Positions 1-64,000 of a DNA stretch of 64,000 nt are shown piece by piece. Below the pieces are notes generated by a model that saw nothing but the letters and a program-made list of their open reading frames with translations, was not told the origin of the DNA and searched no databases. A program made the position numbers and the translations under genes. Positions within the stretch are counted from its first letter, which is position 1, and each line of letters opens with the position of its first letter. Origin of the DNA: a virus. The stretch is taken from positions 62,001 to 126,000 of IMG/VR virus record IMGVR_UViG_3300021963_009993; one strand, given 5' to 3'.

Positions 1-455
1 TTGGATACAAGGATTTTGACATAGTGGAAACTGGGATCAATTCAAAAATGTCTGAATTTCATGCAGCTATGGGTTTATGTTGTTTGAAACATATAGATGA
101 AATAATAACCAAGCGAAAAACCATATCTGACTATTACGATTTGCATTTTAAAAATAGTTTTGAAAATAATTCATTTAAAAAACCGGAACATAATTTGAAT
201 TGTACAAAAAACTATTCTTATTATCCATTAATATTTAATGACGAAGAATGTTTGACACGAATATTGAAAGAAATGAATGGAAGAAACATATATCCAAGGA
301 GATATTTTAATCCTTCTTTGGATGAAATTTTTGGAAATGATATTTGTCCTATTTCCAGATCAACATGCAAAAGAATAGTTTGCTTGCCACTTTACTATGA
401 TCTTGATTATGAGACATGCGATAATATAATAAATATTATAAATAAAAATCTATAA
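1..455 (+). CDS. DegT/DnrJ/EryC1/StrS-family sugar aminotransferase, C-terminal part (5' end outside window)
   Basis: The reading frame is open to the left edge, so the gene starts upstream; a GTG at 24 is internal, not the start. The visible part carries the family signature KMSEFHAAMGL followed by a helix of the HIDEIITKRK type and, near the end, a NIYPRRYF and CLPLYYDL pair typical of the C-terminal domain of PLP-dependent sugar aminotransferases. These enzymes transfer an amino group to a nucleotide-linked 4-keto or 3-keto sugar. The catalytic lysine lies in the missing half. The gene converges on the methyltransferase gene, overlapping its end by 6 bases. Together with the NeuD/PglD-like acyltransferase at 2244 it suggests synthesis of an N-acylated amino sugar. 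Family assignment is firm; substrate unknown. Confidence 0.88.
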   Translation, partial: GYKDFDIVETGINSKMSEFHAAMGLCCLKHIDEIITKRKTISDYYDLHFKNSFENNSFKKPEHNLNCTKNYSYYPLIFNDEECLTRILKEMNGRNIYPRRYFNPSLDEIFGNDICPISRSTCKRIVCLPLYYDLDYETCDNIINIINKNL

Positions 456-1073
456 TTTTCTTATTCCTTTTCTGTATCCATCAATTATTACTTGGCAATA
501 TCCATCGAAAATTTCAATAAAATAATCTATGGATATCTTAGGTCTTAAAGTTGGTTTGAAATGCATATTCCAAAGATAATCATCAAAAATCATAATTCCA
601 TTTTTTTTAAGAAGCTGCCATGACATTACTGCATCCATAAGTACATATGGTGCCACATGATTGCCATCTACATAAATCATATCATATTTTTTATTTTCAC
701 AAATTAATTGAGGTAAAATAACATTTGAAAGTCCTTGTTTTACTATTACTTTATTTGATTTACCTGTTTGTTCGATATTGTGCAAAAATGTATTTTTTAT
801 TTTTTTTGTTCCGAATTTCCATTCTACATTTTCTTTATCATATGATTCTAAACTATCTTCTTTCTGAGAGTAATCAAGCCAAGGATCAACACATGTTATA
901 GTAGACTTTTCATTTAGTAGTAAATTTTCAATAAACCAAATCGTACTTTTACCTTCAAAACATCCTATTTCAAGTATATGAAATTCTTCTTTTTCATTTA
1001 TATTTGAATATTTCATTATTTCTAAAGCACTATCATGACTCCCAAACCAATCTGCTGTAAAAGTATAGGTCAT
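450..1073 (-). CDS. class I SAM-dependent methyltransferase
   Basis: A 207-residue protein with a Rossmann-type methyltransferase core. Motif I is HILEIGCFEGKST (about residues 32-44), the acidic end of strand 2 is CVDPW, and the later strands show YDMIYVDGNH and GIMIFDDYLW. This is the pattern of the Methyltransf_24 type often found in sugar or cell-surface modification clusters. It is the last gene of the minus-strand run that begins at 4580; a GAGG Shine-Dalgarno sits just before the ATG. Substrate cannot be read from the sequence; a sugar hydroxyl is the likely target given the neighbours. Confidence 0.8.
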   Translation of the reverse strand: MTYTFTADWFGSHDSALEIMKYSNINEKEEFHILEIGCFEGKSTIWFIENLLLNEKSTITCVDPWLDYSQKEDSLESYDKENVEWKFGTKKIKNTFLHNIEQTGKSNKVIVKQGLSNVILPQLICENKKYDMIYVDGNHVAPYVLMDAVMSWQLLKKNGIMIFDDYLWNMHFKPTLRPKISIDYFIEIFDGYCQVIIDGYRKGIRKL

Positions 1074-1081
1074 TTCTACCT

Positions 1082-2257
1082 CTATTTAAGGAAATCTTCT
1101 TCATACCATGAGTTATTAAGTATAGTTACTTTTTCTTGAAAATTTTTGTTCTCAATAGCCAATTTTATTTTTTCTAAATTTCTTCCTAGCTTATAATCTC
1201 CTTTTCCAATTCCAACAGATGCTTTAATTCTTGAAAAAGGTATTTTCTCATACCAATGATATGTCTCTGATACCAAATTGCATTTGTTGCAATAATATCT
1301 GATAATTCCATGTTGTTTGTCTAATTTTGGATTATTAATCTTACTTATGTAATCGTCGTATTTTGTTACAGATAATTGTTGGTATTGACCTTCTTTTATT
1401 TTATCGACAACATAATTTGTATGTTGCAGATCATTGAAGCCACCTTGATTATGACAACAATTTAGATGCTTTTGGTTGACATTATAATCGATAGGTATGT
1501 TTGAGGTTCCAAAATAATTACCTTTTTGATGCATGGTACGAAACATAACATTTTCTATTTTTGGAACATTGAATGGTTTGTTTTTTAACTTATAAAAATT
1601 CTCTAATCTTCTTTCCAAATCCAAATCAGCATAATGTTTAGTGTTTGTTGCTAGTTCATCGATACCATTAATTTCTATAAGCAAGTTTTTTGAAATGCAC
1701 CAATGTCCCCATATCCCTTCGGGAGGATTTTTAATACTTGTTTTTTCTTTTAATTCAGGCATCATACCTGTTTGAAGCATTTTTTGTGCTTGATCAAACT
1801 GTATTATTTTTTCATAGTTATTAATATTGTATGTAATTAAATCTTCTTCTTTAGGTATGCAAAGCTGCCATTTCAAACCAATATAATCATATTGGTGGAA
1901 TGAATTTAATACATCTAGAATATTTCTATTTACAAATCTCCAGTCTTGAAAAGTGATTATTGTTTCTGAGCTTGCCATCAAAATTCCATGATTTAATATT
2001 GCATAATCGAATGATTTTGGAACTTTTGTATTTGGCACATATGGAAAATGAATTATATTATATTTTTGTTTTTTGGCATATTCTGATAACCATTTTCTTT
2101 TAGAGTAATGTGGGTCTGGTATTATTACTTCAAAAGAATGACTGGTTATAAATGACAAATTATTTAATTGACTTTTCATAAGCCAGTCGTCTTCCATGCA
2201 ATAAAATGGTGCCATAATAAAACTGTATTTTGGCTTTGAAACTTCATGGCAAATCAT
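1082..2257 (-). CDS. glycosyltransferase-like protein (GT-A fold, probable)
   Basis: 391 residues. The N-terminal half alternates short hydrophobic strands (YSFIMAPFYC, FEVIIPDP, ETIITFQDWRFV) as in GT-A glycosyltransferases. Around residues 181-216 it has GIWGHWCISKN followed by HYADLDLERRLENF, resembling the acceptor/catalytic region (W-G-x ... D-x-D-L..R) of galactosyltransferase-type GT2/GT27 enzymes. A CxxC pair near residue 320 may bind zinc. The start overlaps the end of the upstream acyltransferase by 14 bases, so the two are translationally coupled. Transfer of a sugar to a surface or virion glycan is inferred from fold and context; family number and donor unknown. Confidence 0.55.
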   Translation of the reverse strand: MICHEVSKPKYSFIMAPFYCMEDDWLMKSQLNNLSFITSHSFEVIIPDPHYSKRKWLSEYAKKQKYNIIHFPYVPNTKVPKSFDYAILNHGILMASSETIITFQDWRFVNRNILDVLNSFHQYDYIGLKWQLCIPKEEDLITYNINNYEKIIQFDQAQKMLQTGMMPELKEKTSIKNPPEGIWGHWCISKNLLIEINGIDELATNTKHYADLDLERRLENFYKLKNKPFNVPKIENVMFRTMHQKGNYFGTSNIPIDYNVNQKHLNCCHNQGGFNDLQHTNYVVDKIKEGQYQQLSVTKYDDYISKINNPKLDKQHGIIRYYCNKCNLVSETYHWYEKIPFSRIKASVGIGKGDYKLGRNLEKIKLAIENKNFQEKVTILNNSWYEEDFLK

Positions 2258-2834
2258 AATTTTTTATTCTCCTACATGGGCAACCTACATATATTCCACT
2301 CTCAGTAATGTTTTTAACAGCACATGAATTCATACCAAGAAAAACATCATTTTCTGTTTCTACTTTTTCTTTAATTGCAGAGTTGTTACCAATGTAGTTA
2401 TTGTTTCCTATTTTGCAATTGCCAGAGACAATAGAACCGGGCATCATACTCAAAAAATTACCACAAACAGAATCGTGTCCTATTTGAGAAACCCTACTTA
2501 AGAGCGAATGTTCACCAATAGAAACATTATTTGTTATGATGCAGTATGGGCCTATGTAGCTACCTTTTCCTATTGTGGAACCCTTGGAAATAATTGCAGT
2601 TGGATGAATATAAGTAAAGAATTCAAAATGTTGAATTTTATTAGCTATTTTTTCTCTAAGCTTTGAATCGCCTAGTCCTATTAAAATTTGATATTCTTTT
2701 GGACTAATGTCTTTTAAAGTCAAATTATCTTTTGTTTTATATTCTTCATCAACGATGAAAACACAATCTATTTGCATTACACTTGCTATTTCTTTTGCAT
2801 GGCCTCCACTACCAAATATTGCATACTTTTTCAT
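2244..2834 (-). CDS. NeuD/PglD-family sugar O/N-acyltransferase (left-handed beta-helix)
   Basis: 196 residues. The N-terminus has the nucleotide-sugar-binding signature FGSGGHAKEI (7-16) of the PglD_N/NeuD domain. Residues about 78-180 are hexapeptide repeats (IHPTAIISKGSTIGKGSYIG, then I-G-N-N-N-Y-I-G), which build a left-handed beta-helix. H120 in SQIGHDSVCG sits where the catalytic histidine of PglD lies. Family members acetylate UDP-4-amino sugars or sialic acids with acetyl-CoA. The ATG overlaps the stop of the sulfotransferase gene (ATGA). A DegT aminotransferase at the window edge would supply an amino sugar for such an enzyme. Confidence 0.85.
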   Translation of the reverse strand: MKKYAIFGSGGHAKEIASVMQIDCVFIVDEEYKTKDNLTLKDISPKEYQILIGLGDSKLREKIANKIQHFEFFTYIHPTAIISKGSTIGKGSYIGPYCIITNNVSIGEHSLLSRVSQIGHDSVCGNFLSMMPGSIVSGNCKIGNNNYIGNNSAIKEKVETENDVFLGMNSCAVKNITESGIYVGCPCRRIKNYDLP

Positions 2835-3439
2835 AATTTTAAATCATACCCCAAAAGTTTAAAATCCAAGTAATAAATGTCTGCTACTTTTTGCTTCAAC
2901 TTTCTGTCGTAATAAGCCTCATAGAAATCATGAGTTGATTTGTTTTTGAATTCATTTGTATTTTTTATGTTAAATTTTTCTTCAATCATATCAAAACAAT
3001 CTTTAATATTTTCAAATTTAAATATATTCACATTAGAAAGAATGAAATTTGATTGAGGAATAAAATGGCTTTTTATGGAATGCTTCTCGCCCATTATTTT
3101 ATCAAAATTTTTATATAAGAAATCAATGTATTCATCAAATTTTAATTGACTGCAATCTACGATTCTTATATCATTTGATTCTTTTTTGAAGAAGTATTCA
3201 GATACCAATCTATCATATGGATTTCTAACTATTGCAAATTTATAAAACAACTCATATCGTTTTTCATTTTTCAATTTTACCATGTGGGCAGTAGCATGAT
3301 CCCATTCGATGTTGCCATCATTTTCATACAAAGCATCAGTCTTTTTGTACTTTTTAACATTAAACATATGGTTAATAGTAGTACCAGCTGTTTTTGGTAT
3401 GTGTATGAATATACAACTATTATCAAAAAAAACAGGCAT
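2831..3439 (-). CDS. sulfotransferase family protein (PAPS-dependent)
   Basis: 202 residues. The 5'-phosphosulfate-binding loop is HIPKTAGTTI (13-22), preceded by the strand CIFI. The 3'-phosphate-binding motif is IVRNPYDRLVSEYFF (70-84). Both are diagnostic for the sulfotransferase family 2/carbohydrate sulfotransferase group. The enzyme would move sulfate from PAPS to a sugar or other hydroxyl. It is short for the family but both cofactor motifs are intact. An AAAGG Shine-Dalgarno lies in the stop region of the preceding GH130-like gene, and its stop overlaps the next start, so it belongs to the same operon. Confidence 0.85.
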   Translation of the reverse strand: MPVFFDNSCIFIHIPKTAGTTINHMFNVKKYKKTDALYENDGNIEWDHATAHMVKLKNEKRYELFYKFAIVRNPYDRLVSEYFFKKESNDIRIVDCSQLKFDEYIDFLYKNFDKIMGEKHSIKSHFIPQSNFILSNVNIFKFENIKDCFDMIEEKFNIKNTNEFKNKSTHDFYEAYYDRKLKQKVADIYYLDFKLLGYDLKL

Positions 3440-3440
3440 T

Positions 3441-4580
3441 TCAAACCTTTTCTGTGGTATTTAAAAGATTTTCAATATCTGTTTCCATAATTTTTACAGC
3501 AGAATCATTATCTCCATAACTTATGATTATCTTGTCTTTATTTTCATCATAGATCATTCCACAAGGAAAATTGCAAAGTATTTCACCATGTTTTCTGTAG
3601 TGTGGTTCTGTTGCTGCTTCAGCTGGCAAATATGTTCTTGTTGGAAATCTTAAAACCTTAAACGGTGGTTTTCCTTCAAAAACATAACATCCATTATCAT
3701 AGAAAAAAGTATTTTCTATTATTTGAGCCGTATGAAATGTATTTAAGAAATTTCCATCCTTCATTCTTATGGGGTTTGTATTGCCTCTGAAGAACTCTTT
3801 CATAAACCAATTGCTTTGCCAAGGTGCTTTGGATACCAATTCTATTGCTTCATCTTCAAAATCATTCATTTTCCATATTTTTTGTGAATTTATTTCACTT
3901 ATAAAATGCACCTTGTCTTCATACAAAAAAGGAACCCAGTTTTTTTGTCTTGAACCAATATTTTCTGGGGATATTCTAAATTGATCACCAAGAAAAAATT
4001 CCTCTTTATCAGCATCCATTATTATTCTGCCAGCAATATATTCTTTAGTATGATTTCCAAAATGATGCGAGTAAATCAAAAGTAGCTTATTTTCTACTGT
4101 CCAAATTAATCTTGGATCTGTGGTATCTCTCATTTCAAAATCAAAAAAAGATGTGTCTATCGGTTTATATTTTTCATTTAAAAAACAACCTTGGAATGTT
4201 TGTTCTGTGTTTCTATAAACACATATTATTTTATCTGATTTCTTGGATTTTACTATTGCACCGTTGAAACAACCTTCTTGTTTTAAATCGAGTCTATAAA
4301 AATTAGCTCCAACTGTTGTGATAAGATTCTTGGCAGGTCTAAGATTTAATTTTAATTCAAGATTGCTTGGAGTATTAATATAGAATTTTTGGAAATTAAT
4401 ATTTTTGTTAGTAGTTCTTTTTTTATCTATTCTTACAATTTTATCTTCATTTTCAGGAATAAAAGTTTCTTGATTTGGTTTTACAACAACATTTCTCTGA
4501 TTTCTTATATAAATCTGCATGTTTTTATTGTTGTTTGTGTCTTGTAGGTTTACAAAACCACCAGTTCTTCTTCTATACAT
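3441..4580 (-). CDS. GH130/GH43-like five-bladed beta-propeller protein
   Basis: 379 residues, first gene of the minus-strand glycan operon. After a basic N-terminus of about 85 residues, the rest looks like a five-bladed propeller of the beta-mannoside phosphorylase (GH130) type: FNGAIVKSKKSDKIICVYR, the blade motif TTDPRLIW (153-160), QKNWVPFLYEDKVHFI (about 210-225) and a final blade IISYGDNDSAVKIMETD. GH130 enzymes phosphorolyse or hydrolyse mannosides; related propellers include inactive sugar-binding forms. Whether this one is catalytic cannot be decided here. The upstream region (4581-4697) is AT-rich and divergent with the gene at 4698. Confidence 0.6.
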   Translation of the reverse strand: MYRRRTGGFVNLQDTNNNKNMQIYIRNQRNVVVKPNQETFIPENEDKIVRIDKKRTTNKNINFQKFYINTPSNLELKLNLRPAKNLITTVGANFYRLDLKQEGCFNGAIVKSKKSDKIICVYRNTEQTFQGCFLNEKYKPIDTSFFDFEMRDTTDPRLIWTVENKLLLIYSHHFGNHTKEYIAGRIIMDADKEEFFLGDQFRISPENIGSRQKNWVPFLYEDKVHFISEINSQKIWKMNDFEDEAIELVSKAPWQSNWFMKEFFRGNTNPIRMKDGNFLNTFHTAQIIENTFFYDNGCYVFEGKPPFKVLRFPTRTYLPAEAATEPHYRKHGEILCNFPCGMIYDENKDKIIISYGDNDSAVKIMETDIENLLNTTEKV

Positions 4581-4697
4581 ATTACATCTCTTATTTTTAA
4601 TTGTGTTGTGATATTCATTATATAATATAAAATAGTTTTTATATATAATTTTAAATCAGGAAAAAGAGAGAATGTTGAATTTTTTAAAAGGAATACT
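4581..4697. promoter_or_regulatory. divergent AT-rich intergenic region, probable promoters
   Basis: This 117-base gap separates the start of the minus-strand glycan operon from the plus-strand gene at 4698. It is almost pure A/T and contains TATAAT-like stretches (for example near 4620-4630) that could serve as -10 boxes on either strand. No -35 box could be set with confidence, so individual promoters are not called. Confidence 0.3.
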
Positions 4698-4919
4698 ATG
4701 ATTCAGCTAAATCCTCCTATTCCATTAGAGACACCGAAGGGAAGTGGTTTTGCTCACTTCTTGATTGATTATTCCCAAGAACATCATCTGGCATGGGTAG
4801 TTTTTATCAATGAAACTGGGGAGTGTTGGACATTCCAAAACCCAGAAATAAGAATGAGTCCTAACAGAACATTGAATCGTTATTCTGTTTCACCATTCAA
4901 AAATTTAGATGCCAAATAA
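4698..4919 (+). CDS. conserved small phage protein of unknown function
   Basis: 73 residues with no transmembrane segment. It opens with PPIPLETPKGSGFAHFLIDYSQEHHLAWVVFINETGECWTF, given here only in part: the pattern PIPLxTPKGxGxAHFLIDY and the strand-turn-strand WVVFIxETGECWTF resemble a small phage family seen in T4-like myophages, whose role is unknown to me. A good AAAAGGA Shine-Dalgarno precedes the ATG. The 3' end converges on, and overlaps by 15 bases, the minus-strand gene at 4905. Confidence 0.65.
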   Translation: MIQLNPPIPLETPKGSGFAHFLIDYSQEHHLAWVVFINETGECWTFQNPEIRMSPNRTLNRYSVSPFKNLDAK

Positions 4920-5144
4920 TTTGTCTATATTCCATTTCATACTTTTTCCAAATCCATCATGAAGTGAAAATACAACTTGTTTATTTGTAATGGTATTTTT
5001 TATGATTAATTCTTTGTCAGTTGTCTTCATTCCATACTCGAACTGTTTGATACCATTTTCTTTTAAATATTTTTCAATATTCTCTTCTAAATTTGACATA
5101 AGTACATTTTCTTGAAAGTCTAACCAATCAACAAATTTTTTCAT
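4905..5144 (-). CDS. small protein with capsid-targeting-like N-terminus
   Basis: 79 residues, function not recognised. The N-terminus MKKFVDWLDFQE has aromatic residues at 4 and 7, an aliphatic residue at 8 and a glutamate at 12, matching the pattern seen in at least six other proteins of this window and resembling the T4 internal-protein targeting sequence. The start overlaps the stop of the preceding membrane protein by 4 bases (ATGA) and has a GAGG Shine-Dalgarno, so it is the last gene of a three-gene minus operon (5697 to 4905). Confidence 0.65.
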   Translation of the reverse strand: MKKFVDWLDFQENVLMSNLEENIEKYLKENGIKQFEYGMKTTDKELIIKNTITNKQVVFSLHDGFGKSMKWNIDKLFGI

Positions 5145-5401
5145 TTTTTTTCCTCATGGTTAACAGTAAGTGCTGTGATTAAGCCAGCAACAAGAAACCC
5201 ACTCATCATTGATGTTTTGCATGCTGTGTTGACAATTTCTTGTGGGCAGAAACAAATAGCCAAAGAACAGCTTAAGACAGAAAGAACTCTTTTATATTTC
5301 TTGTGTTTTCTGGTCAGGCATCCTACTAGGACACCCAATCCCATGCCTAAAGCATAACAGCAAAACAATACAATTATTACAACTATGGCAAGACTTTCCA
5401 C
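5141..5401 (-). CDS. small membrane protein (two helices)
   Basis: 86 residues starting at a GTG; the Shine-Dalgarno AAAAGG lies in the last codons of the upstream gene. Two hydrophobic segments are visible: residues 4-27 (a V/I/L/G-rich helix with a GLGVLVG end) and about 59-76 (MSGFLVAGLITALTV), separated by a short basic loop with several cysteines (CLTRKHKKYKR). It is probably an inner-membrane protein. No family recognised. It sits between two genes with capsid-targeting-like N-termini. Confidence 0.6.
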   Translation of the reverse strand: MESLAIVVIIVLFCCYALGMGLGVLVGCLTRKHKKYKRVLSVLSCSLAICFCPQEIVNTACKTSMMSGFLVAGLITALTVNHEEKK

Positions 5402-5403
5402 GC

Positions 5404-5697
5404 TTAAACCTTTTCAAAAATATAAGTTGTTCCTTGATCGTTTATTGAAATCCATAATATTTCTTTATTGTTTTCATTCATAGATTTGCCAGCAGACATT
5501 TCAGAAATGCCAGCAAATTGATGTTTGAAATTTTCAGGAACAATTTTCAATGCGTATTTCAAATCCAACAGATCACTATTTTCCTTAAGGTCTGGTATGT
5601 TTTCTGTGTCGTAGGTTCCAACAAATTCATAACCACTTGTATTTTCTATACCTTGGGCTGTGTTTCTGAAGCTCATCCATTCATTAAATTTTTGCAT
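5404..5697 (-). CDS. hypothetical protein with capsid-targeting-like N-terminus
   Basis: 97 residues when started at the ATG at 5697, which has a GAGGTG Shine-Dalgarno; the longer frame up to 5811 would run into the divergent gene's leader and encodes an unlikely hydrophobic extension. The N-terminus MQKFNEWMSFRN follows the same aromatic-4/aromatic-7 pattern as neighbouring genes but lacks the glutamate. The remainder (VGTYDTENIPDLKE ... ILWISINDQGTTYIFEK) is not recognised. First gene of a three-gene minus-strand operon. Confidence 0.6.
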   Translation of the reverse strand: MQKFNEWMSFRNTAQGIENTSGYEFVGTYDTENIPDLKENSDLLDLKYALKIVPENFKHQFAGISEMSAGKSMNENNKEILWISINDQGTTYIFEKV

Positions 5698-5758
5698 ATA
5701 CACCTCAAAAATATATATTTTAACTAACTTAAAAATACTAAACCCAAAGGAGAATATT

Positions 5759-6004
5759 ATGGCAGAAGGTTTGAAGGGCAATGTCATCAAGGCTAAAAGA
5801 ATTGCTGACATGCAGAAAGTTTTAAATAAGCTGGCACATCCAAAGGCTGCTGCAAGCTACAATCATGTAAGAGTACAGGTTGATGGAAACAAGGAAATCC
5901 ATCTTCTTTTTACTGACGCAGAAGTAAAAAGGGCTATGGAAAGGGCACAAAAGAATCCAGAAGATTGTCCTAAAGTTTCAATCTTCCGTGATATTTTCGA
6001 TTGA
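5759..6004 (+). CDS. conserved small phage protein of unknown function
   Basis: 81 residues. The ATG at 5759 is chosen over upstream in-frame codons because AAAGGAG stands directly before it. The protein is charged and mostly helical: AKRIADMQKVLNKLAHPKAAASYNHVRVQVDGNKEIHLLFTD is a helix followed by a beta hairpin, then an E/R/K-rich helix. No function recognised. The last 27 bases overlap, tail to tail, the small DUF5522-like gene on the other strand. Confidence 0.65.
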   Translation: MAEGLKGNVIKAKRIADMQKVLNKLAHPKAAASYNHVRVQVDGNKEIHLLFTDAEVKRAMERAQKNPEDCPKVSIFRDIFD

Positions 6005-6133
6005 TTGTTTGTAGGGACAGTTTCTACATCCGTTCTCACAGCAAAAACCTCTTTCCAACAAGAACTTTGCTGTGAGAACAAATTTTCCATTTTCCATAAT
6101 ATAATCAATTCCTTCTATAAGTTTGTTATTCAT
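5978..6133 (-). CDS. DUF5522-like small cysteine protein
   Basis: A 51-residue gene: ATG at 6133 and TGA at 5978-5980. The protein begins MNNKLIEGIDYIMENGKFVL, continues TAKFLLERGFCCENGCRNCPY and ends KQSIENITED. The block TAxxLLERGxCCxxGCRxCPY is the hallmark of the DUF5522 family of small bacterial and phage proteins with four clustered cysteines, presumably metal-binding. No clear Shine-Dalgarno. It overlaps the end of the convergent gene at 5759. The identification rests on the cysteine block; the role is unknown. Confidence 0.72.
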   Translation of the reverse strand: MNNKLIEGIDYIMENGKFVLTAKFLLERGFCCENGCRNCPYKQSIENITED

Positions 6134-6151
6134 AGTTGTATATAAATTACA

Positions 6152-6700
6152 ATGATCTCATTTTCACAGTTTTTGAAAGAATACGGTTTCACAGACATGG
6201 TTCAATTCATGTCGCAAGAAGATGTTTCTTTACCTGAAATATTTGATGAATTGAAATTATCCAAGAGTGATCTGCCTAAAGTCGTTCAGACTGGTGCTGA
6301 TTATGCAGCTGCTTTTGATAAGTTTGTTGGCATCAAAAAGACAATATTTCTTCTTGCACCAACTTTAAAAACTAAGATTAGTTTGTTGAATGATCTTTAT
6401 CTTCTGTCAAGACATCCTAAGAAAATAAAGAATTACAAAGCGGTTTTGGAAGATATTATTGAACTTAGCAAGTTATTGGCGATGAATCCATTGGCAGCAA
6501 CAAGCATTGCAGCTTCCGCAGCTATGATGATAGGTACAAAAAATCCAGAGGCATATGCTGTGGCAACAAAACTATTGAGTTCAGCTTATTTCTATGCTGA
6601 AACAATATTAAAAGCCTTGCAAAATAGCAAATCAGAAAAGATTGCCGAATTAGCAATGAAGGCAAAGATATTATTGCCAAAATCAGAAATCAAGCATTAA
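6152..6700 (+). CDS. hypothetical protein with capsid-targeting-like N-terminus (candidate internal head protein)
   Basis: 182 residues, helical and alanine/lysine-rich, not recognised. MISFSQFLKEYGF has F4, F7, L8 and E10, matching position for position the T4 IPIII-type capsid-targeting sequence, with an L-K-E that would fit gp21-type cleavage. The middle (AMNPLAATSIAASAAMMIG, about residues 111-130) is hydrophobic and might insert in a membrane. No Shine-Dalgarno is seen; the ATG follows TATATAAATTACA, which resembles a late-promoter box. It converges with the gene at 6697 (4-base overlap). Confidence 0.65.
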   Translation: MISFSQFLKEYGFTDMVQFMSQEDVSLPEIFDELKLSKSDLPKVVQTGADYAAAFDKFVGIKKTIFLLAPTLKTKISLLNDLYLLSRHPKKIKNYKAVLEDIIELSKLLAMNPLAATSIAASAAMMIGTKNPEAYAVATKLLSSAYFYAETILKALQNSKSEKIAELAMKAKILLPKSEIKH

Positions 6701-7302
6701 TTTTTAGGAAACATTTCTGGGATTTTTTGTTTAATCAAATTCTCGTTTTTTGTGTACCAGTCAATAAATTCCTTTTCCGCTCTTTCTGGGCCAGCTTCAC
6801 CTAATTTTGCATTTGGATCTTTTAATTGTTGAAATTCTTTTTCATGAGTTGCTTCATGAACTATTGTGCTGGCTATTTGAACTATAGTCCATGTCTTATC
6901 ACCAAGCTCTCTGACAAATCTTGGAACATTAACCTGAATGGTTACTGAAGGTATTAGTTCAGCTAGATTGATGTTGGGGAATTTGTCCTTGATTACAGCG
7001 TTTGGCAATGTGTCAATTGAGTGCTGGTCAAATTTAGCTTGATTGAAAATTAACTTGGCTTTCGGGCCAACTACTTTTCTGTTTTGTGAAGAAGAATATA
7101 AACCATATGCTACAGGACCACCTGACAGAGGGACGATAGTGTTGATGTCTCTAAGTAAATCCTTGCCAGTCATCTTGTCATAAAGTTGCACAAGTTTAAC
7201 TGCAAGTCCCACTTTACTGTATGCTGGTGTAACTTTGCTGAAATCAACTTCTTCTGTTCCAACTGTGTTTACTTCACTCAACCATTTTTTAAAAGTTTTC
7301 AT
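6697..7302 (-). CDS. putative zinc metallopeptidase with capsid-targeting-like N-terminus
   Basis: 201 residues from the ATG at 7302; the longer frame to 7569 overlaps the gene at 7358 and is rejected. MKTFKKWLSEV matches the T4 IPIII targeting peptide pattern (aromatic 4, aromatic 7, L8, E10). Around residue 150 lies IVHEATHEKEF, an HExxH zinc-peptidase motif, followed by glutamates (AGPERAEKEFIDWY) that could supply the third ligand. The middle has a glycine-rich PLSGGPVAYGLYSSS. No named family recognised. If packaged in the head it could act on host proteins on injection, or on phage proteins during assembly; both are inference. Confidence 0.65.
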   Translation of the reverse strand: MKTFKKWLSEVNTVGTEEVDFSKVTPAYSKVGLAVKLVQLYDKMTGKDLLRDINTIVPLSGGPVAYGLYSSSQNRKVVGPKAKLIFNQAKFDQHSIDTLPNAVIKDKFPNINLAELIPSVTIQVNVPRFVRELGDKTWTIVQIASTIVHEATHEKEFQQLKDPNAKLGEAGPERAEKEFIDWYTKNENLIKQKIPEMFPKN

Positions 7303-7357
7303 TTTGCAATTTCCAAAAGTTTGACATTTATATATATTGTTGAAAAAGGAGAATGTT

Positions 7358-7591
7358 ATGCTCTGGGACAAAATAGAAGCTGCAAAAACAATAATTTCAA
7401 ATTCTTCAATGAGTGAATATGAGCAAGAGATGCTTCTGACTATAGTTGCTGATTTCACGGAATTGGTTAAGTTACAAATGAAAACAGCCAATGAAGCAAA
7501 GATAACAGAAGGCATGAGTGCAAGTTTAAAATCTTGCATTTTTGAAGGTTCCGCTTTGATAGCAAGCAAGAATGTGTATACAACAGAATAA
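7358..7591 (+). CDS. small hypothetical protein
   Basis: 77 residues from the ATG at 7358, which has AAGGAG at the right spacing. The sequence is helical (LWDKIEAAKTIISNSSMSEYEQEMLLTIV shows heptad-like hydrophobics, shown only in part here) with no cysteine, membrane segment or known motif. It runs divergently from the putative metallopeptidase at 6697. No function can be offered. Confidence 0.55.
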   Translation: MLWDKIEAAKTIISNSSMSEYEQEMLLTIVADFTELVKLQMKTANEAKITEGMSASLKSCIFEGSALIASKNVYTTE

Positions 7592-7677
7592 TTTTTTTAA
7601 AAATTTTTAAAGAATATAATATAATAATGTTTTCACAATTCAATTCATTTTATAAATGAAAAAGAAGGACAATAGAA

Positions 7678-8055
7678 ATGCCAGAATTACACAAGCATCT
7701 TGTTATCAATGCAACGGTCAAAAATCCAATCAAGGATGAGAAAATTTGTGAACAATGGTTTAGAACTCTAGTTGATATGATTGATATGAAGGTCTTGATT
7801 GAGCCAAAAGCCACCTATTGCAACACATTTGGAAATGAAGGTATTACAGGCACAGTTGTAATTGAAACATCTCATGCCAGCATTCATATTTGGTCTAGCG
7901 TCGAAGTCCCATACATCAGAATGGATGTGTATTCTTGCAAGGATTTTGAAGCAGAAAAAGTCATTGCTTTTGTCGATGAGACTATGGGAATAATTGATTG
8001 TGACCACATCTTGATTGACAGGAATGATACAAAACTCAAATTAATTAATGGCTAA
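7678..8055 (+). CDS. SpeD-like S-adenosylmethionine decarboxylase family protein
   Basis: 125 residues, the usual length of a bacterial class I AdoMet decarboxylase. GITGTVVIETSHASIHIW (residues about 56-73) aligns with the family's GVxGVVVISESHLxIHTW: the serine that becomes the pyruvoyl group and the following histidines are present, but the Glu before the Ser is Thr here. DVYSCKDF supplies the catalytic cysteine. Such enzymes self-cleave to form pyruvoyl and decarboxylate AdoMet for spermidine synthesis; some SpeD homologues act on arginine or ornithine instead, so the substrate is open. It overlaps the HNH gene by 8 bases. The upstream gap is AT-rich with AGAAGGA before the ATG. Confidence 0.8.
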   Translation: MPELHKHLVINATVKNPIKDEKICEQWFRTLVDMIDMKVLIEPKATYCNTFGNEGITGTVVIETSHASIHIWSSVEVPYIRMDVYSCKDFEAEKVIAFVDETMGIIDCDHILIDRNDTKLKLING

Positions 8056-8332
8056 AGTCAGAAGTAAATCAGCATTCAAGAAATTCGCTGGCAAATGTGC
8101 ATTCTGTGATGAACAAGATTATTCTTGTTTGGATGCACATAGAATATATGAAGGTTATAAAGGTGGCGAATACGATAGCATAAACATCGTAGTTTGTTGT
8201 GCTAATTGCCACAGAAAAATACATGCTGGTAATTTACTACTGGTCAAGAAACACATAAGTTACGGCGAAAATCTTTATGTCTTGGAATACATCGAAAATG
8301 ATGAAACCAAGTATCTTCCATTAAACTACTAG
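8048..8332 (+). CDS. HNH nuclease-like protein
   Basis: 94 residues. A CxxC zinc knuckle (CAFC) is followed by LDAHRIYEGYKGG and then NIVVCCANCHRKIHAG, giving the ordered H ... N ... H core with a second CxxC, i.e. a complete bba-metal HNH fold. No extra DNA-binding domain is present, so it is either a free-standing small HNH nuclease or a packaging-type HNH. It starts within the end of the SpeD-like gene and converges on the gene at 8329 (4-base overlap). Confidence 0.8.
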   Translation: MAKVRSKSAFKKFAGKCAFCDEQDYSCLDAHRIYEGYKGGEYDSINIVVCCANCHRKIHAGNLLLVKKHISYGENLYVLEYIENDETKYLPLNY

Positions 8333-8547
8333 AATTCTGGATCGATAAGCTCCAATGCTTCCCTAATCTTTTCTTTTGCTTGTTCAATTTTTTTTGAGCA
8401 TATTTTCTTTTCTTCAAATTCTTTTTGCATAATTTCTATGTGTTTTAAAACCACAGTTAAAACATCAAAAGTCGATGTTTCTTCACATATTTTGTGGACG
8501 ATTGTATTCCATTCTCTCATCAATGATCTGTAGTTAATTCTTCTCAT
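8329..8547 (-). CDS. small hypothetical helical protein
   Basis: 72 residues, MRRINYRSLMREWNTIVHKI then a charged helix rich in E/K (MQKEFEEKKICSKKIEQAKE). No recognised domain. It is divergent from the gene at 8646, and the 19-base dyad at 8584-8602 lies between them, about 37 bases from this start codon. Confidence 0.5.
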   Translation of the reverse strand: MRRINYRSLMREWNTIVHKICEETSTFDVLTVVLKHIEIMQKEFEEKKICSKKIEQAKEKIREALELIDPEF

Positions 8548-8583
8548 AGTTTTTATTACCTATGCGTAAATACTCATACATGT

Positions 8584-8602
8584 GTGTGACTATGCACACA
8601 TT
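8584..8602. promoter_or_regulatory. 19-base dyad element, copy 1
   Basis: GTGTGACTATGCACACATT contains inverted arms GTGTG and CACAC around a 6-base centre. An identical 19-base copy occurs at 45870-45888, also just upstream of gene starts. Here it lies in a divergent intergenic region between 8547 (minus) and 8646 (plus). An operator or transcription-factor site is the likely meaning; this is inference from repetition and position. Confidence 0.5.
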
Positions 8603-8645
8603 CACTTACCAACATCTTAACAGAAAAGTCTGTAAAGGGGAAATA

Positions 8646-9209
8646 ATGGAAGATGATTTGCTAATTGGTTATTACGAATCACAAGAAGGTTCAAGGCCGA
8701 TGAATTTGATAACTGAAAATGTGCAACTTTCTGAGAATTTGCAATATCATTTAGAAAATAATATATCATTATCTAACTCAGTATTTAGACTAGGTTCTGA
8801 AGCTTGGATGGATTTGGTTAATGAAATGAGAGATTTGTGGGAACAGGGATTGTTGCATGTCAATGAGAACGATGAATTCATTCTTATGACAGAAGCTGGC
8901 AGAACTGGTATTTATCAAGGCAAATCAGTTGCCTTGGATTCTCCCAAGAGGGCTAGTGGTGGCAACAAGAAGTTTACTGTTTATGTTAATAGTGGTCGCA
9001 AGAACAAAGAAGGCAGAGTGATAGCCAAGAAGATTGGTTTTGGTGATCCAAATCTGACTGTAAAGAACAAAGACCCAAAAAGAGCCAAGAGTTTTAGAGC
9101 AAGACACAAATGTCATTTAAAGAATGACAAGACAACTCCCGGTTACTGGGCTTGCAGAACAGGTCGTTATGCCAAGCAATTAGGACTTTCATCTTCTGCG
9201 AGTTGGTGA
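8646..9209 (+). CDS. conserved phage protein with basic C-terminal KSFRARHxC domain
   Basis: 187 residues from the ATG at 8646, which has AAGGGGAA before it; an upstream in-frame start would place the dyad element inside the gene. The N-terminal 90 residues are acidic and helical. From residue 115 the protein is very basic: KKFTVYVNSGRKNKEGRVIAK (in part), then KRAKSFRARHKCHLKNDKTTPGYWACRTGRY, a block I associate with a conserved domain in many T4-like phage proteins of unknown role. The histidine/cysteine pattern RHKCHL ... WAC may bind metal. It overlaps the next start by one base (TGATGA). Confidence 0.65.
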   Translation: MEDDLLIGYYESQEGSRPMNLITENVQLSENLQYHLENNISLSNSVFRLGSEAWMDLVNEMRDLWEQGLLHVNENDEFILMTEAGRTGIYQGKSVALDSPKRASGGNKKFTVYVNSGRKNKEGRVIAKKIGFGDPNLTVKNKDPKRAKSFRARHKCHLKNDKTTPGYWACRTGRYAKQLGLSSSASW

Positions 9210-9934
9210 TGAAAAGTTTTTATCAATATCTTTTAGAAGTATCTGCAACTGATACTGTTGGCTTTTTATGTGATAAATTTTTGAAAAACATAAGAAGAAC
9301 CTATGATGATGAGCAAAGGTATTTGCCTATGTTTGCTCTTGCAGATTACATGGAAGAAAACCTTTTAAATGAATATAAGGCAAACCAAATTAGAGAAATG
9401 GCAAGTAGCAAGGATCTTTATAATCTTAAAAATGCCTGTAATAAATATTTGCAAGATGGTTTTTTCACAACTAATACAGCATACGATCCAAACATTTCAT
9501 CTTATCGTCCACAACTTTTAGTTCTTTCAAACAATTATCCTTTGCATAGAGTAACGGATAACATCGATGAGCGTGGGATTGTGGTTTCAATCGCTTCTTT
9601 AACGAATATAAGACAAGCAATAATAAGTGAAGCAGTCAAAAGACAGATGGGTATCAATCAGTATATTAGAACCATTTATGACACAGATCAACCAATAAAT
9701 AATTTGGTTGATCTTAATAATACTGATTTGGAATTCTATTACAGGGATTTCTACAGACCAAGGACTTTGACAAACTTAGTCAACAAGGATGGTGAAATGG
9801 CTGCTGGTAGTAGTGAGATAAATGAACGAATTACAGATAGGTTTATGGAAGAGGAATTGCCAGATATTGTTGGCGAAGAAGTGGCTAAGATGAACTATCT
9901 TATACTTAAAGATTTGGAGTATTATAATGCTTGA
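9209..9934 (+). CDS. hypothetical protein with capsid-targeting-like N-terminus
   Basis: 241 residues from the ATG at 9209, which overlaps the previous stop (TGATGA); the longer upstream frame lies inside the previous gene. MKSFYQYLLEVSATD has F4, Y7, L8 and E10, the capsid-targeting pattern, with an L-L-E cleavage motif. The rest is mixed alpha/beta with repeated NxxxLYNL- and LTNIRQAII-like helices and no recognised domain. It is followed by a 45-residue membrane protein overlapping its end. Confidence 0.65.
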   Translation: MKSFYQYLLEVSATDTVGFLCDKFLKNIRRTYDDEQRYLPMFALADYMEENLLNEYKANQIREMASSKDLYNLKNACNKYLQDGFFTTNTAYDPNISSYRPQLLVLSNNYPLHRVTDNIDERGIVVSIASLTNIRQAIISEAVKRQMGINQYIRTIYDTDQPINNLVDLNNTDLEFYYRDFYRPRTLTNLVNKDGEMAAGSSEINERITDRFMEEELPDIVGEEVAKMNYLILKDLEYYNA

Positions 9935-10064
9935 TAATTTACTTTTCTTTCTTGGTGGTTTGGTTGTCGGATGGAACATTCTTCCCCAACCATTATGGGC
10001 TAAGGCACTTTACGACTTTGTTGTCAGCAAGATTAAGAGTTGGGCAGCACCGAAAAGTGAGTGA
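9927..10064 (+). CDS. 45-residue single-span membrane protein
   Basis: A short gene whose ATG overlaps the end of the preceding gene by 8 bases. The protein is MLDNLLFFLGGLVVGWNILP then QPLWAKALYDFVVSKIKSWA and a short APKSE tail: one hydrophobic helix (4-18), a WN.LPQPxW motif and an amphipathic basic helix. Small proteins of this form are frequent in T4-like phages; their role is unknown to me. The downstream gene starts inside it (GTG at 10057). Confidence 0.7.
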   Translation: MLDNLLFFLGGLVVGWNILPQPLWAKALYDFVVSKIKSWAAPKSE

Positions 10065-10332
10065 TAAACCGTATAAAGAAACCAGAGATGGTGAGCTTTA
10101 TATCAGGGAATTTTCCCCTGATGTTGAAACTGATGAATTGAAATGGCATCGTGATTATGAAGACCGAATAGTTGAAGTGTTGAATGAGAATGATTGGAAA
10201 TATCAAGAAGATAACAAGCTGCCAGTCCCATTGATAGGGAGTTTTTTCATACCGATGGGAGTCTGGCACAGGGTAATTAAAGGGACTACTAAATTATTGG
10301 TAAGCATAAAAAAACAACCCCCCGTCATATGA
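10057..10332 (+). CDS. cupin-like small protein
   Basis: 91 residues starting at a GTG that overlaps the end of the membrane-protein gene; earlier in-frame codons would encode the other gene out of frame. DELKWHRDYEDRIVEVL and, near the end, FFIPMGVWHRVIKGTTKLLV show the spaced HxD ... E ... PxGxxH of a cupin barrel, so a metal-binding beta barrel is likely. The last codons (P-P-V-I) are part of the terminator stem at 10311. Reaction unknown. Confidence 0.65.
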   Translation: MSDKPYKETRDGELYIREFSPDVETDELKWHRDYEDRIVEVLNENDWKYQEDNKLPVPLIGSFFIPMGVWHRVIKGTTKLLVSIKKQPPVI

Positions 10333-10346
10333 CAGGGGGTTGTTTT
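10311..10346. terminator. bidirectional rho-independent terminator
   Basis: AAAACAACCCCC pairs with GGGGGTTGTTTT, extended inward by GTCAT/ATGAC with a single C-A mismatch, giving an 18-base stem. It is A-rich on the left and T-rich on the right, so it can terminate from both sides. It sits between the convergent ends at 10332 (plus) and 10366 (minus), and its left arm encodes the C-terminus of the cupin-like protein. Confidence 0.9.
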
Positions 10347-10365
10347 CACAACGCTTCTTTTATAA

Positions 10366-10905
10366 TCATCGTTTTACATTAATATTATAGTCTTCCAATC
10401 TCAAAGCTTCAAGTTCAGTACCATAATAAGGTGAATATTCATATATTTTTCCAGATTTGGTTTTTACTCTCATCAATCCACCGACAACTCTGGCACTTTC
10501 AACAATAATCTTTTCTTTGGAATTGTTTGTTACAAGTTGTTTTTTCTCGTTGATTGAACCTGAACCTAAATAAACTCTGCCTTCATTCGACATACCGCAA
10601 CCACCCATTATTTTACCCAATCCAAGATCGTCATGGGAATCAACCTTGGGAACAAGCATATCCATGCTGATTTCTTCTTCTCCATGCATATCATGCTCTT
10701 CTTCATCATTATACATCAACGCATCTCTTACACTTGAAATAGCTTCTTTTGCAACACTAACTTTGTGTTCAATCCAGCTTTCAATTTCATCATGATCATG
10801 AACTAAAGGAAGTATTTCTTCCAAAGCATGCTTGATTGCGTGTAAATTTCTGGCAACCATGTAGCTGCCACCTTTGTATTTGCACTCGTTCTTTTTATTA
10901 TTCAT
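10366..10905 (-). CDS. conserved phage protein with acidic middle
   Basis: 179 residues. Residues about 16-66 (MVARNLHAIKHALEEILPLV, then a helix ending EAISSVRDALMY) resemble a small helical domain found in T4-like phage proteins, HAxxEIL ... W(I/V)ExK(I/V)xxAxxxxSSVRD. An acidic stretch EEEHDMHGEEE follows, then a basic beta-rich end (RVVGGLMRVKTKSGKIYEYS). An alternative start at M16 is possible; the first ATG has AAAGGTG ahead of it and a CATAAATAT box 16 bases upstream. Function unknown. Confidence 0.6.
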   Translation of the reverse strand: MNNKKNECKYKGGSYMVARNLHAIKHALEEILPLVHDHDEIESWIEHKVSVAKEAISSVRDALMYNDEEEHDMHGEEEISMDMLVPKVDSHDDLGLGKIMGGCGMSNEGRVYLGSGSINEKKQLVTNNSKEKIIVESARVVGGLMRVKTKSGKIYEYSPYYGTELEALRLEDYNINVKR

Positions 10906-10918
10906 AAATCACCTTTAA

Positions 10919-10930
10919 TGTATATTTATG
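10919..10930 (-). promoter_or_regulatory. late-promoter-like box CATAAATATACA
   Basis: On the minus strand the sequence CATAAATAT ends 16 bases before the ATG at 10905, with AAAGGTG between. Two other minus-strand genes (54878 and 57129) have the same box at the same distance. It resembles the T4 late promoter TATAAATA. Not proven. Confidence 0.45.
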
Positions 10931-10945
10931 AATTATAAATATTTT

Positions 10946-11293
10946 TTAGTGAGGCAAAATCAAATCTCTTGGATTTGCGCTAAGTCTCTCAACCATGAAA
11001 TCAACCAAAAGATCTAACACGAACTTCCTGAAGGCATCGGTGAAAATCGTTTCTTGAACTCTTTGATCAACATTGTATTTCCTGAATAAATCTTCAAAAA
11101 AAGATTCCATCTTGGCCTCAAGATTGAGCCTATCCATATATTCTTCAACAACATTTTGCAAAATCTGACTGTCCAAAACAGTAGATCTGAACAAATCCCT
11201 GAATTCCTGACTGCCAACATATTCAGCAAAGGTATTTTGGATTTGTTCCCTTGCGTCAATTTTATTACCAAACAGTCTGCTTAAAAGACCCAT
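10946..11293 (-). CDS. hypothetical helical protein
   Basis: 115 residues, almost entirely alpha-helical and acidic: LFRSTVLDSQILQNVVEEYM and similar stretches. A short basic start MGLLSRLFGNK precedes the helices. No cysteine, membrane segment or known motif. It starts 12 bases downstream of the ClpP-like gene stop, so the two are probably co-transcribed. Confidence 0.55.
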   Translation of the reverse strand: MGLLSRLFGNKIDAREQIQNTFAEYVGSQEFRDLFRSTVLDSQILQNVVEEYMDRLNLEAKMESFFEDLFRKYNVDQRVQETIFTDAFRKFVLDLLVDFMVERLSANPRDLILPH

Positions 11294-11304
11294 ATTATTC
11301 CCCC

Positions 11305-11943
11305 TTAAATGTTTATTTCTTTGCCATTGAGCATAAGTTTTTGCTCAACTTTTAAATTAGTAATGAATTCTGGGACTCCAATATGATTGCAAATATTATG
11401 CTTTTTTGCGTCTTTTGCAGTCAGATAAACATCACTATGTTTTTTATCATGCATCATTTTCAGGAAATAATCATCACTTTTACCAATATGCAGAGCAGCT
11501 TCCTTGAATATCAAATCATTCAATCTATCTGTCTCACCAGCATCTGCCTTGATTTCTTCGACTTTTCCAAATGAAAAACTGCTTACTTCATGAATCATAA
11601 GTGTTGCATGTTCACTCATGAACCTAAGACCCGGACTACCAAACATGAATAACATGGCACCACAACTCATTGCTTTTCCATTGCAAATGGTTGCTACTGG
11701 CACAGGTGAAGACTTGATGATTGAAATGATTTCCAACAGGGAATAAACTTGACCACCGTATGATTCGATTACCAAAGGTATAAATTTTGGATTTGCGTTC
11801 AATGACTCGTTGAAATCTTCAATGAAGTTTTCTGTCATTTCTTCGTCGAAAGCTTTTGTTAATCTGATTGCTTTTGGAGAATCGATTTCAATGCTGTCTT
11901 TTTTACAACGAATCTTTGGGTCAAGTCTGGTGTAAATCTTCAC
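11305..11943 (-). CDS. ClpP-like serine protease (S14 family)
   Basis: 212 residues starting at GTG with GGAG ahead of it. The ClpP fold is clear: VIESYGGQV (58-66), catalytic S93 in KAMSCGAMLFMFG, H118 in ATLMIHEVSS, and D171 in the SDVYLTAKDAKKH segment, which has the family spacing to the C-terminal N-x-x-G. Phage ClpP-type proteases either mature the prohead or act as free Clp peptidases; here it stands far from the terminase/portal block and no capsid gene is in view, so the role is open. A short hairpin at 11953-11971 overlaps the Shine-Dalgarno. Confidence 0.88.
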   Translation of the reverse strand: MKIYTRLDPKIRCKKDSIEIDSPKAIRLTKAFDEEMTENFIEDFNESLNANPKFIPLVIESYGGQVYSLLEIISIIKSSPVPVATICNGKAMSCGAMLFMFGSPGLRFMSEHATLMIHEVSSFSFGKVEEIKADAGETDRLNDLIFKEAALHIGKSDDYFLKMMHDKKHSDVYLTAKDAKKHNICNHIGVPEFITNLKVEQKLMLNGKEINI

Positions 11944-11952
11944 AGAAAATCT

Positions 11953-11971
11953 CCATGTGTATGCTACATGG
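11953..11971 (-). promoter_or_regulatory. leader hairpin overlapping the clpP-like ribosome-binding site
   Basis: On the minus strand CCATGT and ACATGG flank a 7-base loop; the 3' arm ends in the GG of the GGAG ribosome-binding site of the gene starting at 11943. Folding would hide part of the Shine-Dalgarno. The stem is only 6 base pairs, so stability is modest. Confidence 0.4.
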
Positions 11972-11988
11972 TAAATTTTAGCTTAAAT

Positions 11989-13440
11989 TTACATGGGATT
12001 CAACAACGGAGAATCAAAAACCTGCAAAGTTCTATGTCTAAAAAGATTTCTTCTTGCATCTTCCATTTCATCAGTTCTCAAGGTTCTTCCATAGTGAGCA
12101 ATAAGCTTTGGATTTACTTTTCTCACTCCATCTTCCTCTATGTACTTTTTCAAAACATCAGAGTACTTTTCTGGAAGAAGATTGTCATATAAACCTTCTT
12201 CACCCATTAATCTCAAGAACATTTTTATTTGATTGGATGACAAATGATTTGGCTTGGTGAAATAATCATAGATTAAATCTGGATTCATCGGTACTGTCGT
12301 AGCAAATCTTGCTAATCTAACAAGATTGGCAATATTCTCAGCATCTAGTTTACTCCAACCTTTTGATACCAAAGTATTTAGAACATTTTCTGGATGGTTG
12401 TTCTGTAGCAAATAAGCTGTAGATATTATCTTGTTGCTTGGCATACTCATATCTGGATTGTGTATATTGAGATTGCCAAAAATCTTTTTAATTAGATCAC
12501 ATTTCATCAAATTTTGTATGTAGTAATATGTTGGAGTATCTTGGTTGTCAATTGCCATCATGTATAATCTTTTGATTATTTTATCATCAAGATTATCTGG
12601 TGTATCATTTTGAATGGGCTTAACAAGATTTTCTGGAATAGATTTGTCATGGGCGTATCTCGCAGACAGAGAGCATATTCTGAACCCGAGATATGGATAT
12701 CTTTTAAATGTTTTATCTTCGGACATTATGAGATGTATTTTGCCATTTTTTAGGTCAAATACTCCACCTTGTGGATCTAATAGTTCTGAATTTTCTCCAT
12801 CTTCATTTTTCAGTTTTAGATAAAGAGAATTGATTGTCAAATCTCTTGTTGTTGAATCTTCTTCCAATGTTGTTGCAAAGTTTCTTTTCTTTGGCGACAC
12901 CATTCTTTCTTTACTGTTAAATGAAAATGGTGCAATATGGGCTTTCTGCCCATTTATCTCTACTGTTACTTCAACCTCATGTCCATCTTCATCCCATCTG
13001 CTGGCATAAAAACTTCTCTTTCTGCTTCCATATGATGGTAATCTTTTGTATTTCTGTAAAATTTGCAAGTCATGTGTTGGTGGTTGAACTTCTTCCAAGT
13101 CAGCCACAGGAAGTTCCAAAATCTTTCTGATTTCATCTGGACTTGCTTCAGTTGTCAAATCGTATGAAGTAAATGTCTTGTTTTTAAGATGATCTCTAAG
13201 GGCTCCACCAGTAAGGTAAAGGTTTTTCCTTTTCATGGTTGGTTCAACAATTCCTTTTCCTTTTTGAATTGTTGAGTAACCAAGCTTGACTTCATTAGAT
13301 GAATTGAATGCATCTATGATGTGTTTGAGTATTGGATTTGATTGGTAGTTAACAACAAATGGCTTGAATTCACCACGATTATCCGCATCTTTCAATCGGA
13401 CTTTGGAAACAATAGAATCATTTTTAACTTCATCTTCCAT
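11989..13440 (-). CDS. tRNA nucleotidyltransferase / poly(A) polymerase family protein
   Basis: 483 residues. Residues about 74-100 contain LYLTGGALRDHL and then TSYDLTTEASPDEI, the class II nucleotidyltransferase head GGxxRD ... DxDLxT, but the first Asp of the DxD is Ser here. TTRDLTINSLYL (about 208-219) is the conserved RDxTINxL motif, followed by LLDPQGGVFDLKNGKI and the FKRYPYLGFRICSLSARY helix (in part). CCA-adding enzymes and bacterial poly(A) polymerases share this layout. The missing Asp leaves activity uncertain. A strong AAAAGGTG Shine-Dalgarno lies in the tail of the upstream gene. Confidence 0.8.
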   Translation of the reverse strand: MEDEVKNDSIVSKVRLKDADNRGEFKPFVVNYQSNPILKHIIDAFNSSNEVKLGYSTIQKGKGIVEPTMKRKNLYLTGGALRDHLKNKTFTSYDLTTEASPDEIRKILELPVADLEEVQPPTHDLQILQKYKRLPSYGSRKRSFYASRWDEDGHEVEVTVEINGQKAHIAPFSFNSKERMVSPKKRNFATTLEEDSTTRDLTINSLYLKLKNEDGENSELLDPQGGVFDLKNGKIHLIMSEDKTFKRYPYLGFRICSLSARYAHDKSIPENLVKPIQNDTPDNLDDKIIKRLYMMAIDNQDTPTYYYIQNLMKCDLIKKIFGNLNIHNPDMSMPSNKIISTAYLLQNNHPENVLNTLVSKGWSKLDAENIANLVRLARFATTVPMNPDLIYDYFTKPNHLSSNQIKMFLRLMGEEGLYDNLLPEKYSDVLKKYIEEDGVRKVNPKLIAHYGRTLRTDEMEDARRNLFRHRTLQVFDSPLLNPM

Positions 13441-13451
13441 ACCAGCACCTT

Positions 13452-14030
13452 TTAATTCTTGTTTTGCATATTATTAAATAAGTAACCAAACCATGCTCCA
13501 ACACCACCTAATAAAACTCCTATGGCTATTTTAACTGCAAAATCCCAAATGTTTTGAAACTTCTTGTCAGTACCTTCTTTAAAATTATGCAGATTTTCTA
13601 GTCTGAATTTTATCTGGCGGACATCTTCATCTAAGCTTTCCAAATCACTTTTTACATCTTTGTTTTCATTTTCCTTGAGCTTAAGATATTCAGAGGTTTT
13701 TTCAAGGTTTCCCACTTTTTCCTTGAAGTATTTATGCTCGGATTCCATCAATATAAGTTTTTGCTTATTTGAATCAATATTTAATATTATACTTCCAATA
13801 TCTTTTGCTTCCACATTCGTTACTCTTTGAAGCAACATATTATACAGATCAAGAAGCTTTTCAAACTTGGTAAATAGAGTCTCTTGATGGTCTGTCAAAA
13901 TTGCTATTTTTTGTTCAAACTGACCTATAACACGAACCAAATCTCTGACAGATTCGGATGTTTTGTGGTAAAGAGATGCGATATTGTGCGTTGTTGTCTC
14001 TTCTTTATTGTCTTTTTTAGGTGGCACCAT
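13452..14030 (-). CDS. coiled-coil protein with C-terminal membrane anchor
   Basis: 192 residues. Residues about 20-165 form long charged helices with heptad hydrophobics (LLDLYNMLLQRVTNVEAKDI, in part), then VKIAIGVLLGGVGAWFGYLF is a single transmembrane helix at 168-187, with a short NNMQNKN tail. A tail-anchored, probably trimeric or dimeric coiled coil; such proteins can be holin-associated, but no such link is visible. It has no clear Shine-Dalgarno; the start region (AATAAATAATTTC) is AT-rich and divergent from 14088. Confidence 0.55.
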   Translation of the reverse strand: MVPPKKDNKEETTTHNIASLYHKTSESVRDLVRVIGQFEQKIAILTDHQETLFTKFEKLLDLYNMLLQRVTNVEAKDIGSIILNIDSNKQKLILMESEHKYFKEKVGNLEKTSEYLKLKENENKDVKSDLESLDEDVRQIKFRLENLHNFKEGTDKKFQNIWDFAVKIAIGVLLGGVGAWFGYLFNNMQNKN

Positions 14031-14087
14031 GAAATTATTTATTCATAAAACAGTAAATACTAACAAGGAAACAACTAAATTATTTAT

Positions 14088-14519
14088 ATGAATGACATAG
14101 AGAAAATACCTGCGGTTCCTCCCATGAATATTAATGTTGCTTCTGCGAAAAGCGAAGCATCATCAACAGTAACAGATGAGGATTTACAAAATATATTTCT
14201 TGAAATACTCGGTGATTTAAGAAACGACAGAAGAGAAGTAGATGGTTTATTGAGTAACTTTACCGAAATGGTAATGAATGAAGGGGATAGTTCATCAGCT
14301 TCAAAAGAAGCAGTTGTAAATCTTGTGAAAGTAAAAACAGACATAGCTGACAAGAAGACAAAAGTTGCTGATTTGATGCTTGCCTTGAGAATGAAGGAAA
14401 AATCCATATCGAAGATTCAGGCTAATCAAACCAACCACATACATATTACAGATAAAAGAGCTATCCTTGATGCCATAAATAAAACAACAAAGAAGGTGCC
14501 AAATGAGCAAGTGGAATAA
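14088..14519 (+). CDS. hypothetical helical protein, first gene of the tail operon
   Basis: 143 residues with a proline-rich start (IPAVPPMNINVAS) followed by helices (DLQNIFLEILGDLRNDRREV, in part) and a lysine-rich end. Not recognised. It opens the long plus-strand block that runs to 44843 and overlaps the next gene by 17 bases, which points to a shared role with it in head or tail assembly. Confidence 0.6.
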   Translation: MNDIEKIPAVPPMNINVASAKSEASSTVTDEDLQNIFLEILGDLRNDRREVDGLLSNFTEMVMNEGDSSSASKEAVVNLVKVKTDIADKKTKVADLMLALRMKEKSISKIQANQTNHIHITDKRAILDAINKTTKKVPNEQVE

Positions 14520-15837
14520 TTTAAATGACTGGTTGATAAATGAGGAAGATGTATTGGCATCAGCTTTAGACCCACTAGCTGGTGGCCCACCATCTGGCGC
14601 ACAACCTCCGGGGTTGCCGGGTGCTGGTGCAATAAGTCCTCCACCCGGAGCAGATGCAACAGTAAATCCTAATCCACTTGAAGCTCCAGTTCCACAAGAT
14701 GGCTCTGGACAACAAGTTGCAGCTGGTGAAATACAAGTCTCTCCACCTGATTCTCCAGATATGCCTGAAGAACAAAAGTCTCAGACATTTGATGATTGGA
14801 GAGCTAAGTTTTTCAAGGAATCAATAAAGTCTGATGTTAATCAGCTAATCGAGATGATTAGCAAGATAAGAAATAATGATTTGGATACTTATCCAAGAAA
14901 ATTTGTCGAAGATAATCTTCAGATCTTATTCTTAAGGCAGAATGCCAACATCGACAAGGCATCACAAGAAATCAGAAAGTCAATCAAAGACCAACTTGAT
15001 CAAAACAATCCATCAACAAGCTTGGTTCAATATATGGTCAATAGCTTACAGAACACTCCTGACTTGTCGAATGTTTTCATAAAGCTTATAGGTCTTTATG
15101 GAAGCAAAGGCGATGCACATAGAAAGTATGTTGCTTCATTGCTTGGTGCAGTACAAGTTGGTAGTGGTGGTCAGAACGAAGATCTGATTTTCAATCAAAG
15201 AGAATACTCAATAAAAATATCAACAAGAATAAACTCAAAGTTTGGAATGGTTGACTTGGGTAGATGGTCAATGAGCATCGATGACCCAGAGAAGTTTCTT
15301 TCCGATCCAGAAATAGAAAGACTTGAAGATGGAAGTCCTGAAGAAAAGGATGTTCTAAGAAAAAGAGTTATGCTTGAGAGCATGGCCGATATTTTCCGCA
15401 TGAGGGCTTTTTTCATCAATGTCATCGGAAATGATGGAACTGTATATTTTGTCGGCTTGGATTTAAGTAACGGGTTAAAAGAAGGATATTCAAATGGCAA
15501 ATTAATTGTAAAGACTATGGTGAATGATAATTCTGAAGCCCTTTACAATGATCAAGGTGAGTTGACTGAACTTGTAGATATTAAAGTCATGTACCAGAAG
15601 GAAACTGGCAAATTAGATGAGAATGGAAATCCACAATACAAGGAAATAGAGTTTATTGCAAAAAAAGAAGGAATGTTATTTTTGACAGCCAACCTAGAAA
15701 CACTCAAAGAAGCTGCTTCTGCTTTCCAAGGTTTAGTTGTCAAGGAAATACCCTACAACGGAAATCCAAGTGACATACCATCTTTGATGAGATGTGTGCC
15801 AAGTATGCCTGAAACATTATTAAGAAACTGTCTTTAA
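14503..15837 (+). CDS. hypothetical protein with Pro/Gly/Ala-rich linker (candidate virion protein)
   Basis: 444 residues. N-terminus MSKWNNLNDWLINEEDVLAS has a tryptophan/leucine pattern and an I-N-E triplet recalling the capsid-targeting group, though less exactly. Residues about 25-80 are a P/G/A-rich linker (PPSGAQPPGLPGAGAISPPP). The rest is a folded, mostly helical domain with KDVLRKRVMLESMADIFRMR and a beta region near the end. No family recognised. It precedes the tape measure by two genes, so a structural or assembly role is likely but inferred. Confidence 0.6.
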   Translation: MSKWNNLNDWLINEEDVLASALDPLAGGPPSGAQPPGLPGAGAISPPPGADATVNPNPLEAPVPQDGSGQQVAAGEIQVSPPDSPDMPEEQKSQTFDDWRAKFFKESIKSDVNQLIEMISKIRNNDLDTYPRKFVEDNLQILFLRQNANIDKASQEIRKSIKDQLDQNNPSTSLVQYMVNSLQNTPDLSNVFIKLIGLYGSKGDAHRKYVASLLGAVQVGSGGQNEDLIFNQREYSIKISTRINSKFGMVDLGRWSMSIDDPEKFLSDPEIERLEDGSPEEKDVLRKRVMLESMADIFRMRAFFINVIGNDGTVYFVGLDLSNGLKEGYSNGKLIVKTMVNDNSEALYNDQGELTELVDIKVMYQKETGKLDENGNPQYKEIEFIAKKEGMLFLTANLETLKEAASAFQGLVVKEIPYNGNPSDIPSLMRCVPSMPETLLRNCL

Positions 15838-15848
15838 GGATTAAAAAT

Positions 15849-16388
15849 ATGAGAACATTTCTTGAATTTTTCCATAATCATAATACAGAAGACACCTGCG
15901 AGAAACTAGTACTTTTAAAGAAGGTTTTAGAAAAAGGTGGTCTTCAGGTACATGATGGAACACATGATCATCTCAATCCTTTTTTGTTTGTGAAAGCATG
16001 GCCAAAACCAAATAGCTTTGAAGGAATAAGATTTTATATGAATGGAGACATACTTTCATTCAGAGTTCAAAAGTATCAAGAAACACAACCATATGGCCAA
16101 GCTTACCATATGGATGTTCAAAAGATGTTTGAAGATAATATTCTGAATAAGAAGGATGAAAAGGAAGCTTTGGCAGAGACATTCAAAGCAATAGACCAAA
16201 AAGTCAGAAAATTCTTCAGAGACAGCAAGAAAGCTGAAGATGAAATAGTTAAAACACAAATAACAAGTATGGATATTGAAGACAAGACAGATGATGGAAG
16301 GCTTAATAGAAAACCAGATGATGCACCTTTGATTGTGAATCCTTATGGTGGCGATTATTCAAATAAAGTTTATAGCAAAGGAAATTAA
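15849..16388 (+). CDS. hypothetical protein
   Basis: 179 residues starting MRTFLEFFHNHN (aromatic 4 and 7 as in the capsid-targeting group, but no glutamate). The middle contains EGIRFYMNGDILSFRVQKYQ, a beta hairpin, with GQAYHMDVQKMFED after it; the C-terminal third is charged and helical. Not recognised. It lies 11 bases after the preceding gene in the tail operon. Confidence 0.55.
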   Translation: MRTFLEFFHNHNTEDTCEKLVLLKKVLEKGGLQVHDGTHDHLNPFLFVKAWPKPNSFEGIRFYMNGDILSFRVQKYQETQPYGQAYHMDVQKMFEDNILNKKDEKEALAETFKAIDQKVRKFFRDSKKAEDEIVKTQITSMDIEDKTDDGRLNRKPDDAPLIVNPYGGDYSNKVYSKGN

Positions 16389-16405
16389 TAAATTTTAATT
16401 AAAAT

Positions 16406-16921
16406 ATGCCAAGTGAAATAGACAATCTTTTTGTAGCAGCGCAAAATCTTGCCAACAAGACGGGAGTAAACAGGTATCAACCGGCATATCAAACACTAAG
16501 AAAAGGCACAATAATTCAATTTATTTATGACCTTGCGAAGCCCGGCCATGACAAGACACCTTTGGTTATAATAACTGGGATAAATGACAAGTATATTTGG
16601 GGTCTTAATTTACATTATCTATTGTTTCCAGAGATCAAGAGACTACTTCAAAGAAGAGGCTATAATGCCTGTAATAATCCAAATTTCTCATACGATAATA
16701 TCAAATCCGACGACTATATAGTATCAGCGTTCAGACAGTACAAAAAATTTGCAATTAGAAGAATGAATATTTTGAATTGTGACTATCTTCTGAATGTAAT
16801 GGCATCTGTCCGTGCTGTCGATCCACAAGAAATAGAAGCATTGCGCTCAAATATAAGAGAGCAACTTAACAGGACAATAAACCCAACATTTAAAAACATA
16901 AAACAGACAGAGATTAGATAA
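16406..16921 (+). CDS. conserved phage protein with GLNLHYLLFPE motif
   Basis: 171 residues. KGTIIQFIYDLAKPGHDKTP leads into LVIITGINDKYIWGLNLHYL, a beta-rich region; strands of the form P-L-V-hydrophobic ... GLNLHYL occur in proteins of T4-like and SPO1-like phages whose role is unclear to me (structural or homing-related annotations exist). The C-terminal half is helical and basic. The stop overlaps the tape-measure start by one base (TAATG), so it is translationally coupled and could be a tape-measure chaperone by position; this is inference. Confidence 0.6.
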   Translation: MPSEIDNLFVAAQNLANKTGVNRYQPAYQTLRKGTIIQFIYDLAKPGHDKTPLVIITGINDKYIWGLNLHYLLFPEIKRLLQRRGYNACNNPNFSYDNIKSDDYIVSAFRQYKKFAIRRMNILNCDYLLNVMASVRAVDPQEIEALRSNIREQLNRTINPTFKNIKQTEIR

Positions 16922-19900
16922 TGGCAAAAGACTCACTAGGAAGAGATGTTGACCTTGGCGACATGAGCATAAAAGATGTCAAATCCATGCTTCAAAGTCT
17001 TATGTCAGGTGCAGTTGGCCCTAAAACTGATGTTGGAAATAAAAAAGATCCTACCACAGAAAAAATAGCCGAAGTAGCAAGTTTGCTTGAATCCCTTAAC
17101 AAGACAATAGGAAAAGATTTAAAAGAAGCAGTTGCTTACATGGAAATGGCTGTTGCAGCCAAAGACGGTAAAAGCAGTTCCTCAGATGCAAAAGCTTTTA
17201 CAAACGATGTAACTCAAAGCATGACTTCTCTTGCCGACAACATAAAAGATTTACACAAACATGCGACAACAAAAGGTAGCCTTTATGTTCATGACCAAGG
17301 AGCGCATGACTTATTAACTAAGATATACGACCAATTATCTTCAGGTGGAAGTGCCATTCCATCTTCTATACCATCAGCACCTAGTCCTAGTAGCCCTAGC
17401 GGTGGCAACATTGCTCCAAGAAGGAGAAGAGCCATAAGTTATGATGATGATTATGGTTATGATTTTGATGATCCATCCAAAAGACTTTTCAAACAAATAG
17501 AAAAAGCGACTGCTGCAACAGAAAGAACAATTTTTGCAATTAGTGAAAAGGGTGAAAGTCTTCAGGAAACATTATTCGGTGGTCTTGTTGACAACCAGTT
17601 GAAGTTTATAAAAGATTCAAGACAAGCAGCGTATGCTGTAGCTGGGATAACAGGTGAAGCAAAAGGTTTGCAAAAACAATTTACTGAAGTTGAAAGAAGC
17701 GCATATCTTACAGGTTTTGGCAGAGAAGAACTTCAAAAACAATATCTTACAAATTTGAAAACTGGAATTCGTGATTTAAAAACAGCTCAAAAAATATCTG
17801 TTGCATCCTTGAACACAGAAAATCAGTTAGGATTGGCTGCTGGTTCTTTGAATGAAAACTTCCGTGATTTAAATTTACAAGCAAAGTTTACTGATGCACA
17901 AATTGCCGATGCTGGCAGAGGGATGCGTGAGGTAGCAAGAAACACAGGACTAACCGGCGAAGCATTGACCAAGGCAATAGGTAGCAGCAAACAATTTACA
18001 GAACAAATGAGAAATGCTGCGACATTGACTGCATCCGCAAATAAAAACATTCTTGAAATTGTCGCAAACGCTCAAAAACTTGGTGTTGATAAAGCAGCTA
18101 GTGCCATATTAAGCAAAGCGACAAGTAGTGCCGATTTGATATTAAATGCCTCTGACCAAACATCTAACTTGCTGTATCGTGCTGCATCAGCTGTTGGAAG
18201 AGTTGGCGATTTACAAAAAGGTATTTTGACAAGAAGTAAAGCTGGATTAAAAGATCTTGGAAAAGGTTTTGAAAGTATATTAAAGCAATTTGGTGTGCAA
18301 AGTCTTGAAGCCATAGACAATCTTACAGATGAAGACAAGTTTAGAATTAATGTTCAATTAAAAGCAGCTTATGGTGTTGAGCTTGGAGAATTGAGAAACT
18401 TAACCGAAGTATTAAACGAGTCAGGCAAGGGATTATCAGACAGACTTGCTGATATTAATAAAAAAATGCAAGGCAATCTTACATTGGAAGAAAAGAATGC
18501 CTTGATGGAAGAAATTAGGCAAAAGAAGACTAGTGCAGCTTTGAGTGCCTTGACAGCTTTAGATGAAGCAGCCAAGGGTGCAAAAGACATGAACCAAGCT
18601 TTAGCCAAATTTGGTTCAAGAAAATCAGAATTTGAAGGTGATATAAAAGCTCTTGGTGGAAGCTTTGGTAGCGCAACAGAAGCAGCAAGAGTTGCATTGA
18701 ATGAATCAATAAAAAATATTAATGCCGGATTACAGCAAAGTGGAAAAGAAGGAATAAAGGTAGACAGTTCCGAAATTGAAAAGGCCTTGAGAGATCCAAC
18801 GGCATTAAGAGAATTGACAGCGAAGATTACCAAGGGTGAACAAGAACTAGCAACAGCACAAAAAGCTCAACTAGATCCAATGACTGCTGTTCAACAATCC
18901 TTCGCTGAATACAATGATTTGTTCAAAGATTATAGTACTGGTGCGATAAACTCGTTGACTAATCTTGTTGGAAAAACAGGATTTATGGTTGCTGGCATAG
19001 GGACAATTGGAATTCAACTTGCTTCTTTGACAGCCAACTTAACAAATAAAAGTGGTTTGATTGGGGGATTGGCAGAGCAGATAGGCAGTCTTGCTGCTCA
19101 AGGTAAAGAAGGTGGCCTTGGTGGGATAGCTGCTAGCTTAGGCGACTACATATTTAATTTCAGCAAGATTAAACAAAGTTTATCTCCAATATTTGGTGAA
19201 AGTGCAGCATTAACAGAAGCAGCAGCAGAAGAAGCTGGTGGTCTTCCAACTCCTGTTCCTACACCAACTCCCACTCCAACTCCAGTACCGACACCACCAC
19301 CAGCACCGTTGCCAACTGGCCTTGATGCAATTTGTCAGCAAATGTTGACAGTTTTAAAAGACCAACTTGATTTGATGAAAAAAGACAATATTCAATCAAG
19401 AATTAAATTTACAAAGAAATACTTTACAGATTACTTGAAGCCGATGGCCAAGCATATCGAAGAGCTTAAGACAGCTTTGGTTGCTGGGCCTATTCCATCA
19501 CCTTCCACAACTAGTCCATCGGGAAGTCCACCTGTAACTACACCAGGTGGTGATGACAGTATTATTGATGGTTTAAATAGCGGTGCATTTTTTGACAAGG
19601 CACAAAAATTCTTACAAGAACAAGGGCCAAAACTAGCTGTAATGGCTGTGGCTTTGGTTGCATTGGCTACTGGCATAATAGCTATTGCCAATAAGATATT
19701 AAAATTTAGTGGATTGAATATTCAAGAGGCTGTTGAAACAGCAGCTGCAATAGGCACGATTCTTGGTTCAACAGCAATATTAATAAAAGCAACAATAGAA
19801 GGTTACAAAAAACTTGACGAGTATGAAGGCGAAATAAATGCATTAAAGCCAGAGAAATCTTTAAAAGTTGGACTTAAAATTGGTGCTTTAGCATTGGCAT

Positions 19901-22900
19901 TGTTTGGGTTAGCTACTGGTGTTGTTTATGCTGTCAACAAAATAGCTGAATTCGCTGGAATTAACATAGCAACAGTAGCAGAAACAGCAGGTACTATTGC
20001 AGGCGTTCTTGGCTCTGTTGGTTTAATTGCTGAAGCTGTCAAGAAAGCAATACCATATCTTGAAGAAAATGCAGAATTTTTTGATAGTCTTTATGAAAAA
20101 ATTCCAGCGATAGCAAGAGGCGCAATAGTTGTTGGCTTACTAGCACCAGCTATGGTTTTACTTGGAGTTGCTGTTTTAGCTCTTACTGTTGGTTTGGCAA
20201 AATTAAGTGGATTTGATGCACAAAGTGCATTAAAGTCAGGGTTGCTTGTTGCAGCAATAATAGGATCTGCTGGAATAATAGCTGCTTCTGTTGCTGGGGC
20301 TATATTCGGTTTGGAAGCATTGGGAACTTTAGCAACTGGATTGAATCCAGCAACTTTAGCACTTATTGAAGCTGGAGCGTGGACTCTACTACTAGCAGGA
20401 CCAGCATTAACACTACTTGGAATCGGAGTCCTAGCATTAACTAGTGGAATAGCAAGTCTAACAGGCTTTGATGCTGGCACAGCTTTAAAAGCAGGTCTGA
20501 CGGTTGCAGCAATTATATTTAGTGCTGGTCTAATAGCTGTTTCAACATTAGCAGCACTAGAAGGTCTTTTCCAACTTGGATTGTTGGCACCAGCTTTGTA
20601 TCTTGCTTTGCCACTTATTTATTTTGGAGCAGAAACATTACTGTTATTTGCACCAGCAATGACATTGCTAGGTCTTGGTGTCTTAGCTTTGACAGCTGGT
20701 GTTGCTTCATTGACAGGAATAAGTGCTTCTGATGCTCTTAAATCTGCTGGATTAGTAGCAGCAATCATTTTTGGTGCTGGTTTAATAGCCGTTGCAACTA
20801 TTGCTGGAATAGCTGGACTATATGGTCTTGGAGAACTGGCAAAAAAATTAAACCCTGCTGCCATAGGTTCTATATTCCTTGGAGCGGGACTTTTGTTTTT
20901 ACTTGCTCCAGCGATGACTGCGCTTGGTTCAGCTTTATTGCTGTTGACAAATAGTGTTGCTGGTGCATTTAACATAGATGCTGGTAAAGCTGAAGAAATA
21001 TCAAATACAATAGCAGCGATAATATACGGAGCAGGTAAAATAGCCTTGGCTACCGTAGCAGGCATAGCCGGACTTGCTGCTTTGGGTTATTTGGGAACAC
21101 AGGCAGTTGCCTACATTCCTTTGATTTTGATTGGTGGAGTTGCACTTGCTATTTTAGCACCTGCAATAGCAGCTTTGGGTGCTGGATTGCTTTCTTTTAT
21201 AGATGGTGTTGCTTCTAATTTTGATATTGATGCAAAAAAAGCTGAAGAAGTTGGGGATCTTGTATCAACGATAATTTATGCGTGTGGAAAAATAGCAGTT
21301 GCTACTGCATTTGGCATAGCCGGATTAGCATTATTCCCAGCAGTATTACCCCTCGTTCCTTTGGCATGGCTTGGTGGCAAGATTCTTAAATGGCTTGCCC
21401 CCGGTTTAGTAGAACTTGGTGCTGGTCTTCTGAATGTTATTGATGCAAAAGCAGCATTGGCTGATATTGATTCTGGAACGGTAAAAGAAACAGCAGATTT
21501 TTTTGAAGCGTTGCTTGTGGGACTAGGCAGAATAGCAGACGCAACATTATCTGGACTTAATTCTTTGGCTAATTTTGGAGTAGCCTTAGTAGGATTATTT
21601 TTTTACTGGCCTTTCATTAGAAAAGGTCAAGAAGCATTTAGAACAGTAGTACCCGATTTGCTTCTTTTAGGAACTATAATAACATGGCAAATTGGGACAC
21701 TTGCTGATGCTTTTGGATTAGATGCGGAAATAGTTGCAGAAGCTGGTGAAATATTTACAGCACTTGCAGACACAATATCAATAGTTGTTGAAAAATCGAT
21801 GCAAGCTCTTAACTCCCTTGCCGTATTGGGTGCCTTTTCAGTACTTGCATTTTTTATAAGCCCTTTGATATATGCTGGCAAATTAGCGTTTTATGGTTTG
21901 GTTGGTGAATTAGTTGGATTGGCAGCAGCACTTGCTGTTGCACACAAGATGTTTATAGCTGTTGGTTTCGACGCTGAAGTTGGCGAAGAAATCAGCATGA
22001 TATTGAATCAGATGCAAACAATATTCCATGACATTTCAAGCGTTCTTAATGATTTTGTTGGAACAGTCATTCCATTGTTTAGCTCATGGTCAATATTCGG
22101 AAGTGTTTCTTATCAAATACAAAAATACATACCAGAAATACGAACAGCATTTTTCAACATAGTATCTTTCTTGTCTAGTGGGATTATAGCTCCACTATTT
22201 ATGCTCCCACCACCGGCAGCCTTAGAGCATGCAAAGAAAATTCTTGAACCACTACCAACAATATTCAGCAGCATAGCAGCAGCCATAAATTCAGTTGCGA
22301 ATGAACTTGTTCCATTGTTTAAAGATGGTTGGATATTTAGTTCTGCTGCTTCCAAGATAAAACCACTAATTCCAGAAATGCGTGAGGGCATAGCAACTGT
22401 AACGAGTTTTGTTGGAGAAGGAATTATAGATCCTGTTTTGAGCAACATAGGAAATCCAAGAGATGCCAAAATAGCTGCCGAGGCATTGAAAGCAACCAGC
22501 GAAATAATTCAAGTTCTGCCTAGCGTAATAAACGGCGTTGCTACTGACTTGGCAAGATTAACCAAGACTGGTTTCTTTGGTGGTGCAAGCAAATTTACCA
22601 AAGCTCTCGATGTTGCCAGAGGAGATTTCAAAGAATCATTTACAGAAATAGCAAAATTCATTGATGAAGGAATCATCAATCCAATATTTGCAAATATAGG
22701 AAATCCAAGGGATGTGAAAATTGCAGCAGAAGCCTTAAAAGGAATTTCAGAAATGATTCCTTTGATTCCTCCTGTTGTTGATAGTATTGAAAAAGAACTT
22801 GGGCCTTTTGTAAACAAGCCAAGTGGCAGAAAAAAAATTGCCAAAGCTCTTAGAGTTGCTACTGGTGGATTCAAAGAGAACTTTGAAGCCTTGACCATGT

Positions 22901-24399
22901 TTATCGATCAAGGAATCATAACTCCAATATTCCAAAATATTGGCAATCCAAGAGATGTAAAGATTGCAGCAGAGGCACTCAAGGGAATATCTGAAATAGT
23001 TCCTTTAATTCCCGTGGTAATCAAAGATTTAACAACAAATCTTGCTCCATTGGTAAAAGGAAATGGAAGAAGTGCGTGGAGAAAAGCACCTTTAGACAAA
23101 CTGTTGCAAATCACACCATTTTTCCAAGAAAGCTTTATCAAACTTGCCCAATTCCTTGATGAAGGCATAATAACTCCTATATTTGAATACATTGGCAATC
23201 CAAGAGATGTAAAGATTGCAGCAGAAGCATTGGCTGGAATAAGCCAAATAGTAACAACATTACCGGGAATAATTCAAACATTAGTCTATAGCTTGCCTTG
23301 GATGTACAATGAAGTAAAGAAAATGACAGGTATTACTGACGAGGGTGCAACTCCCGGCGAAGCAGCAATGACATTTGCCAACATTTACAAATTCTTAAAT
23401 GCTGGATTGATTGATCCCATATTCTCTGAATTCAAAGATGTTGATAGGCTTCTGCAAGCAGTAGAAATAATGAAATTGATTGGCAAGGTTGTGCTTGTAA
23501 CCAAAGAAAGCATATTAACTATGGGTAAAGTCTTAAATGACTTCTATGGTGGTTTCTTTGGATTTTTCAAGAGCCCGGTTGCCAAAGCTGGCGATAAAGT
23601 AAAAGACTTCGCAAAGTTTTTCAAAGGAATAGCCAAGGCTCTTAATGAAGGCATAGTTGGGCCTGTCGTGAACAACTTGCCAGAATCATCTCTAATACAG
23701 GATGCTATTTACAAGATTCAATATACAACAGAACTATCTGATATGTTGCCATCGAACATACAGCGCATAGCAGCCAATTTGAATTCAATATCTCAATCTG
23801 GTATTGGTTTCGATCCATCAACTAGCGGCGATTACTTAAATGGATTTTTCTTAGACCTTGGTGCTTTTGTTGATGTGGCATTTGGTTCTGGTAATTTAAC
23901 AGCAACTAGCGAGGCACTTGAAATAGCCGTTAGTGAAGTTTCCAGCATTGAATCAAGTTTCGCAAGTTTAGCTGGTTCCTTGGAATCTATACAAGCCTCC
24001 ATGATACGAATTGCAGCTGTTGGAGATAGTTTTGGTGGATTAAATTTATCTTCCGCTGCAAATAATATAGCATCTGGAATAAGTACTATATCTTCTGCTA
24101 CTACTGGATTGGTTTCAAGTACATTCCCGAATGGGCCTACAAATCAAATTCGTGCTGAGTATGTTTCAACTGGGCCGGGATCTGCTGCTGGAGTTGGCGA
24201 GCTTAGTGGAATCAATGCGATATTGAGTGAAGAAGTTTCATTGACCAGACAAATGGTTCAAATCATGGGTGAGATTCGTGACTCATTAGCTGATGAAGGT
24301 GCTGATACAAGTGGGAATTCACCAAGTGGTAGAAAAATAACAGTACCTGGATTTGCAACTGGCAATTTCAATCAAAGCAGCATAAGAGAAGCGGAATAA
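16921..24399 (+). CDS. tail tape measure protein
   Basis: 2492 residues, the longest gene in the window, placed ahead of the tube and baseplate genes as tape measures are. The N-terminal 700 residues are helical with A/K/E-rich heptads. A PTPTPTPTPVPTPPPAPLP linker lies near residue 777. Residues about 900-1660 are strongly hydrophobic tandem units of the type LAPAMTLLGLGVLALTAGVA, probably membrane-inserting segments used in DNA delivery. Residues about 1830-2110 hold four to five copies of an 82-84 residue unit marked GNPRDVKIAAEALKGISE. The C-terminus is Ser/Gly-rich. At the usual relation of about 0.15 nm per residue the tail would be near 370 nm (inference). Confidence 0.93.
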   Translation: MAKDSLGRDVDLGDMSIKDVKSMLQSLMSGAVGPKTDVGNKKDPTTEKIAEVASLLESLNKTIGKDLKEAVAYMEMAVAAKDGKSSSSDAKAFTNDVTQSMTSLADNIKDLHKHATTKGSLYVHDQGAHDLLTKIYDQLSSGGSAIPSSIPSAPSPSSPSGGNIAPRRRRAISYDDDYGYDFDDPSKRLFKQIEKATAATERTIFAISEKGESLQETLFGGLVDNQLKFIKDSRQAAYAVAGITGEAKGLQKQFTEVERSAYLTGFGREELQKQYLTNLKTGIRDLKTAQKISVASLNTENQLGLAAGSLNENFRDLNLQAKFTDAQIADAGRGMREVARNTGLTGEALTKAIGSSKQFTEQMRNAATLTASANKNILEIVANAQKLGVDKAASAILSKATSSADLILNASDQTSNLLYRAASAVGRVGDLQKGILTRSKAGLKDLGKGFESILKQFGVQSLEAIDNLTDEDKFRINVQLKAAYGVELGELRNLTEVLNESGKGLSDRLADINKKMQGNLTLEEKNALMEEIRQKKTSAALSALTALDEAAKGAKDMNQALAKFGSRKSEFEGDIKALGGSFGSATEAARVALNESIKNINAGLQQSGKEGIKVDSSEIEKALRDPTALRELTAKITKGEQELATAQKAQLDPMTAVQQSFAEYNDLFKDYSTGAINSLTNLVGKTGFMVAGIGTIGIQLASLTANLTNKSGLIGGLAEQIGSLAAQGKEGGLGGIAASLGDYIFNFSKIKQSLSPIFGESAALTEAAAEEAGGLPTPVPTPTPTPTPVPTPPPAPLPTGLDAICQQMLTVLKDQLDLMKKDNIQSRIKFTKKYFTDYLKPMAKHIEELKTALVAGPIPSPSTTSPSGSPPVTTPGGDDSIIDGLNSGAFFDKAQKFLQEQGPKLAVMAVALVALATGIIAIANKILKFSGLNIQEAVETAAAIGTILGSTAILIKATIEGYKKLDEYEGEINALKPEKSLKVGLKIGALALALFGLATGVVYAVNKIAEFAGINIATVAETAGTIAGVLGSVGLIAEAVKKAIPYLEENAEFFDSLYEKIPAIARGAIVVGLLAPAMVLLGVAVLALTVGLAKLSGFDAQSALKSGLLVAAIIGSAGIIAASVAGAIFGLEALGTLATGLNPATLALIEAGAWTLLLAGPALTLLGIGVLALTSGIASLTGFDAGTALKAGLTVAAIIFSAGLIAVSTLAALEGLFQLGLLAPALYLALPLIYFGAETLLLFAPAMTLLGLGVLALTAGVASLTGISASDALKSAGLVAAIIFGAGLIAVATIAGIAGLYGLGELAKKLNPAAIGSIFLGAGLLFLLAPAMTALGSALLLLTNSVAGAFNIDAGKAEEISNTIAAIIYGAGKIALATVAGIAGLAALGYLGTQAVAYIPLILIGGVALAILAPAIAALGAGLLSFIDGVASNFDIDAKKAEEVGDLVSTIIYACGKIAVATAFGIAGLALFPAVLPLVPLAWLGGKILKWLAPGLVELGAGLLNVIDAKAALADIDSGTVKETADFFEALLVGLGRIADATLSGLNSLANFGVALVGLFFYWPFIRKGQEAFRTVVPDLLLLGTIITWQIGTLADAFGLDAEIVAEAGEIFTALADTISIVVEKSMQALNSLAVLGAFSVLAFFISPLIYAGKLAFYGLVGELVGLAAALAVAHKMFIAVGFDAEVGEEISMILNQMQTIFHDISSVLNDFVGTVIPLFSSWSIFGSVSYQIQKYIPEIRTAFFNIVSFLSSGIIAPLFMLPPPAALEHAKKILEPLPTIFSSIAAAINSVANELVPLFKDGWIFSSAASKIKPLIPEMREGIATVTSFVGEGIIDPVLSNIGNPRDAKIAAEALKATSEIIQVLPSVINGVATDLARLTKTGFFGGASKFTKALDVARGDFKESFTEIAKFIDEGIINPIFANIGNPRDVKIAAEALKGISEMIPLIPPVVDSIEKELGPFVNKPSGRKKIAKALRVATGGFKENFEALTMFIDQGIITPIFQNIGNPRDVKIAAEALKGISEIVPLIPVVIKDLTTNLAPLVKGNGRSAWRKAPLDKLLQITPFFQESFIKLAQFLDEGIITPIFEYIGNPRDVKIAAEALAGISQIVTTLPGIIQTLVYSLPWMYNEVKKMTGITDEGATPGEAAMTFANIYKFLNAGLIDPIFSEFKDVDRLLQAVEIMKLIGKVVLVTKESILTMGKVLNDFYGGFFGFFKSPVAKAGDKVKDFAKFFKGIAKALNEGIVGPVVNNLPESSLIQDAIYKIQYTTELSDMLPSNIQRIAANLNSISQSGIGFDPSTSGDYLNGFFLDLGAFVDVAFGSGNLTATSEALEIAVSEVSSIESSFASLAGSLESIQASMIRIAAVGDSFGGLNLSSAANNIASGISTISSATTGLVSSTFPNGPTNQIRAEYVSTGPGSAAGVGELSGINAILSEEVSLTRQMVQIMGEIRDSLADEGADTSGNSPSGRKITVPGFATGNFNQSSIREAE
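22441..23240 (+). repeat. tandem ~250-base repeats inside the tape measure gene
   Basis: The codons for IGNPRDVKIAAEAL recur starting near 22447, 22699, 22945 and 23191, a spacing of 246-252 bases (82-84 codons). Each is preceded by a D/Q-E/Q-G-I-I-x-P-(I/V) stretch. A fifth, weaker unit precedes them (near 22175). The unit length is in frame, so changes in copy number would alter tail length in steps without frameshift. Confidence 0.8.
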
Positions 24400-24408
24400 A
24401 CAATAAAT

Positions 24409-24425
24409 AACTAACTAAGTTAGTT
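24409..24425. promoter_or_regulatory. short palindrome before the tube-like gene
   Basis: AACTAACTAAGTTAGTT is an odd-length perfect palindrome in the 37-base gap between the tape measure stop and the next gene. It could form a weak hairpin for processing or pausing; no T-run follows, so it is not a standard terminator. Confidence 0.3.
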
Positions 24426-24436
24426 TGGAGATTTAA

Positions 24437-24967
24437 ATGCCAATAGCAACAAACCAAAGCGGTAATCTACTACCAATCAAAGATTGTTATATTGAAGCAG
24501 CTGGTGTCCGAATAACTTTGGACAATTTGCCAGATATATCAGATACACATAGTGCTGATTATCAGTCTGAAGCTGGTATTGGTCGTTCTTTGCCCAGCAA
24601 AACATTTACAGCTGGTGGTGATAGAAGCATAGGCTGGAATATGAAGTTCATTGCGGATTCGGAGGCAAAACTTCAACAGAATTTATTACAGCTTCGATTT
24701 TTACAAAGCTTGACATATCCAAGAACATCAACCAGTAGTTTGCCATTTATACCACCAGCAATAGCCAAGATTAAATGCGGAAGTCTTTTGGGAAATGATC
24801 CATTATGTGTTGTGTTGACAAACTATAGTGTTAAGTTTCCAACTGATGTTCCTTGGTCTGAGACATCATATGTTCCTTATAAATTTGAAGTTGATCTTAG
24901 TTTTGTGGTTGTTTATGACAGCGGAAATCTTCCGGGGGCAGAGAGAATTATTACTTTGGGGAATTAA
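24437..24967 (+). CDS. tail-tube-like / baseplate tube-cap protein (gp48/gp54-like, tentative)
   Basis: 176 residues with a GGAG Shine-Dalgarno. The sequence is beta-rich: DCYIEAAGVRITLDNLPDIS, a mid-section with QNLLQLRFLQSLTYPRTST, then FIPPAIAKIKCGSLLGNDPL and VVLTNYSVKFPTDVPWSE, ending with a long strand pair. The features L-R-F-L-x-S-L-x-Y-P, PP, and S-V-x-(W/F)-P fit the tail-tube/tube-initiator fold (T4 gp48, gp54 and relatives), and the gene lies between tape measure and gp53-like wedge. Assignment to this group is from pattern and position, not from a clear signature. Confidence 0.5.
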   Translation: MPIATNQSGNLLPIKDCYIEAAGVRITLDNLPDISDTHSADYQSEAGIGRSLPSKTFTAGGDRSIGWNMKFIADSEAKLQQNLLQLRFLQSLTYPRTSTSSLPFIPPAIAKIKCGSLLGNDPLCVVLTNYSVKFPTDVPWSETSYVPYKFEVDLSFVVVYDSGNLPGAERIITLGN

Positions 24968-24968
24968 C

Positions 24969-25295
24969 ATGGCGAATTATATTGAATACGCAGCGCAGCT
25001 AACACCTCAAATCTTCGTTACACCGACGAGTAGATACAATAACTCGAAAGTACTTTACTATGGAGATGATAAGAAAATAACTTTTACAACATACAAAAAA
25101 AGAGAAATAGTACAAAGTGAAGATGACAAATTTTTAGTAATACCAGAAACCTACGCTTACAGACCCGACCTAGTATCTTATAAAATATATGCTACACCAG
25201 ATTACTGGTGGAAGATCATGGAATATAACAGTATTTCTGATATAGCTGACTTTGTTGGTGGTAGAACTATTAGAATTCCAAGCAACTATGTTTAA
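24969..25295 (+). CDS. baseplate wedge protein, gp53-like
   Basis: 108 residues from the ATG at 24969; the longer frame overlaps the preceding gene and is dismissed. TYAYRPDLVSYKIYATPDYW then WKIMEYNSISDIADFVGGRT and IRIPSNYV match the T4 gp53/Afp-type signature (YRPDLxSxxxYGTPxxWWxI...N ... IxxGxxIxIP). gp53 links wedges in the baseplate; the LysM-like fold ends in the conserved IRIP. Position between tube-like and hub genes agrees. Confidence 0.85.
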   Translation: MANYIEYAAQLTPQIFVTPTSRYNNSKVLYYGDDKKITFTTYKKREIVQSEDDKFLVIPETYAYRPDLVSYKIYATPDYWWKIMEYNSISDIADFVGGRTIRIPSNYV

Positions 25296-25303
25296 GGTGT
25301 TTT

Positions 25304-26806
25304 ATGGCAAGGCAATGTAATTTACCATATGAAGCTTCAAAATATGCATGTGCCCAAATAGCAAGGCCTTTACCCGGAGCATCCTCAACAGGATTTGTAA
25401 ACATAGTTTTAAACGCAAACGGCAAAAGCATATCCGTAGGAAACAAATCATCTCCCTCACAAAACAACGCAACATACATAAATTCTATGACATTGTCTAT
25501 TGGATCTAGTCCACAACTGGACATAGAAATAGTTGACTACAGCGGACAAGATTTCAATTACTTTATACAAAACTTGTCAAATGACTCATGTGATCTTAAT
25601 TCAAACTATGGTGCGATGCTTCTTGAATTTGGATGGATAATAACAGACTGCAACGGTCAAGTTTCAAAATATGGTTCTGCTGAAGAAACGAGAAGAAGAG
25701 CGGTATTGTCAGCTGATACACAAGCCCAACCTAACGGTTTTCTTTGTTTTGTAATATCGCAATTTAGTTCGCAAAATTCCAATGGAATTTGGAAGTACAA
25801 ACTAAGCGGTGCTGGCCCAAATGAGACATTTTCTGATGTGCGACAGGCTACGCCAATAGGATCAGATGCACAAAAGGTAAATCTTGCTACATCAAGAAAA
25901 ATGTTGTTTGACAGATCTTGCAAGTCAAGACCATTAAAAACAAGAGTGCCAATGTTGAGGCAAACATCAACAAGAAACTTGGCACCAGCTGGTTTTCCAG
26001 CTTCAGATGGTGGTGAAAATGGTCCTAAGAGTGTTTGGAGTCCCGACCGTCAAGATCCAATATCTGCTTTAAGAAAGTGGATGAATTCAATGTCAACGGA
26101 CAGAAAGCTTGGCACTTTCTTTGTCACATCAAGCACTTTGGTTGATCCAAATATATTGGTAATTGAATCATTGCAAGACGAATGTAATTTAGGTACTGGT
26201 GCTAATTGTGCTACAAGCAGACAGGTAGACAAAGTTTACATTGTAAATGGTGGAGATTGTTCTCCAGTTTTAAGTTTCGATCCTGAAGTCAAGTTTGTGT
26301 CAGCGCAAAGTCAGGGTGGAGGTCAAGCTGCTATGGGTGTTCAAAGAGCAGTTCAGCCAACAAGACTTTGTGGTAAAACAAAAGACAGAAGCAATCTTCT
26401 TGGCTTGCAAACTGCAATACAAGTTCCAACTGCAAACTACAATTTCAGAACACCAGATGAAGCTGCTGCAAAAGAAGCAAGAAACATACAGGCAAATGCA
26501 GCAGCGACAAAATTGTTTGAGTACAGTAGCACAATAGAGGCTGATTTGACAATTCAAGGCGATCCTTATTATGCATCAATATTCAACAACATAGGCTCAA
26601 CAATTGGCATAATATATTTAAACCCATTCAATGTTTCACAAAATGCCACAGGTTGTGACTGGCTGGCAACACCTAGTGTCAACCAAACATTTTCGAGAAC
26701 AGATTACAATGTTGTTGGTGTGAGCCACAATATAGATAATTCTGGAAAATATACAACTACATTAAAACTGAAATCCGGTGCAGCTGGTGCTGAGGAAGTG
26801 TATTAA
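25304..26806 (+). CDS. baseplate hub protein (gp27/gpD-like, probable)
   Basis: 500 residues. The N-terminal domain has YINSMTLSIGSSPQLDIEIV and GAMLLEFGWI, as in tube-like hub domains, and the C-terminus ends with YNVVGVSHNIDNSGKYTTTL, the typical late-control-D/gp27 terminal strand (Y.VxxVxHxIxxxGxYTTxLxL). Near residue 420 EADLTIQGDPYYASIFNNIG and GIIYLNPFNV resemble the hub's tube-attachment region. Its stop is directly followed by the spike gene, matching the hub-spike order of contractile tails. Sequence similarity to a specific family is modest. Confidence 0.72.
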   Translation: MARQCNLPYEASKYACAQIARPLPGASSTGFVNIVLNANGKSISVGNKSSPSQNNATYINSMTLSIGSSPQLDIEIVDYSGQDFNYFIQNLSNDSCDLNSNYGAMLLEFGWIITDCNGQVSKYGSAEETRRRAVLSADTQAQPNGFLCFVISQFSSQNSNGIWKYKLSGAGPNETFSDVRQATPIGSDAQKVNLATSRKMLFDRSCKSRPLKTRVPMLRQTSTRNLAPAGFPASDGGENGPKSVWSPDRQDPISALRKWMNSMSTDRKLGTFFVTSSTLVDPNILVIESLQDECNLGTGANCATSRQVDKVYIVNGGDCSPVLSFDPEVKFVSAQSQGGGQAAMGVQRAVQPTRLCGKTKDRSNLLGLQTAIQVPTANYNFRTPDEAAAKEARNIQANAAATKLFEYSSTIEADLTIQGDPYYASIFNNIGSTIGIIYLNPFNVSQNATGCDWLATPSVNQTFSRTDYNVVGVSHNIDNSGKYTTTLKLKSGAAGAEEVY

Positions 26807-29008
26807 ATGGGAAAGTTATCTAGTTTACTGAATAGAATAAAAAAATTAGAAGCCGCTCTTACAGGTGGAGGTGATACACCAAAAGATCCCGGCCCATCTA
26901 AGGTCAAGAAGAAAAGACAAAAACAATCTGCTTATGGTTTATACATCGGTCTTTGCGTTGATACCTTGGATATTTACAAGCAAAATCGTGTAAGAATATT
27001 TTCACCATTATTCAATGATCCAGAAGAAGATGTTAATTCTTTGCCCTTTGCTTTTCCAATATCTTCCTTTGGTGGGTTTGATGATTGTGGTGTTAGCTGG
27101 GTTCCTCCAGCTGGCAGTACAGTAATATTTGGATTTGAAGCTGGAAACAGAGGTGTTCCCTTCTATCTTGGAACAACATGGTCAACTAGTCGTGCTTTGC
27201 CCAATCAATCTAATCCAGACCAACCAGCATTTAGTGTTCCAGTTCAAGAATATGAGGAACTTTATAGAGGCAGAAGAAATGGTTATTTATGTGGCCCAAA
27301 TGAAACACAAGTTTTGCCACCTTGGAACACAGAAAGCTACAATGGATTCGATATCATTAGTCCAACTGATCTAGAAACATTTCCAGATCCTCAAAAAAGA
27401 GTAACATATCCAAATATTTATGGATTTAAAACTCCAGAAAAGCATATGTTTAAGATGGTTGATGGAGATGGAAGATGCAACAGGAAGTGGAAAAGAATTG
27501 AAATTATGTCAGGAAATGGCAATTGGTTATGTTTTAAGGATGACCATTTACATTATGGTGGTCAATGGGCTCATCCAAGTTGTGATTTAGGTGCTAATGG
27601 CAAAAACCCCAGAGATGGCGACACTAGTTGTATAGTTGGGGTTTCAAATCCACAACCGGGTAGTGCTGAAGATGTAAGTCTTTTTGATACTGATAGAGCG
27701 GAACTTGCAAACCTTATTGACGAATTAGGATTCGACCCATATCAATATGATGATTATGCTGGCACCTTGCCAAACCCTGCATTACTAAATGATATAGATC
27801 CAAATCTAGGACAAAAACTTGAGGCAAATCCCGGTTCTACCTTGTGTGGCGCAAATTTCAAAACAATAGGTGGAAATCCAAGTAATCAATCAACACCAGA
27901 GAAAGATTTGCAAAAAGGCACTAATCCTTTTTTTAAACAAGCAAGTGAATGTCGTCCTTATGGTGGCCCAAAAACTCCACAAAACAACAAATGTGATCTG
28001 CCACAATCTGGTATTCAACTATTGTCTATATCTGGTCACACATTTGTAATGGATGATTCTGTAAAAGATCCTAGGGGAGGAATGGAATGGCAAAGAAGCA
28101 TGGAAGCTTTTGACTTTGGTTGTTCTGATCAATTCATGGGAAGAACATATTGGAAATCAACAACCGGACATTTTATTGAACTTAATGACATTGAAGTATC
28201 AACTAATGTCAGGGGAAGAAACAATGGAATCAAACTTCAATCAGCTTTAGGAAATAGCATTTCTTTATGTGATGAAATGGCTGGTCCTGATTGTCCTTCT
28301 GCTGCGACTGAAAATCAAGGAATTAAAATACAAAGTACAAGCTTGCATGAAATAACACTTTCAGATGCACAAAACAAGCAACAGCAACAGAATTGCAGAA
28401 GAGGAAACAATAATCCAGAGAACAAGGCAACAAATGCTTATATTAGAATCAAGAGTGGATATGGATTGAGATTTGAAATGCGTGATTCATATTCACAAGA
28501 AAAAACAGATACACAGCAAATAATATTAACATCTCCACAAATCGATAACACACAAAGAGGGCCACACGCTTTTGTTATGCAAGAGAGTCCGACTGGTCCT
28601 GGTACTGTATTTCTAAGAACAGGTGGAAACTACATTGTATCAACCTATGACAACTATGTTGATATAGTTGGTGATAGTGAAAATCCAAGCAACAAATACA
28701 GTTTTACATCAAATGCTAGATATGAGGTAGCAGAAGATTTATATTACAATCAATGCAATCAATTTATTTGTAGGAGTGATAAACAAACATTTATATTGGC
28801 TGGAAAAGATTATGAGCAAAAACCAAATGCTGATGGAACTCCGAGAGAAAAGGTTCCCGGTGTGTTTCCTGTGGTTGTATATGCGAATGGAAGATTAATA
28901 ATAAGTGACAGGGTATATGCTAGTGCATCTCCAAAAGCTTGTACTGCATCTATTTACAATATGACACCATATGTTTTAGAGACAGTTTCGGCATGTAAGG
29001 GTCGCTAA
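26807..29008 (+). CDS. baseplate central spike protein with gp5/VgrG OB-fold
   Basis: 733 residues. Residues about 42-125 form an OB fold: GLYIGLCVDTLDIYKQNRVR, FAFPISSFGGFDDCGVSWVP, GSTVIFGFEAGNRGVPFYLG, the gp5_N/VgrG pattern (RVR ... P ... W.P..G..V.V.FE.GD...P...G). The C-terminal part repeats short strands such as GIKLQSALGNSISLCD and GIKIQSTSLHEITLSD, as expected for a trimeric beta-helix spike. No lysozyme domain as in T4 gp5 is seen. About 20 cysteines are spread through it. Directly follows the hub gene with no gap. Confidence 0.85.
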   Translation: MGKLSSLLNRIKKLEAALTGGGDTPKDPGPSKVKKKRQKQSAYGLYIGLCVDTLDIYKQNRVRIFSPLFNDPEEDVNSLPFAFPISSFGGFDDCGVSWVPPAGSTVIFGFEAGNRGVPFYLGTTWSTSRALPNQSNPDQPAFSVPVQEYEELYRGRRNGYLCGPNETQVLPPWNTESYNGFDIISPTDLETFPDPQKRVTYPNIYGFKTPEKHMFKMVDGDGRCNRKWKRIEIMSGNGNWLCFKDDHLHYGGQWAHPSCDLGANGKNPRDGDTSCIVGVSNPQPGSAEDVSLFDTDRAELANLIDELGFDPYQYDDYAGTLPNPALLNDIDPNLGQKLEANPGSTLCGANFKTIGGNPSNQSTPEKDLQKGTNPFFKQASECRPYGGPKTPQNNKCDLPQSGIQLLSISGHTFVMDDSVKDPRGGMEWQRSMEAFDFGCSDQFMGRTYWKSTTGHFIELNDIEVSTNVRGRNNGIKLQSALGNSISLCDEMAGPDCPSAATENQGIKIQSTSLHEITLSDAQNKQQQQNCRRGNNNPENKATNAYIRIKSGYGLRFEMRDSYSQEKTDTQQIILTSPQIDNTQRGPHAFVMQESPTGPGTVFLRTGGNYIVSTYDNYVDIVGDSENPSNKYSFTSNARYEVAEDLYYNQCNQFICRSDKQTFILAGKDYEQKPNADGTPREKVPGVFPVVVYANGRLIISDRVYASASPKACTASIYNMTPYVLETVSACKGR

Positions 29009-29022
29009 AATAAAATAATTCT

Positions 29023-29041
29023 TTAATAGATATTCTATTAA
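29023..29041. promoter_or_regulatory. intergenic hairpin before the gp25-like gene
   Basis: TTAATAGA and TCTATTAA flank a TAT loop in the 54-base gap between spike and gp25-like genes. It is pure A/T apart from the two G-C pairs and has no following T-run, so a processing site or weak terminator are equally possible. Confidence 0.3.
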
Positions 29042-29062
29042 GATGTACTAATTTGGTGTTTA

Positions 29063-29473
29063 ATGGAAATTCTTGCAGCTTCATTTCCAATTGAAAAAAA
29101 TCCTCTTGGTTTAATCAGAACTATAACAGGAACTGATGCCATCAAGGGTGATTTACTTCAGCTTTTATTAACGAATCCAAATGAAAGAGTTATGTTGCCT
29201 ACATTTGGCACACCGTTGAGAAACCTTTTGTTTGAACAAAATGATGCTGTTTTGGCTGGTAGGGCTAGGGAAACAATAGCAAATGCAATAAGGGATTGGG
29301 AACCAAGGATTGTGGTGAAGAACATATTTGTTAATAACACAGGTTTTCCAGAACAGAGAGATGATCCAAAAAATTATGAAAATATACTTTCTATCACTAT
29401 TGAATTTTCTCTGCCTGATCAAATTGAAAGTGTTGACAGGCTTGTAATACAATTACCATTAGGAAACGCATAA
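29063..29473 (+). CDS. baseplate wedge protein, gp25/GPW family
   Basis: 136 residues. The gp25 fold is evident: AIKGDLLQLLLTNPNERVMLP, FGTPLRNLLFEQNDAVL, ETIANAIRDWEPRIVVKNIF, with the conserved N-P-x-E-R, F-G-x-x-L-x-x-L-L-F-E and W-E-P-R-I elements. gp25 forms the inner baseplate ring that nucleates the sheath. The gene leads into the J-like gene with no gap to speak of, the standard order. Confidence 0.92.
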   Translation: MEILAASFPIEKNPLGLIRTITGTDAIKGDLLQLLLTNPNERVMLPTFGTPLRNLLFEQNDAVLAGRARETIANAIRDWEPRIVVKNIFVNNTGFPEQRDDPKNYENILSITIEFSLPDQIESVDRLVIQLPLGNA

Positions 29474-29474
29474 A

Positions 29475-31028
29475 ATGGCAGAAACATGTCCTTTCGAAAT
29501 AACACCGCTTAAAGAAGCGTCACAGGTTCAAAGACCAAGTCCTGTTAATTTAAACTATACAAATCAAGACTTCTGGTCTATGAAAGCCAGACTTGTTGAT
29601 TTCATAAAACAAAATTTCACGGGTGAATTCAACGATTTTGTTGAATCAAGCCTTGCCATCATGTTAATAGAGAACTGGGCTTTTATAGCCGATACTCTAT
29701 CCTTCAAAATTGACCAAATTGCAAATGAAATTTTCATAGACACAGTCACAGAAATAGACAATGCTTTCAGACTTGCAAAACTTGTGGGATTTCAACCCAC
29801 ACCACCAATACCTTCCAGAAGTCTTTGGACGGCAAGAATAAATTCTGCACAGACTATAGACTTGGTAATACCAACACCTTTCGATGTTGAAGTGACAAAT
29901 AATGATCAAGTAATAAACATAGAACTATTCCCGGCTGATAATTTCAACAGACCAATATATGATCAGCCAATAGTAATATCTGCCGGTAATGTAGTTAATT
30001 CCAACATAGTTGGATTGCAAGGACAGACATATACCGAGACATTTTTGGGAAATGGTACGATAGATCAATCTTTTCTTTTAACTTTTTCTCCTGTTCTTTT
30101 GGATTCTATCAGATTAACTGTTGATAACCAAAAGTGGGAAAGGGTTGAATTCTTCACAGATAGCCAACCAAGAAAAGAATATCGTGTCGAATATAATGCA
30201 AATTATAGTGCATTTATAATCTTTGGTAACAACAGGGCTGGTTTGTTACCTCCTACTGGTTCTGTAATCAATGTAGTTTACAGGGTTGGTGGCGGTCCCA
30301 GCGGAAACATAGTCACAAATTTCGCAAATACTAGCACCTTGGTGCCCGTTGAAGGACAGGCATTTAGTGTGCCTGTAAGTTTTACAAACTATACAAAAGG
30401 TGAATTTGGATATAGTGGAGATACTGTAGAAGATATTAGAAGAAAACTACCTGTTTATGTCAATTCACAAAACAGAGCAGTAACTGGTTCTGATTATGAA
30501 AATATAGCTAATTTATTCACTACTCCTTACAACGGTGCTATGGGCAAGGCAGCAATAACATTGAGACATAGTGGTTGTGCTGCCAACATAATTGAAGCTT
30601 ATATCCTTGCGAAGGATGGGATATCTGGTCTAACACCTGCATCATCACAATTTAAGGCAGAATTCATGGATTACATGGATTCTAAAAAAATGATAACAGA
30701 CTATCTGGTAATTAAAGATGGTGTGATTATACAAACAGTTGTTCATCTTGATGTTGTCATGGATAAATATTATCGAACTTTTGAAGATGATATTAAATCG
30801 AAAATAGAGAGAAATCTCGCTATTTTCTTTAATTTAAATAATTGGGATTATGGTCAAGGCCTTCGTGATAGCGATATTGTAAAGGCTTTGTCTAATATTC
30901 AAGGGCCATACAGATATGACATTACATTTACTACAAATGATCCGGGCAATAGTGGAAGAGTTGTTCATGCTAAATATTTTGAGATCATAAGACCAGAAAA
31001 CACAATAATTCAATTCCATTATGAGTAA
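29475..31028 (+). CDS. baseplate wedge protein J/gp6-like
   Basis: 517 residues. The N-terminus has the family opening SMKARLVDFIKQNF and then a helix around VESSLAIMLIENWAFIADTL with DTVTEIDNAFRLAKLVGFQP, matching baseplate_J/gp6. The middle is beta-rich and the end shows DSDIVKALSNIQGPYRYDIT. The segment VTGSDYENIANLFTTPYNGA is the conserved (T)xxDYxxIA. It forms the iris of the baseplate together with the gp25 and gpI-like proteins that flank it. Confidence 0.88.
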   Translation: MAETCPFEITPLKEASQVQRPSPVNLNYTNQDFWSMKARLVDFIKQNFTGEFNDFVESSLAIMLIENWAFIADTLSFKIDQIANEIFIDTVTEIDNAFRLAKLVGFQPTPPIPSRSLWTARINSAQTIDLVIPTPFDVEVTNNDQVINIELFPADNFNRPIYDQPIVISAGNVVNSNIVGLQGQTYTETFLGNGTIDQSFLLTFSPVLLDSIRLTVDNQKWERVEFFTDSQPRKEYRVEYNANYSAFIIFGNNRAGLLPPTGSVINVVYRVGGGPSGNIVTNFANTSTLVPVEGQAFSVPVSFTNYTKGEFGYSGDTVEDIRRKLPVYVNSQNRAVTGSDYENIANLFTTPYNGAMGKAAITLRHSGCAANIIEAYILAKDGISGLTPASSQFKAEFMDYMDSKKMITDYLVIKDGVIIQTVVHLDVVMDKYYRTFEDDIKSKIERNLAIFFNLNNWDYGQGLRDSDIVKALSNIQGPYRYDITFTTNDPGNSGRVVHAKYFEIIRPENTIIQFHYE

Positions 31029-31042
31029 AAGAAAGAAAGATA

Positions 31043-34000
31043 ATGGCAATTAAAAATTATTACGATAATCCAAAAGTTACTGATGACATAGTTTTCAATC
31101 TGTTCACTCCAGATGCTGAAAACTGTTTTAATGCCAATCCAGTACAATTTGACAATATAAAAATATTTTTTATATCTAGAAATCTTAGTGGCAGTAAAAC
31201 AAATGAAAACCAAATAGACATTTATGACATAAAACTTCAGGAAGAATATTATAGACTCCAGCAACTTGCATGTAGTGTTCCAACGAATATCAATATTGCT
31301 AATGCACAAAAGGCAAAAGATGATTGGATGAATAGCACATTCAGAACTGACATGTATTACAGCGAGGCAACAGCTGTATTCAACATGGGTAGCTACGGAA
31401 GTCCTCTTTGGAGAAATGACTTGCCGTTTGTTCCAAATCCAATCGTAGTTCCAATCTCAGATCCAAATATTGATTTAGCTTTTGGATTGTTTCAATTCGT
31501 ATGGAAACCCAATGGGACTATTAGAGAAGGTGATTATTACATTTGCTATAGCTATACCCCAAGTTATGCAAAGGCATCTTTGACAAAATATTTGAGTTTT
31601 TATGTTCAAAGTAATATTGCAAATGATGTTGCAAATCCAGCACATATAACCAAGCCAGAAAAGTACCAAAAACTACTGCAATCGTATTTGCCAGAAATGT
31701 ATTCCACATCTTATACTACAGAAGATATATCTTATAATGTTTTAACAAAATTTAACAATTCTGTTGCTGGTGGTTTTACGACTATAGAAAATTATGCCAA
31801 CCAAATAATAGACATAGTTGATGCTAATGCTACACAAGAACCTTTGCTTAACTATGTGGCCAATCTTTTTGCACAAAAACTAAGATCAACTGATGTTACT
31901 TTGTGGAGAAAGCAAATCAAAAAAGCAGTTCCAAACATGAAAATGAAAGGAACTTTAAAAGGATTGGAAGAAGCTTTGATGGATGCTGGAATTAGATTGA
32001 TAAGATTCGACCAGCTTTGGCAGACAAGATCACAATACTTCTATACTGAAACATTTGTCTTCATAGATTCTTTGAATTTCCTTTTGACTAAAGTTTCTTT
32101 ACCAATAAACATATTATTTACAATACAAAAAAGATCTGCAACAGGTACTTATGAGGATCAGCCTTTAACAAATATAAACATCATCACGATTGATGCCGAA
32201 AGCATGCTTACATGGGTGGGACCAGCCTTGGTTCCCGGCGATGTAATAAAAATAAGTTATCAATTCAAAGAATATGAAAGTGATACTGCTGAAATACTTG
32301 ATTTGCACATACAAAGAGAATTGCCATTAGCTGATTTAAGAGATGATAGGTATTTTGAATATCCACCAAAAGATTGGAATACAAAGCTTATATCAAAAAA
32401 TGATGTGCTGTTTGATGCCATTATAGGTGTGCAGAATCCATATGTTCCATTTGTTAATTTTGGAATGATTAGAACACAGTTCCCATATTCAGAAAACATC
32501 TATAACATGGATGAATACAATGGTTCATTAAGAATGAGTCAATCTCCTAGTGATATTGACAAAAATTTCTTGGAGCCTTGCAGTAGTGGAATAAGTGCAT
32601 ATTACAGTCTCGATGTTGAAATCAACCAGCTTTCAAGATTCATACTTCAGGAATGTCAGGAAATAATAGCAGAATATACTCCATTCCATTCAATACTGCA
32701 CACATTCAATTTCAGCGGTTCATTTACGGAATTTGTGGTTTCTCCGGTTGAAACAATTGAATATTTCATCAGTTATTATCAAGAAGATTTCATGATTGCT
32801 GGCATGGCACAAATAGTATTCAATAGATTGATGCTCGGTGGCTTGCAACAAAATGCTGTTCGCAGAAATGAACTTGCAACATTAGATTCAAGCGTGACGA
32901 GTTCTTCAACAGCTTACAATGATGTCATTAGACTATTTGCTCCTTTGATTAACTTTAGTGGATTGAGCATCAATCCAAATCCAAACAAAACACTATTGGA
33001 AATATTACAGCCATCAGCATACTATGGGAATTATTATGTGTCTAATGTTTCTGGTAGTTATTTATCCATAGCACCATATGGAATAAATCCTGTATTTGAG
33101 CCTTTGCTGCAATCAGAATTTAATTTCAGAATATCAAACATACTTTTAGAAGCGACTAATTTCACAGTTGTAGATTATTATAAATATTATTTAACAGATT
33201 TAGATCCATCAATTACAGCCCAGTTTGAAATTTTAAACATAAGGACTGTTTGGGATGTAAACAATGGTTATTCACCAGTTGCTTGGAAAATAAGACTTGG
33301 ATCAAATGATTATTATATAACAAATATAAATAATGGGATAATAGAAATAGCTAATGATGGAACATTGACTCCAAACGAAATCAAGAACATAAGTTATCAA
33401 ATATTATTCCCAGATGACACAATAGCATTAAGTTCTGTGACTGGTGATTATTTCACGAAAAAATATGGACTTGTTATTATACCTTCATCATTACAAGTTG
33501 ATACTGTAAGGAATATTCTTGTTGGTGATGTTTACTTCTACCAAAATGGACAGCAATACAAATTTTATGAATTTGATGCTTATAATGATCAAGCATTTTT
33601 AATTGAAGGATGGACGCTGGGATCTTTGTCAGTCGAAGGCAAGGTATTAAACAGAGTTGTAAACAATGGTGTTGGCAGTTTGGTTTACGGTGGAATGAAA
33701 TTGTTGCGAAATTCAGCTATTCCTGTTTTCGATGATCCAGCTACAGCATTAGTTGATAATCAGAACTTCAAGGAAAACTATTTAATAACCATAAATGAAC
33801 AAACATATGCAATTATCGACCCACCATCTGGAGTCGATCCAAATTATGTTTATTTGTCTGGTAAATTTGTTGACTTCACAACTGTTGGAACAGCTGTTGA
33901 CTTTACAATTGATAGATATTTCAAAAATGATATAGTTGTTTTCAACACAGAACTGCGTGATGTAAACAGGGCTGGATCTGATATTTTTAAAACTTTAATA

Positions 34001-34165
34001 ACTACAGGAGGAACCGTGGGCGATACTCCAACTGTCACACCTTTTGCTTTTGCAAATGACAATAAAGATTCAGGTAGTCCAAAAGAAATATTAAAAACTT
34101 TTGAATCAGTTTCTTTCAAGATAGAATATAAAGATGGCACAACACAATCGGGAGAAATAAAATGA
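31043..34165 (+). CDS. baseplate protein with tail protein I domain (gp7-like, probable)
   Basis: 1040 residues, close to the length of T4 gp7. Residues about 210-330 carry the tail-protein-I pattern: YQKLLQSYLPEMYST, TTIENYANQIIDIVDANATQ, EPLLNYVANLFAQKLRSTD, then a LWRKQIKKAVPNMKMKGTLK segment and GLEEALMDAGIRL. The remaining 700 residues are beta-rich with repeated Ig-like hydrophobic strands and no recognised enzyme. Downstream of gp25 and J as expected for gp7/gpI. The 4-base overlap with the next gene shows coupling. Confidence 0.75.
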   Translation: MAIKNYYDNPKVTDDIVFNLFTPDAENCFNANPVQFDNIKIFFISRNLSGSKTNENQIDIYDIKLQEEYYRLQQLACSVPTNINIANAQKAKDDWMNSTFRTDMYYSEATAVFNMGSYGSPLWRNDLPFVPNPIVVPISDPNIDLAFGLFQFVWKPNGTIREGDYYICYSYTPSYAKASLTKYLSFYVQSNIANDVANPAHITKPEKYQKLLQSYLPEMYSTSYTTEDISYNVLTKFNNSVAGGFTTIENYANQIIDIVDANATQEPLLNYVANLFAQKLRSTDVTLWRKQIKKAVPNMKMKGTLKGLEEALMDAGIRLIRFDQLWQTRSQYFYTETFVFIDSLNFLLTKVSLPINILFTIQKRSATGTYEDQPLTNINIITIDAESMLTWVGPALVPGDVIKISYQFKEYESDTAEILDLHIQRELPLADLRDDRYFEYPPKDWNTKLISKNDVLFDAIIGVQNPYVPFVNFGMIRTQFPYSENIYNMDEYNGSLRMSQSPSDIDKNFLEPCSSGISAYYSLDVEINQLSRFILQECQEIIAEYTPFHSILHTFNFSGSFTEFVVSPVETIEYFISYYQEDFMIAGMAQIVFNRLMLGGLQQNAVRRNELATLDSSVTSSSTAYNDVIRLFAPLINFSGLSINPNPNKTLLEILQPSAYYGNYYVSNVSGSYLSIAPYGINPVFEPLLQSEFNFRISNILLEATNFTVVDYYKYYLTDLDPSITAQFEILNIRTVWDVNNGYSPVAWKIRLGSNDYYITNINNGIIEIANDGTLTPNEIKNISYQILFPDDTIALSSVTGDYFTKKYGLVIIPSSLQVDTVRNILVGDVYFYQNGQQYKFYEFDAYNDQAFLIEGWTLGSLSVEGKVLNRVVNNGVGSLVYGGMKLLRNSAIPVFDDPATALVDNQNFKENYLITINEQTYAIIDPPSGVDPNYVYLSGKFVDFTTVGTAVDFTIDRYFKNDIVVFNTELRDVNRAGSDIFKTLITTGGTVGDTPTVTPFAFANDNKDSGSPKEILKTFESVSFKIEYKDGTTQSGEIK

Positions 34166-34635
34166 CAGAATCAAACTTGAAATGCATTGGAAGCATAAAG
34201 GCAACTGTTGAACATAAAGATGGAAGGATTGAAGTTTTTGAAAGAAAAAATACCGTTTTGTATTTGGGCAGGGTTGCTATTGCAAAAATGTTAGTAAACT
34301 TTAATGGAGATGGTAGTGGTTATTTCGTGAATCGTTGGATTTTTGGAAATGGTGGAACTGATTCTGGAAAGACAAAGTTAGTAAACCCCGATATGAATGC
34401 GTTGTTTGGAGCTACTGTTGCAACCAAACCTGTAATTTCAACAATAGATCAACCAAATTCAAGTCAGGCTATTTTCACATCTGTGTTGGCATATGCCGAT
34501 GCAAATGGTTATGCAATTAATGAAATGGCACTTGTTTTAAATAATGGTGATCTTTACAGCATGGTCACATTTCCAGATTTGAATAAAACTGAAAATATAC
34601 AGATTACATTTAACTGGTATGTTAATTTGATTTAA
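34162..34635 (+). CDS. conserved virion-associated protein of unknown function
   Basis: 157 residues. The block FVNRWIFGNGGTDSGKTKLV, and later NGYAINEMALVLNNGDLYSM followed by VTFPDLNKTENIQITFNWYV, corresponds to a small beta-rich protein I recognise as commonly placed among baseplate and tail-fibre genes of myophages. Its exact role is unknown. The ATG overlaps the preceding stop. No cysteine-rich or catalytic motif. Confidence 0.65.
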   Translation: MTESNLKCIGSIKATVEHKDGRIEVFERKNTVLYLGRVAIAKMLVNFNGDGSGYFVNRWIFGNGGTDSGKTKLVNPDMNALFGATVATKPVISTIDQPNSSQAIFTSVLAYADANGYAINEMALVLNNGDLYSMVTFPDLNKTENIQITFNWYVNLI

Positions 34636-34662
34636 TATTAAAAAAGAAAGTGTAAATACAAT

Positions 34663-35445
34663 ATGCCTAACTTAGATCTAATACCAGTACCTCAATACGA
34701 TCCAAATCAACCATATTTTTGGACTTATGACAATTTGCCACTTGCTGCATTGGCTCAAAGAGATGTGGCAATAAACAATGCTGTCAATTACAATACTGAA
34801 ATACTTGCTCAGTCGATAGGTACTGCCGGGACTCTTGCAGCAAGATTGTCACAATCATTGCAAGATAATGGTGATTTGAAAGCAGAAGCGGTTGATAAAT
34901 CTTTGCATAATATTGGATACCATGAGGATGGGGTTTACGAGGGTGTTGACTATGTAAGAATGAAGTTAGAGGAAAGACAGAAACTTGAACTCATACAACC
35001 AGAAGCAAAAAATCTTCAATTGGCTTTTACCGGCATATCAGATATTGTTTATATAAATTCAGGAGTTGGTTTTTTTGAGCCATCTGATACAGTCACATGG
35101 ACTGTTGAAGCTGACCAAAAAATACAAGCTCATGTTACTGTTGGACTTACAAATGCACATAGGCATTATGACAATATAATTCCCCAACCAACAGCGACTT
35201 CGCCAGATTATAAAAACTATATTACTGGACTAGCATCAGCCTATGCTTCTGGTTCTCTTAAAGTTTTTGTAAATGGAATAAGATTATCTCCAGATTTTAC
35301 AGTTTATGTTCCTTCAAGATCTGCAAATCCAACATGGACTTTGAACAAATTCGTTGAAACACCAAATAAAAAAGGTTTTGTTTTACAGAATGCAATTACT
35401 GCTGATGATATAATTTTGATTGATTTTGAAGTACCTTTGGGTTAA
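34663..35445 (+). CDS. probable tail fibre or baseplate-associated virion protein
   Basis: 260 residues. N-terminal 90 residues are helical and Asn/Gln-rich; ahead of it is a GAAAG sequence. The C-terminal part has SLKVFVNGIRLSPDFTVYVP and KKGFVLQNAITADDIILIDF, the strand-turn-strand with L-x-V-F-V-N-G typical of phage fibre-tip or adaptor domains. The gene is located between the conserved virion protein at 34162 and the glycosyltransferase-like gene. No known fibre family is named with certainty. Confidence 0.55.
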   Translation: MPNLDLIPVPQYDPNQPYFWTYDNLPLAALAQRDVAINNAVNYNTEILAQSIGTAGTLAARLSQSLQDNGDLKAEAVDKSLHNIGYHEDGVYEGVDYVRMKLEERQKLELIQPEAKNLQLAFTGISDIVYINSGVGFFEPSDTVTWTVEADQKIQAHVTVGLTNAHRHYDNIIPQPTATSPDYKNYITGLASAYASGSLKVFVNGIRLSPDFTVYVPSRSANPTWTLNKFVETPNKKGFVLQNAITADDIILIDFEVPLG

Positions 35446-35477
35446 GATATATTTTTAAAAACCCAAGGATCACAAAA

Positions 35478-35993
35478 ATGCCATATGAAAATAAAAAGAT
35501 GGACATGACCGTTGTCATTTTCTCTTTAGACGGCGATGTTTATAAGATAAAAAAATCTATAACATCTACAGGAGAACTTTGTGGCAATTATGATATTTTA
35601 ATATCTAGCATTTCAAAGATTCAAAATATTGGATATGAAACTATTCAATTTGAAAACAATTCTATTTCTGATTTGATTGATACATCCATGAAAAAAATAA
35701 AGACCAAGTGGGCTTATTTTTTGCAAGCTGGTAGTGTGGTTTGCAAGGGAGTTGACAAGAAATTGTCAAGGCATATTTCGAGCGAGAAAGATGTCTTGTA
35801 TCCTGTTTATAACAGAATATGGGATTTTGTTGACAGTTCAATAAACGGATTACTTTTAAGCAAATCACTTTATGAAGAAGTGGGTGAATTCAAGGAAGAA
35901 ATTGATCCGAAATTTACTAAGTTAATGTGGGCTGGAAAAGCTTTGGAAAAAGGATGCAGATTTAAAGCCGTAGTCGGCACAAGAAACATATAG
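35478..35993 (+). CDS. glycosyltransferase-like protein, short GT-A domain
   Basis: 171 residues, about half the length of a full GT2 enzyme. Features are KTKWAYFLQAGSVVCKGVDK (the strand before the metal-binding centre), then SSINGLLLSKSLYEEVGEFK, as in GT-A enzymes where N-G-L-L follows the acceptor loop, and KFTKLMWAGKALEKGCRFKA. No DxD is visible, so it may be a degraded or substrate-binding form. Lying inside the fibre region, it might serve virion glycan modification; that is inference. Confidence 0.5.
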   Translation: MPYENKKMDMTVVIFSLDGDVYKIKKSITSTGELCGNYDILISSISKIQNIGYETIQFENNSISDLIDTSMKKIKTKWAYFLQAGSVVCKGVDKKLSRHISSEKDVLYPVYNRIWDFVDSSINGLLLSKSLYEEVGEFKEEIDPKFTKLMWAGKALEKGCRFKAVVGTRNI

Positions 35994-36000
35994 GTGGTTA

Positions 36001-36648
36001 ATGGAAAATTTAAGAAACGAAATTTTTGAAATAGCAGAAAAATATGCTCTTCCATCTAGGCACACAGATTTCCAAATAGAACAATTTATAATTGGCAAAG
36101 AGACATCAATATACGGCAAGTTTTGGCAATGCATAAGAGAAATAACCACGAGAAGAGACACGATTTTAAACTATGAAAGAGAACTCATTGAAATAGATGA
36201 TAATTTAGAAATTGAAAAAATAAATTTGCAATTGATGGAAAACAAGAATTGTTTCAGCAAAAATATCAACATACAAGAACTAAAGAAGAAAAAACTAGGT
36301 ATTTTAATCTCCAGACAAAATAGAAAGATTTCAAAAATAGAAGATAATAAGAAAATAATAATAAATAGAATTAGCGATACTTTGTCTGAAACGAAGAAGT
36401 TTATTGAAATTTTCAATAGATTGTTGAGTACTTGCGAATACAAAGATATCAACGATCATGAAGCCCAAATGGAATATTGGAATAAGAAATTTGGTATGGA
36501 ACTGAATTTGGGAGCTATGTTTGGTCAGCCAGCAAATTTAGAACTTATAAAATCAGTTCTTGCTCTACCAGATAACTCACCAGTTCAAAAACAGATGCAA
36601 AAAGTATTGGAAAATATAAGTAAAAAAATGATAGGCACAAACACTTAA
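36001..36648 (+). CDS. coiled-coil protein of unknown function in the fibre region
   Basis: 215 residues, mostly helical. From residue about 60 to 150 there is a lysine/isoleucine-rich coiled coil (KKKKLGILISRQNRKISKIE, in part), then EYWNKKFGMELNLGAMFGQP and ALPDNSPVQKQMQKVLENIS. Nothing enzymatic. It starts 7 bases after the previous stop. Probably structural or a chaperone of the fibres, from its position only. Confidence 0.5.
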   Translation: MENLRNEIFEIAEKYALPSRHTDFQIEQFIIGKETSIYGKFWQCIREITTRRDTILNYERELIEIDDNLEIEKINLQLMENKNCFSKNINIQELKKKKLGILISRQNRKISKIEDNKKIIINRISDTLSETKKFIEIFNRLLSTCEYKDINDHEAQMEYWNKKFGMELNLGAMFGQPANLELIKSVLALPDNSPVQKQMQKVLENISKKMIGTNT

Positions 36649-36655
36649 TAATAAC

Positions 36656-37684
36656 ATGGCAAATCCAAAATTAACTAGTTACGATTTGGGATATCAGTCT
36701 GGCGATTTAAGCATCTTTCCCTTAGCTATAGACAGTTTCGTAAATTTATACGAAGCAGCTAATTCGGCAGAAACAAAAACTACCCAAACTGTTGTTTTTA
36801 CTTCTGACACCATAGTCGTTGAAGATACATCTGCTTTCCCAGAGCAGGGTGTGATACGAATGGTTTTGCCAAATTACACCGGATTATCGTATGAGTTGAT
36901 TTATTATTACAAGAAAACAACAAATAGCTTTCAAGAATTACTAAGAGGATTCTGCAACACAAAACAATCTCCTTGGCCAATAGGAACACTTGTTCAAGGA
37001 AGCGTAATTGCAGAACATCATAACGCAATTAAAGATGCAATTCTGCAAATAGAAAACAAGGTAGGAATCGAAACAGAAACATCAACATCAACAATTCAAG
37101 GATTGGTCACAGCACAAGAATCTAGATTTTACTCACCCAGACCACAATTTAAAGCCTATCCTACAAAAGCTTATCTTGGAACACCCATAAGATTTCAGAA
37201 TTTTTCAAATTCAATAACTACCAGATATTTTTGGGATTTTGGTGATGGCAACACATCTTTGCAAAAAAATCCAGTACACACATATAGAACAGAAGGAAAA
37301 TATACTGTAGAACTCAGAATAATAACAGAATTGGGTGGACAAGGAATATTGACAAAACAAAATTACATAACAATATCAAATGATTATATAGAGCCATTTT
37401 TTTATGCAACACCAACAGTAGGAAGAAGTAGACAATATGCAACTGCGAACTCAACAACGCCTACAACATTCACTTTTGTAGATCAAACGAAAGCTGAAAT
37501 TGTCTCACGAATATGGCAATTTGATGACGGAACAAACTTGTCTGTAGATGACCCTGACATACACACAGCTACCCACATTTACCAAAAGCCAAAAGAAGGT
37601 GGTTATAAGCCAAGTTTAATTATTACCTTGGCAAGTGGTCAAGTATACAGAACAGTAATTTATGATTCAATTACGGTGATTTAA
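36656..37684 (+). CDS. PKD-domain virion protein, fibre paralogue 1
   Basis: 342 residues. The N-terminal about 130 residues end in IAEHHNAIKDAILQIENKVG, a module shared with the next two genes. A PKD domain follows (ITTRYFWDFGDGNTSLQKNP, then VHTYRTEGKYTVELRI), with a second, weaker one at the end (RIWQFDDGTNLSVDDPDIHT). PKD domains are Ig-like beta sandwiches used on cell and virion surfaces for protein or carbohydrate contact. The stop overlaps the next start (TAATG). Confidence 0.75.
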   Translation: MANPKLTSYDLGYQSGDLSIFPLAIDSFVNLYEAANSAETKTTQTVVFTSDTIVVEDTSAFPEQGVIRMVLPNYTGLSYELIYYYKKTTNSFQELLRGFCNTKQSPWPIGTLVQGSVIAEHHNAIKDAILQIENKVGIETETSTSTIQGLVTAQESRFYSPRPQFKAYPTKAYLGTPIRFQNFSNSITTRYFWDFGDGNTSLQKNPVHTYRTEGKYTVELRIITELGGQGILTKQNYITISNDYIEPFFYATPTVGRSRQYATANSTTPTTFTFVDQTKAEIVSRIWQFDDGTNLSVDDPDIHTATHIYQKPKEGGYKPSLIITLASGQVYRTVIYDSITVI

Positions 37685-39930
37685 TGGCAATACCATCAGT
37701 TTTATATCCACAAAATTACGATGCAGATAATACACTTTATGCAGTAAAAGATTCAGCATATCTTCAACTAGCACAAGATTATAATCCTGGTGATAGATTC
37801 ATTTACTTCAATCCAGATGATGAAAAAGCTGCTTTGTTTCCACCATCTGGAATCATAACACTTGTAGAACAATGTTCAGATCCAAATTTAAGAGCAACAT
37901 CATATTTTTATGCAAATAGAACCAGTCAATTTTTTTATGATTTAACTATTTTGGATGGATTTACAGATACCTATAAACCCAGCAAAGTTACAAATATTGT
38001 CATGAATGTCATGGCAGAACATCATAATAACATCAAAGATGCTTTGATTAATATTCAACAAGTAGTAGGCTTGCAAGATGATGAAGAACCAGTAAATCCA
38101 AATGAAGGTAATTTGGTACAGAGAATAAAATATTTAAAAAAAGTTGCTTATACTCCAATTGCATGGTTTGTTGCCGATAAAAATATTGGTTTGGTTCCGT
38201 TGAAAGTCAATTTCACAAGCCAAAGTGTTAGATTGGGAGAAAGTATAAAAGACAATAACATTGAATATCTTTGGGATTTTGGTGATGGCACCACAAGCAC
38301 ACAGGGGCCAACTGTTTCCAAGACATATACAGAATCTGGTATTTACTCTGTTTCTCTTACTGTAAGAAATAAATATGGTGAAGATACTTTTGAATTGATT
38401 GATTTTGTTGATGTTAAATTCACAGCACCTGAAGTCGCAGTATTAAATATAATACCGTCAACTTATCAAAATGTAATAAATGGTCAGTTTAAAACACCAA
38501 TAAACATGAATATAAGTCTTCTAATTCCAAGTGGTGAAAATCCCAATAATCTTGGTTATTCTTATTCGGGTGAAAAACTAGATCCATCAAATTTCAACAA
38601 TCCTTTTGATCCCATAACGACATACACATGGTCATTAGCGGATGATTATTTCCATGCCGACAGCATGTCAACACAGGCCATCTACAGTCGTGGAGGATTG
38701 TATCAACCTGTCTTAAGAGTAGATACAGAATCTGAAGCATATAGAATTACTAAATTTACCAGTATGTTAGTCGGCAGAATACCATCAACAGTTACAACCA
38801 CTTCAGGTTATTTAAATGTTGTTGAAAGAACTAATGCATGGTTGTTTACATTTGTTCCATGTATTCCCAACACACCCTGCACAACACAAGTTCGTGCAAA
38901 TGAAATGGGTTTTATAAGCGAAACATTCAAAACTCAAAATGTTTATTATCCTGTTTCCAGAAATCCCGGCTACATCATTTCCACTCAAACAAATATTCCA
39001 AAACAACTACAAGAATTCAATAGAAATACAGCTTTTACACCAAAAACATCGGTTTTATCTGGACTAGGTGGTGAGGCTGCAATTTATTGGGCTTCCGGCA
39101 GAGGGGTGTTAGATCCAATATCTTTGGAAACGATTAATGCCGTAAATTTCAATGCCTTTGAGGAAACTTACGCAAATATAACTGGCACCACAAGACCTTG
39201 GAACTGGACATCATTTGCTTATCAAAATAAGACATATTTTATTTTCGGAAATCCCACTAGCCCACAACCTCCCGGTTTATCACTTACAAACTTAAACCTT
39301 GCCATACATAATCCTTTAGATTTGACATGGAATAATACTAGGACATTTACATCAACCAGTTTTATTGGTTCTGCTAGTGAGCTTACTTACAATGCAGCAG
39401 TATATGACAATACTGGTAAAAACCTTTGGGGAAATTTTAGTACCTATAGAACTACAATTAGAAATGAAAATGCTTATATTTTAAAAAATACAGAAGCTGG
39501 AGATAATTTTTCCATAAAATCATTCTATAGAAGTGTAAGTGATGGAGTAAATCTCATAGGAACTTTTGAGAAATTACTGGATATTGCTGGACCAAAAAAA
39601 CTTGAAGGAATACTTCTAAATCTCAAAGATGGAATATTTTTCTTTAACAACACAGGATCTGTTTCCCAATATGACACAAATACTGCAACTTGGAAAGTGG
39701 GAGGTCCGGGTCAAAATTCTGTGACATTTAATGATTTGCAAGATACTAATGTTTTAAATTATGCCAACGAGGAAAACACTTTGGTTGGAACAACAAATAA
39801 TGACTACAATGCATATCTCAGTTATGACTATAGCAATAATGCTTATTTGAAATTTAATGCAATAGATTTGACATTTTCAAAACTTGATTCCAGACCATCT
39901 GGAGAACAATGGATTTTTGGTAACTATTAA
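37684..39930 (+). CDS. PKD-domain virion protein, fibre paralogue 2
   Basis: 748 residues. N-terminus MAIPSVLYPQNYDADNTLYA and MAEHHNNIKDALINIQQVVG mark the shared paralogue module. A PKD domain follows near residue 195 (NIEYLWDFGDGTTSTQGPTV, then KTYTESGIYSVSLTV). The remaining 450 residues are beta-rich, with Trp/Asn-rich segments near the end, and hold further Ig-like blocks (TTYTWSLADDYFH). A surface-exposed fibre or decoration protein is likely. The start overlaps the previous stop by one base. Confidence 0.72.
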   Translation: MAIPSVLYPQNYDADNTLYAVKDSAYLQLAQDYNPGDRFIYFNPDDEKAALFPPSGIITLVEQCSDPNLRATSYFYANRTSQFFYDLTILDGFTDTYKPSKVTNIVMNVMAEHHNNIKDALINIQQVVGLQDDEEPVNPNEGNLVQRIKYLKKVAYTPIAWFVADKNIGLVPLKVNFTSQSVRLGESIKDNNIEYLWDFGDGTTSTQGPTVSKTYTESGIYSVSLTVRNKYGEDTFELIDFVDVKFTAPEVAVLNIIPSTYQNVINGQFKTPINMNISLLIPSGENPNNLGYSYSGEKLDPSNFNNPFDPITTYTWSLADDYFHADSMSTQAIYSRGGLYQPVLRVDTESEAYRITKFTSMLVGRIPSTVTTTSGYLNVVERTNAWLFTFVPCIPNTPCTTQVRANEMGFISETFKTQNVYYPVSRNPGYIISTQTNIPKQLQEFNRNTAFTPKTSVLSGLGGEAAIYWASGRGVLDPISLETINAVNFNAFEETYANITGTTRPWNWTSFAYQNKTYFIFGNPTSPQPPGLSLTNLNLAIHNPLDLTWNNTRTFTSTSFIGSASELTYNAAVYDNTGKNLWGNFSTYRTTIRNENAYILKNTEAGDNFSIKSFYRSVSDGVNLIGTFEKLLDIAGPKKLEGILLNLKDGIFFFNNTGSVSQYDTNTATWKVGGPGQNSVTFNDLQDTNVLNYANEENTLVGTTNNDYNAYLSYDYSNNAYLKFNAIDLTFSKLDSRPSGEQWIFGNY

Positions 39931-39960
39931 TAAATATAAGGAATAAGAGAAGGAAAGAAT

Positions 39961-42900
39961 TTGGCTAATATTTTCCCATCACAATCTGTTTATCCAAGAC
40001 AGTACGACAGCGACAGAACCTTGTATAAGGTTTTCAACACCGCTGAAACCGTATTGTCTGAGGATTTAAAAGCATGGGCAACAGAAATTAGCATAGTTCC
40101 AGTTGCCGATGACAAAATGGATTTGTGGGATGATAATGGATTTGCCAACATCAGCGGAGAATTAATTTATTACGACAATGTTGTAAGAAATTACTATGGC
40201 AAAGCTGTAAAATTAATAAATTGTATCAGGAATCAAGGTGGCAAACCACCACAATTCAATAGTGCAGGTACTGATGTAAGAGGATTTGTAATAGCCGAAC
40301 ATCACAACCAACTTGCGAGAGCTATTGTCAACACGGAAAGATTTATTGCTTCCTTGGATCTTGAACTCCAAAGCTTGGCAAATTTGCAACTTACAAGTGA
40401 TGATTTTGGTGTTCCAGAAATAGATTTCACATATAGGGTTGTTAATGAAAATCCGAATGTTGGCACAACAATAAATTATAATTTAAATGTTAATACCCCA
40501 CAACCTTCTCCAACCCCGACACCGACACCCGGAACACCTACTCCAACCCCGACACCGACACCCGGAACTGGACCCGGAATAAACTTCAATATTGATTTTG
40601 GTGATGGAACCAATAACTCGACAGATCAAACAGGCTCGCATCTTTATACACCAAACAATACAGTTGACCCGAGTGTAACTGTTACTGGGCCAGGTTTCAT
40701 ATCTACACAGAGTGGCCCAGTAAGAATAGCACCAAGTCAACCAGCACAAGTTCCAGTTGTCGCCAATCCAGCATTGCCACAATGTGTTATTCCAGCAATA
40801 CCTGCTTTCCCAGACTATCAAGTAAATGTTCCAAACCTTACACCAGAACAACTACAATTCCCGCCGATAGTTTTTCCAGCCTTGGATATTGGGCCTTTTG
40901 GTCCTATTGTAATTCCATCAGAAATAAAAATTACCCCTCCATTTAATATTCCAAGCACAATATCATTCAAAGATATACCCAACCTTCCTTCCACAATTGA
41001 TATACAAATACCTGGAATTACAGTACCCGATGCCAATGGCAACTATATAGTACCTCCACAGTTCTTGCCAAACGGTTCACCTAATCCAGCGTATAATTCA
41101 AATACTGGGCCTTTTGGCATACCGAAAACAATAACAATCAACCCAGCAAGCATTAACATAAATCCAGCTTCAGTAAACATAAATGTCGATGTTAATAAAA
41201 CTGATAAGCAATGTTTCTTATGTTCAGATCCAGCAGTATGGCCACAAAGTAGTACAAATTTAGTAGCAAATCAATATCCTTTGCCAGTAAATGGAAGATG
41301 CATAGTTTGTGGTTCAGACGGCTCATTGGTAGGCAAACTTGGTACAAGCGATGTTTATTTGGATCAACTGGGTGACGATCAAGGCAATATCACAAGTCTT
41401 ACAGTAACAGTAAGTAATATTCAACTACCAGCAGGCAAGAGTTACGGTAGTCTTAGAATGTTATTAGTTAGCCCCAAAGGACAATCATGTTTGTTGATGG
41501 GTGGTTTTACAACAACTACTACCACAACAAGCACAACACCAAGACCAACAACTACAACCAGACGACCAAGCACAACTCCAGTTCCAGCAACTACGCCAAG
41601 ACCAACAACAACTACGCTACCTCCTTTAGCTGAAGTGCTTGATTCTATATCAGCAGCAGTAACAGGAACTCCTTGCCCTACAGCCACAACGCAAAACAAT
41701 ACTGGAAATGCAGAAACAACAGACACATCTTGCTATATTACGAATACAATACAAGAAGCAACACCAATACAAATAAGTTTTGATCCTGAAATATTTGTTA
41801 CTGGGCCTGTTTACTCTTTGGATTTATATTTGCTGAATCAAAGTGGACGAGTTCTAAACAATATCACATTGAGTTTTAGCACAGATGGCACAAGATTTTT
41901 TGATATCAATCAAGTAACTACTGGCTGGCAAAATAACTCATACAAAGCTGTAAGATTTTCTTTGGCAGCTGCAAACTTCACACCAATCAGAAATGCTGTA
42001 AATACATTTTACATCAAGAATTCTAGAAGCCTTCCGTTGCCCGGACAATCTCCAACACCAAATAGATTAGGTGCTGTAAAAGTGAGTGTTGCTGGGCTTC
42101 AGGGAGAAATTGCAAATCCAACGAAAATATGGCAAGGTCTTGGAAATTCAGCAGAAGGTGATACTCTTAAAAACTACATGTTGTATAGGGTTATTACCAG
42201 ATATTATCAAGCTAATCCAACAACAACCACCACCACAACTACAACTACTACCACCACCACAACTACTTCTACCACAAGTACTTCCACAAGCACGACAAGA
42301 CCACCCGATTTTCCAACAAATACAACAATAACATTCTCGGATACTGCACCAACAGACATTTACACAGGAAACGCCATATTATTTGCTGGGTCTGGTATGT
42401 ATAAACCGAGCCCCAACGGTAGACAATCTGTTGCACTTCCTATTGGTGCTGGGATTCCTTCTGCACCATATGGCACTAGTTTATCAGTTTTTTATGGTGA
42501 ACAGGTGGATGGTTATACACCACCAGCACCAACACCAGGAACATCAACAAGTTCAACCACATCTACAACACCATCTCCTTCACAAAGATGGAGATTGTAC
42601 ATAGCAATTGATGATGCTACACTAAATGGAAGTCTTACACGATTTTGTATAAAAGCCAGCGTTACTACTTCTTCAAGTTGCTCAGGTGCGCTTCCTTTTT
42701 CAGGATCAACAACCTCTACAACTACAACTACAACTACAACTCCCACTCCCACTCCCACAACATCAACAACACCACCTACACCCACACCTACACCCACACC
42801 CACACCATCGCCCACACCCACACCAGTACCAACACCCACACCAGTACCAACACCCACACCAGTACCAACACCAGTACCAACACCAACACCAACACCTACA

Positions 42901-43950
42901 CCTACACCTACACCTACACCTACACCTACACCAACGCCTACTACTGGTTGTGAAACATGTCGAGATTGTCAAATCAATACTTGTTGTTATGAGTGTAGCC
43001 CAATAAATGGTTTTTATTATTCAACAGCATCTGGTAACAAATGTGACATTGGTTGTTACTGTCCAATAATTACTGGATTTACACCTTGTACTTATCCTTG
43101 CGTAACATGTTTGCCTAATTGTGAATGCGCCACCACAACATTACCACCTTGTAGTGCGCCAACAGGATATTGCAGATATGAATGTTCTAGTAATAACACA
43201 TGGCAGTCTTATTGCAATAATTGTGAAAACGGCCAGAATTGTCCTTCTGGCATAATAGGAACTTCTTGTAGTACAGTTGGTGTTTTCAAAGATGAAAGAT
43301 GTGTTGGAAGCGGAACAACATCAACAACCCCTGTGCCGACAACGACAACGACAACGACAACATCAACATCGACAACCCCAACTCCCACAACATCAACTAC
43401 CCCACCTACACCTACACCTACACCTACACCTACACCTACACCTACTCCAATTATTGGCAACTGGGTATTACAATTCTCAACAGCTTGTTCACAACCTTTA
43501 AATCCAAGTTGTTGTGCAGTACCAACAGCAGATTGTACTTCATCAATATTTGGAACATCTACTGAAACAAACTGTAATCCGGGGGCATGTGGCGGTCAAA
43601 GCCTTGGTTGCACATGGGTTTGCCAAGCAGCATTTGCAGCAACTGCAAAAGAATTCAAACATAATTGGGTGAATATAACAGAACCAAACATACCAACACC
43701 AGAAAATAGGTCTGAACCAGTCAATATCTCTAGTTCATTAGAAAATAACATCAACAATCTTGGAATCCAAATTCAAGAAATTCCACAAACACCTTTATCA
43801 TTTGATAGTGATAAAGTTCAAAATGTAGAATACAGAGACTTATCGAAAAATATGTTAAACACAACTATGAACACAAATACTGTAAAATTTGTTTCAGCTA
43901 ACACTAATCTTAATGTTGACACAGAGGATTTGTTTGGCGAGAAAAAATGA
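39961..43950 (+). CDS. giant fibre/adhesin-like virion protein with Thr/Pro stalks and Cys-rich modules, fibre paralogue 3
   Basis: 1329 residues from a TTG preceded by a strong AGAAGGAAAG. Order: paralogue module (YDSDRTLYKVFNTAE ... IAEHHNQLARAIVNTERFI); a PTPTPTP linker (about 177-200); a PKD-like FNIDFGDGTNNSTDQTGSHL block; a Pro/Ile-rich region; a beta domain (TVTVSNIQLPAGKSYGSLRM) that recalls the proprotein-convertase P domain; Thr/Pro linkers near 516, 754, 853, 916-995 and 1117-1164; a Cys-rich module at about 997-1116 with many CxxC pairs, and a smaller one after the last linker. Long Thr/Pro stretches resemble mucin-like or cellulosomal linkers. Expected role is receptor contact. 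The sequence of T/P repeats can expand in frame. Confidence 0.7.
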   Translation: MANIFPSQSVYPRQYDSDRTLYKVFNTAETVLSEDLKAWATEISIVPVADDKMDLWDDNGFANISGELIYYDNVVRNYYGKAVKLINCIRNQGGKPPQFNSAGTDVRGFVIAEHHNQLARAIVNTERFIASLDLELQSLANLQLTSDDFGVPEIDFTYRVVNENPNVGTTINYNLNVNTPQPSPTPTPTPGTPTPTPTPTPGTGPGINFNIDFGDGTNNSTDQTGSHLYTPNNTVDPSVTVTGPGFISTQSGPVRIAPSQPAQVPVVANPALPQCVIPAIPAFPDYQVNVPNLTPEQLQFPPIVFPALDIGPFGPIVIPSEIKITPPFNIPSTISFKDIPNLPSTIDIQIPGITVPDANGNYIVPPQFLPNGSPNPAYNSNTGPFGIPKTITINPASININPASVNINVDVNKTDKQCFLCSDPAVWPQSSTNLVANQYPLPVNGRCIVCGSDGSLVGKLGTSDVYLDQLGDDQGNITSLTVTVSNIQLPAGKSYGSLRMLLVSPKGQSCLLMGGFTTTTTTTSTTPRPTTTTRRPSTTPVPATTPRPTTTTLPPLAEVLDSISAAVTGTPCPTATTQNNTGNAETTDTSCYITNTIQEATPIQISFDPEIFVTGPVYSLDLYLLNQSGRVLNNITLSFSTDGTRFFDINQVTTGWQNNSYKAVRFSLAAANFTPIRNAVNTFYIKNSRSLPLPGQSPTPNRLGAVKVSVAGLQGEIANPTKIWQGLGNSAEGDTLKNYMLYRVITRYYQANPTTTTTTTTTTTTTTTTSTTSTSTSTTRPPDFPTNTTITFSDTAPTDIYTGNAILFAGSGMYKPSPNGRQSVALPIGAGIPSAPYGTSLSVFYGEQVDGYTPPAPTPGTSTSSTTSTTPSPSQRWRLYIAIDDATLNGSLTRFCIKASVTTSSSCSGALPFSGSTTSTTTTTTTTPTPTPTTSTTPPTPTPTPTPTPSPTPTPVPTPTPVPTPTPVPTPVPTPTPTPTPTPTPTPTPTPTPTTGCETCRDCQINTCCYECSPINGFYYSTASGNKCDIGCYCPIITGFTPCTYPCVTCLPNCECATTTLPPCSAPTGYCRYECSSNNTWQSYCNNCENGQNCPSGIIGTSCSTVGVFKDERCVGSGTTSTTPVPTTTTTTTTSTSTTPTPTTSTTPPTPTPTPTPTPTPTPIIGNWVLQFSTACSQPLNPSCCAVPTADCTSSIFGTSTETNCNPGACGGQSLGCTWVCQAAFAATAKEFKHNWVNITEPNIPTPENRSEPVNISSSLENNINNLGIQIQEIPQTPLSFDSDKVQNVEYRDLSKNMLNTTMNTNTVKFVSANTNLNVDTEDLFGEKK
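42715..42945 (+). repeat. Thr/Pro-coding microsatellite in the fibre gene, stalk D
   Basis: Runs of ACA/ACT codons are followed by repeats of the hexamers CCCACA, CCAGTACCAACA (double unit) and finally CCTACA, encoding (PT)n and (PVPT)n. The unit length is a multiple of three, so slippage would change stalk length without breaking the frame. Confidence 0.85.
43318..43452 (+). repeat. Thr/Pro-coding microsatellite in the fibre gene, stalk E
   Basis: ACGACA-type threonine repeats are followed by CCTACA repeats (PT)n. The same layout as stalk D: a Thr/Ser-rich half then a Pro-Thr half, ending at a cysteine-rich domain. The two copies share the segment coding TPTTSTTPPTPTPTPTP, which suggests duplication. 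Confidence 0.85.
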
Positions 43951-44843
43951 AAACAGAAAAGATATTTACCAAAAATGTAAAAATCAAAAACATTAGGGGC
44001 GAAGATCAGAATTTTATTCTAAAACAACATAAAACCAACAATGAATATTTTAAAATAGAAGATATTTGGGTTAGAAATTTTCTTAAAAAGAAAGCAATAC
44101 CATTAGATTTGAATAGATTTTTCAAGGAAGAAGAAATCAAGTTGATAATAGACAATGAAATAAAAAATTCAAAAATGAATTTGACAAATCTTTATCAAGA
44201 AAATTTTAATTATGAAAAGGCAATAATAATATCAGACGGTTATGGTTTTGAAAAACATATTGATCTTATTGAATCATTGCCACCAAGAACATGTTTAATA
44301 ACCGTAAACTTGGCAGCCAAGTTATGGAATGCAAAAGTACTTCCCACATTCATGCTAATATCCAATCCCGATTATTCGTGCAAATCTCAAATGCCAATAA
44401 GAGTTTTTCCAAGGTTGTTGGCTAGCAGAAGAACAAACAATGATTTTCTTTCAAATTACAAAAATCTTGTCTATCTTTACGATGTTGTTCCAGATGAATG
44501 GTATCAATCTCCAAATTCAAAAGCATCAGATCTTTTTATTGATGAATACAGAAATCCAATATGTGCTGCTCTTGGTTTGTGTAATTACTTTGGTGTAAAC
44601 AAAATTTTTCTTGGTTATTGTGCTGATGCCTACACAGAGGAACGGGCTGGAACTGTAAAAATACAAGATGGTTTTTACAACTATCCACAACAAAATTTAG
44701 CAAACAAGATAATTGATGCTAGTTTGCTTTGGTATAAATTAGGAGTGCCGGGACTGAAAGTTTTTCACACAGGAGTGGAAAAAGCTTTCAGTTTTTCCCG
44801 GCACTTAGATCAAGAAAACTTCAATAAAGCAATACTACTTTGA
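43947..44843 (+). CDS. Maf/DUF115-like protein, possible glycosyltransferase
   Basis: 298 residues, overlapping the fibre gene stop by 4 bases (ATGA). KAIIISDGYGFEKHIDLIES, then CLITVNLAAKLWNAKVLPTF and MLISNPDYSC follow the DUF115 (Maf flagellin glycosyltransferase-like) layout: G-x-G-x-x-x-x ... hxhxhN ... P-x-hhxxxD. The later part, NPICAALGLCNYFGVNKIFL followed by GYCADAYTEE, also fits (A-x-x-x-A ... GVxxIxLxGxD). Maf proteins glycosylate flagellin; a phage version beside a Thr-rich fibre suggests a similar use. The end of the gene contains a long hairpin (44744-44805). Confidence 0.5.
   Translation: MKTEKIFTKNVKIKNIRGEDQNFILKQHKTNNEYFKIEDIWVRNFLKKKAIPLDLNRFFKEEEIKLIIDNEIKNSKMNLTNLYQENFNYEKAIIISDGYGFEKHIDLIESLPPRTCLITVNLAAKLWNAKVLPTFMLISNPDYSCKSQMPIRVFPRLLASRRTNNDFLSNYKNLVYLYDVVPDEWYQSPNSKASDLFIDEYRNPICAALGLCNYFGVNKIFLGYCADAYTEERAGTVKIQDGFYNYPQQNLANKIIDASLLWYKLGVPGLKVFHTGVEKAFSFSRHLDQENFNKAILL
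44744..44805. other. long imperfect inverted repeat inside the DUF115-like gene
   Basis: AGTGCCGGGACTGAAAG is complemented by CTTTCAGTTTTTCCCGGCACT with a 4-base bulge, and inside that TTTTTCAC pairs imperfectly with GTGGAAAAA around an ACAGGA loop. It lies 38 bases before the stop codon at 44843 and the convergent end of the minus-strand gene. No long T-run follows on either side, so it is not a textbook terminator, but it could stop or process transcripts between convergent genes. Confidence 0.6.
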
Positions 44844-45323
44844 TGGTTTAGCATCCTTTTGTGGCACTACCATTTTGCCTGTTTCTGGACAGCTAAAATC
44901 TTCAATCGCTTTATGATATCCTTGTTCGTAATTACTTTCAGAACTTTCTTTTCCACTAGCTAGCCCTTTGTGAAATGCTGCTTGACTAAGCAAGCTAAGA
45001 AAGCTCATATTGTTTTCCAAGTTTTTCGGATAATTTTCTGCTATTGAGATAATTTTTTCTATTGACTCATCGTCAATATTTTTTTCAGTATTTGAATAAA
45101 TCATCAACATGGCTTCAACCTTGCCATCTTGTTTCCCACTTTCTCTAGCTGATTGTAAATCAGCTAGAGAATAATTTACTTTTTGTTCATTTATCAAATT
45201 TTCGGAAATAGACTCAATGAACAAAATTTTATACTTTTCCTTTTCTTGGTACTGCCAATAAGAAACAACACAGAAAAGAAAAGTAATTATGCCAGCAGTT
45301 ATGCCGAATAACCATGACTTCAT
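44835..45323 (-). CDS. membrane-anchored protein, paralogue of the gene at 45335
   Basis: 162 residues. MKSWLFGITAGIITFLFCVV is a basic start and one transmembrane or signal-anchor helix (residues 4-21), then a periplasmic or cytosolic helical region with repeated short G-rich motifs (ESGKQDGKVEAML, GLASGKESS, YEQGYHKAIEDF). The next gene upstream has the same arrangement (GYxxGxxxG units), so these are paralogues. No function recognised; anchored inner-membrane proteins could be involved in lysis or superinfection exclusion (speculation). Confidence 0.55.
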   Translation of the reverse strand: MKSWLFGITAGIITFLFCVVSYWQYQEKEKYKILFIESISENLINEQKVNYSLADLQSARESGKQDGKVEAMLMIYSNTEKNIDDESIEKIISIAENYPKNLENNMSFLSLLSQAAFHKGLASGKESSESNYEQGYHKAIEDFSCPETGKMVVPQKDAKPSK

Positions 45324-45334
45324 GTCAGTACTCC

Positions 45335-45856
45335 TTATTTCTTCTCTTGTGCTGGTTTCTCTTCATTCTTTTGACCATCTTCTTGCTTTTTGAGTTGTGA
45401 GTCAATGAACTGCTTGATAGCCCCCTGAACATTATCACCGCTCTTGAAAATGGTGTTGAATGCTTTCATGGTTTCATTTTGTCCAGCCGTGAAACCTTTT
45501 TGATAGCCTTTTTCAAATTCCATTTCGCCAACAAAACTAGTTTGCTCTAATCCCCTACTGTATCCAGAATGCCAAATGTTGCTAATCTGAGATTCAGCTG
45601 GATCAATTTTATGAACCAGAGATAGAATACCCTCTTGATATCCTTGCATTCTTGCCAAGTCTGTGTTTTGTGATTGGATATCATTCATTTTTGTCCACAA
45701 AAGTTCATTAGCCATATCTTCACTAATTTTGCTTCTTTTTTCTGCCACTTCTTGTAGGAACTCAGACTTTTTATTCGTAGTAAATTGAAAATAGTTATAA
45801 CCTATAGATGCTGCTAAAGCTGCACTCATGGTGATGATGGTAAGAAAAGACTTCAT
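45335..45856 (-). CDS. membrane-anchored or secreted protein, paralogue of the gene at 44835
   Basis: 173 residues from the ATG at 45856 (AGGAG 8 bases ahead); the longer frame would run through the dyad element. MKSFLTIITMSAALAASIGYNYF is a signal or anchor helix, here shown only partly. The body has helical segments with GYQEGILSLVH and GYSRGLEQTS and FEKGYQKGFTAGQN, i.e. three GYxxG units. The end is Lys/Glu/Gln-rich. It heads a two-gene operon with 44835. Confidence 0.55.
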   Translation of the reverse strand: MKSFLTIITMSAALAASIGYNYFQFTTNKKSEFLQEVAEKRSKISEDMANELLWTKMNDIQSQNTDLARMQGYQEGILSLVHKIDPAESQISNIWHSGYSRGLEQTSFVGEMEFEKGYQKGFTAGQNETMKAFNTIFKSGDNVQGAIKQFIDSQLKKQEDGQKNEEKPAQEKK

Positions 45857-45869
45857 GATCTTGCTCCTA

Positions 45870-45888
45870 GTGTGACTATGCACACATT
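45870..45888. promoter_or_regulatory. 19-base dyad element, copy 2
   Basis: Identical over 19 bases to the element at 8584-8602 (GTGTGACTATGCACACATT on the plus strand). Here it sits one base upstream of the Shine-Dalgarno region for the gene starting at 45856 on the minus strand. Position and exact repetition argue for a regulatory site; sequence outside the 19 bases does not match. Confidence 0.5.
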
Positions 45889-45951
45889 AAAGTTGGTGGA
45901 TTTCCAAATTCATTTTGCAAAATAACATGAATCAAAATATAGTCAAGCAGA

Positions 45952-46308
45952 TTAGATTTTTTTTATTGGTTGCAACATAATTTTTTGTATTTTTGGCTGA
46001 GGTATTCTAAGCAATTCATTTTTATAATTTAAAAATTTAGGAGCCATATTTATTGGTAAATTTTTATAACCATATTTCCTTAATGTATCACAAAATTCAT
46101 TGAAATCTTTACAATCTTGCACAATTAATTCCCAAAGCATTCTTTGTGGTTGATAAAAATTCTTTAGCTTATGGTAATCTGCATCGGGTAGATTTAATTC
46201 TTCCAGAGAATCAATTCTATGCAAGTATGATTTGGTGCTTGCATTTTCACAAACACCAAGCAATTCTACTGCTGTCTTATCTCTTCTTGCCATAAAAAAA
46301 TACTGCAT
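45952..46308 (-). CDS. hypothetical protein
   Basis: 118 residues, MQYFFMARRDKTAVELLGVC at the start, then DLPDADYHKLKNFYQPQRMLWELI-type helices (not recognised; partial quote) with a YGYKNLPINMAPKFLNYKNE segment. The ATG at 46308 has GAAAGG before it, overlapping the stop region of the small gene at 46311, so M6 is less likely. No domain identified. Confidence 0.5.
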   Translation of the reverse strand: MQYFFMARRDKTAVELLGVCENASTKSYLHRIDSLEELNLPDADYHKLKNFYQPQRMLWELIVQDCKDFNEFCDTLRKYGYKNLPINMAPKFLNYKNELLRIPQPKIQKIMLQPIKKI

Positions 46309-46310
46309 TT

Positions 46311-46475
46311 CTAACCTTTCATTTTCTTGGATGACTGAAGAAGAATTTTGAATAATTCTTCTAATAAAATATCTTTTTGAATAGAATTCTCCCCAAGCAT
46401 TTCTATTAAAGAATCAAATGATTCATTAGTTGATTTGATAATTTCCTCTTTACTCGGTGTTTTTATGTCTTCCAT
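46311..46475 (-). CDS. 54-residue hypothetical protein
   Basis: ATG at 46475, TAG at 46311-46313. The protein is acidic and helical: MEDIKTPSKEEIIKSTNESF followed by a leucine-rich end (ILLEELFKILLQSSKKMKG). Its stop is two bases before the next start (46308), with the Shine-Dalgarno inside its last codons, which supports a two-gene operon. The start overlaps the divergent gene at 46465 by 11 bases. Confidence 0.5.
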   Translation of the reverse strand: MEDIKTPSKEEIIKSTNESFDSLIEMLGENSIQKDILLEELFKILLQSSKKMKG

Positions 46476-47013
46476 AGAAAATCTTTCGATTATTAAAAAT
46501 AATTTACCTATTATTTATAAGGGATCTGATGTTTGTATGGCAGCCAAATTATTGATATTAAAGAAAAATATTAAAACAAAATACCCAGAACTAAAAATCT
46601 ATTTCGTTTTTGATGAGAAAATTATAAAATATTTAGAGTTAACAAACACCATCTCAATACAGGATTATGAAAAGTATCAAGGAAATTTCGTCAAAGAATG
46701 CATAGTCGATAGTAGTCTGGAAGACTTTTGTGAAAAAAATGACATTGATATGTTTGTTTGTCATTCAAGAATCAACAATTCATTCCAAGATGAAAATATA
46801 ATTGAAACAATTCTTACCAAACATACAAATGATTTTTTCTTAAAAACTATAGATAATGGTGTTGATTCTGTGTTTTTTGGCAGAGAATCTCCAGAAATCA
46901 TAGAAGCAGCGTACATGGGAAACAAGGTGGTTTTGATTGAAAGCGGTTCTGGAACGGTTTCTTTTCAGAAAATGTTTCCAGATACAAGAATAATAAGCGG
47001 CGATAATAGATAA
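46465..47013 (+). CDS. hypothetical protein, possibly GT9-related
   Basis: 182 residues from the ATG at 46465 (no clear Shine-Dalgarno; an upstream in-frame ATG at 46435 exists). IIYKGSDVCMAAKLLILKKN and KYPELKIYFVFDEKIIKYLE resemble the GT9/heptosyltransferase opening, and the C-terminal part ESPEIIEAAYMGNKVVLIES, then GSGTVSFQKMFPDTRII, resembles a nucleotide-sugar-binding half. The gene two positions downstream (47662) is a clear GT9 member. Assignment is weak. Confidence 0.4.
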   Translation: MSSIENLSIIKNNLPIIYKGSDVCMAAKLLILKKNIKTKYPELKIYFVFDEKIIKYLELTNTISIQDYEKYQGNFVKECIVDSSLEDFCEKNDIDMFVCHSRINNSFQDENIIETILTKHTNDFFLKTIDNGVDSVFFGRESPEIIEAAYMGNKVVLIESGSGTVSFQKMFPDTRIISGDNR

Positions 47014-47041
47014 GTATAAGACAATATTAAAGGAGATGCCG

Positions 47042-47596
47042 ATGAGTGTGTTCAAAGTAGTATTAAACAACAAATATATGGGTCAACTTGATATTGACCC
47101 ACGAACAGGTGCCCAAGAGGTTCCATCCATTCAACGCACCATGTTTGCGCCCGGACCACACGGTACTTTCCGTGAAATTGCCGATGGCACAACATTCACC
47201 GATTGTAATTACTGGAAAACATACGCTTATCCAGCACTACCCCATGACCAAGCTTTTATACAAGTGCTTGTAGATGATGGTAGTATTTGGACTCCAAACG
47301 ATGAATTTAACACAGTTCCAACGGTAAATACAGGAACAATAGCAGCAGCAGGTTCTGTAACTATTGACTATACCTTGAACGGTGGAAGCTATGCTGTTTT
47401 CACACAGATAAGCAACACAGGCAGCAATCCCATGACAGTCGTACTAAATGGTTCATCCGCTCCATTTACCTTGGCTGGTGGTAATACTCAGGTTTTCAAC
47501 AAGGGAGACTTGAATATTTCAGCAATCACACTTGCATCTACTCTAGGAACAACCTACACAGTAATCGCAGGTACTACAGCTGTTTGCTACACCTAA
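47042..47596 (+). CDS. probable virion protein with strong RBS and own terminator
   Basis: 184 residues from the ATG at 47042; AGGAG lies 6 bases before it, while the in-frame ATG at 47036 directly abuts the AGGAG. First half: FAPGPHGTFREIADGTTFTD and a WKTYAYPALPHDQAFIQVLV stretch. Second half is a beta sandwich (TGTIAAAGSVTIDYTLNGGS, ISNTGSNPMTVVLNGSSAPF) of the kind found in phage head-decoration or tail proteins. A strong terminator (47620) and good ribosome binding site point to high-level expression from its own transcription unit. Exact role not known. Confidence 0.6.
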   Translation: MSVFKVVLNNKYMGQLDIDPRTGAQEVPSIQRTMFAPGPHGTFREIADGTTFTDCNYWKTYAYPALPHDQAFIQVLVDDGSIWTPNDEFNTVPTVNTGTIAAAGSVTIDYTLNGGSYAVFTQISNTGSNPMTVVLNGSSAPFTLAGGNTQVFNKGDLNISAITLASTLGTTYTVIAGTTAVCYT

Positions 47597-47619
47597 CAAA
47601 AAATTCAAAATATAAATCG

Positions 47620-47652
47620 AAAGAGGGGAAGAAAATTCTTCCCCTCTTTTTC
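47620..47652 (+). terminator. rho-independent terminator after the virion-protein gene
   Basis: AAAGAGGGGAAGAA pairs perfectly with TTCTTCCCCTCTTT around a two-base centre (practical loop of A/T bases), followed by TTCTTTT. It is 24 bases after the stop at 47596 and just ahead of the GT9-like gene, whose ATG is at 47662, so it separates two transcription units. Confidence 0.9.
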
Positions 47653-47661
47653 TTTTAAATT

Positions 47662-48615
47662 ATGAAGTTTTTCAATCCTGTGATTCATAATAAGAATGTC
47701 TCTATTAAAGATTTTTATGAAATAAAAAACAAAATATGCATTGTTAGATCCAGCGGAGGTCTTGGAGATATCGTTAATATGAGAATGATATTTCAAGATC
47801 TAAAATTAAAATACCCACAGTTTCATGTAACATGGGCTATTCCACATGGCTATAAGGATGCAGGGGCAAACCATCCATATGTTGATAATTTAATTGACTA
47901 TCAAAGCATAAATCTCAAAGAATATCTAAAAATTTATAATTTAACAAATGCTTGTACAAAATATGAATGGAGATTGGGAAAAGACAATGACAAGAATAGG
48001 GCAGACATATGGGCGAATCATGTAGGATACAACTTAGATCATGCAAATACATTTATGCCTAATTATGATTGTTATTTTACAAATATAAGAAAAAAACTTC
48101 TAAAACTTGGATGGAATGGTGATAAAAAAATAATTGCTTTGGCACCCAAATCAGCTTTGGCTACTAAAAACCTAACTTTTGAAATTTGCAAGAAAATAAA
48201 AAACCTTACTGAAAGATATTTTGTTTTTGCAATACACAACGCACCAATAATAGAAATGTCAGAACTGAAAATACCAGTTTTCTGCGGGGACACTCTAGCT
48301 GAAAGTATGGCATCAATACAGATGTCTGATGGTGTAATTACAACAGATACTGGCCATATGCATATTGCCGGTGGATATGGAAAACCAACTATGGCTATAT
48401 TTTGTTACACAAATGGGAAGATAATAACAAAACATTATCCAAGTGTTCATGTTGTTCAAAAACATTTTGATGAATTCCCTGAATGGTGTGGTCCATGCAA
48501 CAATTCAAATAACTGTCACAAAACAAAACTAATACCTAAACCTTGTATGGAAGAAATAACAGAGGAAATGTTGTACAATTGCTGGGAAAATGTCGAAAAA
48601 TTACTAAATATATAA
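47662..48615 (+). CDS. glycosyltransferase family 9 (heptosyltransferase-like)
   Basis: 317 residues. ICIVRSSGGLGDIVNMRMIF opens the protein as in GT9 enzymes (R-x-x-x-x-GD), and near the end GVITTDTGHMHIAGGYGKPT, then MAIFCYT carry the GT9 donor-binding signature (D-S/T-G-x-x-H-x-A ... P). A cysteine-rich end (WCGPCNNSNNCHKTKL) is unusual for the family and may bind zinc. GT9 enzymes add heptose or similar sugars from ADP-sugars. No Shine-Dalgarno is visible because the terminator lies right upstream. Confidence 0.8.
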   Translation: MKFFNPVIHNKNVSIKDFYEIKNKICIVRSSGGLGDIVNMRMIFQDLKLKYPQFHVTWAIPHGYKDAGANHPYVDNLIDYQSINLKEYLKIYNLTNACTKYEWRLGKDNDKNRADIWANHVGYNLDHANTFMPNYDCYFTNIRKKLLKLGWNGDKKIIALAPKSALATKNLTFEICKKIKNLTERYFVFAIHNAPIIEMSELKIPVFCGDTLAESMASIQMSDGVITTDTGHMHIAGGYGKPTMAIFCYTNGKIITKHYPSVHVVQKHFDEFPEWCGPCNNSNNCHKTKLIPKPCMEEITEEMLYNCWENVEKLLNI

Positions 48616-48617
48616 GT

Positions 48618-48860
48618 ATGGCAAACTTGATACAACCAAGCCAAGTAAAAGTAGTAACAAATAATGGCGAAGTAACAGTTCATTTGACGATTGATTTAAA
48701 TCTCAATTTAAATCAAAACGGCAGTATTGGTGTTTCAGAAGATAGTAGTGACAGGCAGGTCACTAGTTTTTCAAAACCAAAGAAAAAAGATGATGATGAC
48801 AAGGTGATGTGGGAAGTACCTGATTTCAAACCGTCAGAAAAACTAAAATTTGGTAAATAA
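48618..48860 (+). CDS. small hypothetical protein
   Basis: 80 residues from the ATG at 48618, two bases after the GT9-like stop. The first half is beta-type (VKVVTNNGEVTVHLTIDLNL), the second half is very charged (SKPKKKDDDDKVMWEVPDFK). Not recognised. It precedes the actin-like gene by 54 bases. Confidence 0.5.
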   Translation: MANLIQPSQVKVVTNNGEVTVHLTIDLNLNLNQNGSIGVSEDSSDRQVTSFSKPKKKDDDDKVMWEVPDFKPSEKLKFGK

Positions 48861-48914
48861 ACTTTGCATAACTACTATAAAGTAAGGAATAAAAATAATA
48901 AGAGGAGTGAAAAA

Positions 48915-49922
48915 ATGTCTAATATAGGATTCGACTTTGGTACTTACAATTTAGTTTCTTGCAAAAGAAGCGATGACAAAAAATTCTCTTACAAAAGAGA
49001 AATCAATGCTTTCTTGGATCTACCTCTTGAGAATCGCTTTGTTTTTAACATGATGAAGACAGCTGGGGTTCCTTTAATTGAACGAGAAAATGTAGCATAC
49101 GCACTTGGAGAAAGTGCTGTAAACATGGCCTATACTTTGCCAACATTAGAATTAAAGCGTCCCATGAAAGATGGTTGTGTAAACCCAAAAGAAAAAGATG
49201 CATTTCAAATCATGAGCATCATGGCACATAGTTTGATTGATCCAATTGAAAAGGATGGAGCAAATCTTTATTACAGCGTTCCAGCCAATGCAATTAATCA
49301 AGAAACAGATGCTGATTATCACAACAAAGTTTTGGAAGCCATATTCAGGGGCTATGAATCAGACGAGGGCTACAAAGTAAATCCCAAGCCCGTAAACGAA
49401 GCTCTAGCCCTCGTATATGCAGAACTTCAAAAGAAGGCATTTACTGGCATCGGTGTTAGCTGTGGTGCAGGCATGGTAAATGTTTGTTACGCCATGTATG
49501 GAAATCCAATATTCCAATTTGCAATAGTTAACTCTGGTGACTGGATTGACAAGCAAGCTGCTAAAGCAACAGGCGAAAGCCCAACATTCATTAACAAAGA
49601 AAAGACCAAGGTTGATTTGGGTGCTGCTCCTACAAACTTAGTTGAGAGAGCAATAATAACTCAGTATAGATTGATGATTGAGAAGACAATTCAAGGAATT
49701 AAAGAAGGATTAGCTACTTCCAAAAAAGCGATTAAATCAGAACATCCAGTTGACTTTATAGTTGCTGGTGGTACTGCAAGTGCCAAAGGTTTTACCGAAA
49801 TTTTCAGCGAAACTTTAAAATCAGCTGAATTATCGATTCCTGTTGGAGATGTTATTCGCCCAGCAGATCCACTTTACTCCGTAGCCAGAGGCTGCCTAAT
49901 AGCTGCCGAAGCCGCAAATTGA
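48915..49922 (+). CDS. actin-like ATPase (ParM/MreB-Hsp70 superfamily)
   Basis: 335 residues from the ATG at 48915, which has AAGAGGAG ahead; an upstream ATG at 48864 lacks one. The nucleotide-binding pattern is complete: phosphate-1 IGFDFGTYNLV (4-14), phosphate-2 GIGVSCGAGMVNVCY (about 177-191), adenosine loop VDFIVAGGTASAKGF (about 281-295). It is the length of ParM-type proteins. Such proteins polymerise with ATP and segregate plasmids or phage DNA, or position virions. No ParR-like partner is obvious nearby. Assignment to superfamily is firm; subfamily is not. Confidence 0.82.
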   Translation: MSNIGFDFGTYNLVSCKRSDDKKFSYKREINAFLDLPLENRFVFNMMKTAGVPLIERENVAYALGESAVNMAYTLPTLELKRPMKDGCVNPKEKDAFQIMSIMAHSLIDPIEKDGANLYYSVPANAINQETDADYHNKVLEAIFRGYESDEGYKVNPKPVNEALALVYAELQKKAFTGIGVSCGAGMVNVCYAMYGNPIFQFAIVNSGDWIDKQAAKATGESPTFINKEKTKVDLGAAPTNLVERAIITQYRLMIEKTIQGIKEGLATSKKAIKSEHPVDFIVAGGTASAKGFTEIFSETLKSAELSIPVGDVIRPADPLYSVARGCLIAAEAAN

Positions 49923-49933
49923 AAGGATGAAGG

Positions 49934-50392
49934 ATGTCTTCTAAAGAAATTGTGCAGAAAAATATACAAGACTTGGGTGTGGCTGCGTACATCTTAATGC
50001 ATTCATATCCACTTGCTGGAAGAAAAGATAGAACTTTTATTTTCAGCGTTGAAAAATCAAAACTTATGGAATTTGAAGATCTTAAAACAGCATACCTTTT
50101 TAGTGAATTTCATTATTTTGATCATTGCTTAATGGGTCTTAAAAAACTTGAAGAATATCCTTTTGGAATAAATTCAAACAAATTTGTTACAGATCTTGGA
50201 GCAGCAGCCTTCATTTTGATGCACAAATTCAAATTAATAGGCAAAAAAGGAAGAGCTTTTTATTTTGATATGTCAAGCAAAGATGAAGAAAATCAATTTG
50301 ATGATTTGAATTTACAATATGCAAGTTCTGAATTCCATGACTTTGACTCTAAATTGATGTCACTCAAAAAAATAAATGAATTTATAAGATGA
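49934..50392 (+). CDS. tandem DUF5659-like protein
   Basis: 152 residues made of two similar 70-residue units. Unit 1 has DLGVAAYILMHSYPLAGRKD with RTFIFSVEKS and FHYFDHCLMGLKKLEEY; unit 2 has DLGAAAFILMHKFKLIGKKG, RAFYFDMSSK and FHDFDSKLMSLKKINEF. The DLGxAA(Y/F)xL ... G..GR.F.F layout fits DUF5659, a small phage/bacterial domain usually present once. Tandem duplication in one chain is noteworthy. Follows the actin-like gene by 11 bases and is likely co-transcribed. Confidence 0.65.
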   Translation: MSSKEIVQKNIQDLGVAAYILMHSYPLAGRKDRTFIFSVEKSKLMEFEDLKTAYLFSEFHYFDHCLMGLKKLEEYPFGINSNKFVTDLGAAAFILMHKFKLIGKKGRAFYFDMSSKDEENQFDDLNLQYASSEFHDFDSKLMSLKKINEFIR

Positions 50393-50407
50393 AAATGTAA
50401 ATAATAT

Positions 50408-51727
50408 ATGCAAAAAATAAAAAGCCTAAAACAATATTTAAGTGAAGAATCTGCTGGTGCTGCAAGTCCAGCAGCACCAGCAGTTGTTTCAAATGAAAAA
50501 ATCAAACAGCTTTCTGAGCTTATATCAAAATTTTTAACTAGACATGTTGATAATCTAAAAAGGGAACTTTTAACTGGTCAGTATCAGAAACAAGGATTCT
50601 TTAGTTCTTTAAATAATTGGTGGAATAACCTAATCTATGGAAGTAGAAATAAAAAGAATCCTTACTATTACCAGAATGTTTTTGGCAGACTTGGAGTAAA
50701 AGAAAGCGTCATTCCAACGCTTGCTGAATATCAGTATCTTGAAAAACAAGCTTTGATTTTAGAACAGGAAGTTGCTGCTGGCACCAAGCTTGAAAAAATA
50801 CTCGATGCATGGTCTAAAACATTCAAAGTTGGTTTAGAGGAAATAATCTACGGTTGTATAGCAAAAGGTAATTGTGAATTAAGCGATCTTAGTCCACAAG
50901 AACTTGAAGCAAAGACAGTAGAAAGACTCAATACGGATAAATCTGTGGAAGATCATGGTGAAGAAGAAACTCCACCAGTTGATACTAGCACAACCACAAC
51001 GACAACGACACCTGTTCCTTTGCCAATTCCACCAGCAGAAGTTTTAGATATTGACTTGTCAAAAAGAAACGAAGTCAGGAAACACAAAGCTCTGATAGAT
51101 AATTGGTTCAGACCTTGGATGGCTTTAGATAAAAGACAACAAAATAGACTTAACAAAGAACAAAACGGTGACTTGTTTGTTGATAGTCCAATGGCACATG
51201 AAAAGATTGGTTACTTTGATATACAATTACCTTTGATGCTCTTGAAAAAAGATCCAAGATATCAGACAATACAAGAACATTTTCCAAATTATCTACAAAA
51301 AATGATTGCTGAGAATAGAGCGCAAAGTCCTACAGAAACCGATGAACAAGCTATTATGAGAGGACTAATAAGATATTCAGATTTCAATTTGCAAATAGCA
51401 AAGAATAAAAACATTTATGGAAGCGAAGTCTACAATATCATTCAAAGAGATCCTGCAATATATGAATATATTAAAAGCAATATAGATAGACTTAAATATT
51501 TTAATTCTAATTTAGATGATATAGAAAATGGAAAATACGACAGAGAAATGTTACAAGACTTTATTGATACATTAAAAAACAAAAAGATTGATGAATTACT
51601 TGGATTAACTGAAAGTAAAAAAGCCCTAAAATCTTTGAGAGATTATAATCATATATCTTTTGATGATACATCAACACTTTACGAAAGAACCTTGGTTTGT
51701 TTAGAAAAAATAAGATCAAGAGATTAA
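50408..51727 (+). CDS. large protein with capsid-targeting-like N-terminus and Thr linker
   Basis: 439 residues. MQKIKSLKQYLSEESAGAAS has the L-S-E motif followed by an Ala/Pro-rich segment (AGAASPAAPA), as expected for a cleaved internal-protein leader. Residues about 190-210 are a Thr/Pro linker (VDTSTTTTTTTPVPLPIPPA), which separates two helical domains. The first contains WWNNLIYGSRNKKNPYYYQN. No enzyme motif seen. A candidate ejected head protein; the size is larger than T4 internal proteins but close to Alt-class proteins. Function unknown. Confidence 0.55.
   Translation: MQKIKSLKQYLSEESAGAASPAAPAVVSNEKIKQLSELISKFLTRHVDNLKRELLTGQYQKQGFFSSLNNWWNNLIYGSRNKKNPYYYQNVFGRLGVKESVIPTLAEYQYLEKQALILEQEVAAGTKLEKILDAWSKTFKVGLEEIIYGCIAKGNCELSDLSPQELEAKTVERLNTDKSVEDHGEEETPPVDTSTTTTTTTPVPLPIPPAEVLDIDLSKRNEVRKHKALIDNWFRPWMALDKRQQNRLNKEQNGDLFVDSPMAHEKIGYFDIQLPLMLLKKDPRYQTIQEHFPNYLQKMIAENRAQSPTETDEQAIMRGLIRYSDFNLQIAKNKNIYGSEVYNIIQRDPAIYEYIKSNIDRLKYFNSNLDDIENGKYDREMLQDFIDTLKNKKIDELLGLTESKKALKSLRDYNHISFDDTSTLYERTLVCLEKIRSRD
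50451..50483 (+). other. 12-base-pair hairpin in the 5' end of the 50408 gene
   Basis: CTGCTGGTGCTG and CAGCACCAGCAG flank a 9-base loop, within codons 15-25. A perfect GC-rich stem in an AT-rich genome, close to the start codon, could slow translation or serve in RNA decay; it could also simply reflect Ala/Pro codons. Confidence 0.45.
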
Positions 51728-52066
51728 GTTTTTAAAATCGTCCAAACTTTTCGGATGCTGCAATGGTGTTGAAACCTCATGTTGTGCTTTCACAATTTTT
51801 TCTACATCTATTGGATTTTGATCTTCTGACTTATGGACAAATTGCTCTTCAGCAATTAAATTTATAAAATTATAAAATATAAAATTCTTTTGTTTTGTTG
51901 CTGGGTGTTCATACCATATTCCAGCCTCATCTACATCAATTATTTTTCCAACAAAATAATCAACCAATTGTTTCTCTTCAAAATTTCTGTTTATTGGGCC
52001 TGTGAAAAAGGTAACGATCTTGTTTTTGAAATATTCTAAGTTTCTTCTTTGCTGACCACTAACCAT
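51716..52066 (-). CDS. hypothetical protein with SH3/Sm-like beta barrel
   Basis: 116 residues when started at M14 (ATG 52066), which overlaps the primase stop by 8 bases; the longer frame to 52105 overlaps by 47. The core KIVTFFTGPINRNFEEKQLV, then VGKIIDVDEAGIWYEHPATK and FIFYNFINLIAEEQFV has the strand order of an SH3/LSm barrel (five strands with a GxI(I)xxDxxGI turn). It overlaps the end of the plus gene at 50408 by 12 bases. Function unknown; small LSm-like proteins can bind RNA. Confidence 0.5.
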   Translation of the reverse strand: MVSGQQRRNLEYFKNKIVTFFTGPINRNFEEKQLVDYFVGKIIDVDEAGIWYEHPATKQKNFIFYNFINLIAEEQFVHKSEDQNPIDVEKIVKAQHEVSTPLQHPKSLDDFKNLIS

Positions 52067-53072
52067 ATGAATACTCACTTTCGTAGCTGGATTCGTTACT
52101 ATCAATATAACCCCTTATTATTTGAGTATCATGGTGAATTAAAAATTCATTCCAATCCTTCACTATGGATGGAGGTCTGACAAATGTTATTCTGTTAGAT
52201 GTGCCTAACTCAGAAAAAGAATTAAGCTTTTCAACCATCTTCGATATTGCACTTTGACCAGCTTCATCAGCATCTAATGCCATGCATACTTTGTACTTGG
52301 ATAGCAAGATTGCCTGTTTGTCACTAAGATTTTTTCCTCCACATGCAACTGAGTTCAAACCAACTTTTTTCAAAGACATAGCATCAAATTCGCCTTCACA
52401 AAGATATATTTTTTCTCCTTTGCTTGGCCATTTTGTGAAATAAAGAACATCTTCTTTTCCTACACCTATGTCTTTTTCCGGGCCTCTATAACGCAATTCG
52501 CTACCAACTATGCTTCTGCCGTTGAAGTAAATTAAATTTCCTTCCTCGTCATAATAAGGAATTATTATTCTGCCCGAATATTTACCACCCAAACAAATGT
52601 ACAATTCACTTATGTCTAGATTTCTGCTAGCCATATAATTCTTGGCTCTTTGATACCACATTTCTGGGGCTAATGATATCGACATGGTGTGTGGTGGAAG
52701 ATTTATTGTTTTAAATTTGGCTGATTCATAAAGCTCTTCAGCTGTAATTGTTCTCTCTCCGAATTCTAATTCCAACTCATCTTCTATAGGTCTGCCACCC
52801 GATCTTTTAATGCCTAAAATCTGCATCGCTTCATTTTTACTACATTTGTCCACATGCATCACTAAGCCAAGCAGAGTGCCCTTTTTTTCGCTTTTAAAAC
52901 AATGATAAACACCAGAATTTATCTTCCTTTTGCCACCTTCTGGATTACACCAAAGGTGATTTTTCTGGTCTTCTGTAAAGACTGAATTTATGCGTACTTC
53001 TTTGCCATTAATTTTGACATTATCAAATCTTTTTTCTGCCCAATCAACAAACATATCAAAATCAACAGGCAT
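52059..53072 (-). CDS. DNA primase (DnaG/TOPRIM type)
   Basis: 337 residues. An N-terminal region (about 20-90) includes HLWCNPEGGKRKINSGVYHC with FKSEKKGTLLGLVM, a degenerate zinc-ribbon. The TOPRIM core shows KIYLCEGEFDAMSLKKVGLN (about 215-234, the acidic EGxxD), and VCMALDADEAGQSA (about 256-269, the DxDxAG), with DWNEFL near the end. It is short compared with bacterial DnaG, like gp61/gp41-type phage primases. It starts with GGGAG upstream and is divergent from the PD-(D/E)XK nuclease. Confidence 0.85.
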   Translation of the reverse strand: MPVDFDMFVDWAEKRFDNVKINGKEVRINSVFTEDQKNHLWCNPEGGKRKINSGVYHCFKSEKKGTLLGLVMHVDKCSKNEAMQILGIKRSGGRPIEDELELEFGERTITAEELYESAKFKTINLPPHTMSISLAPEMWYQRAKNYMASRNLDISELYICLGGKYSGRIIIPYYDEEGNLIYFNGRSIVGSELRYRGPEKDIGVGKEDVLYFTKWPSKGEKIYLCEGEFDAMSLKKVGLNSVACGGKNLSDKQAILLSKYKVCMALDADEAGQSAISKMVEKLNSFSELGTSNRITFVRPPSIVKDWNEFLIHHDTQIIRGYIDSNESSYESEYSYG

Positions 53073-53106
53073 GTTTCTTCTCCCACTCTCATTTCAGAAT
53101 AAAACA

Positions 53107-53119
53107 AACTATAATAAAA
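53107..53119 (+). promoter_or_regulatory. -10-like box upstream of the Cas4/RecB-like gene
   Basis: AACTATAATAAAA contains a perfect TATAAT at 53110-53115, 10 bases before the ATG at 53126. The same 13 bases occur on the minus strand upstream of the ferritin-like gene (about 59142-59156). No good -35 box is evident, so it could be a phage-type promoter. Confidence 0.4.
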
Positions 53120-53125
53120 ATAGCT

Positions 53126-53887
53126 ATGAAAATCAACCATTTAAGTGTTAGTCGTTCTCAATGTTTTGAGCAATGTCAACAACAGTATAAATATAAATAT
53201 CATCTGCAAGTAATTCCAGACAAACCTGAGCAACTTTACTTCATGTATGGAAAGCTCGTACATAAGGCTGCGGAGCTATATGTTGAAGGCAAGGGAGAAG
53301 AACCAATCGAAAAAATTGGTGAAAAACTATTGAAAAAAGAGATACTTTTTGAAAACACAAATGATTTACACCGACTTACACCGGAATACAACAATAAATT
53401 CTGGAATCATTTACTAGCTGTAAAAAAGCTCACGGATAAAATCGGTTTTGAAGGAGAAGTAGAACACAAAATAGAATATGATCTTTTTCCACCTAACAAA
53501 AAAATATTACTGGGTTTCATAGATCGTCTTTTTTTTAAAAATGATTGTGCTTTTATAATTGACTATAAAACTTCAAAAGACAATGCATGGAGAAAAAACA
53601 AAACTACAATCAAACAAGATTTGCAAATGAATTCATATGCTCTTTATGTAAATGAAAAGTTCAATATACCTCCTGAAAAAATAAACGCAGCCCTTTTCTA
53701 TTTGGAAGGTGGCAAAATGGTTAGTACTAATTTCACAGAAGAAAATTTGAAGAAGTGCAAGGAAAAACTTAAAAACCTCTATTGCAATATTGAAGAGATA
53801 GATGAGAATAAGGCTATTGGAAATGTAGGAAATCATTGCTATAGATGTGATTATTCCAACATTTGCCCTTTCTTCAGAACGAGATAA
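53126..53887 (+). CDS. Cas4/RecB-like PD-(D/E)XK exonuclease
   Basis: 253 residues. The catalytic core is GFIDRLFFKNDCAFIIDYKTS (given in part: G-x-x-D ... (I)DYKTS), with an upstream E-rich strand and a downstream QDLQMNSYALY helix. N-terminal RSQCFEQC and C-terminal HCYRCDYSNICPF cysteines fit a 4Fe-4S site as in Cas4 and AddB. Such nucleases process DNA ends in recombination or host DNA degradation. No Cas gene is nearby. The start is next to a TATAAT box in the divergent region with primase, so both likely belong to the replication/repair class. Confidence 0.85.
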   Translation: MKINHLSVSRSQCFEQCQQQYKYKYHLQVIPDKPEQLYFMYGKLVHKAAELYVEGKGEEPIEKIGEKLLKKEILFENTNDLHRLTPEYNNKFWNHLLAVKKLTDKIGFEGEVEHKIEYDLFPPNKKILLGFIDRLFFKNDCAFIIDYKTSKDNAWRKNKTTIKQDLQMNSYALYVNEKFNIPPEKINAALFYLEGGKMVSTNFTEENLKKCKEKLKNLYCNIEEIDENKAIGNVGNHCYRCDYSNICPFFRTR

Positions 53888-53889
53888 TT

Positions 53890-54351
53890 ATGTCTATTAA
53901 AAAGAAAGAACAAAAAAAGCTGGCCATGAGCCACATGATATTTCTTACCGAAGAACAAAGATATGATCTTTTCAACGGAGTAAAAATAGAAGCGGTTGGA
54001 ATACTTACTCAAATTGATTTTGTTAAGAATTATAAAAACCATATTAATCAAGAAGTTTTCTGCAAATATTTTATAGATTGTGAACCTGAAAATCCAGCAA
54101 TCAGAGCTTATGCAGAACATTATGAAATTCATATTCCGATGGAATACGATGCGGAATCATTTTTTGCTGCAAAGAACTTTGATGTAGTATACATTCATGA
54201 CATATTGAATAAAAAAGATGGAGGCAAGGAAATGATTTTCTTTGAAAAAGCATTTAAAAATAGTAAAAACAATTTGGATTCTTATCACAAAGTTGAAATA
54301 AAAGATATCAAATTTTTTGATGAATCCATGATGTTTTCAAAAATTAGTTAG
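53890..54351 (+). CDS. hypothetical protein
   Basis: 153 residues from the ATG at 53890, three bases after the nuclease stop. Starts basic (MSIKKKEQKKLAMSHMIFLT) and continues in mixed alpha/beta: GVKIEAVGILTQIDFVKNYK and YAEHYEIHIPMEYDAESFF. Not recognised. Co-transcribed with the nuclease; converges with the virion protein at 54348 with a 4-base overlap. Confidence 0.5.
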   Translation: MSIKKKEQKKLAMSHMIFLTEEQRYDLFNGVKIEAVGILTQIDFVKNYKNHINQEVFCKYFIDCEPENPAIRAYAEHYEIHIPMEYDAESFFAAKNFDVVYIHDILNKKDGGKEMIFFEKAFKNSKNNLDSYHKVEIKDIKFFDESMMFSKIS

Positions 54352-54878
54352 CAATTTCTTAATGAAATTGTATATTTTACAGTAATATTTGTTCCGGCAG
54401 GTACGCTTACGGGTTGTGCCAAAGGAACACTTGAATAAAGAGTTGCACTAGTATTTGTTGCTCTATCAGTTAAAAACAAATTTCTTACTGGTCCCCAACT
54501 ACCTGTTGTGGCAACAAATGTTCCCGGTGTTTTTGTTCCAGCAGCAACTGTTTCTCCTATGATGTTTATTTGAAAACCAGTAGAGCTACCATTGCTTGGA
54601 ACTCCAATTCTCGCATAACCATTGCCGTTAGGTTCGCCAACTAGACTGTCTATGGTATCAGTAAATTGTATTGATATTCTATTATCAAGACCTATGTAAT
54701 AGTTTGATGGTATATAAGCGTTTCCAGAATTACCGCCTATAAACAAGGCACTTAATATCTTGCTTTCTCCACCGAGATGAAGTAAATTGTAGATATTTTC
54801 CTCAAGATAAAGTATTTCATCTCCACGATGTACTTTAAATTCATTTATTTTTAGAATTCCGTGCCAATCTTTTTTCAT
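54348..54878 (-). CDS. virion protein (fibre/decoration type, probable)
   Basis: 176 residues. NIYNLLHLGGESKILSALFI, SNYYIGLDNRISIQFTDTID, and GEPNGNGYARIGVPSNGSST belong to a beta-rich domain found in many phage structural proteins: (L)xNLLHxxGE ... YYxGLDNR ... DTxxxLxGEPxxNGYxR. The end has a WGPVRNLFLTDRA strand. Commonly annotated as structural with unknown role. It has the CATAAATAT box at the expected distance, and starts divergently from the small gene at 54899. Confidence 0.65.
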   Translation of the reverse strand: MKKDWHGILKINEFKVHRGDEILYLEENIYNLLHLGGESKILSALFIGGNSGNAYIPSNYYIGLDNRISIQFTDTIDSLVGEPNGNGYARIGVPSNGSSTGFQINIIGETVAAGTKTPGTFVATTGSWGPVRNLFLTDRATNTSATLYSSVPLAQPVSVPAGTNITVKYTISLRNC

Positions 54879-54892
54879 AATTTTACCTACAT

Positions 54893-54901
54893 ATATTTAT
54901 G
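54893..54901 (-). promoter_or_regulatory. late-promoter-like box CATAAATAT
   Basis: Minus-strand CATAAATAT lies 14 bases from the ATG at 54878 with GTAGGT between. Its first three bases complement the ATG start codon of the divergent plus gene at 54899. Second of three such boxes. Confidence 0.45.
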
Positions 54902-55120
54902 ATCTCATTCAAAGAATATATCAAACTTCAAGAAATTGCTGGTAATTTTGGTCTGGAACCACCGAAAGAATTCGATCCACAACCAAAAGATTCCATAAGT
55001 AACTTAGAAAAACCTCCAACATTTGAATCAGAAAAATCAAATTTGCAAAAAGTAAAAGAAAAAGAAGATATAGAAAAAAATCGCCGTAAAACTTTCGTTA
55101 AACGGCGATTTTTAAAATAA
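54899..55120 (+). CDS. small protein with capsid-targeting-like N-terminus
   Basis: 73 residues. MISFKEYIKLQEIAGNFGLE has F4, Y7, I8 and L-Q-E at 10-12, again the capsid-targeting pattern. The rest is Pro/Lys/Glu-rich and likely unstructured (EPPKEFDPQPKDSISNLEKP), ending in a very basic KNRRKTFVKRRFLK, which could bind DNA. It has no Shine-Dalgarno and its ATG lies inside the CATAAATAT box of the divergent gene. The terminator at 55076 covers its last codons. Confidence 0.6.
   Translation: MISFKEYIKLQEIAGNFGLEPPKEFDPQPKDSISNLEKPPTFESEKSNLQKVKEKEDIEKNRRKTFVKRRFLK
55076..55113. terminator. bidirectional rho-independent terminator
   Basis: AAAAATCGCCGT is complemented perfectly by ACGGCGATTTTT, with a 14-base loop that may pair partly (AAAAC/GTTA). 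A-run and T-run on either side make it work in both directions. It overlaps the end of the gene at 54899 and faces the end of the acidic-protein gene at 55130. Confidence 0.88.
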
Positions 55121-55129
55121 AAATTTCAA

Positions 55130-55486
55130 TCAATCATCGTCTTCTTCGTCTTCTTCGTCTTCTTCGTCTTCATCCTCTTCATCGTCCCAATCATCATCAT
55201 CCTCGTCTTCATCGTCCCAATCATCATCCTCGTCTTCGTCTTCGTCTTCATCCTCGTCTTCATCATCCCAATCATCTTCCTCATCGTCCCAATCGTCTTC
55301 GTCTTCGTCCTCATCGTCATCCCAACTATCCCAATCATCTTCATCGTCATCTTCATCATCTTCATAAGATGTAGATAATTTAGGTTCAATAATTGTACAA
55401 AAACCAGAATCATTTAACGAAGAGAAAAAGCAATCAATATTTTCTTCATTTAATTTTGGATTGATGTTTCTTAAAAACCAACGCAT
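55130..55486 (-). CDS. protein with extremely acidic Asp/Glu/Trp tail
   Basis: 118 residues. N-terminal 40 residues are ordinary (MRWFLRNINPKLNEENIDCF). From about residue 42 to the end it is nearly only D, E and W (units like DDDWDDEDEDDDDWDDEEDE), net charge near -65 by inspection. The DNA is a run of TCTTC, TCATC and TCGTC triplets. Its function is unknown; acidic polymers can mimic DNA or bind basic proteins. It starts directly at the stop of the metallopeptidase gene, so they are coupled. Confidence 0.6.
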   Translation of the reverse strand: MRWFLRNINPKLNEENIDCFFSSLNDSGFCTIIEPKLSTSYEDDEDDDEDDWDSWDDDEDEDEDDWDDEEDDWDDEDEDEDEDEDEDDDWDDEDEDDDDWDDEEDEDEEDEEDEEDDD

Positions 55487-57129
55487 TATTTAAACCCCCT
55501 GCAATTTGAAACATATGAAACACGACCGCATGATGTATGATAGCGTATATCACAATTATTTTCAAATTTTGGTTCAGGAATTGGTGTAGTTCCTGCACAG
55601 CTTCCATATGTGCAACATCCTGTATTATTTTTAGGCTTCCAACACTTGCCATACTCTGGATTACCTTTAATCTTACAGTTGTTTGTAAAACAATCACATT
55701 GGAATATATTTCTTACAAGATTGTTCTCCTGATCTTTCGACCACACATCACCCTCTTTATCACCAAATACATTCTTTCCAAAAATGTATTCCATGAAATA
55801 CTTGGCTGCATTTAAAGAATCATCGACACAACATGCCTCATTAACACCCGGAGCAAATCCCTGCATTTGGTACATTTCATCTACAGGTATACAAACATTC
55901 ATGTCCATTAAATTTTGAACACCCATAGATTCAACTGCGTCAGGAACGATGTGCTTAAGTTGTACCTTTAAGCTAGCTTTCTTGATTTGCAAATCATTAA
56001 AGTGTGTAATCTTTGTGACATTTTTCTCGAAATTGTTCACATTGCTCATGCTCATGGCACGAACAGCAAAGACATTTCTATTATTGAAAACTTTGGTCAA
56101 AACATCAGCATGAGACTCAGGTCTTGCTGCATCCACTTGCTGCCATGTCTTACAGAATGTTTCAAAGAAGTTAGATGCAGCTGGGGCTATTTTGCAAGCT
56201 TCAAGGAATGTATCTTTCAAATACTCTCTAGCCTTAACAATAGCTAATTTGTTGTTTCCAAACTTGTCAACCAAACCACAAAGAACATCATAGAAAATTC
56301 CTGTCATAACCCTTGAAAAAGAATGAGGTTCAGATGATAATTGATCATTCGGAGCATTGTGTGGCAATGTCTCAGGTTTGATGTAATTAAATGTGTTAAA
56401 AGCATTTCTCAAACCATGACTAAAACCAAGTTCAGCACCAAACTGTTCTGCCACTTCACTAATAATATTATTTTGTCTTAGATTACCGTTTGTTCTTTCC
56501 ATAAGATAATTCAAAACAATATCATAATGTAATGTTGCTAATATAGCTGTTATGTCACCAAAAGCTTCATGGAAAGCCCAAATTTCCATAGAAGCCATGC
56601 TGAAAAACTCTGGTCTAATTGCATCCAACAAAGCATGACCTAATTCATGAGATACAATATCAGCAGACAAACAGGTATAAACTGTTTCTTTACCCTTAGT
56701 GAAATAAAAGAACTTCAAAAATGACCTGTCATAATAGGCATTTGCCTGTTGACCAGCCAAAGGATTGACTTGAAGTGTGTCAACCATTGCCCACTTTGTT
56801 ATATTCAATTTAGGATTCAAGAAGTTAATTGTATTAGCCAATACACCATAAGCATTTGCAGCTTTGCCACCATTTGTGTTAAAATCCATTTCATTAGGAT
56901 TTAAATACATAACAGATATTTTTAATCTATCTGGTTTAACATCAGCTACACTTTCTGTTAGTGCTGGATATGCTGGATCATTTACATAAAATCTCATTTT
57001 GCCTCCAAATGGGTCTATTTTTTGAATAACAGGTGGTGTTGGAATCTTGTTGTTAATCTTAGGAGGTCTTCTCCATACTACATTAAATAAGTCCATTGCC
57101 TTATCATATAAATACTTGCAATTGAACAT
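55486..57129 (-). CDS. thermolysin-like (gluzincin) metallopeptidase with Cys-rich C-terminus
   Basis: 547 residues. Near residues 165-171 IVSHELGHALLD carries the HExxH, and about 25 residues later AFHEAFGDITAIL supplies the third ligand Glu in an HEAFGDI context, like the E-x-x-x-D of M4/M36 peptidases. The rest, including SHGLRNAFNTFNYIKPETLP, is helical. The last 75 residues contain about 15 cysteines (CDCFTNNCKIKGNPEYGKCW, NTGCCTYGSCAGT). No signal peptide is visible. A virion or secreted protease is possible. A CATAAATAT box and GGAGG precede the ATG. Confidence 0.8.
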   Translation of the reverse strand: MFNCKYLYDKAMDLFNVVWRRPPKINNKIPTPPVIQKIDPFGGKMRFYVNDPAYPALTESVADVKPDRLKISVMYLNPNEMDFNTNGGKAANAYGVLANTINFLNPKLNITKWAMVDTLQVNPLAGQQANAYYDRSFLKFFYFTKGKETVYTCLSADIVSHELGHALLDAIRPEFFSMASMEIWAFHEAFGDITAILATLHYDIVLNYLMERTNGNLRQNNIISEVAEQFGAELGFSHGLRNAFNTFNYIKPETLPHNAPNDQLSSEPHSFSRVMTGIFYDVLCGLVDKFGNNKLAIVKAREYLKDTFLEACKIAPAASNFFETFCKTWQQVDAARPESHADVLTKVFNNRNVFAVRAMSMSNVNNFEKNVTKITHFNDLQIKKASLKVQLKHIVPDAVESMGVQNLMDMNVCIPVDEMYQMQGFAPGVNEACCVDDSLNAAKYFMEYIFGKNVFGDKEGDVWSKDQENNLVRNIFQCDCFTNNCKIKGNPEYGKCWKPKNNTGCCTYGSCAGTTPIPEPKFENNCDIRYHTSCGRVSYVSNCRGFK

Positions 57130-57145
57130 AATTCACCTCCAAAGG

Positions 57146-57154
57146 ATATTTATG
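57146..57154 (-). promoter_or_regulatory. late-promoter-like box CATAAATAT
   Basis: Minus-strand CATAAATAT lies 16 bases from the ATG at 57129, with GGAGGTG between. The box overlaps the ATG of the divergent gene at 57152. Third copy of the motif seen at 10919 and 54893. Confidence 0.45.
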
Positions 57155-57670
57155 AATATCGAAGAAAGAATTAGGGAACAAAGAACATCAGAAGCTACAA
57201 GAAAAAATTTTATGGGCATAGAAGGCAAAATATGCCTAATAGCAAGATTCCTAGGTAGCCAAATAATAAACCAAGGTTATTCACCAGAATACCTAGATTA
57301 TGATAGTTTCTATACTACAGATCCAAATGAAATACCTACTTTTGATGATGAATTTTCTTCAAACGAAGTTGGATATTCATTTGATGGCCTTTCAAGAGGT
57401 ATTCATATGAATATAACCTACATAGAATCACAAGCCATAATCAAACTATGGTATAAAGGGTATTTGACATACCATGAAGAGGAAGGAAACCTTCAAACTT
57501 ACATACCAAATGATATTTGGGAAAACCAAATTGAAAATCTTTACAAGATAGTTGAATTGCAATTAAAGAAAAAAATAGAACAGTACAAAAAAGAAGAACC
57601 GGCAATTACTAAAGCAATTGAGAAAAGTGAATTACAAAAATTAAGAGACAGATGGGGCGATATTATCTAA
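57152..57670 (+). CDS. hypothetical protein
   Basis: 172 residues from the ATG at 57152 with AAAGG before it; longer frames enter the metallopeptidase promoter region. MNIEERIREQRTSEATRKNF is a charged helix, followed by a mixed part (SQIINQGYSPEYLDYDSFYT), then a Lys/Glu coiled coil near the end (LQLKKKIEQYKKEEPAITKA). Not recognised. Its stop overlaps the end of the Zn-ribbon gene by 4 bases. Confidence 0.5.
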   Translation: MNIEERIREQRTSEATRKNFMGIEGKICLIARFLGSQIINQGYSPEYLDYDSFYTTDPNEIPTFDDEFSSNEVGYSFDGLSRGIHMNITYIESQAIIKLWYKGYLTYHEEEGNLQTYIPNDIWENQIENLYKIVELQLKKKIEQYKKEEPAITKAIEKSELQKLRDRWGDII

Positions 57671-57795
57671 CTGTTTGTTTTTGATTCGCAATTTAAACAC
57701 TTGTAAACCTTAGTGCCATCACAATAATCATGTGAATCAACACAGACTGTTTTAAATCCACACTCGTAACAGATTACTATTGATTCGTTTTCCAT
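57667..57795 (-). CDS. 42-residue zinc-ribbon protein
   Basis: ATG at 57795, TAG at 57667-57669. The protein is MENESIVICYECGFKTVCVD then SHDYCDGTKVYKCLNCESKT and NS: two CxxC pairs (CYEC and CLNC) plus two more cysteines between them, a small zinc ribbon. It lies 5 bases downstream of the 57801 gene and is translationally plausible as an operon member. Probable metal-binding; function unknown. Confidence 0.6.
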   Translation of the reverse strand: MENESIVICYECGFKTVCVDSHDYCDGTKVYKCLNCESKTNS

Positions 57796-57800
57796 GATAA

Positions 57801-58625
57801 TTAGGGAGGGGTTACAAGGTCGGCTGAAGTAAGAACATATGGAGTTTCCATAATTGCTGTCAAGTTGCCAGCTGTATATGTGTAAAATGTTTTCTTTGCC
57901 AAATATCCCTCTGTGGCTCCAGCTGGATATTTAATTTCATAATCTAAAACGGTTCCCGTATAGCTTCTCTTGTAAAACCAATAACCATCACTTGATCCAG
58001 CAAGTAATTGCCAATCTGGAGTAGGACTTGCTGGATTAAAACCAGCAGCTGTGATTACTGCTGCATCAACAGCACTTAAAGGATTCAACAAAACAAGTCT
58101 GTCAGGGCCAAGATTTGGATAATCAAATCTGTTTTCTAAGGCGTACTTTTCAAAAAGAGTCGGAAGTTCACCAACAGGTGCCTCATAATTGAATTTTAAA
58201 ATAGATTCAGCAGCACCATTTGAAACATAAGCTCTAAAATTACCCTTACTTCTCTTAGCCTTAATCAAGATTTTATTTAGCGTAGTTGAACTTTTTCCAC
58301 TTGAATACAATTGTGCAACAAATAGATCCGCAAATGTTGCATTTGCATTCAAACTGTTCACAACTTCCAAAGCGGTCACAGATGCGATATTGGTAGCTGT
58401 TATTGTTATTGGTAAAGATGCATAGCCCAACAATGCTGGATCATATGCATAATTTAAAGTCAAAACGGTGTTACCAGTTAGATTGTAAGGCTCAACATTT
58501 CCACATAGCATGTAATCGCTACGATTGGTGTTTCCCTTTAACTTAAAGCCAGTTTGATATTGTCTATCAGATCCTATTAAAGAAGGTCTAAATTCAAAAT
58601 CAAACACATTTTGGAAAAATGGCAT
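57801..58625 (-). CDS. probable virion structural protein
   Basis: 274 residues, beta-rich, with Thr/Ala/Asn content like tail or decoration proteins: PFFQNVFDFEFRPSLIGSDR, LNYAYDPALLGYASLPITIT, a YLAKKTFYTYTAGNLTAIME end. No cysteine pattern or enzyme motif. There is an AT-rich leader with TATAAAC/CGGGG before the ATG. Assigned structural only by composition. Confidence 0.45.
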   Translation of the reverse strand: MPFFQNVFDFEFRPSLIGSDRQYQTGFKLKGNTNRSDYMLCGNVEPYNLTGNTVLTLNYAYDPALLGYASLPITITATNIASVTALEVVNSLNANATFADLFVAQLYSSGKSSTTLNKILIKAKRSKGNFRAYVSNGAAESILKFNYEAPVGELPTLFEKYALENRFDYPNLGPDRLVLLNPLSAVDAAVITAAGFNPASPTPDWQLLAGSSDGYWFYKRSYTGTVLDYEIKYPAGATEGYLAKKTFYTYTAGNLTAIMETPYVLTSADLVTPP

Positions 58626-58659
58626 ATTAACCCCGTTTATAAATATATAAGCTATTTAT

Positions 58660-59118
58660 TTACAAGCCACGCAAAATCATTCTTAAATTATCAACATCAT
58701 TTCTGCTTTTTTCAATTTGGGACTCATAAAAAATTTCCATCCATCTCTTGTCAGGTTCATCAAGAAGGTTCAGATCAACGGAAATTCTCATGGCATAATT
58801 TTCCACAACCTCAGTTTCCATCTTCAAAGCATATTCCAAAAGTTCCTTAAGATCATATGAAACCATATAATCATTATGCTCTTTTACTTGTAAAGATGCT
58901 GTAACATCTGCTCCCAAACCAAGTATTGCATTTTGAAATTCATACACATGTTTCATTTCTTCACCAGCCTCATGAAGAAACATTTCTTTGTATTCTTCTC
59001 TATGAAGACCAGATACAGTTGAAGCAGCTGTCAAATAAAATAACATGTGCTTGCGCTCATTCTTCAAATCATCAAGCATCAAATTGACAAAATGACAGTA
59101 ATTTTCATTCTTCAGCAT
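58660..59118 (-). CDS. ferritin-like four-helix protein
   Basis: 152 residues from the ATG at 59118, which has GGAG 7 bases ahead; in-frame ATGs at 59130, 59142 and 59163 have none, and the TATAAT at about 59148 would transcribe from just below the first. The four helices carry the ferritin-like Glu pattern: LDDLKNERKHMLFYL, FLHEAGEEMKHVYEF (ExxxEExxH), LKMETEVVENYAMRI, and the last helix FYESQIEKSRNDVDN, in which the usual second His is not evident. Family members bind iron or protect DNA. Located divergently from the terminase gene. Confidence 0.65.
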   Translation of the reverse strand: MLKNENYCHFVNLMLDDLKNERKHMLFYLTAASTVSGLHREEYKEMFLHEAGEEMKHVYEFQNAILGLGADVTASLQVKEHNDYMVSYDLKELLEYALKMETEVVENYAMRISVDLNLLDEPDKRWMEIFYESQIEKSRNDVDNLRMILRGL

Positions 59119-59141
59119 TTTAAACTCCATGTAATTACTCA

Positions 59142-59156
59142 TTTTATTATAGTTAG
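59142..59156 (-). promoter_or_regulatory. -10-like box upstream of the ferritin-like gene
   Basis: Minus-strand AACTATAATAAAA repeats the 13 bases found before the Cas4/RecB-like gene at 53107. It is close ahead of the GGAG/ATG at 59118 and overlaps the alternative N-terminal codons, which argues that translation starts at 59118 or 59130. Confidence 0.35.
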
Positions 59157-59199
59157 AAATCATGTTTTGTTCAAAGGCATATATACACTTGAGGCCTAT

Positions 59200-60999
59200 A
59201 TGTCTAAAAGTTTATGGCGAAAAAAATATAAAACACTTAGAGAATACTACAAAAAAGAATTCGACCCAGAATTCTATGATTTTGATGATTATGTTTTGGA
59301 AATAGATCCAGATGAAACATTTGATGAAATAAACAATTATTCTGTCGAAAGACAGAACGAAGAAATTGTAAAATGCGTCAATAGTTTTGGTTACTTCTGT
59401 CAGAAATACATCAGAATTCTTCATCCAACCAAAGGATTAATACCGTTCATTCTTTTCAAATATCAAGTTAAATGTATACAAGAATATGAAAAACACAGAT
59501 TCAGCATTATTTCTAAATTCCGGCAGGGAGGTCTGACAACAGTAACTTTGATATATGGTTTGTGGAAATGCATGTTCCAACTAGATCAACAAATCATGGC
59601 ATTATCAAAGACTGACCGTGAAGCAACAAACATAGGCATGATGGTTGACCGTGCAGTAGAGAATATGCCATCTTGGCTATCGCCCAAAAAAGATGGCAAA
59701 TGGAATGATCACTTAAAACAATTCAAAGATACTGGCGGGGCATTGCAGTTTTATAGCCCAGAAGCTGCTCGTGGTAAGTCAGTAACATTCCTCATTATCG
59801 ATGAGGCAGCATTTATACCAGACATGGAAAACCATTGGAAAGCCATGTGGCCCGTGCTATCAACAGGTGGTTCTTGTGTTTTGATTTCTACTGTTAATGG
59901 TCTTGGCAACTGGTATGAGGAGACTTATACCAAGGCTAAAGACGGCAAAAACATGTTTCATGTAATTGATTTGGACTATTGGGAACATCCAGATTACAAC
60001 GAAAAAAACCACCCCGGATGGGTTGAAGAACAAAAAGCCCAACTTGGTGAAAAAGGTTTCATGCAAGAAGTCATGAGATCCTTTTTGGGATCGGGAGAAA
60101 CTTATATACCGGCAGAAAAAATATCAGCATTAGACCAAGAATTAAGGAAGATAAATCCCATAAAGAAACTTTTCCCTAGATTCGTAAACAAAGATAACAC
60201 AGCGGAAGAATTTTATGACGAAATAAGCAAAGGTGCCCTATGGATCTGGCAAGAATCTAAACCCGGACATGAATATGCACTTGGAGTTGACTGTGCCGAA
60301 GGAGTTGGAAGTGAGGGCGACAACTCTTGCATACAAATAATCGATGTAAACAGACTTGAACAAGTAGCTGAATTTTACAGCAATACAATAACGCCACATG
60401 ATTTGGCAAATGTTGTTTTTGAACTAGGAATTTTATACAACACGGGACTTATAATAGTAGAAGATATGGCAAGTGGTGGCATCGTCCTAGAAATGTTGCA
60501 GCATGATCTCAGTTATGAAAATCTTTTTGTGTCCCAGAAAAACGCAAGAAATATGAGGCCAGGCTTAAAGATAACAACAGCAAATCGTTCAAATGTTTTA
60601 CAAGGATTTCAATCAAGAGTATTGAACAATTCACTCAGAATAAACAGCAGAAGGCTTTTGCGTGAAATGAAAACATTTGAATTTAACAACACTACAAAAA
60701 AAGCATCCGCTGCAAAGGGAAAACATGATGATGCGATAATGGCTATGGCTATCGCCTTGTATGGAAGAGATCAAACCGTTCGTGATGTTCCTTTGGGAAT
60801 TGATGGTTCTGATGCAAAGGGAAAATCACAAACCATGCTTGCTGATATCAAAGAAGAATTACGAAAAGGATTACAAGAAAGCATTCTTGAAAAAGTCATA
60901 AATAGAGAAAAGAAAACAAATCTTGATGAAAGTGACCAAGAATTATTAATATCAATGTATAGAAAAAAACACGATATATGCAAGGAGTTTAACTGGTAA
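59200..60999 (+). CDS. terminase large subunit (gp17-like)
   Basis: 599 residues from the ATG at 59200 (GAGG ahead); the longer upstream frame runs through the divergent leader. ATPase domain: Walker A-like SKFRQGGLTTVT (105-116), Walker B VTFLIIDEAAFI (195-206), motif III VLISTVNG (227-234). RNase H-like nuclease domain: LGVDCAEGVGSEGDNSCIQI (361-380), IIVEDMASGGIVLEM (about 430) and KHDDAIMAMAIALYG (near 525). The Walker A has no canonical GK(S/T), as in many large terminases. It pumps DNA through the portal; the portal gene is about 1.6 kb downstream. Confidence 0.95.
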   Translation: MSKSLWRKKYKTLREYYKKEFDPEFYDFDDYVLEIDPDETFDEINNYSVERQNEEIVKCVNSFGYFCQKYIRILHPTKGLIPFILFKYQVKCIQEYEKHRFSIISKFRQGGLTTVTLIYGLWKCMFQLDQQIMALSKTDREATNIGMMVDRAVENMPSWLSPKKDGKWNDHLKQFKDTGGALQFYSPEAARGKSVTFLIIDEAAFIPDMENHWKAMWPVLSTGGSCVLISTVNGLGNWYEETYTKAKDGKNMFHVIDLDYWEHPDYNEKNHPGWVEEQKAQLGEKGFMQEVMRSFLGSGETYIPAEKISALDQELRKINPIKKLFPRFVNKDNTAEEFYDEISKGALWIWQESKPGHEYALGVDCAEGVGSEGDNSCIQIIDVNRLEQVAEFYSNTITPHDLANVVFELGILYNTGLIIVEDMASGGIVLEMLQHDLSYENLFVSQKNARNMRPGLKITTANRSNVLQGFQSRVLNNSLRINSRRLLREMKTFEFNNTTKKASAAKGKHDDAIMAMAIALYGRDQTVRDVPLGIDGSDAKGKSQTMLADIKEELRKGLQESILEKVINREKKTNLDESDQELLISMYRKKHDICKEFNW

Positions 61000-61000
61000 A

Positions 61001-61780
61001 ATGTACACGCCACAAATAACAATCAACATGGAGGAGTATAAAGAAGCAATCAAATCATCTTTGTACGATGAAAAATGGATTTATAATTTATACAAAAACA
61101 AGAATACAATATGTGAATTTTTAAAACCACACCTAAAAAACCCTAAGAAAGCTTTTGTTGAATTTTTGAAGACATCGGAACTTCAACCACTTTTAGAAGG
61201 TATGAAAACCACATGTTTGGATGAAAAAGCTGCAAGAATAATATTTGAAGCTGGTAAAAGCGAAACTACAATAATGATTATAGAAAACTTGATTGAAAAG
61301 ACTGAGAATGATGCTCATATAGTCAAGCTATTACTTAATGAATACATGAACATTAATGGAAACTTTTTTGACGCAGAAATAAAACCTTTTCCAGAAAACA
61401 TTGATGAAACAACAAGTTTCATTAGAACATTTAACATAAAAACAAACAATGACACTTTTTATGTCAGAATTAAAGACACAGGATTAGACATAGCCAACAA
61501 TACTGAAATAAATGAATACTTCGATTCAAGAACAAAAAATAAAGCTATTAAGAAAAGATATGTTCATGAAAATGATATGACGAACCAAGAATACAGAAAT
61601 ATCGTGAGAAAATTAATCAGCTTAAAAGAAGCTGAAATACCTTGTCAAAAACTACACCTAAACTCAAATGATTGTCCATACAAGGTTGTATACAGGGGAA
61701 ACCAAACAGTCATAGACGAAAATAAAGAAATTAAAATATGCAAGGAAAACATCAAAATAAGGATCATAAGTAAATCATGA
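61001..61780 (+). CDS. hypothetical protein after the terminase
   Basis: 259 residues. It starts one base after the terminase stop and ends with a 4-base overlap with the next gene. KNPKKAFVEFLKTSELQPLL and IMIIENLIEKTENDAHIVKL are helices in the first half; the second half is beta-rich (FIRTFNIKTNNDTFYVRIKD). No domain recognised. Position between terminase and portal suggests a packaging or head role, without evidence from motifs. Confidence 0.55.
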   Translation: MYTPQITINMEEYKEAIKSSLYDEKWIYNLYKNKNTICEFLKPHLKNPKKAFVEFLKTSELQPLLEGMKTTCLDEKAARIIFEAGKSETTIMIIENLIEKTENDAHIVKLLLNEYMNINGNFFDAEIKPFPENIDETTSFIRTFNIKTNNDTFYVRIKDTGLDIANNTEINEYFDSRTKNKAIKKRYVHENDMTNQEYRNIVRKLISLKEAEIPCQKLHLNSNDCPYKVVYRGNQTVIDENKEIKICKENIKIRIISKS

Positions 61781-62103
61781 ACACAAATGAAAAAAAACTA
61801 AATGAACTTAAGATCCAGTTGGAAAAGATATACAGGCAATTCCCTGAACAATTCGCTGTCTCTAATGCAAAATCACATCTTAAGAAATGCATATTAGAAA
61901 TAGAACAAACACAAGCAAAAAGAAATAAAAGAAAATTAAACGATATTCAAAATCAAAAAACTATGCAATTTGCGTCATATGAGAACGCAAAAGCTGCATT
62001 GGAAATCCTAGACCAAATGCTTGAAGACCAACAGAAACAACTAGACAAACAAAATCAAGTAAAACAAAATACAAATCCACAAGATGAACTTTTCATGGGT
62101 TAA
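61777..62103 (+). CDS. small coiled-coil protein
   Basis: 108 residues, nearly all helical and charged: LNELKIQLEKIYRQFPEQFA, AKRNKRKLNDIQNQKTMQFA, ALEILDQMLEDQQKQLDKQN. Probably a coiled coil. Its start overlaps the previous stop (ATGA). No specific function; a scaffold or chaperone role is possible because of its position before the portal. The end overlaps the minus gene at 62093 by 11 bases. Confidence 0.5.
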   Translation: MNTNEKKLNELKIQLEKIYRQFPEQFAVSNAKSHLKKCILEIEQTQAKRNKRKLNDIQNQKTMQFASYENAKAALEILDQMLEDQQKQLDKQNQVKQNTNPQDELFMG

Positions 62104-62560
62104 AACTTTTTTTAAGACATAAAAACTCTTGAATTTTTTTAAAAAAATCATCCTTATCAAAATTCTTCTCTTCAAATACAAGACAATTTTTATATTTTTC
62201 TGATATAAACTTCAATCTTTTTAGCCTTTCTGACAAATAGTTTTGAACAAATCTCTTGTCTATCAAACCAAATTTTCTCAAATCTATTTTTAAAATATCT
62301 CCAAATATTACGATAAATTTTATATCAGAATAAATATTCTGGTATCCAACTTGGTGATTGTAAAATAAAATATCATACCAATAGGCATTTGCGAATTGCC
62401 ATTTATGTGACAATGGTCTTATGTCATGGAAATTAGCATTTTCGTATATGTTATTGATTTCTGGAGAATAAACTGTTTGTATCTGTGGGTGAGATTCAAA
62501 CAAATCGTTCCAGAATTTAACATCTATGCCTAAATGTGTATGAATTAGAAATGGTTTCAT
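62093..62560 (-). CDS. hypothetical protein
   Basis: 155 residues from the ATG at 62560; the upstream frame opens with a TTG without support. MKPFLIHTHLGIDVKFWNDL and EINNIYENANFHDIRPLSHK have no clear match; the middle (SDIKFIVIFGDILKIDLRKF) is reminiscent of the small sulfotransferase/P-loop type, but key motifs are not seen. The only minus-strand gene in the terminase-portal block, so it may be a late insertion. Confidence 0.45.
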   Translation of the reverse strand: MKPFLIHTHLGIDVKFWNDLFESHPQIQTVYSPEINNIYENANFHDIRPLSHKWQFANAYWYDILFYNHQVGYQNIYSDIKFIVIFGDILKIDLRKFGLIDKRFVQNYLSERLKRLKFISEKYKNCLVFEEKNFDKDDFFKKIQEFLCLKKSFNP

Positions 62561-62642
62561 TCGTTTGCCAAATAATATAATTAAGTGCAAAATACTAAAA
62601 TTTAACTATACATATAACAACGAAAGAATTTGAAGAGGTGCT

Positions 62643-64000
62643 ATGCCGACTCCAATATGGTCCGATTATTTTAAGACTTTTGATTTTGCTTTTACCAAAG
62701 ATCCACTAAGTAGGACTTTAAACACCAAAAATATAGTTGGTGCCGGTATTGCACAACCAGACTCCATACCCAGCCTAAGTCCAGATGGTAGCTTTTGGAG
62801 CGGAACTGATTCAAGATTAATTAGACTTCGTGAAACAAACGATTTTATTGACCTGTCAACTGTAACAAACAGGCAAAGCAGATACAAGGAATACGAAAGA
62901 CTTATTACCATTCCAGAAATCGAAATGGCATTGAATGTCTTCGCAGACGAAGCTTGTGTTGCTGGCAGAACAAAAGTCGCAACTCCATTCGGAATGATAC
63001 CAATAGAAAAATTGGCAGAAACACATGCGAATGAAAAATTCTTGGTCTACTGCTATGATTTCAAAAAGAAAGATTACACACTTGGATGGGGGCATAGTCC
63101 ACGAAAAACAAAAACTGAAAAAACAATAATCATAATTTTCACAGATGGTACTGATTTGGAATGCACAGCAGATCATAAGATTCTTCTGAGAGATGGAACT
63201 TGGATTGCAGCAGGGGAAATAAGAGAAGAAATGGAAATCATGCCGTTTTATAGGTGTGAACCAAGAAAATATATGTCAAAACTGAATGAAAAACAGTTTC
63301 CCAGAATATACACCCACACAAAAGGATGGATTCACGAAAGACAATTAGTCGATGAATGGAGAACAGGAAAAGAAAACGAAAGGCAACAACTCGTAAACAA
63401 GTTCTGTCGCCATGTTTGTGAAGGATTAACTGTAGCAAAATTGGAAGAAATATTAAATACAAACTACATCACAATAACAAAAAACCTTAAAAAAGAAGGT
63501 TTTTGTATTGACGAATTAAGATGGCTTGGCAAAAAGAAAGATAGAAAAACAGTAAGATCAGTTATAGAAGGCAGAACAACAGATGTTTATGATTTGACTG
63601 TTGAAGAACACCACAATTTTTGCACAGATACAGTTGTCGTACATAATTGTCAAAAAGATGCTAACGGCAATATACTCAAAATTCATTGTGAAAACGATGA
63701 TGTAAAAGAAGAACTTGAATTTCTGTTCTTCCATAGATCAATGATAAACATCAATAGAAGAGCATGGGCAGATTTCAAATCTCTTTTGCTTTATGGGGAT
63801 CTTTTTTATGAAATAATAATCAATCTAGATAATCCTCAAGATGGTGTGTTAAGGCTGTTAAAACTACCACCAGAATCGATGTACAGAATTGAAACTACAA
63901 AAGGAAAAGTAGTTGAATTCCAACAATCTAAAGAAGGCCCAGATTACCAAAGCTTGACAAGGGCTCCAGTCACTCAAGCAACTGATCAAGAAATCATGAT
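62643..64000 (+). CDS. portal protein (gp20-like), interrupted by an intein, 3' end outside window
   Basis: The frame starts at ATG 62643 (GAGGTG ahead) and is open to the window end, 452 codons visible. N-extein, residues 1-104: MPTPIWSDYFKTFDFAFTKD ... RYKEYERLITIPEIEMALNV-FADEA. Intein, residues 105-335. C-extein from residue 336: CQKDANGNILKIHCENDDVK, FFHRSMININRRAWADFKSL, LLYGDLFYEIIINLDNPQDG, LLKLPPESMYRIETTKG. The spliced protein reads PEIEMALNVFADEA-CQKDANG and matches the gp20-type portal clip/stem region. Portal forms the ring at the head vertex through which DNA passes; the terminase gene lies just upstream. Confidence 0.88.
   Translation, partial: MPTPIWSDYFKTFDFAFTKDPLSRTLNTKNIVGAGIAQPDSIPSLSPDGSFWSGTDSRLIRLRETNDFIDLSTVTNRQSRYKEYERLITIPEIEMALNVFADEACVAGRTKVATPFGMIPIEKLAETHANEKFLVYCYDFKKKDYTLGWGHSPRKTKTEKTIIIIFTDGTDLECTADHKILLRDGTWIAAGEIREEMEIMPFYRCEPRKYMSKLNEKQFPRIYTHTKGWIHERQLVDEWRTGKENERQQLVNKFCRHVCEGLTVAKLEEILNTNYITITKNLKKEGFCIDELRWLGKKKDRKTVRSVIEGRTTDVYDLTVEEHHNFCTDTVVVHNCQKDANGNILKIHCENDDVKEELEFLFFHRSMININRRAWADFKSLLLYGDLFYEIIINLDNPQDGVLRLLKLPPESMYRIETTKGKVVEFQQSKEGPDYQSLTRAPVTQATDQEIM
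62955..63647 (+). other. intein within the portal gene (231 residues, no homing endonuclease seen)
   Basis: Starts with Cys in CVAGRTKVATPFGMIPIEKL (block A), block B is DLECTADHKILLRDGTW with the TxxH, block F is TTDVYDLTVEEHHNFCTD, and block G is TVVVHN followed by a Cys +1 extein residue. All splicing residues (C1, TxxH, HN, C+1) are present. Between blocks B and F there is a helical insert (GLTVAKLEEILNTNYITITK) that resembles a helix-turn-helix rather than LAGLIDADG or HNH motifs. This is therefore a mini-intein-like element or one with a degenerate insert. Confidence 0.9.

Follow-up and report, generated by a model that had tools for sequence, protein, structure and literature searches.

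The locus

The window analysed here is a stretch of 64,000 nucleotides, corresponding to positions 62,001–126,000 of a 181-kb virus record (IMGVR_UViG_3300021963_009993, hereafter G000); coordinates refer to this window unless preceded by G000. On its minus strand, a gene designated P0001 encodes a protein of 201 residues whose N-terminus reads MKTFKKWLSEVNTVGTEEVD (table 1). Its translation confirms the description given by an earlier sequence-only reading, i.e. a ten-residue leader at residues 1–10 and a HEATH motif near residue 150, here placed at residues 149–153 (HEATHE, 149–154). The ATG at 7302 was preferred over a longer TTG-initiated frame (6697–7569), because the leader is conserved in the family: an aromatic-x-x-aromatic pattern was found near the N-terminus in 50 of 58 sequences.

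Table 1. Features of the window around P0001 and selected leader-tagged genes.
Feature	Position	Strand	Remark
P0001 gene	6697–7302	−	leader-tagged zincin-like protein; stop codon 6697–6699
Leader MKTFKKWLSE	7273–7302	−	predicted S77 cleavage after E10
HEATH (H149, E150, H153)	6844–6858	−	predicted zinc-binding and catalytic motif
Glu176	6775–6777	−	predicted third zinc ligand
TATAAATG	7325–7332	−	putative −10 box of a T4-type late promoter, some 22 bp 5' of the P0001 start; weak
182-aa protein	6152–6700	+	convergent neighbour of P0001; leader MISFSQFLKE
79-aa protein	4905–5144	−	leader MKKFVDWLDFQE
97-aa protein	5404–5697	−	leader MQKFNEWMSF, without [IL]xE site
241-aa protein	9209–9934	+	leader MKSFYQYLLE
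73-aa protein	54899–55120	+	leader MISFKEYIKLQE

The possible late promoter upstream of P0001 was graded as weak, given the marginal enrichment of TATAAATA across the virus record (22 occurrences versus 14 expected); this sequence is also absent at those head genes that were examined. TATAAAT or ATAAATA was detected 5' of 13 of the 46 leader-tagged genes of the record, versus 18 of the 192 other genes (p = 0.002). Together, these counts give a weak hint of T4-type late expression. Close to P0001 lies a polyamine-synthesis gene encoding an S-adenosylmethionine decarboxylase-like protein (7678–8055, plus strand; PF02675, E = 3.5e-15).

A family found in phage contigs

Among named phage records, a tblastn search returned a single relative, in LR756511 (595 kb, 36.8% identity), and successive pattern scans of IMG/VR yielded 25, then 34, then 71 loci, which collapse to 57 distinct sequences, LR756511 included. 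These relatives are approximately 33–53% identical to P0001 over the aligned parts, and a viral scan with the single P0001 sequence retrieved none of them. Short exact peptide patterns, which distant relatives could escape, detected no cellular relative in 84,980 species genomes, and no family member was found in the plasmids searched. All members found sit in phage contigs, and no cultured relative came to light; the family is apparently restricted to phages.

No convincing match to this family was obtained with Pfam, PHROG or NCBIfam models, nor any match in a profile-based sequence search of the PDB. Concerning known metallopeptidases, MPTase-PolyVal (PF18818) matched none of 23 family members and nothing in G000, while SprT-like (PF10263) and Peptidase M78 (PF06114) were missing from G000 and from the Pfam scan of family members. 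Profile comparison (hhalign) with an ArdC-type MPTase gave a probability of 0.5%, and alignments with SprT, ArdC and vWA-linked HExxH proteins were confined to the active-site helix. Matches to Pox_VLTF3 in 9 of 23 relatives were discounted as a probable likeness to the FKEWL leader.

Some relatives are modular, with the leader internal or preceded by other domains. Three of them (L130, L135 and L146) combine the leader, a KGFSQKN mini-domain and the zincin-like part, whereas in L016 another domain precedes the leader and zincin-like part. The inserted mini-domain lies around PKGFSQKNYCKRK (PRGFSQKNYCARQ in L135); another leader-tagged protein of this record, of 55 residues (G000:49714–49881), bears a similar motif.

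Active site and predicted fold

The HExxH motif occurs four times in the 54,251 residues of the record's called proteins, for 1.3 expected from shuffling; by itself, it is weak evidence of a metalloprotease and may arise by chance. Conservation is decisive: none of the 57 distinct sequences with data lacks H149, E150 or H153. Four glutamates follow the motif in P0001, at positions 154, 156, 169 and 176. Residue 154 was dropped as a candidate zinc ligand, since it varies within the family (E in 39 sequences, then D, Q, V and A), and residue 169 is E in 51 sequences and D in 6. Glu176 is kept in 56 of the 57 distinct sequences (K in the single exception) and is invariant across a 41-sequence alignment, so that it likely represents the third zinc ligand.

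The P0001 model was built from 29 sequences (pLDDT 67) and displays a strand (116–124), a helix bearing HExxH (137–159) and a following helix (170–185) that carries Glu176. Conservation and predicted topology thus place a glutamate on the helix that follows the active-site helix; HExxH with a third glutamate on the next helix is the gluzincin arrangement. In the better-scoring model of a relative (L005, pLDDT 76), the elements surrounding the active site follow one another in the same order. The only good PDB match retrieved by Foldseek for the P0001 model was 3e11 (probability 0.85, E = 0.35, 14% identity), while no zincin was clearly matched by the L005 model, for which viral models of SprT-like and IrrE-like type came up at probabilities of 0.18 and 0.16 only. 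A zincin fold is thereby weakly supported, the 3e11 match coming from the poorer of the two models. The sequence-only reading, which had suggested a zinc protease and proposed structure prediction as a check, gains strong, albeit indirect, support from the conserved HExxH and the third-ligand candidate on the next helix, and weak support for the fold, for which one of two models gave one PDB match. From its ligands and topology, P0001 is best read as zincin-like.

The motif could also bind a metal without any protease function, for instance in a metal-dependent hydroxylase or in a binding protein that lacks activity. Consistent with this, the sole curated match touching the motif, to an aKG-HExxH peptide beta-hydroxylase over 21 residues only, falls far short of the cut-off (E = 0.014), and no known zincin family was matched. 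However, the general-base Glu150 is invariant and the third glutamate lies 23 residues past the motif on the next helix, as in gluzincins; we consider a non-proteolytic role clearly unlikely.

Two further HExxH proteins were observed in the record. The first (547 residues, 55486–57129, minus strand, without leader) contains HELGH and matches Peptidase_M36 at the cut-off, as well as M4 weakly, making it a candidate second, thermolysin-like metallopeptidase. The other (192 residues, G000:14132–14710, plus strand) contains HELAH and matches the zincin-type domain PF07737 below the cut-off (E = 0.0013).

Leader and prohead protease

In T4, genetic analysis of the ten-residue capsid-targeting sequence (CTS) attributes targeting to residues 4 and 7 and processing to residues 8 and 10, the protease gp21 cleaving after [LI]xE (PMC9026906). 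P0001 presents both sets of residues, with aromatics at the targeting positions (F4 and W7) and the cleavage register L8 and E10. Within the family, the full [IL]xE register is kept in just 14 of 58 members, and therefore cleavage would not be general under the T4 rule.

A protease of the gp21 family is encoded by the same phage. Indeed, an S77 prohead protease was identified at G000:129508–129924 (PF03420, E = 6e-30), in one cluster with a T4-type portal and a major capsid protein, and of the records of 16 relatives, 9 likewise yielded an S77 protease, 8 of them exceeding the curated cut-off. Besides this protease, the window contains a ClpP-like S14 protease (11305–11943, minus strand).

We then scanned the 238 called genes of the record (656 candidate starts) for the leader pattern M-x(1-4)-F-x-x-[WFY] at the start codon. 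It was found at 46 genes, versus 7 of 608 internal methionines (p of approximately 6e-8). Although [IL]xE was no requirement of this search, such a site lies within the eight residues after the leader in 21 of the 46 cases, versus a background of 7% (p of approximately 7e-13). Leaders in the full T4 register occur 10 times at N-termini versus 4 times elsewhere in the 54 kaa of the record's proteins. The same scan recovers IpII and IpIII in T4, and detected no full-register leader in a stretch of phiKZ. In two large relatives, 14–15% of genes carry the leader, a lower density than in this record.

The sequence-only reading had called MKTFKKWLSE a capsid-targeting leader. The match at four CTS positions, the S77 protease with T4-type head genes and the record-wide leaders with [IL]xE sites lend this assignment strong, albeit indirect, support. 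Alternatively, the leader could be another docking or localization peptide, with P0001 staying in the infected cell. The incomplete cleavage register of many leaders and family members fits this proposal, as does the use of other signals by P1 and phiKZ (PMC9024508, PMC9026906), but it accounts poorly for the agreement with four genetically defined T4 positions and for the presence, in one record, of both the cognate protease family and an excess of [IL]xE sites. We rate it the least probable of the alternatives considered here.

Leader-tagged genes across the record

Leader-tagged genes cluster at approximately 42.6–58.7 kb and 66.9–71.9 kb of the record, P0001 belonging to the second group. 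Their products include two ankyrin-repeat proteins of 729 residues (G000:2161–4350, plus strand) and 558 residues (G000:42656–44332, minus strand), a NUDIX protein and an ASCH-like protein (ASCH match below the cut-off). Both ankyrin-repeat proteins are candidates for head packaging, because IIE or ITE comes after their N-terminal leader MNFKEWF. In the region G000:42656–58729, leader-tagged genes are densely packed on both strands; the NUDIX and ASCH-like genes are among them, and most of the products match no known family. In the relatives, leader-tagged NUDIX, FMN-reductase-like, gene-product-88-like and weakly ART-like genes were found near the family members.

Proposed role of P0001

On this basis we infer a course of events for P0001, from its expression time, packaging and cleavage to its ejection, zinc binding, proteolysis and target. 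The protein would probably be made late in infection, and its leader would bring it to the prohead core as in T4 internal proteins. The phage's S77 protease would then trim the leader after LSE-10. The mature protein would remain in the head beside the DNA, to be ejected into the host, where, early in infection, it would most likely cleave one or more host proteins, such as defence or regulatory proteins. We assign a probability of about one half to this reading of P0001 as a leader-loaded zincin-like enzyme, trimmed after E10, ejected with the DNA and cleaving host proteins. It draws on features read from sequence: the leader, the conserved HExxH and third glutamate, the S77 protease with T4-type head genes and the many leader-tagged genes.

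P0001 could also be packaged or recruited through its leader and act during assembly or inside the head, on scaffold or on co-packaged multi-domain proteins. Polyvalent zincin-like domains have indeed been proposed to process the polypeptides travelling with them (PMC5512222), one jumbo-phage zincin has been proposed to serve virion maturation (PMC7824862), and in L016 the leader-zincin is fused behind another domain. However, head maturation is already served by the S77 protease, and the P0001 gene lies outside the head-gene cluster, with neighbours that vary between relatives. Such a role in the head appears unlikely, though less so than the other two alternatives.

Returning to an ejected protease, a broader proposal may be made, which we advance tentatively and at less than even odds: this phage and its large relatives would package a large and varied set of injected effectors, sorted by a T4-type leader that serves as a general tag on dozens of genes in each genome (zincin, ankyrin-repeat, NUDIX, ASCH-like and ART-like products), and the apparently phage-only zincin family would be an injected protease disabling host proteins as infection begins. 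If so, a stand-alone protease would join the short list of enzyme types that phage heads are believed to inject. Moreover, a ten-residue tag with an [IL]xE site would allow candidate injected effectors to be read from large phage genomes, and the head contents of uncultured jumbo phages would become predictable and testable.

Comparison with known systems

An injected metalloprotease had been considered an effector type unknown from phage heads in the sequence-only reading, a statement that proved too strong: zincin-like domains have been predicted for polyvalent proteins, which are injected (PMC5512222), and N4 vRNAP, which is ejected, contains an HExxH domain (PMC12633501). For jumbo-phage zincins, the cutting of host proteins or virion maturation has likewise been proposed (PMC7824862). 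What appears new is an uncatalogued, apparently phage-only, stand-alone zincin-like family with a T4-type CTS, together with the breadth of the leader-tagged gene set in this record; in the literature, which was incompletely covered, we found no description of either.

Acel_2062, the predicted zincin-like metalloprotease to which the P0001 model came closest in the PDB (3e11), has no significant sequence match to P0001 and was not recovered with the second model. Polyvalent MPTases (Pfam MPTase-PolyVal) share with P0001 an HExxH motif and a glutamate on the next helix, and for them and N4 vRNAP host entry with phage DNA has been proposed or shown. Unlike these zincins, P0001 is a single-domain protein with a T4-type CTS and no PF18818 match; it does not have the polyvalent multi-domain architecture, extra N-terminal modules being present in L016, L130, L135 and L146.

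Regarding packaging signals, CTS-bearing cargo is known from T4 (PMC3012670, PMC9026906), and P1 DarB carries an N-terminal packaging signal (PMC9024508). T4 Alt is an ADP-ribosyltransferase carried in the head and ejected, as is proposed for P0001, from which it differs in catalytic fold and motif; the weakly ART-like leader genes near P0001 relatives recall this enzyme. The closest parallel is with the T4 internal proteins IPI, IPII and IPIII. Unlike them, P0001, as a putatively packaged protein, has a zincin-like enzyme as its body, and its record holds far more leader-tagged genes than T4's few. Both nevertheless start with a ten-residue leader (MKTYQEFIAE in T4) in which residues 4 and 7 are aromatic, residue 8 is I or L and residue 10 is E, and both phages possess an S77/gp21-family protease and T4-type head genes.
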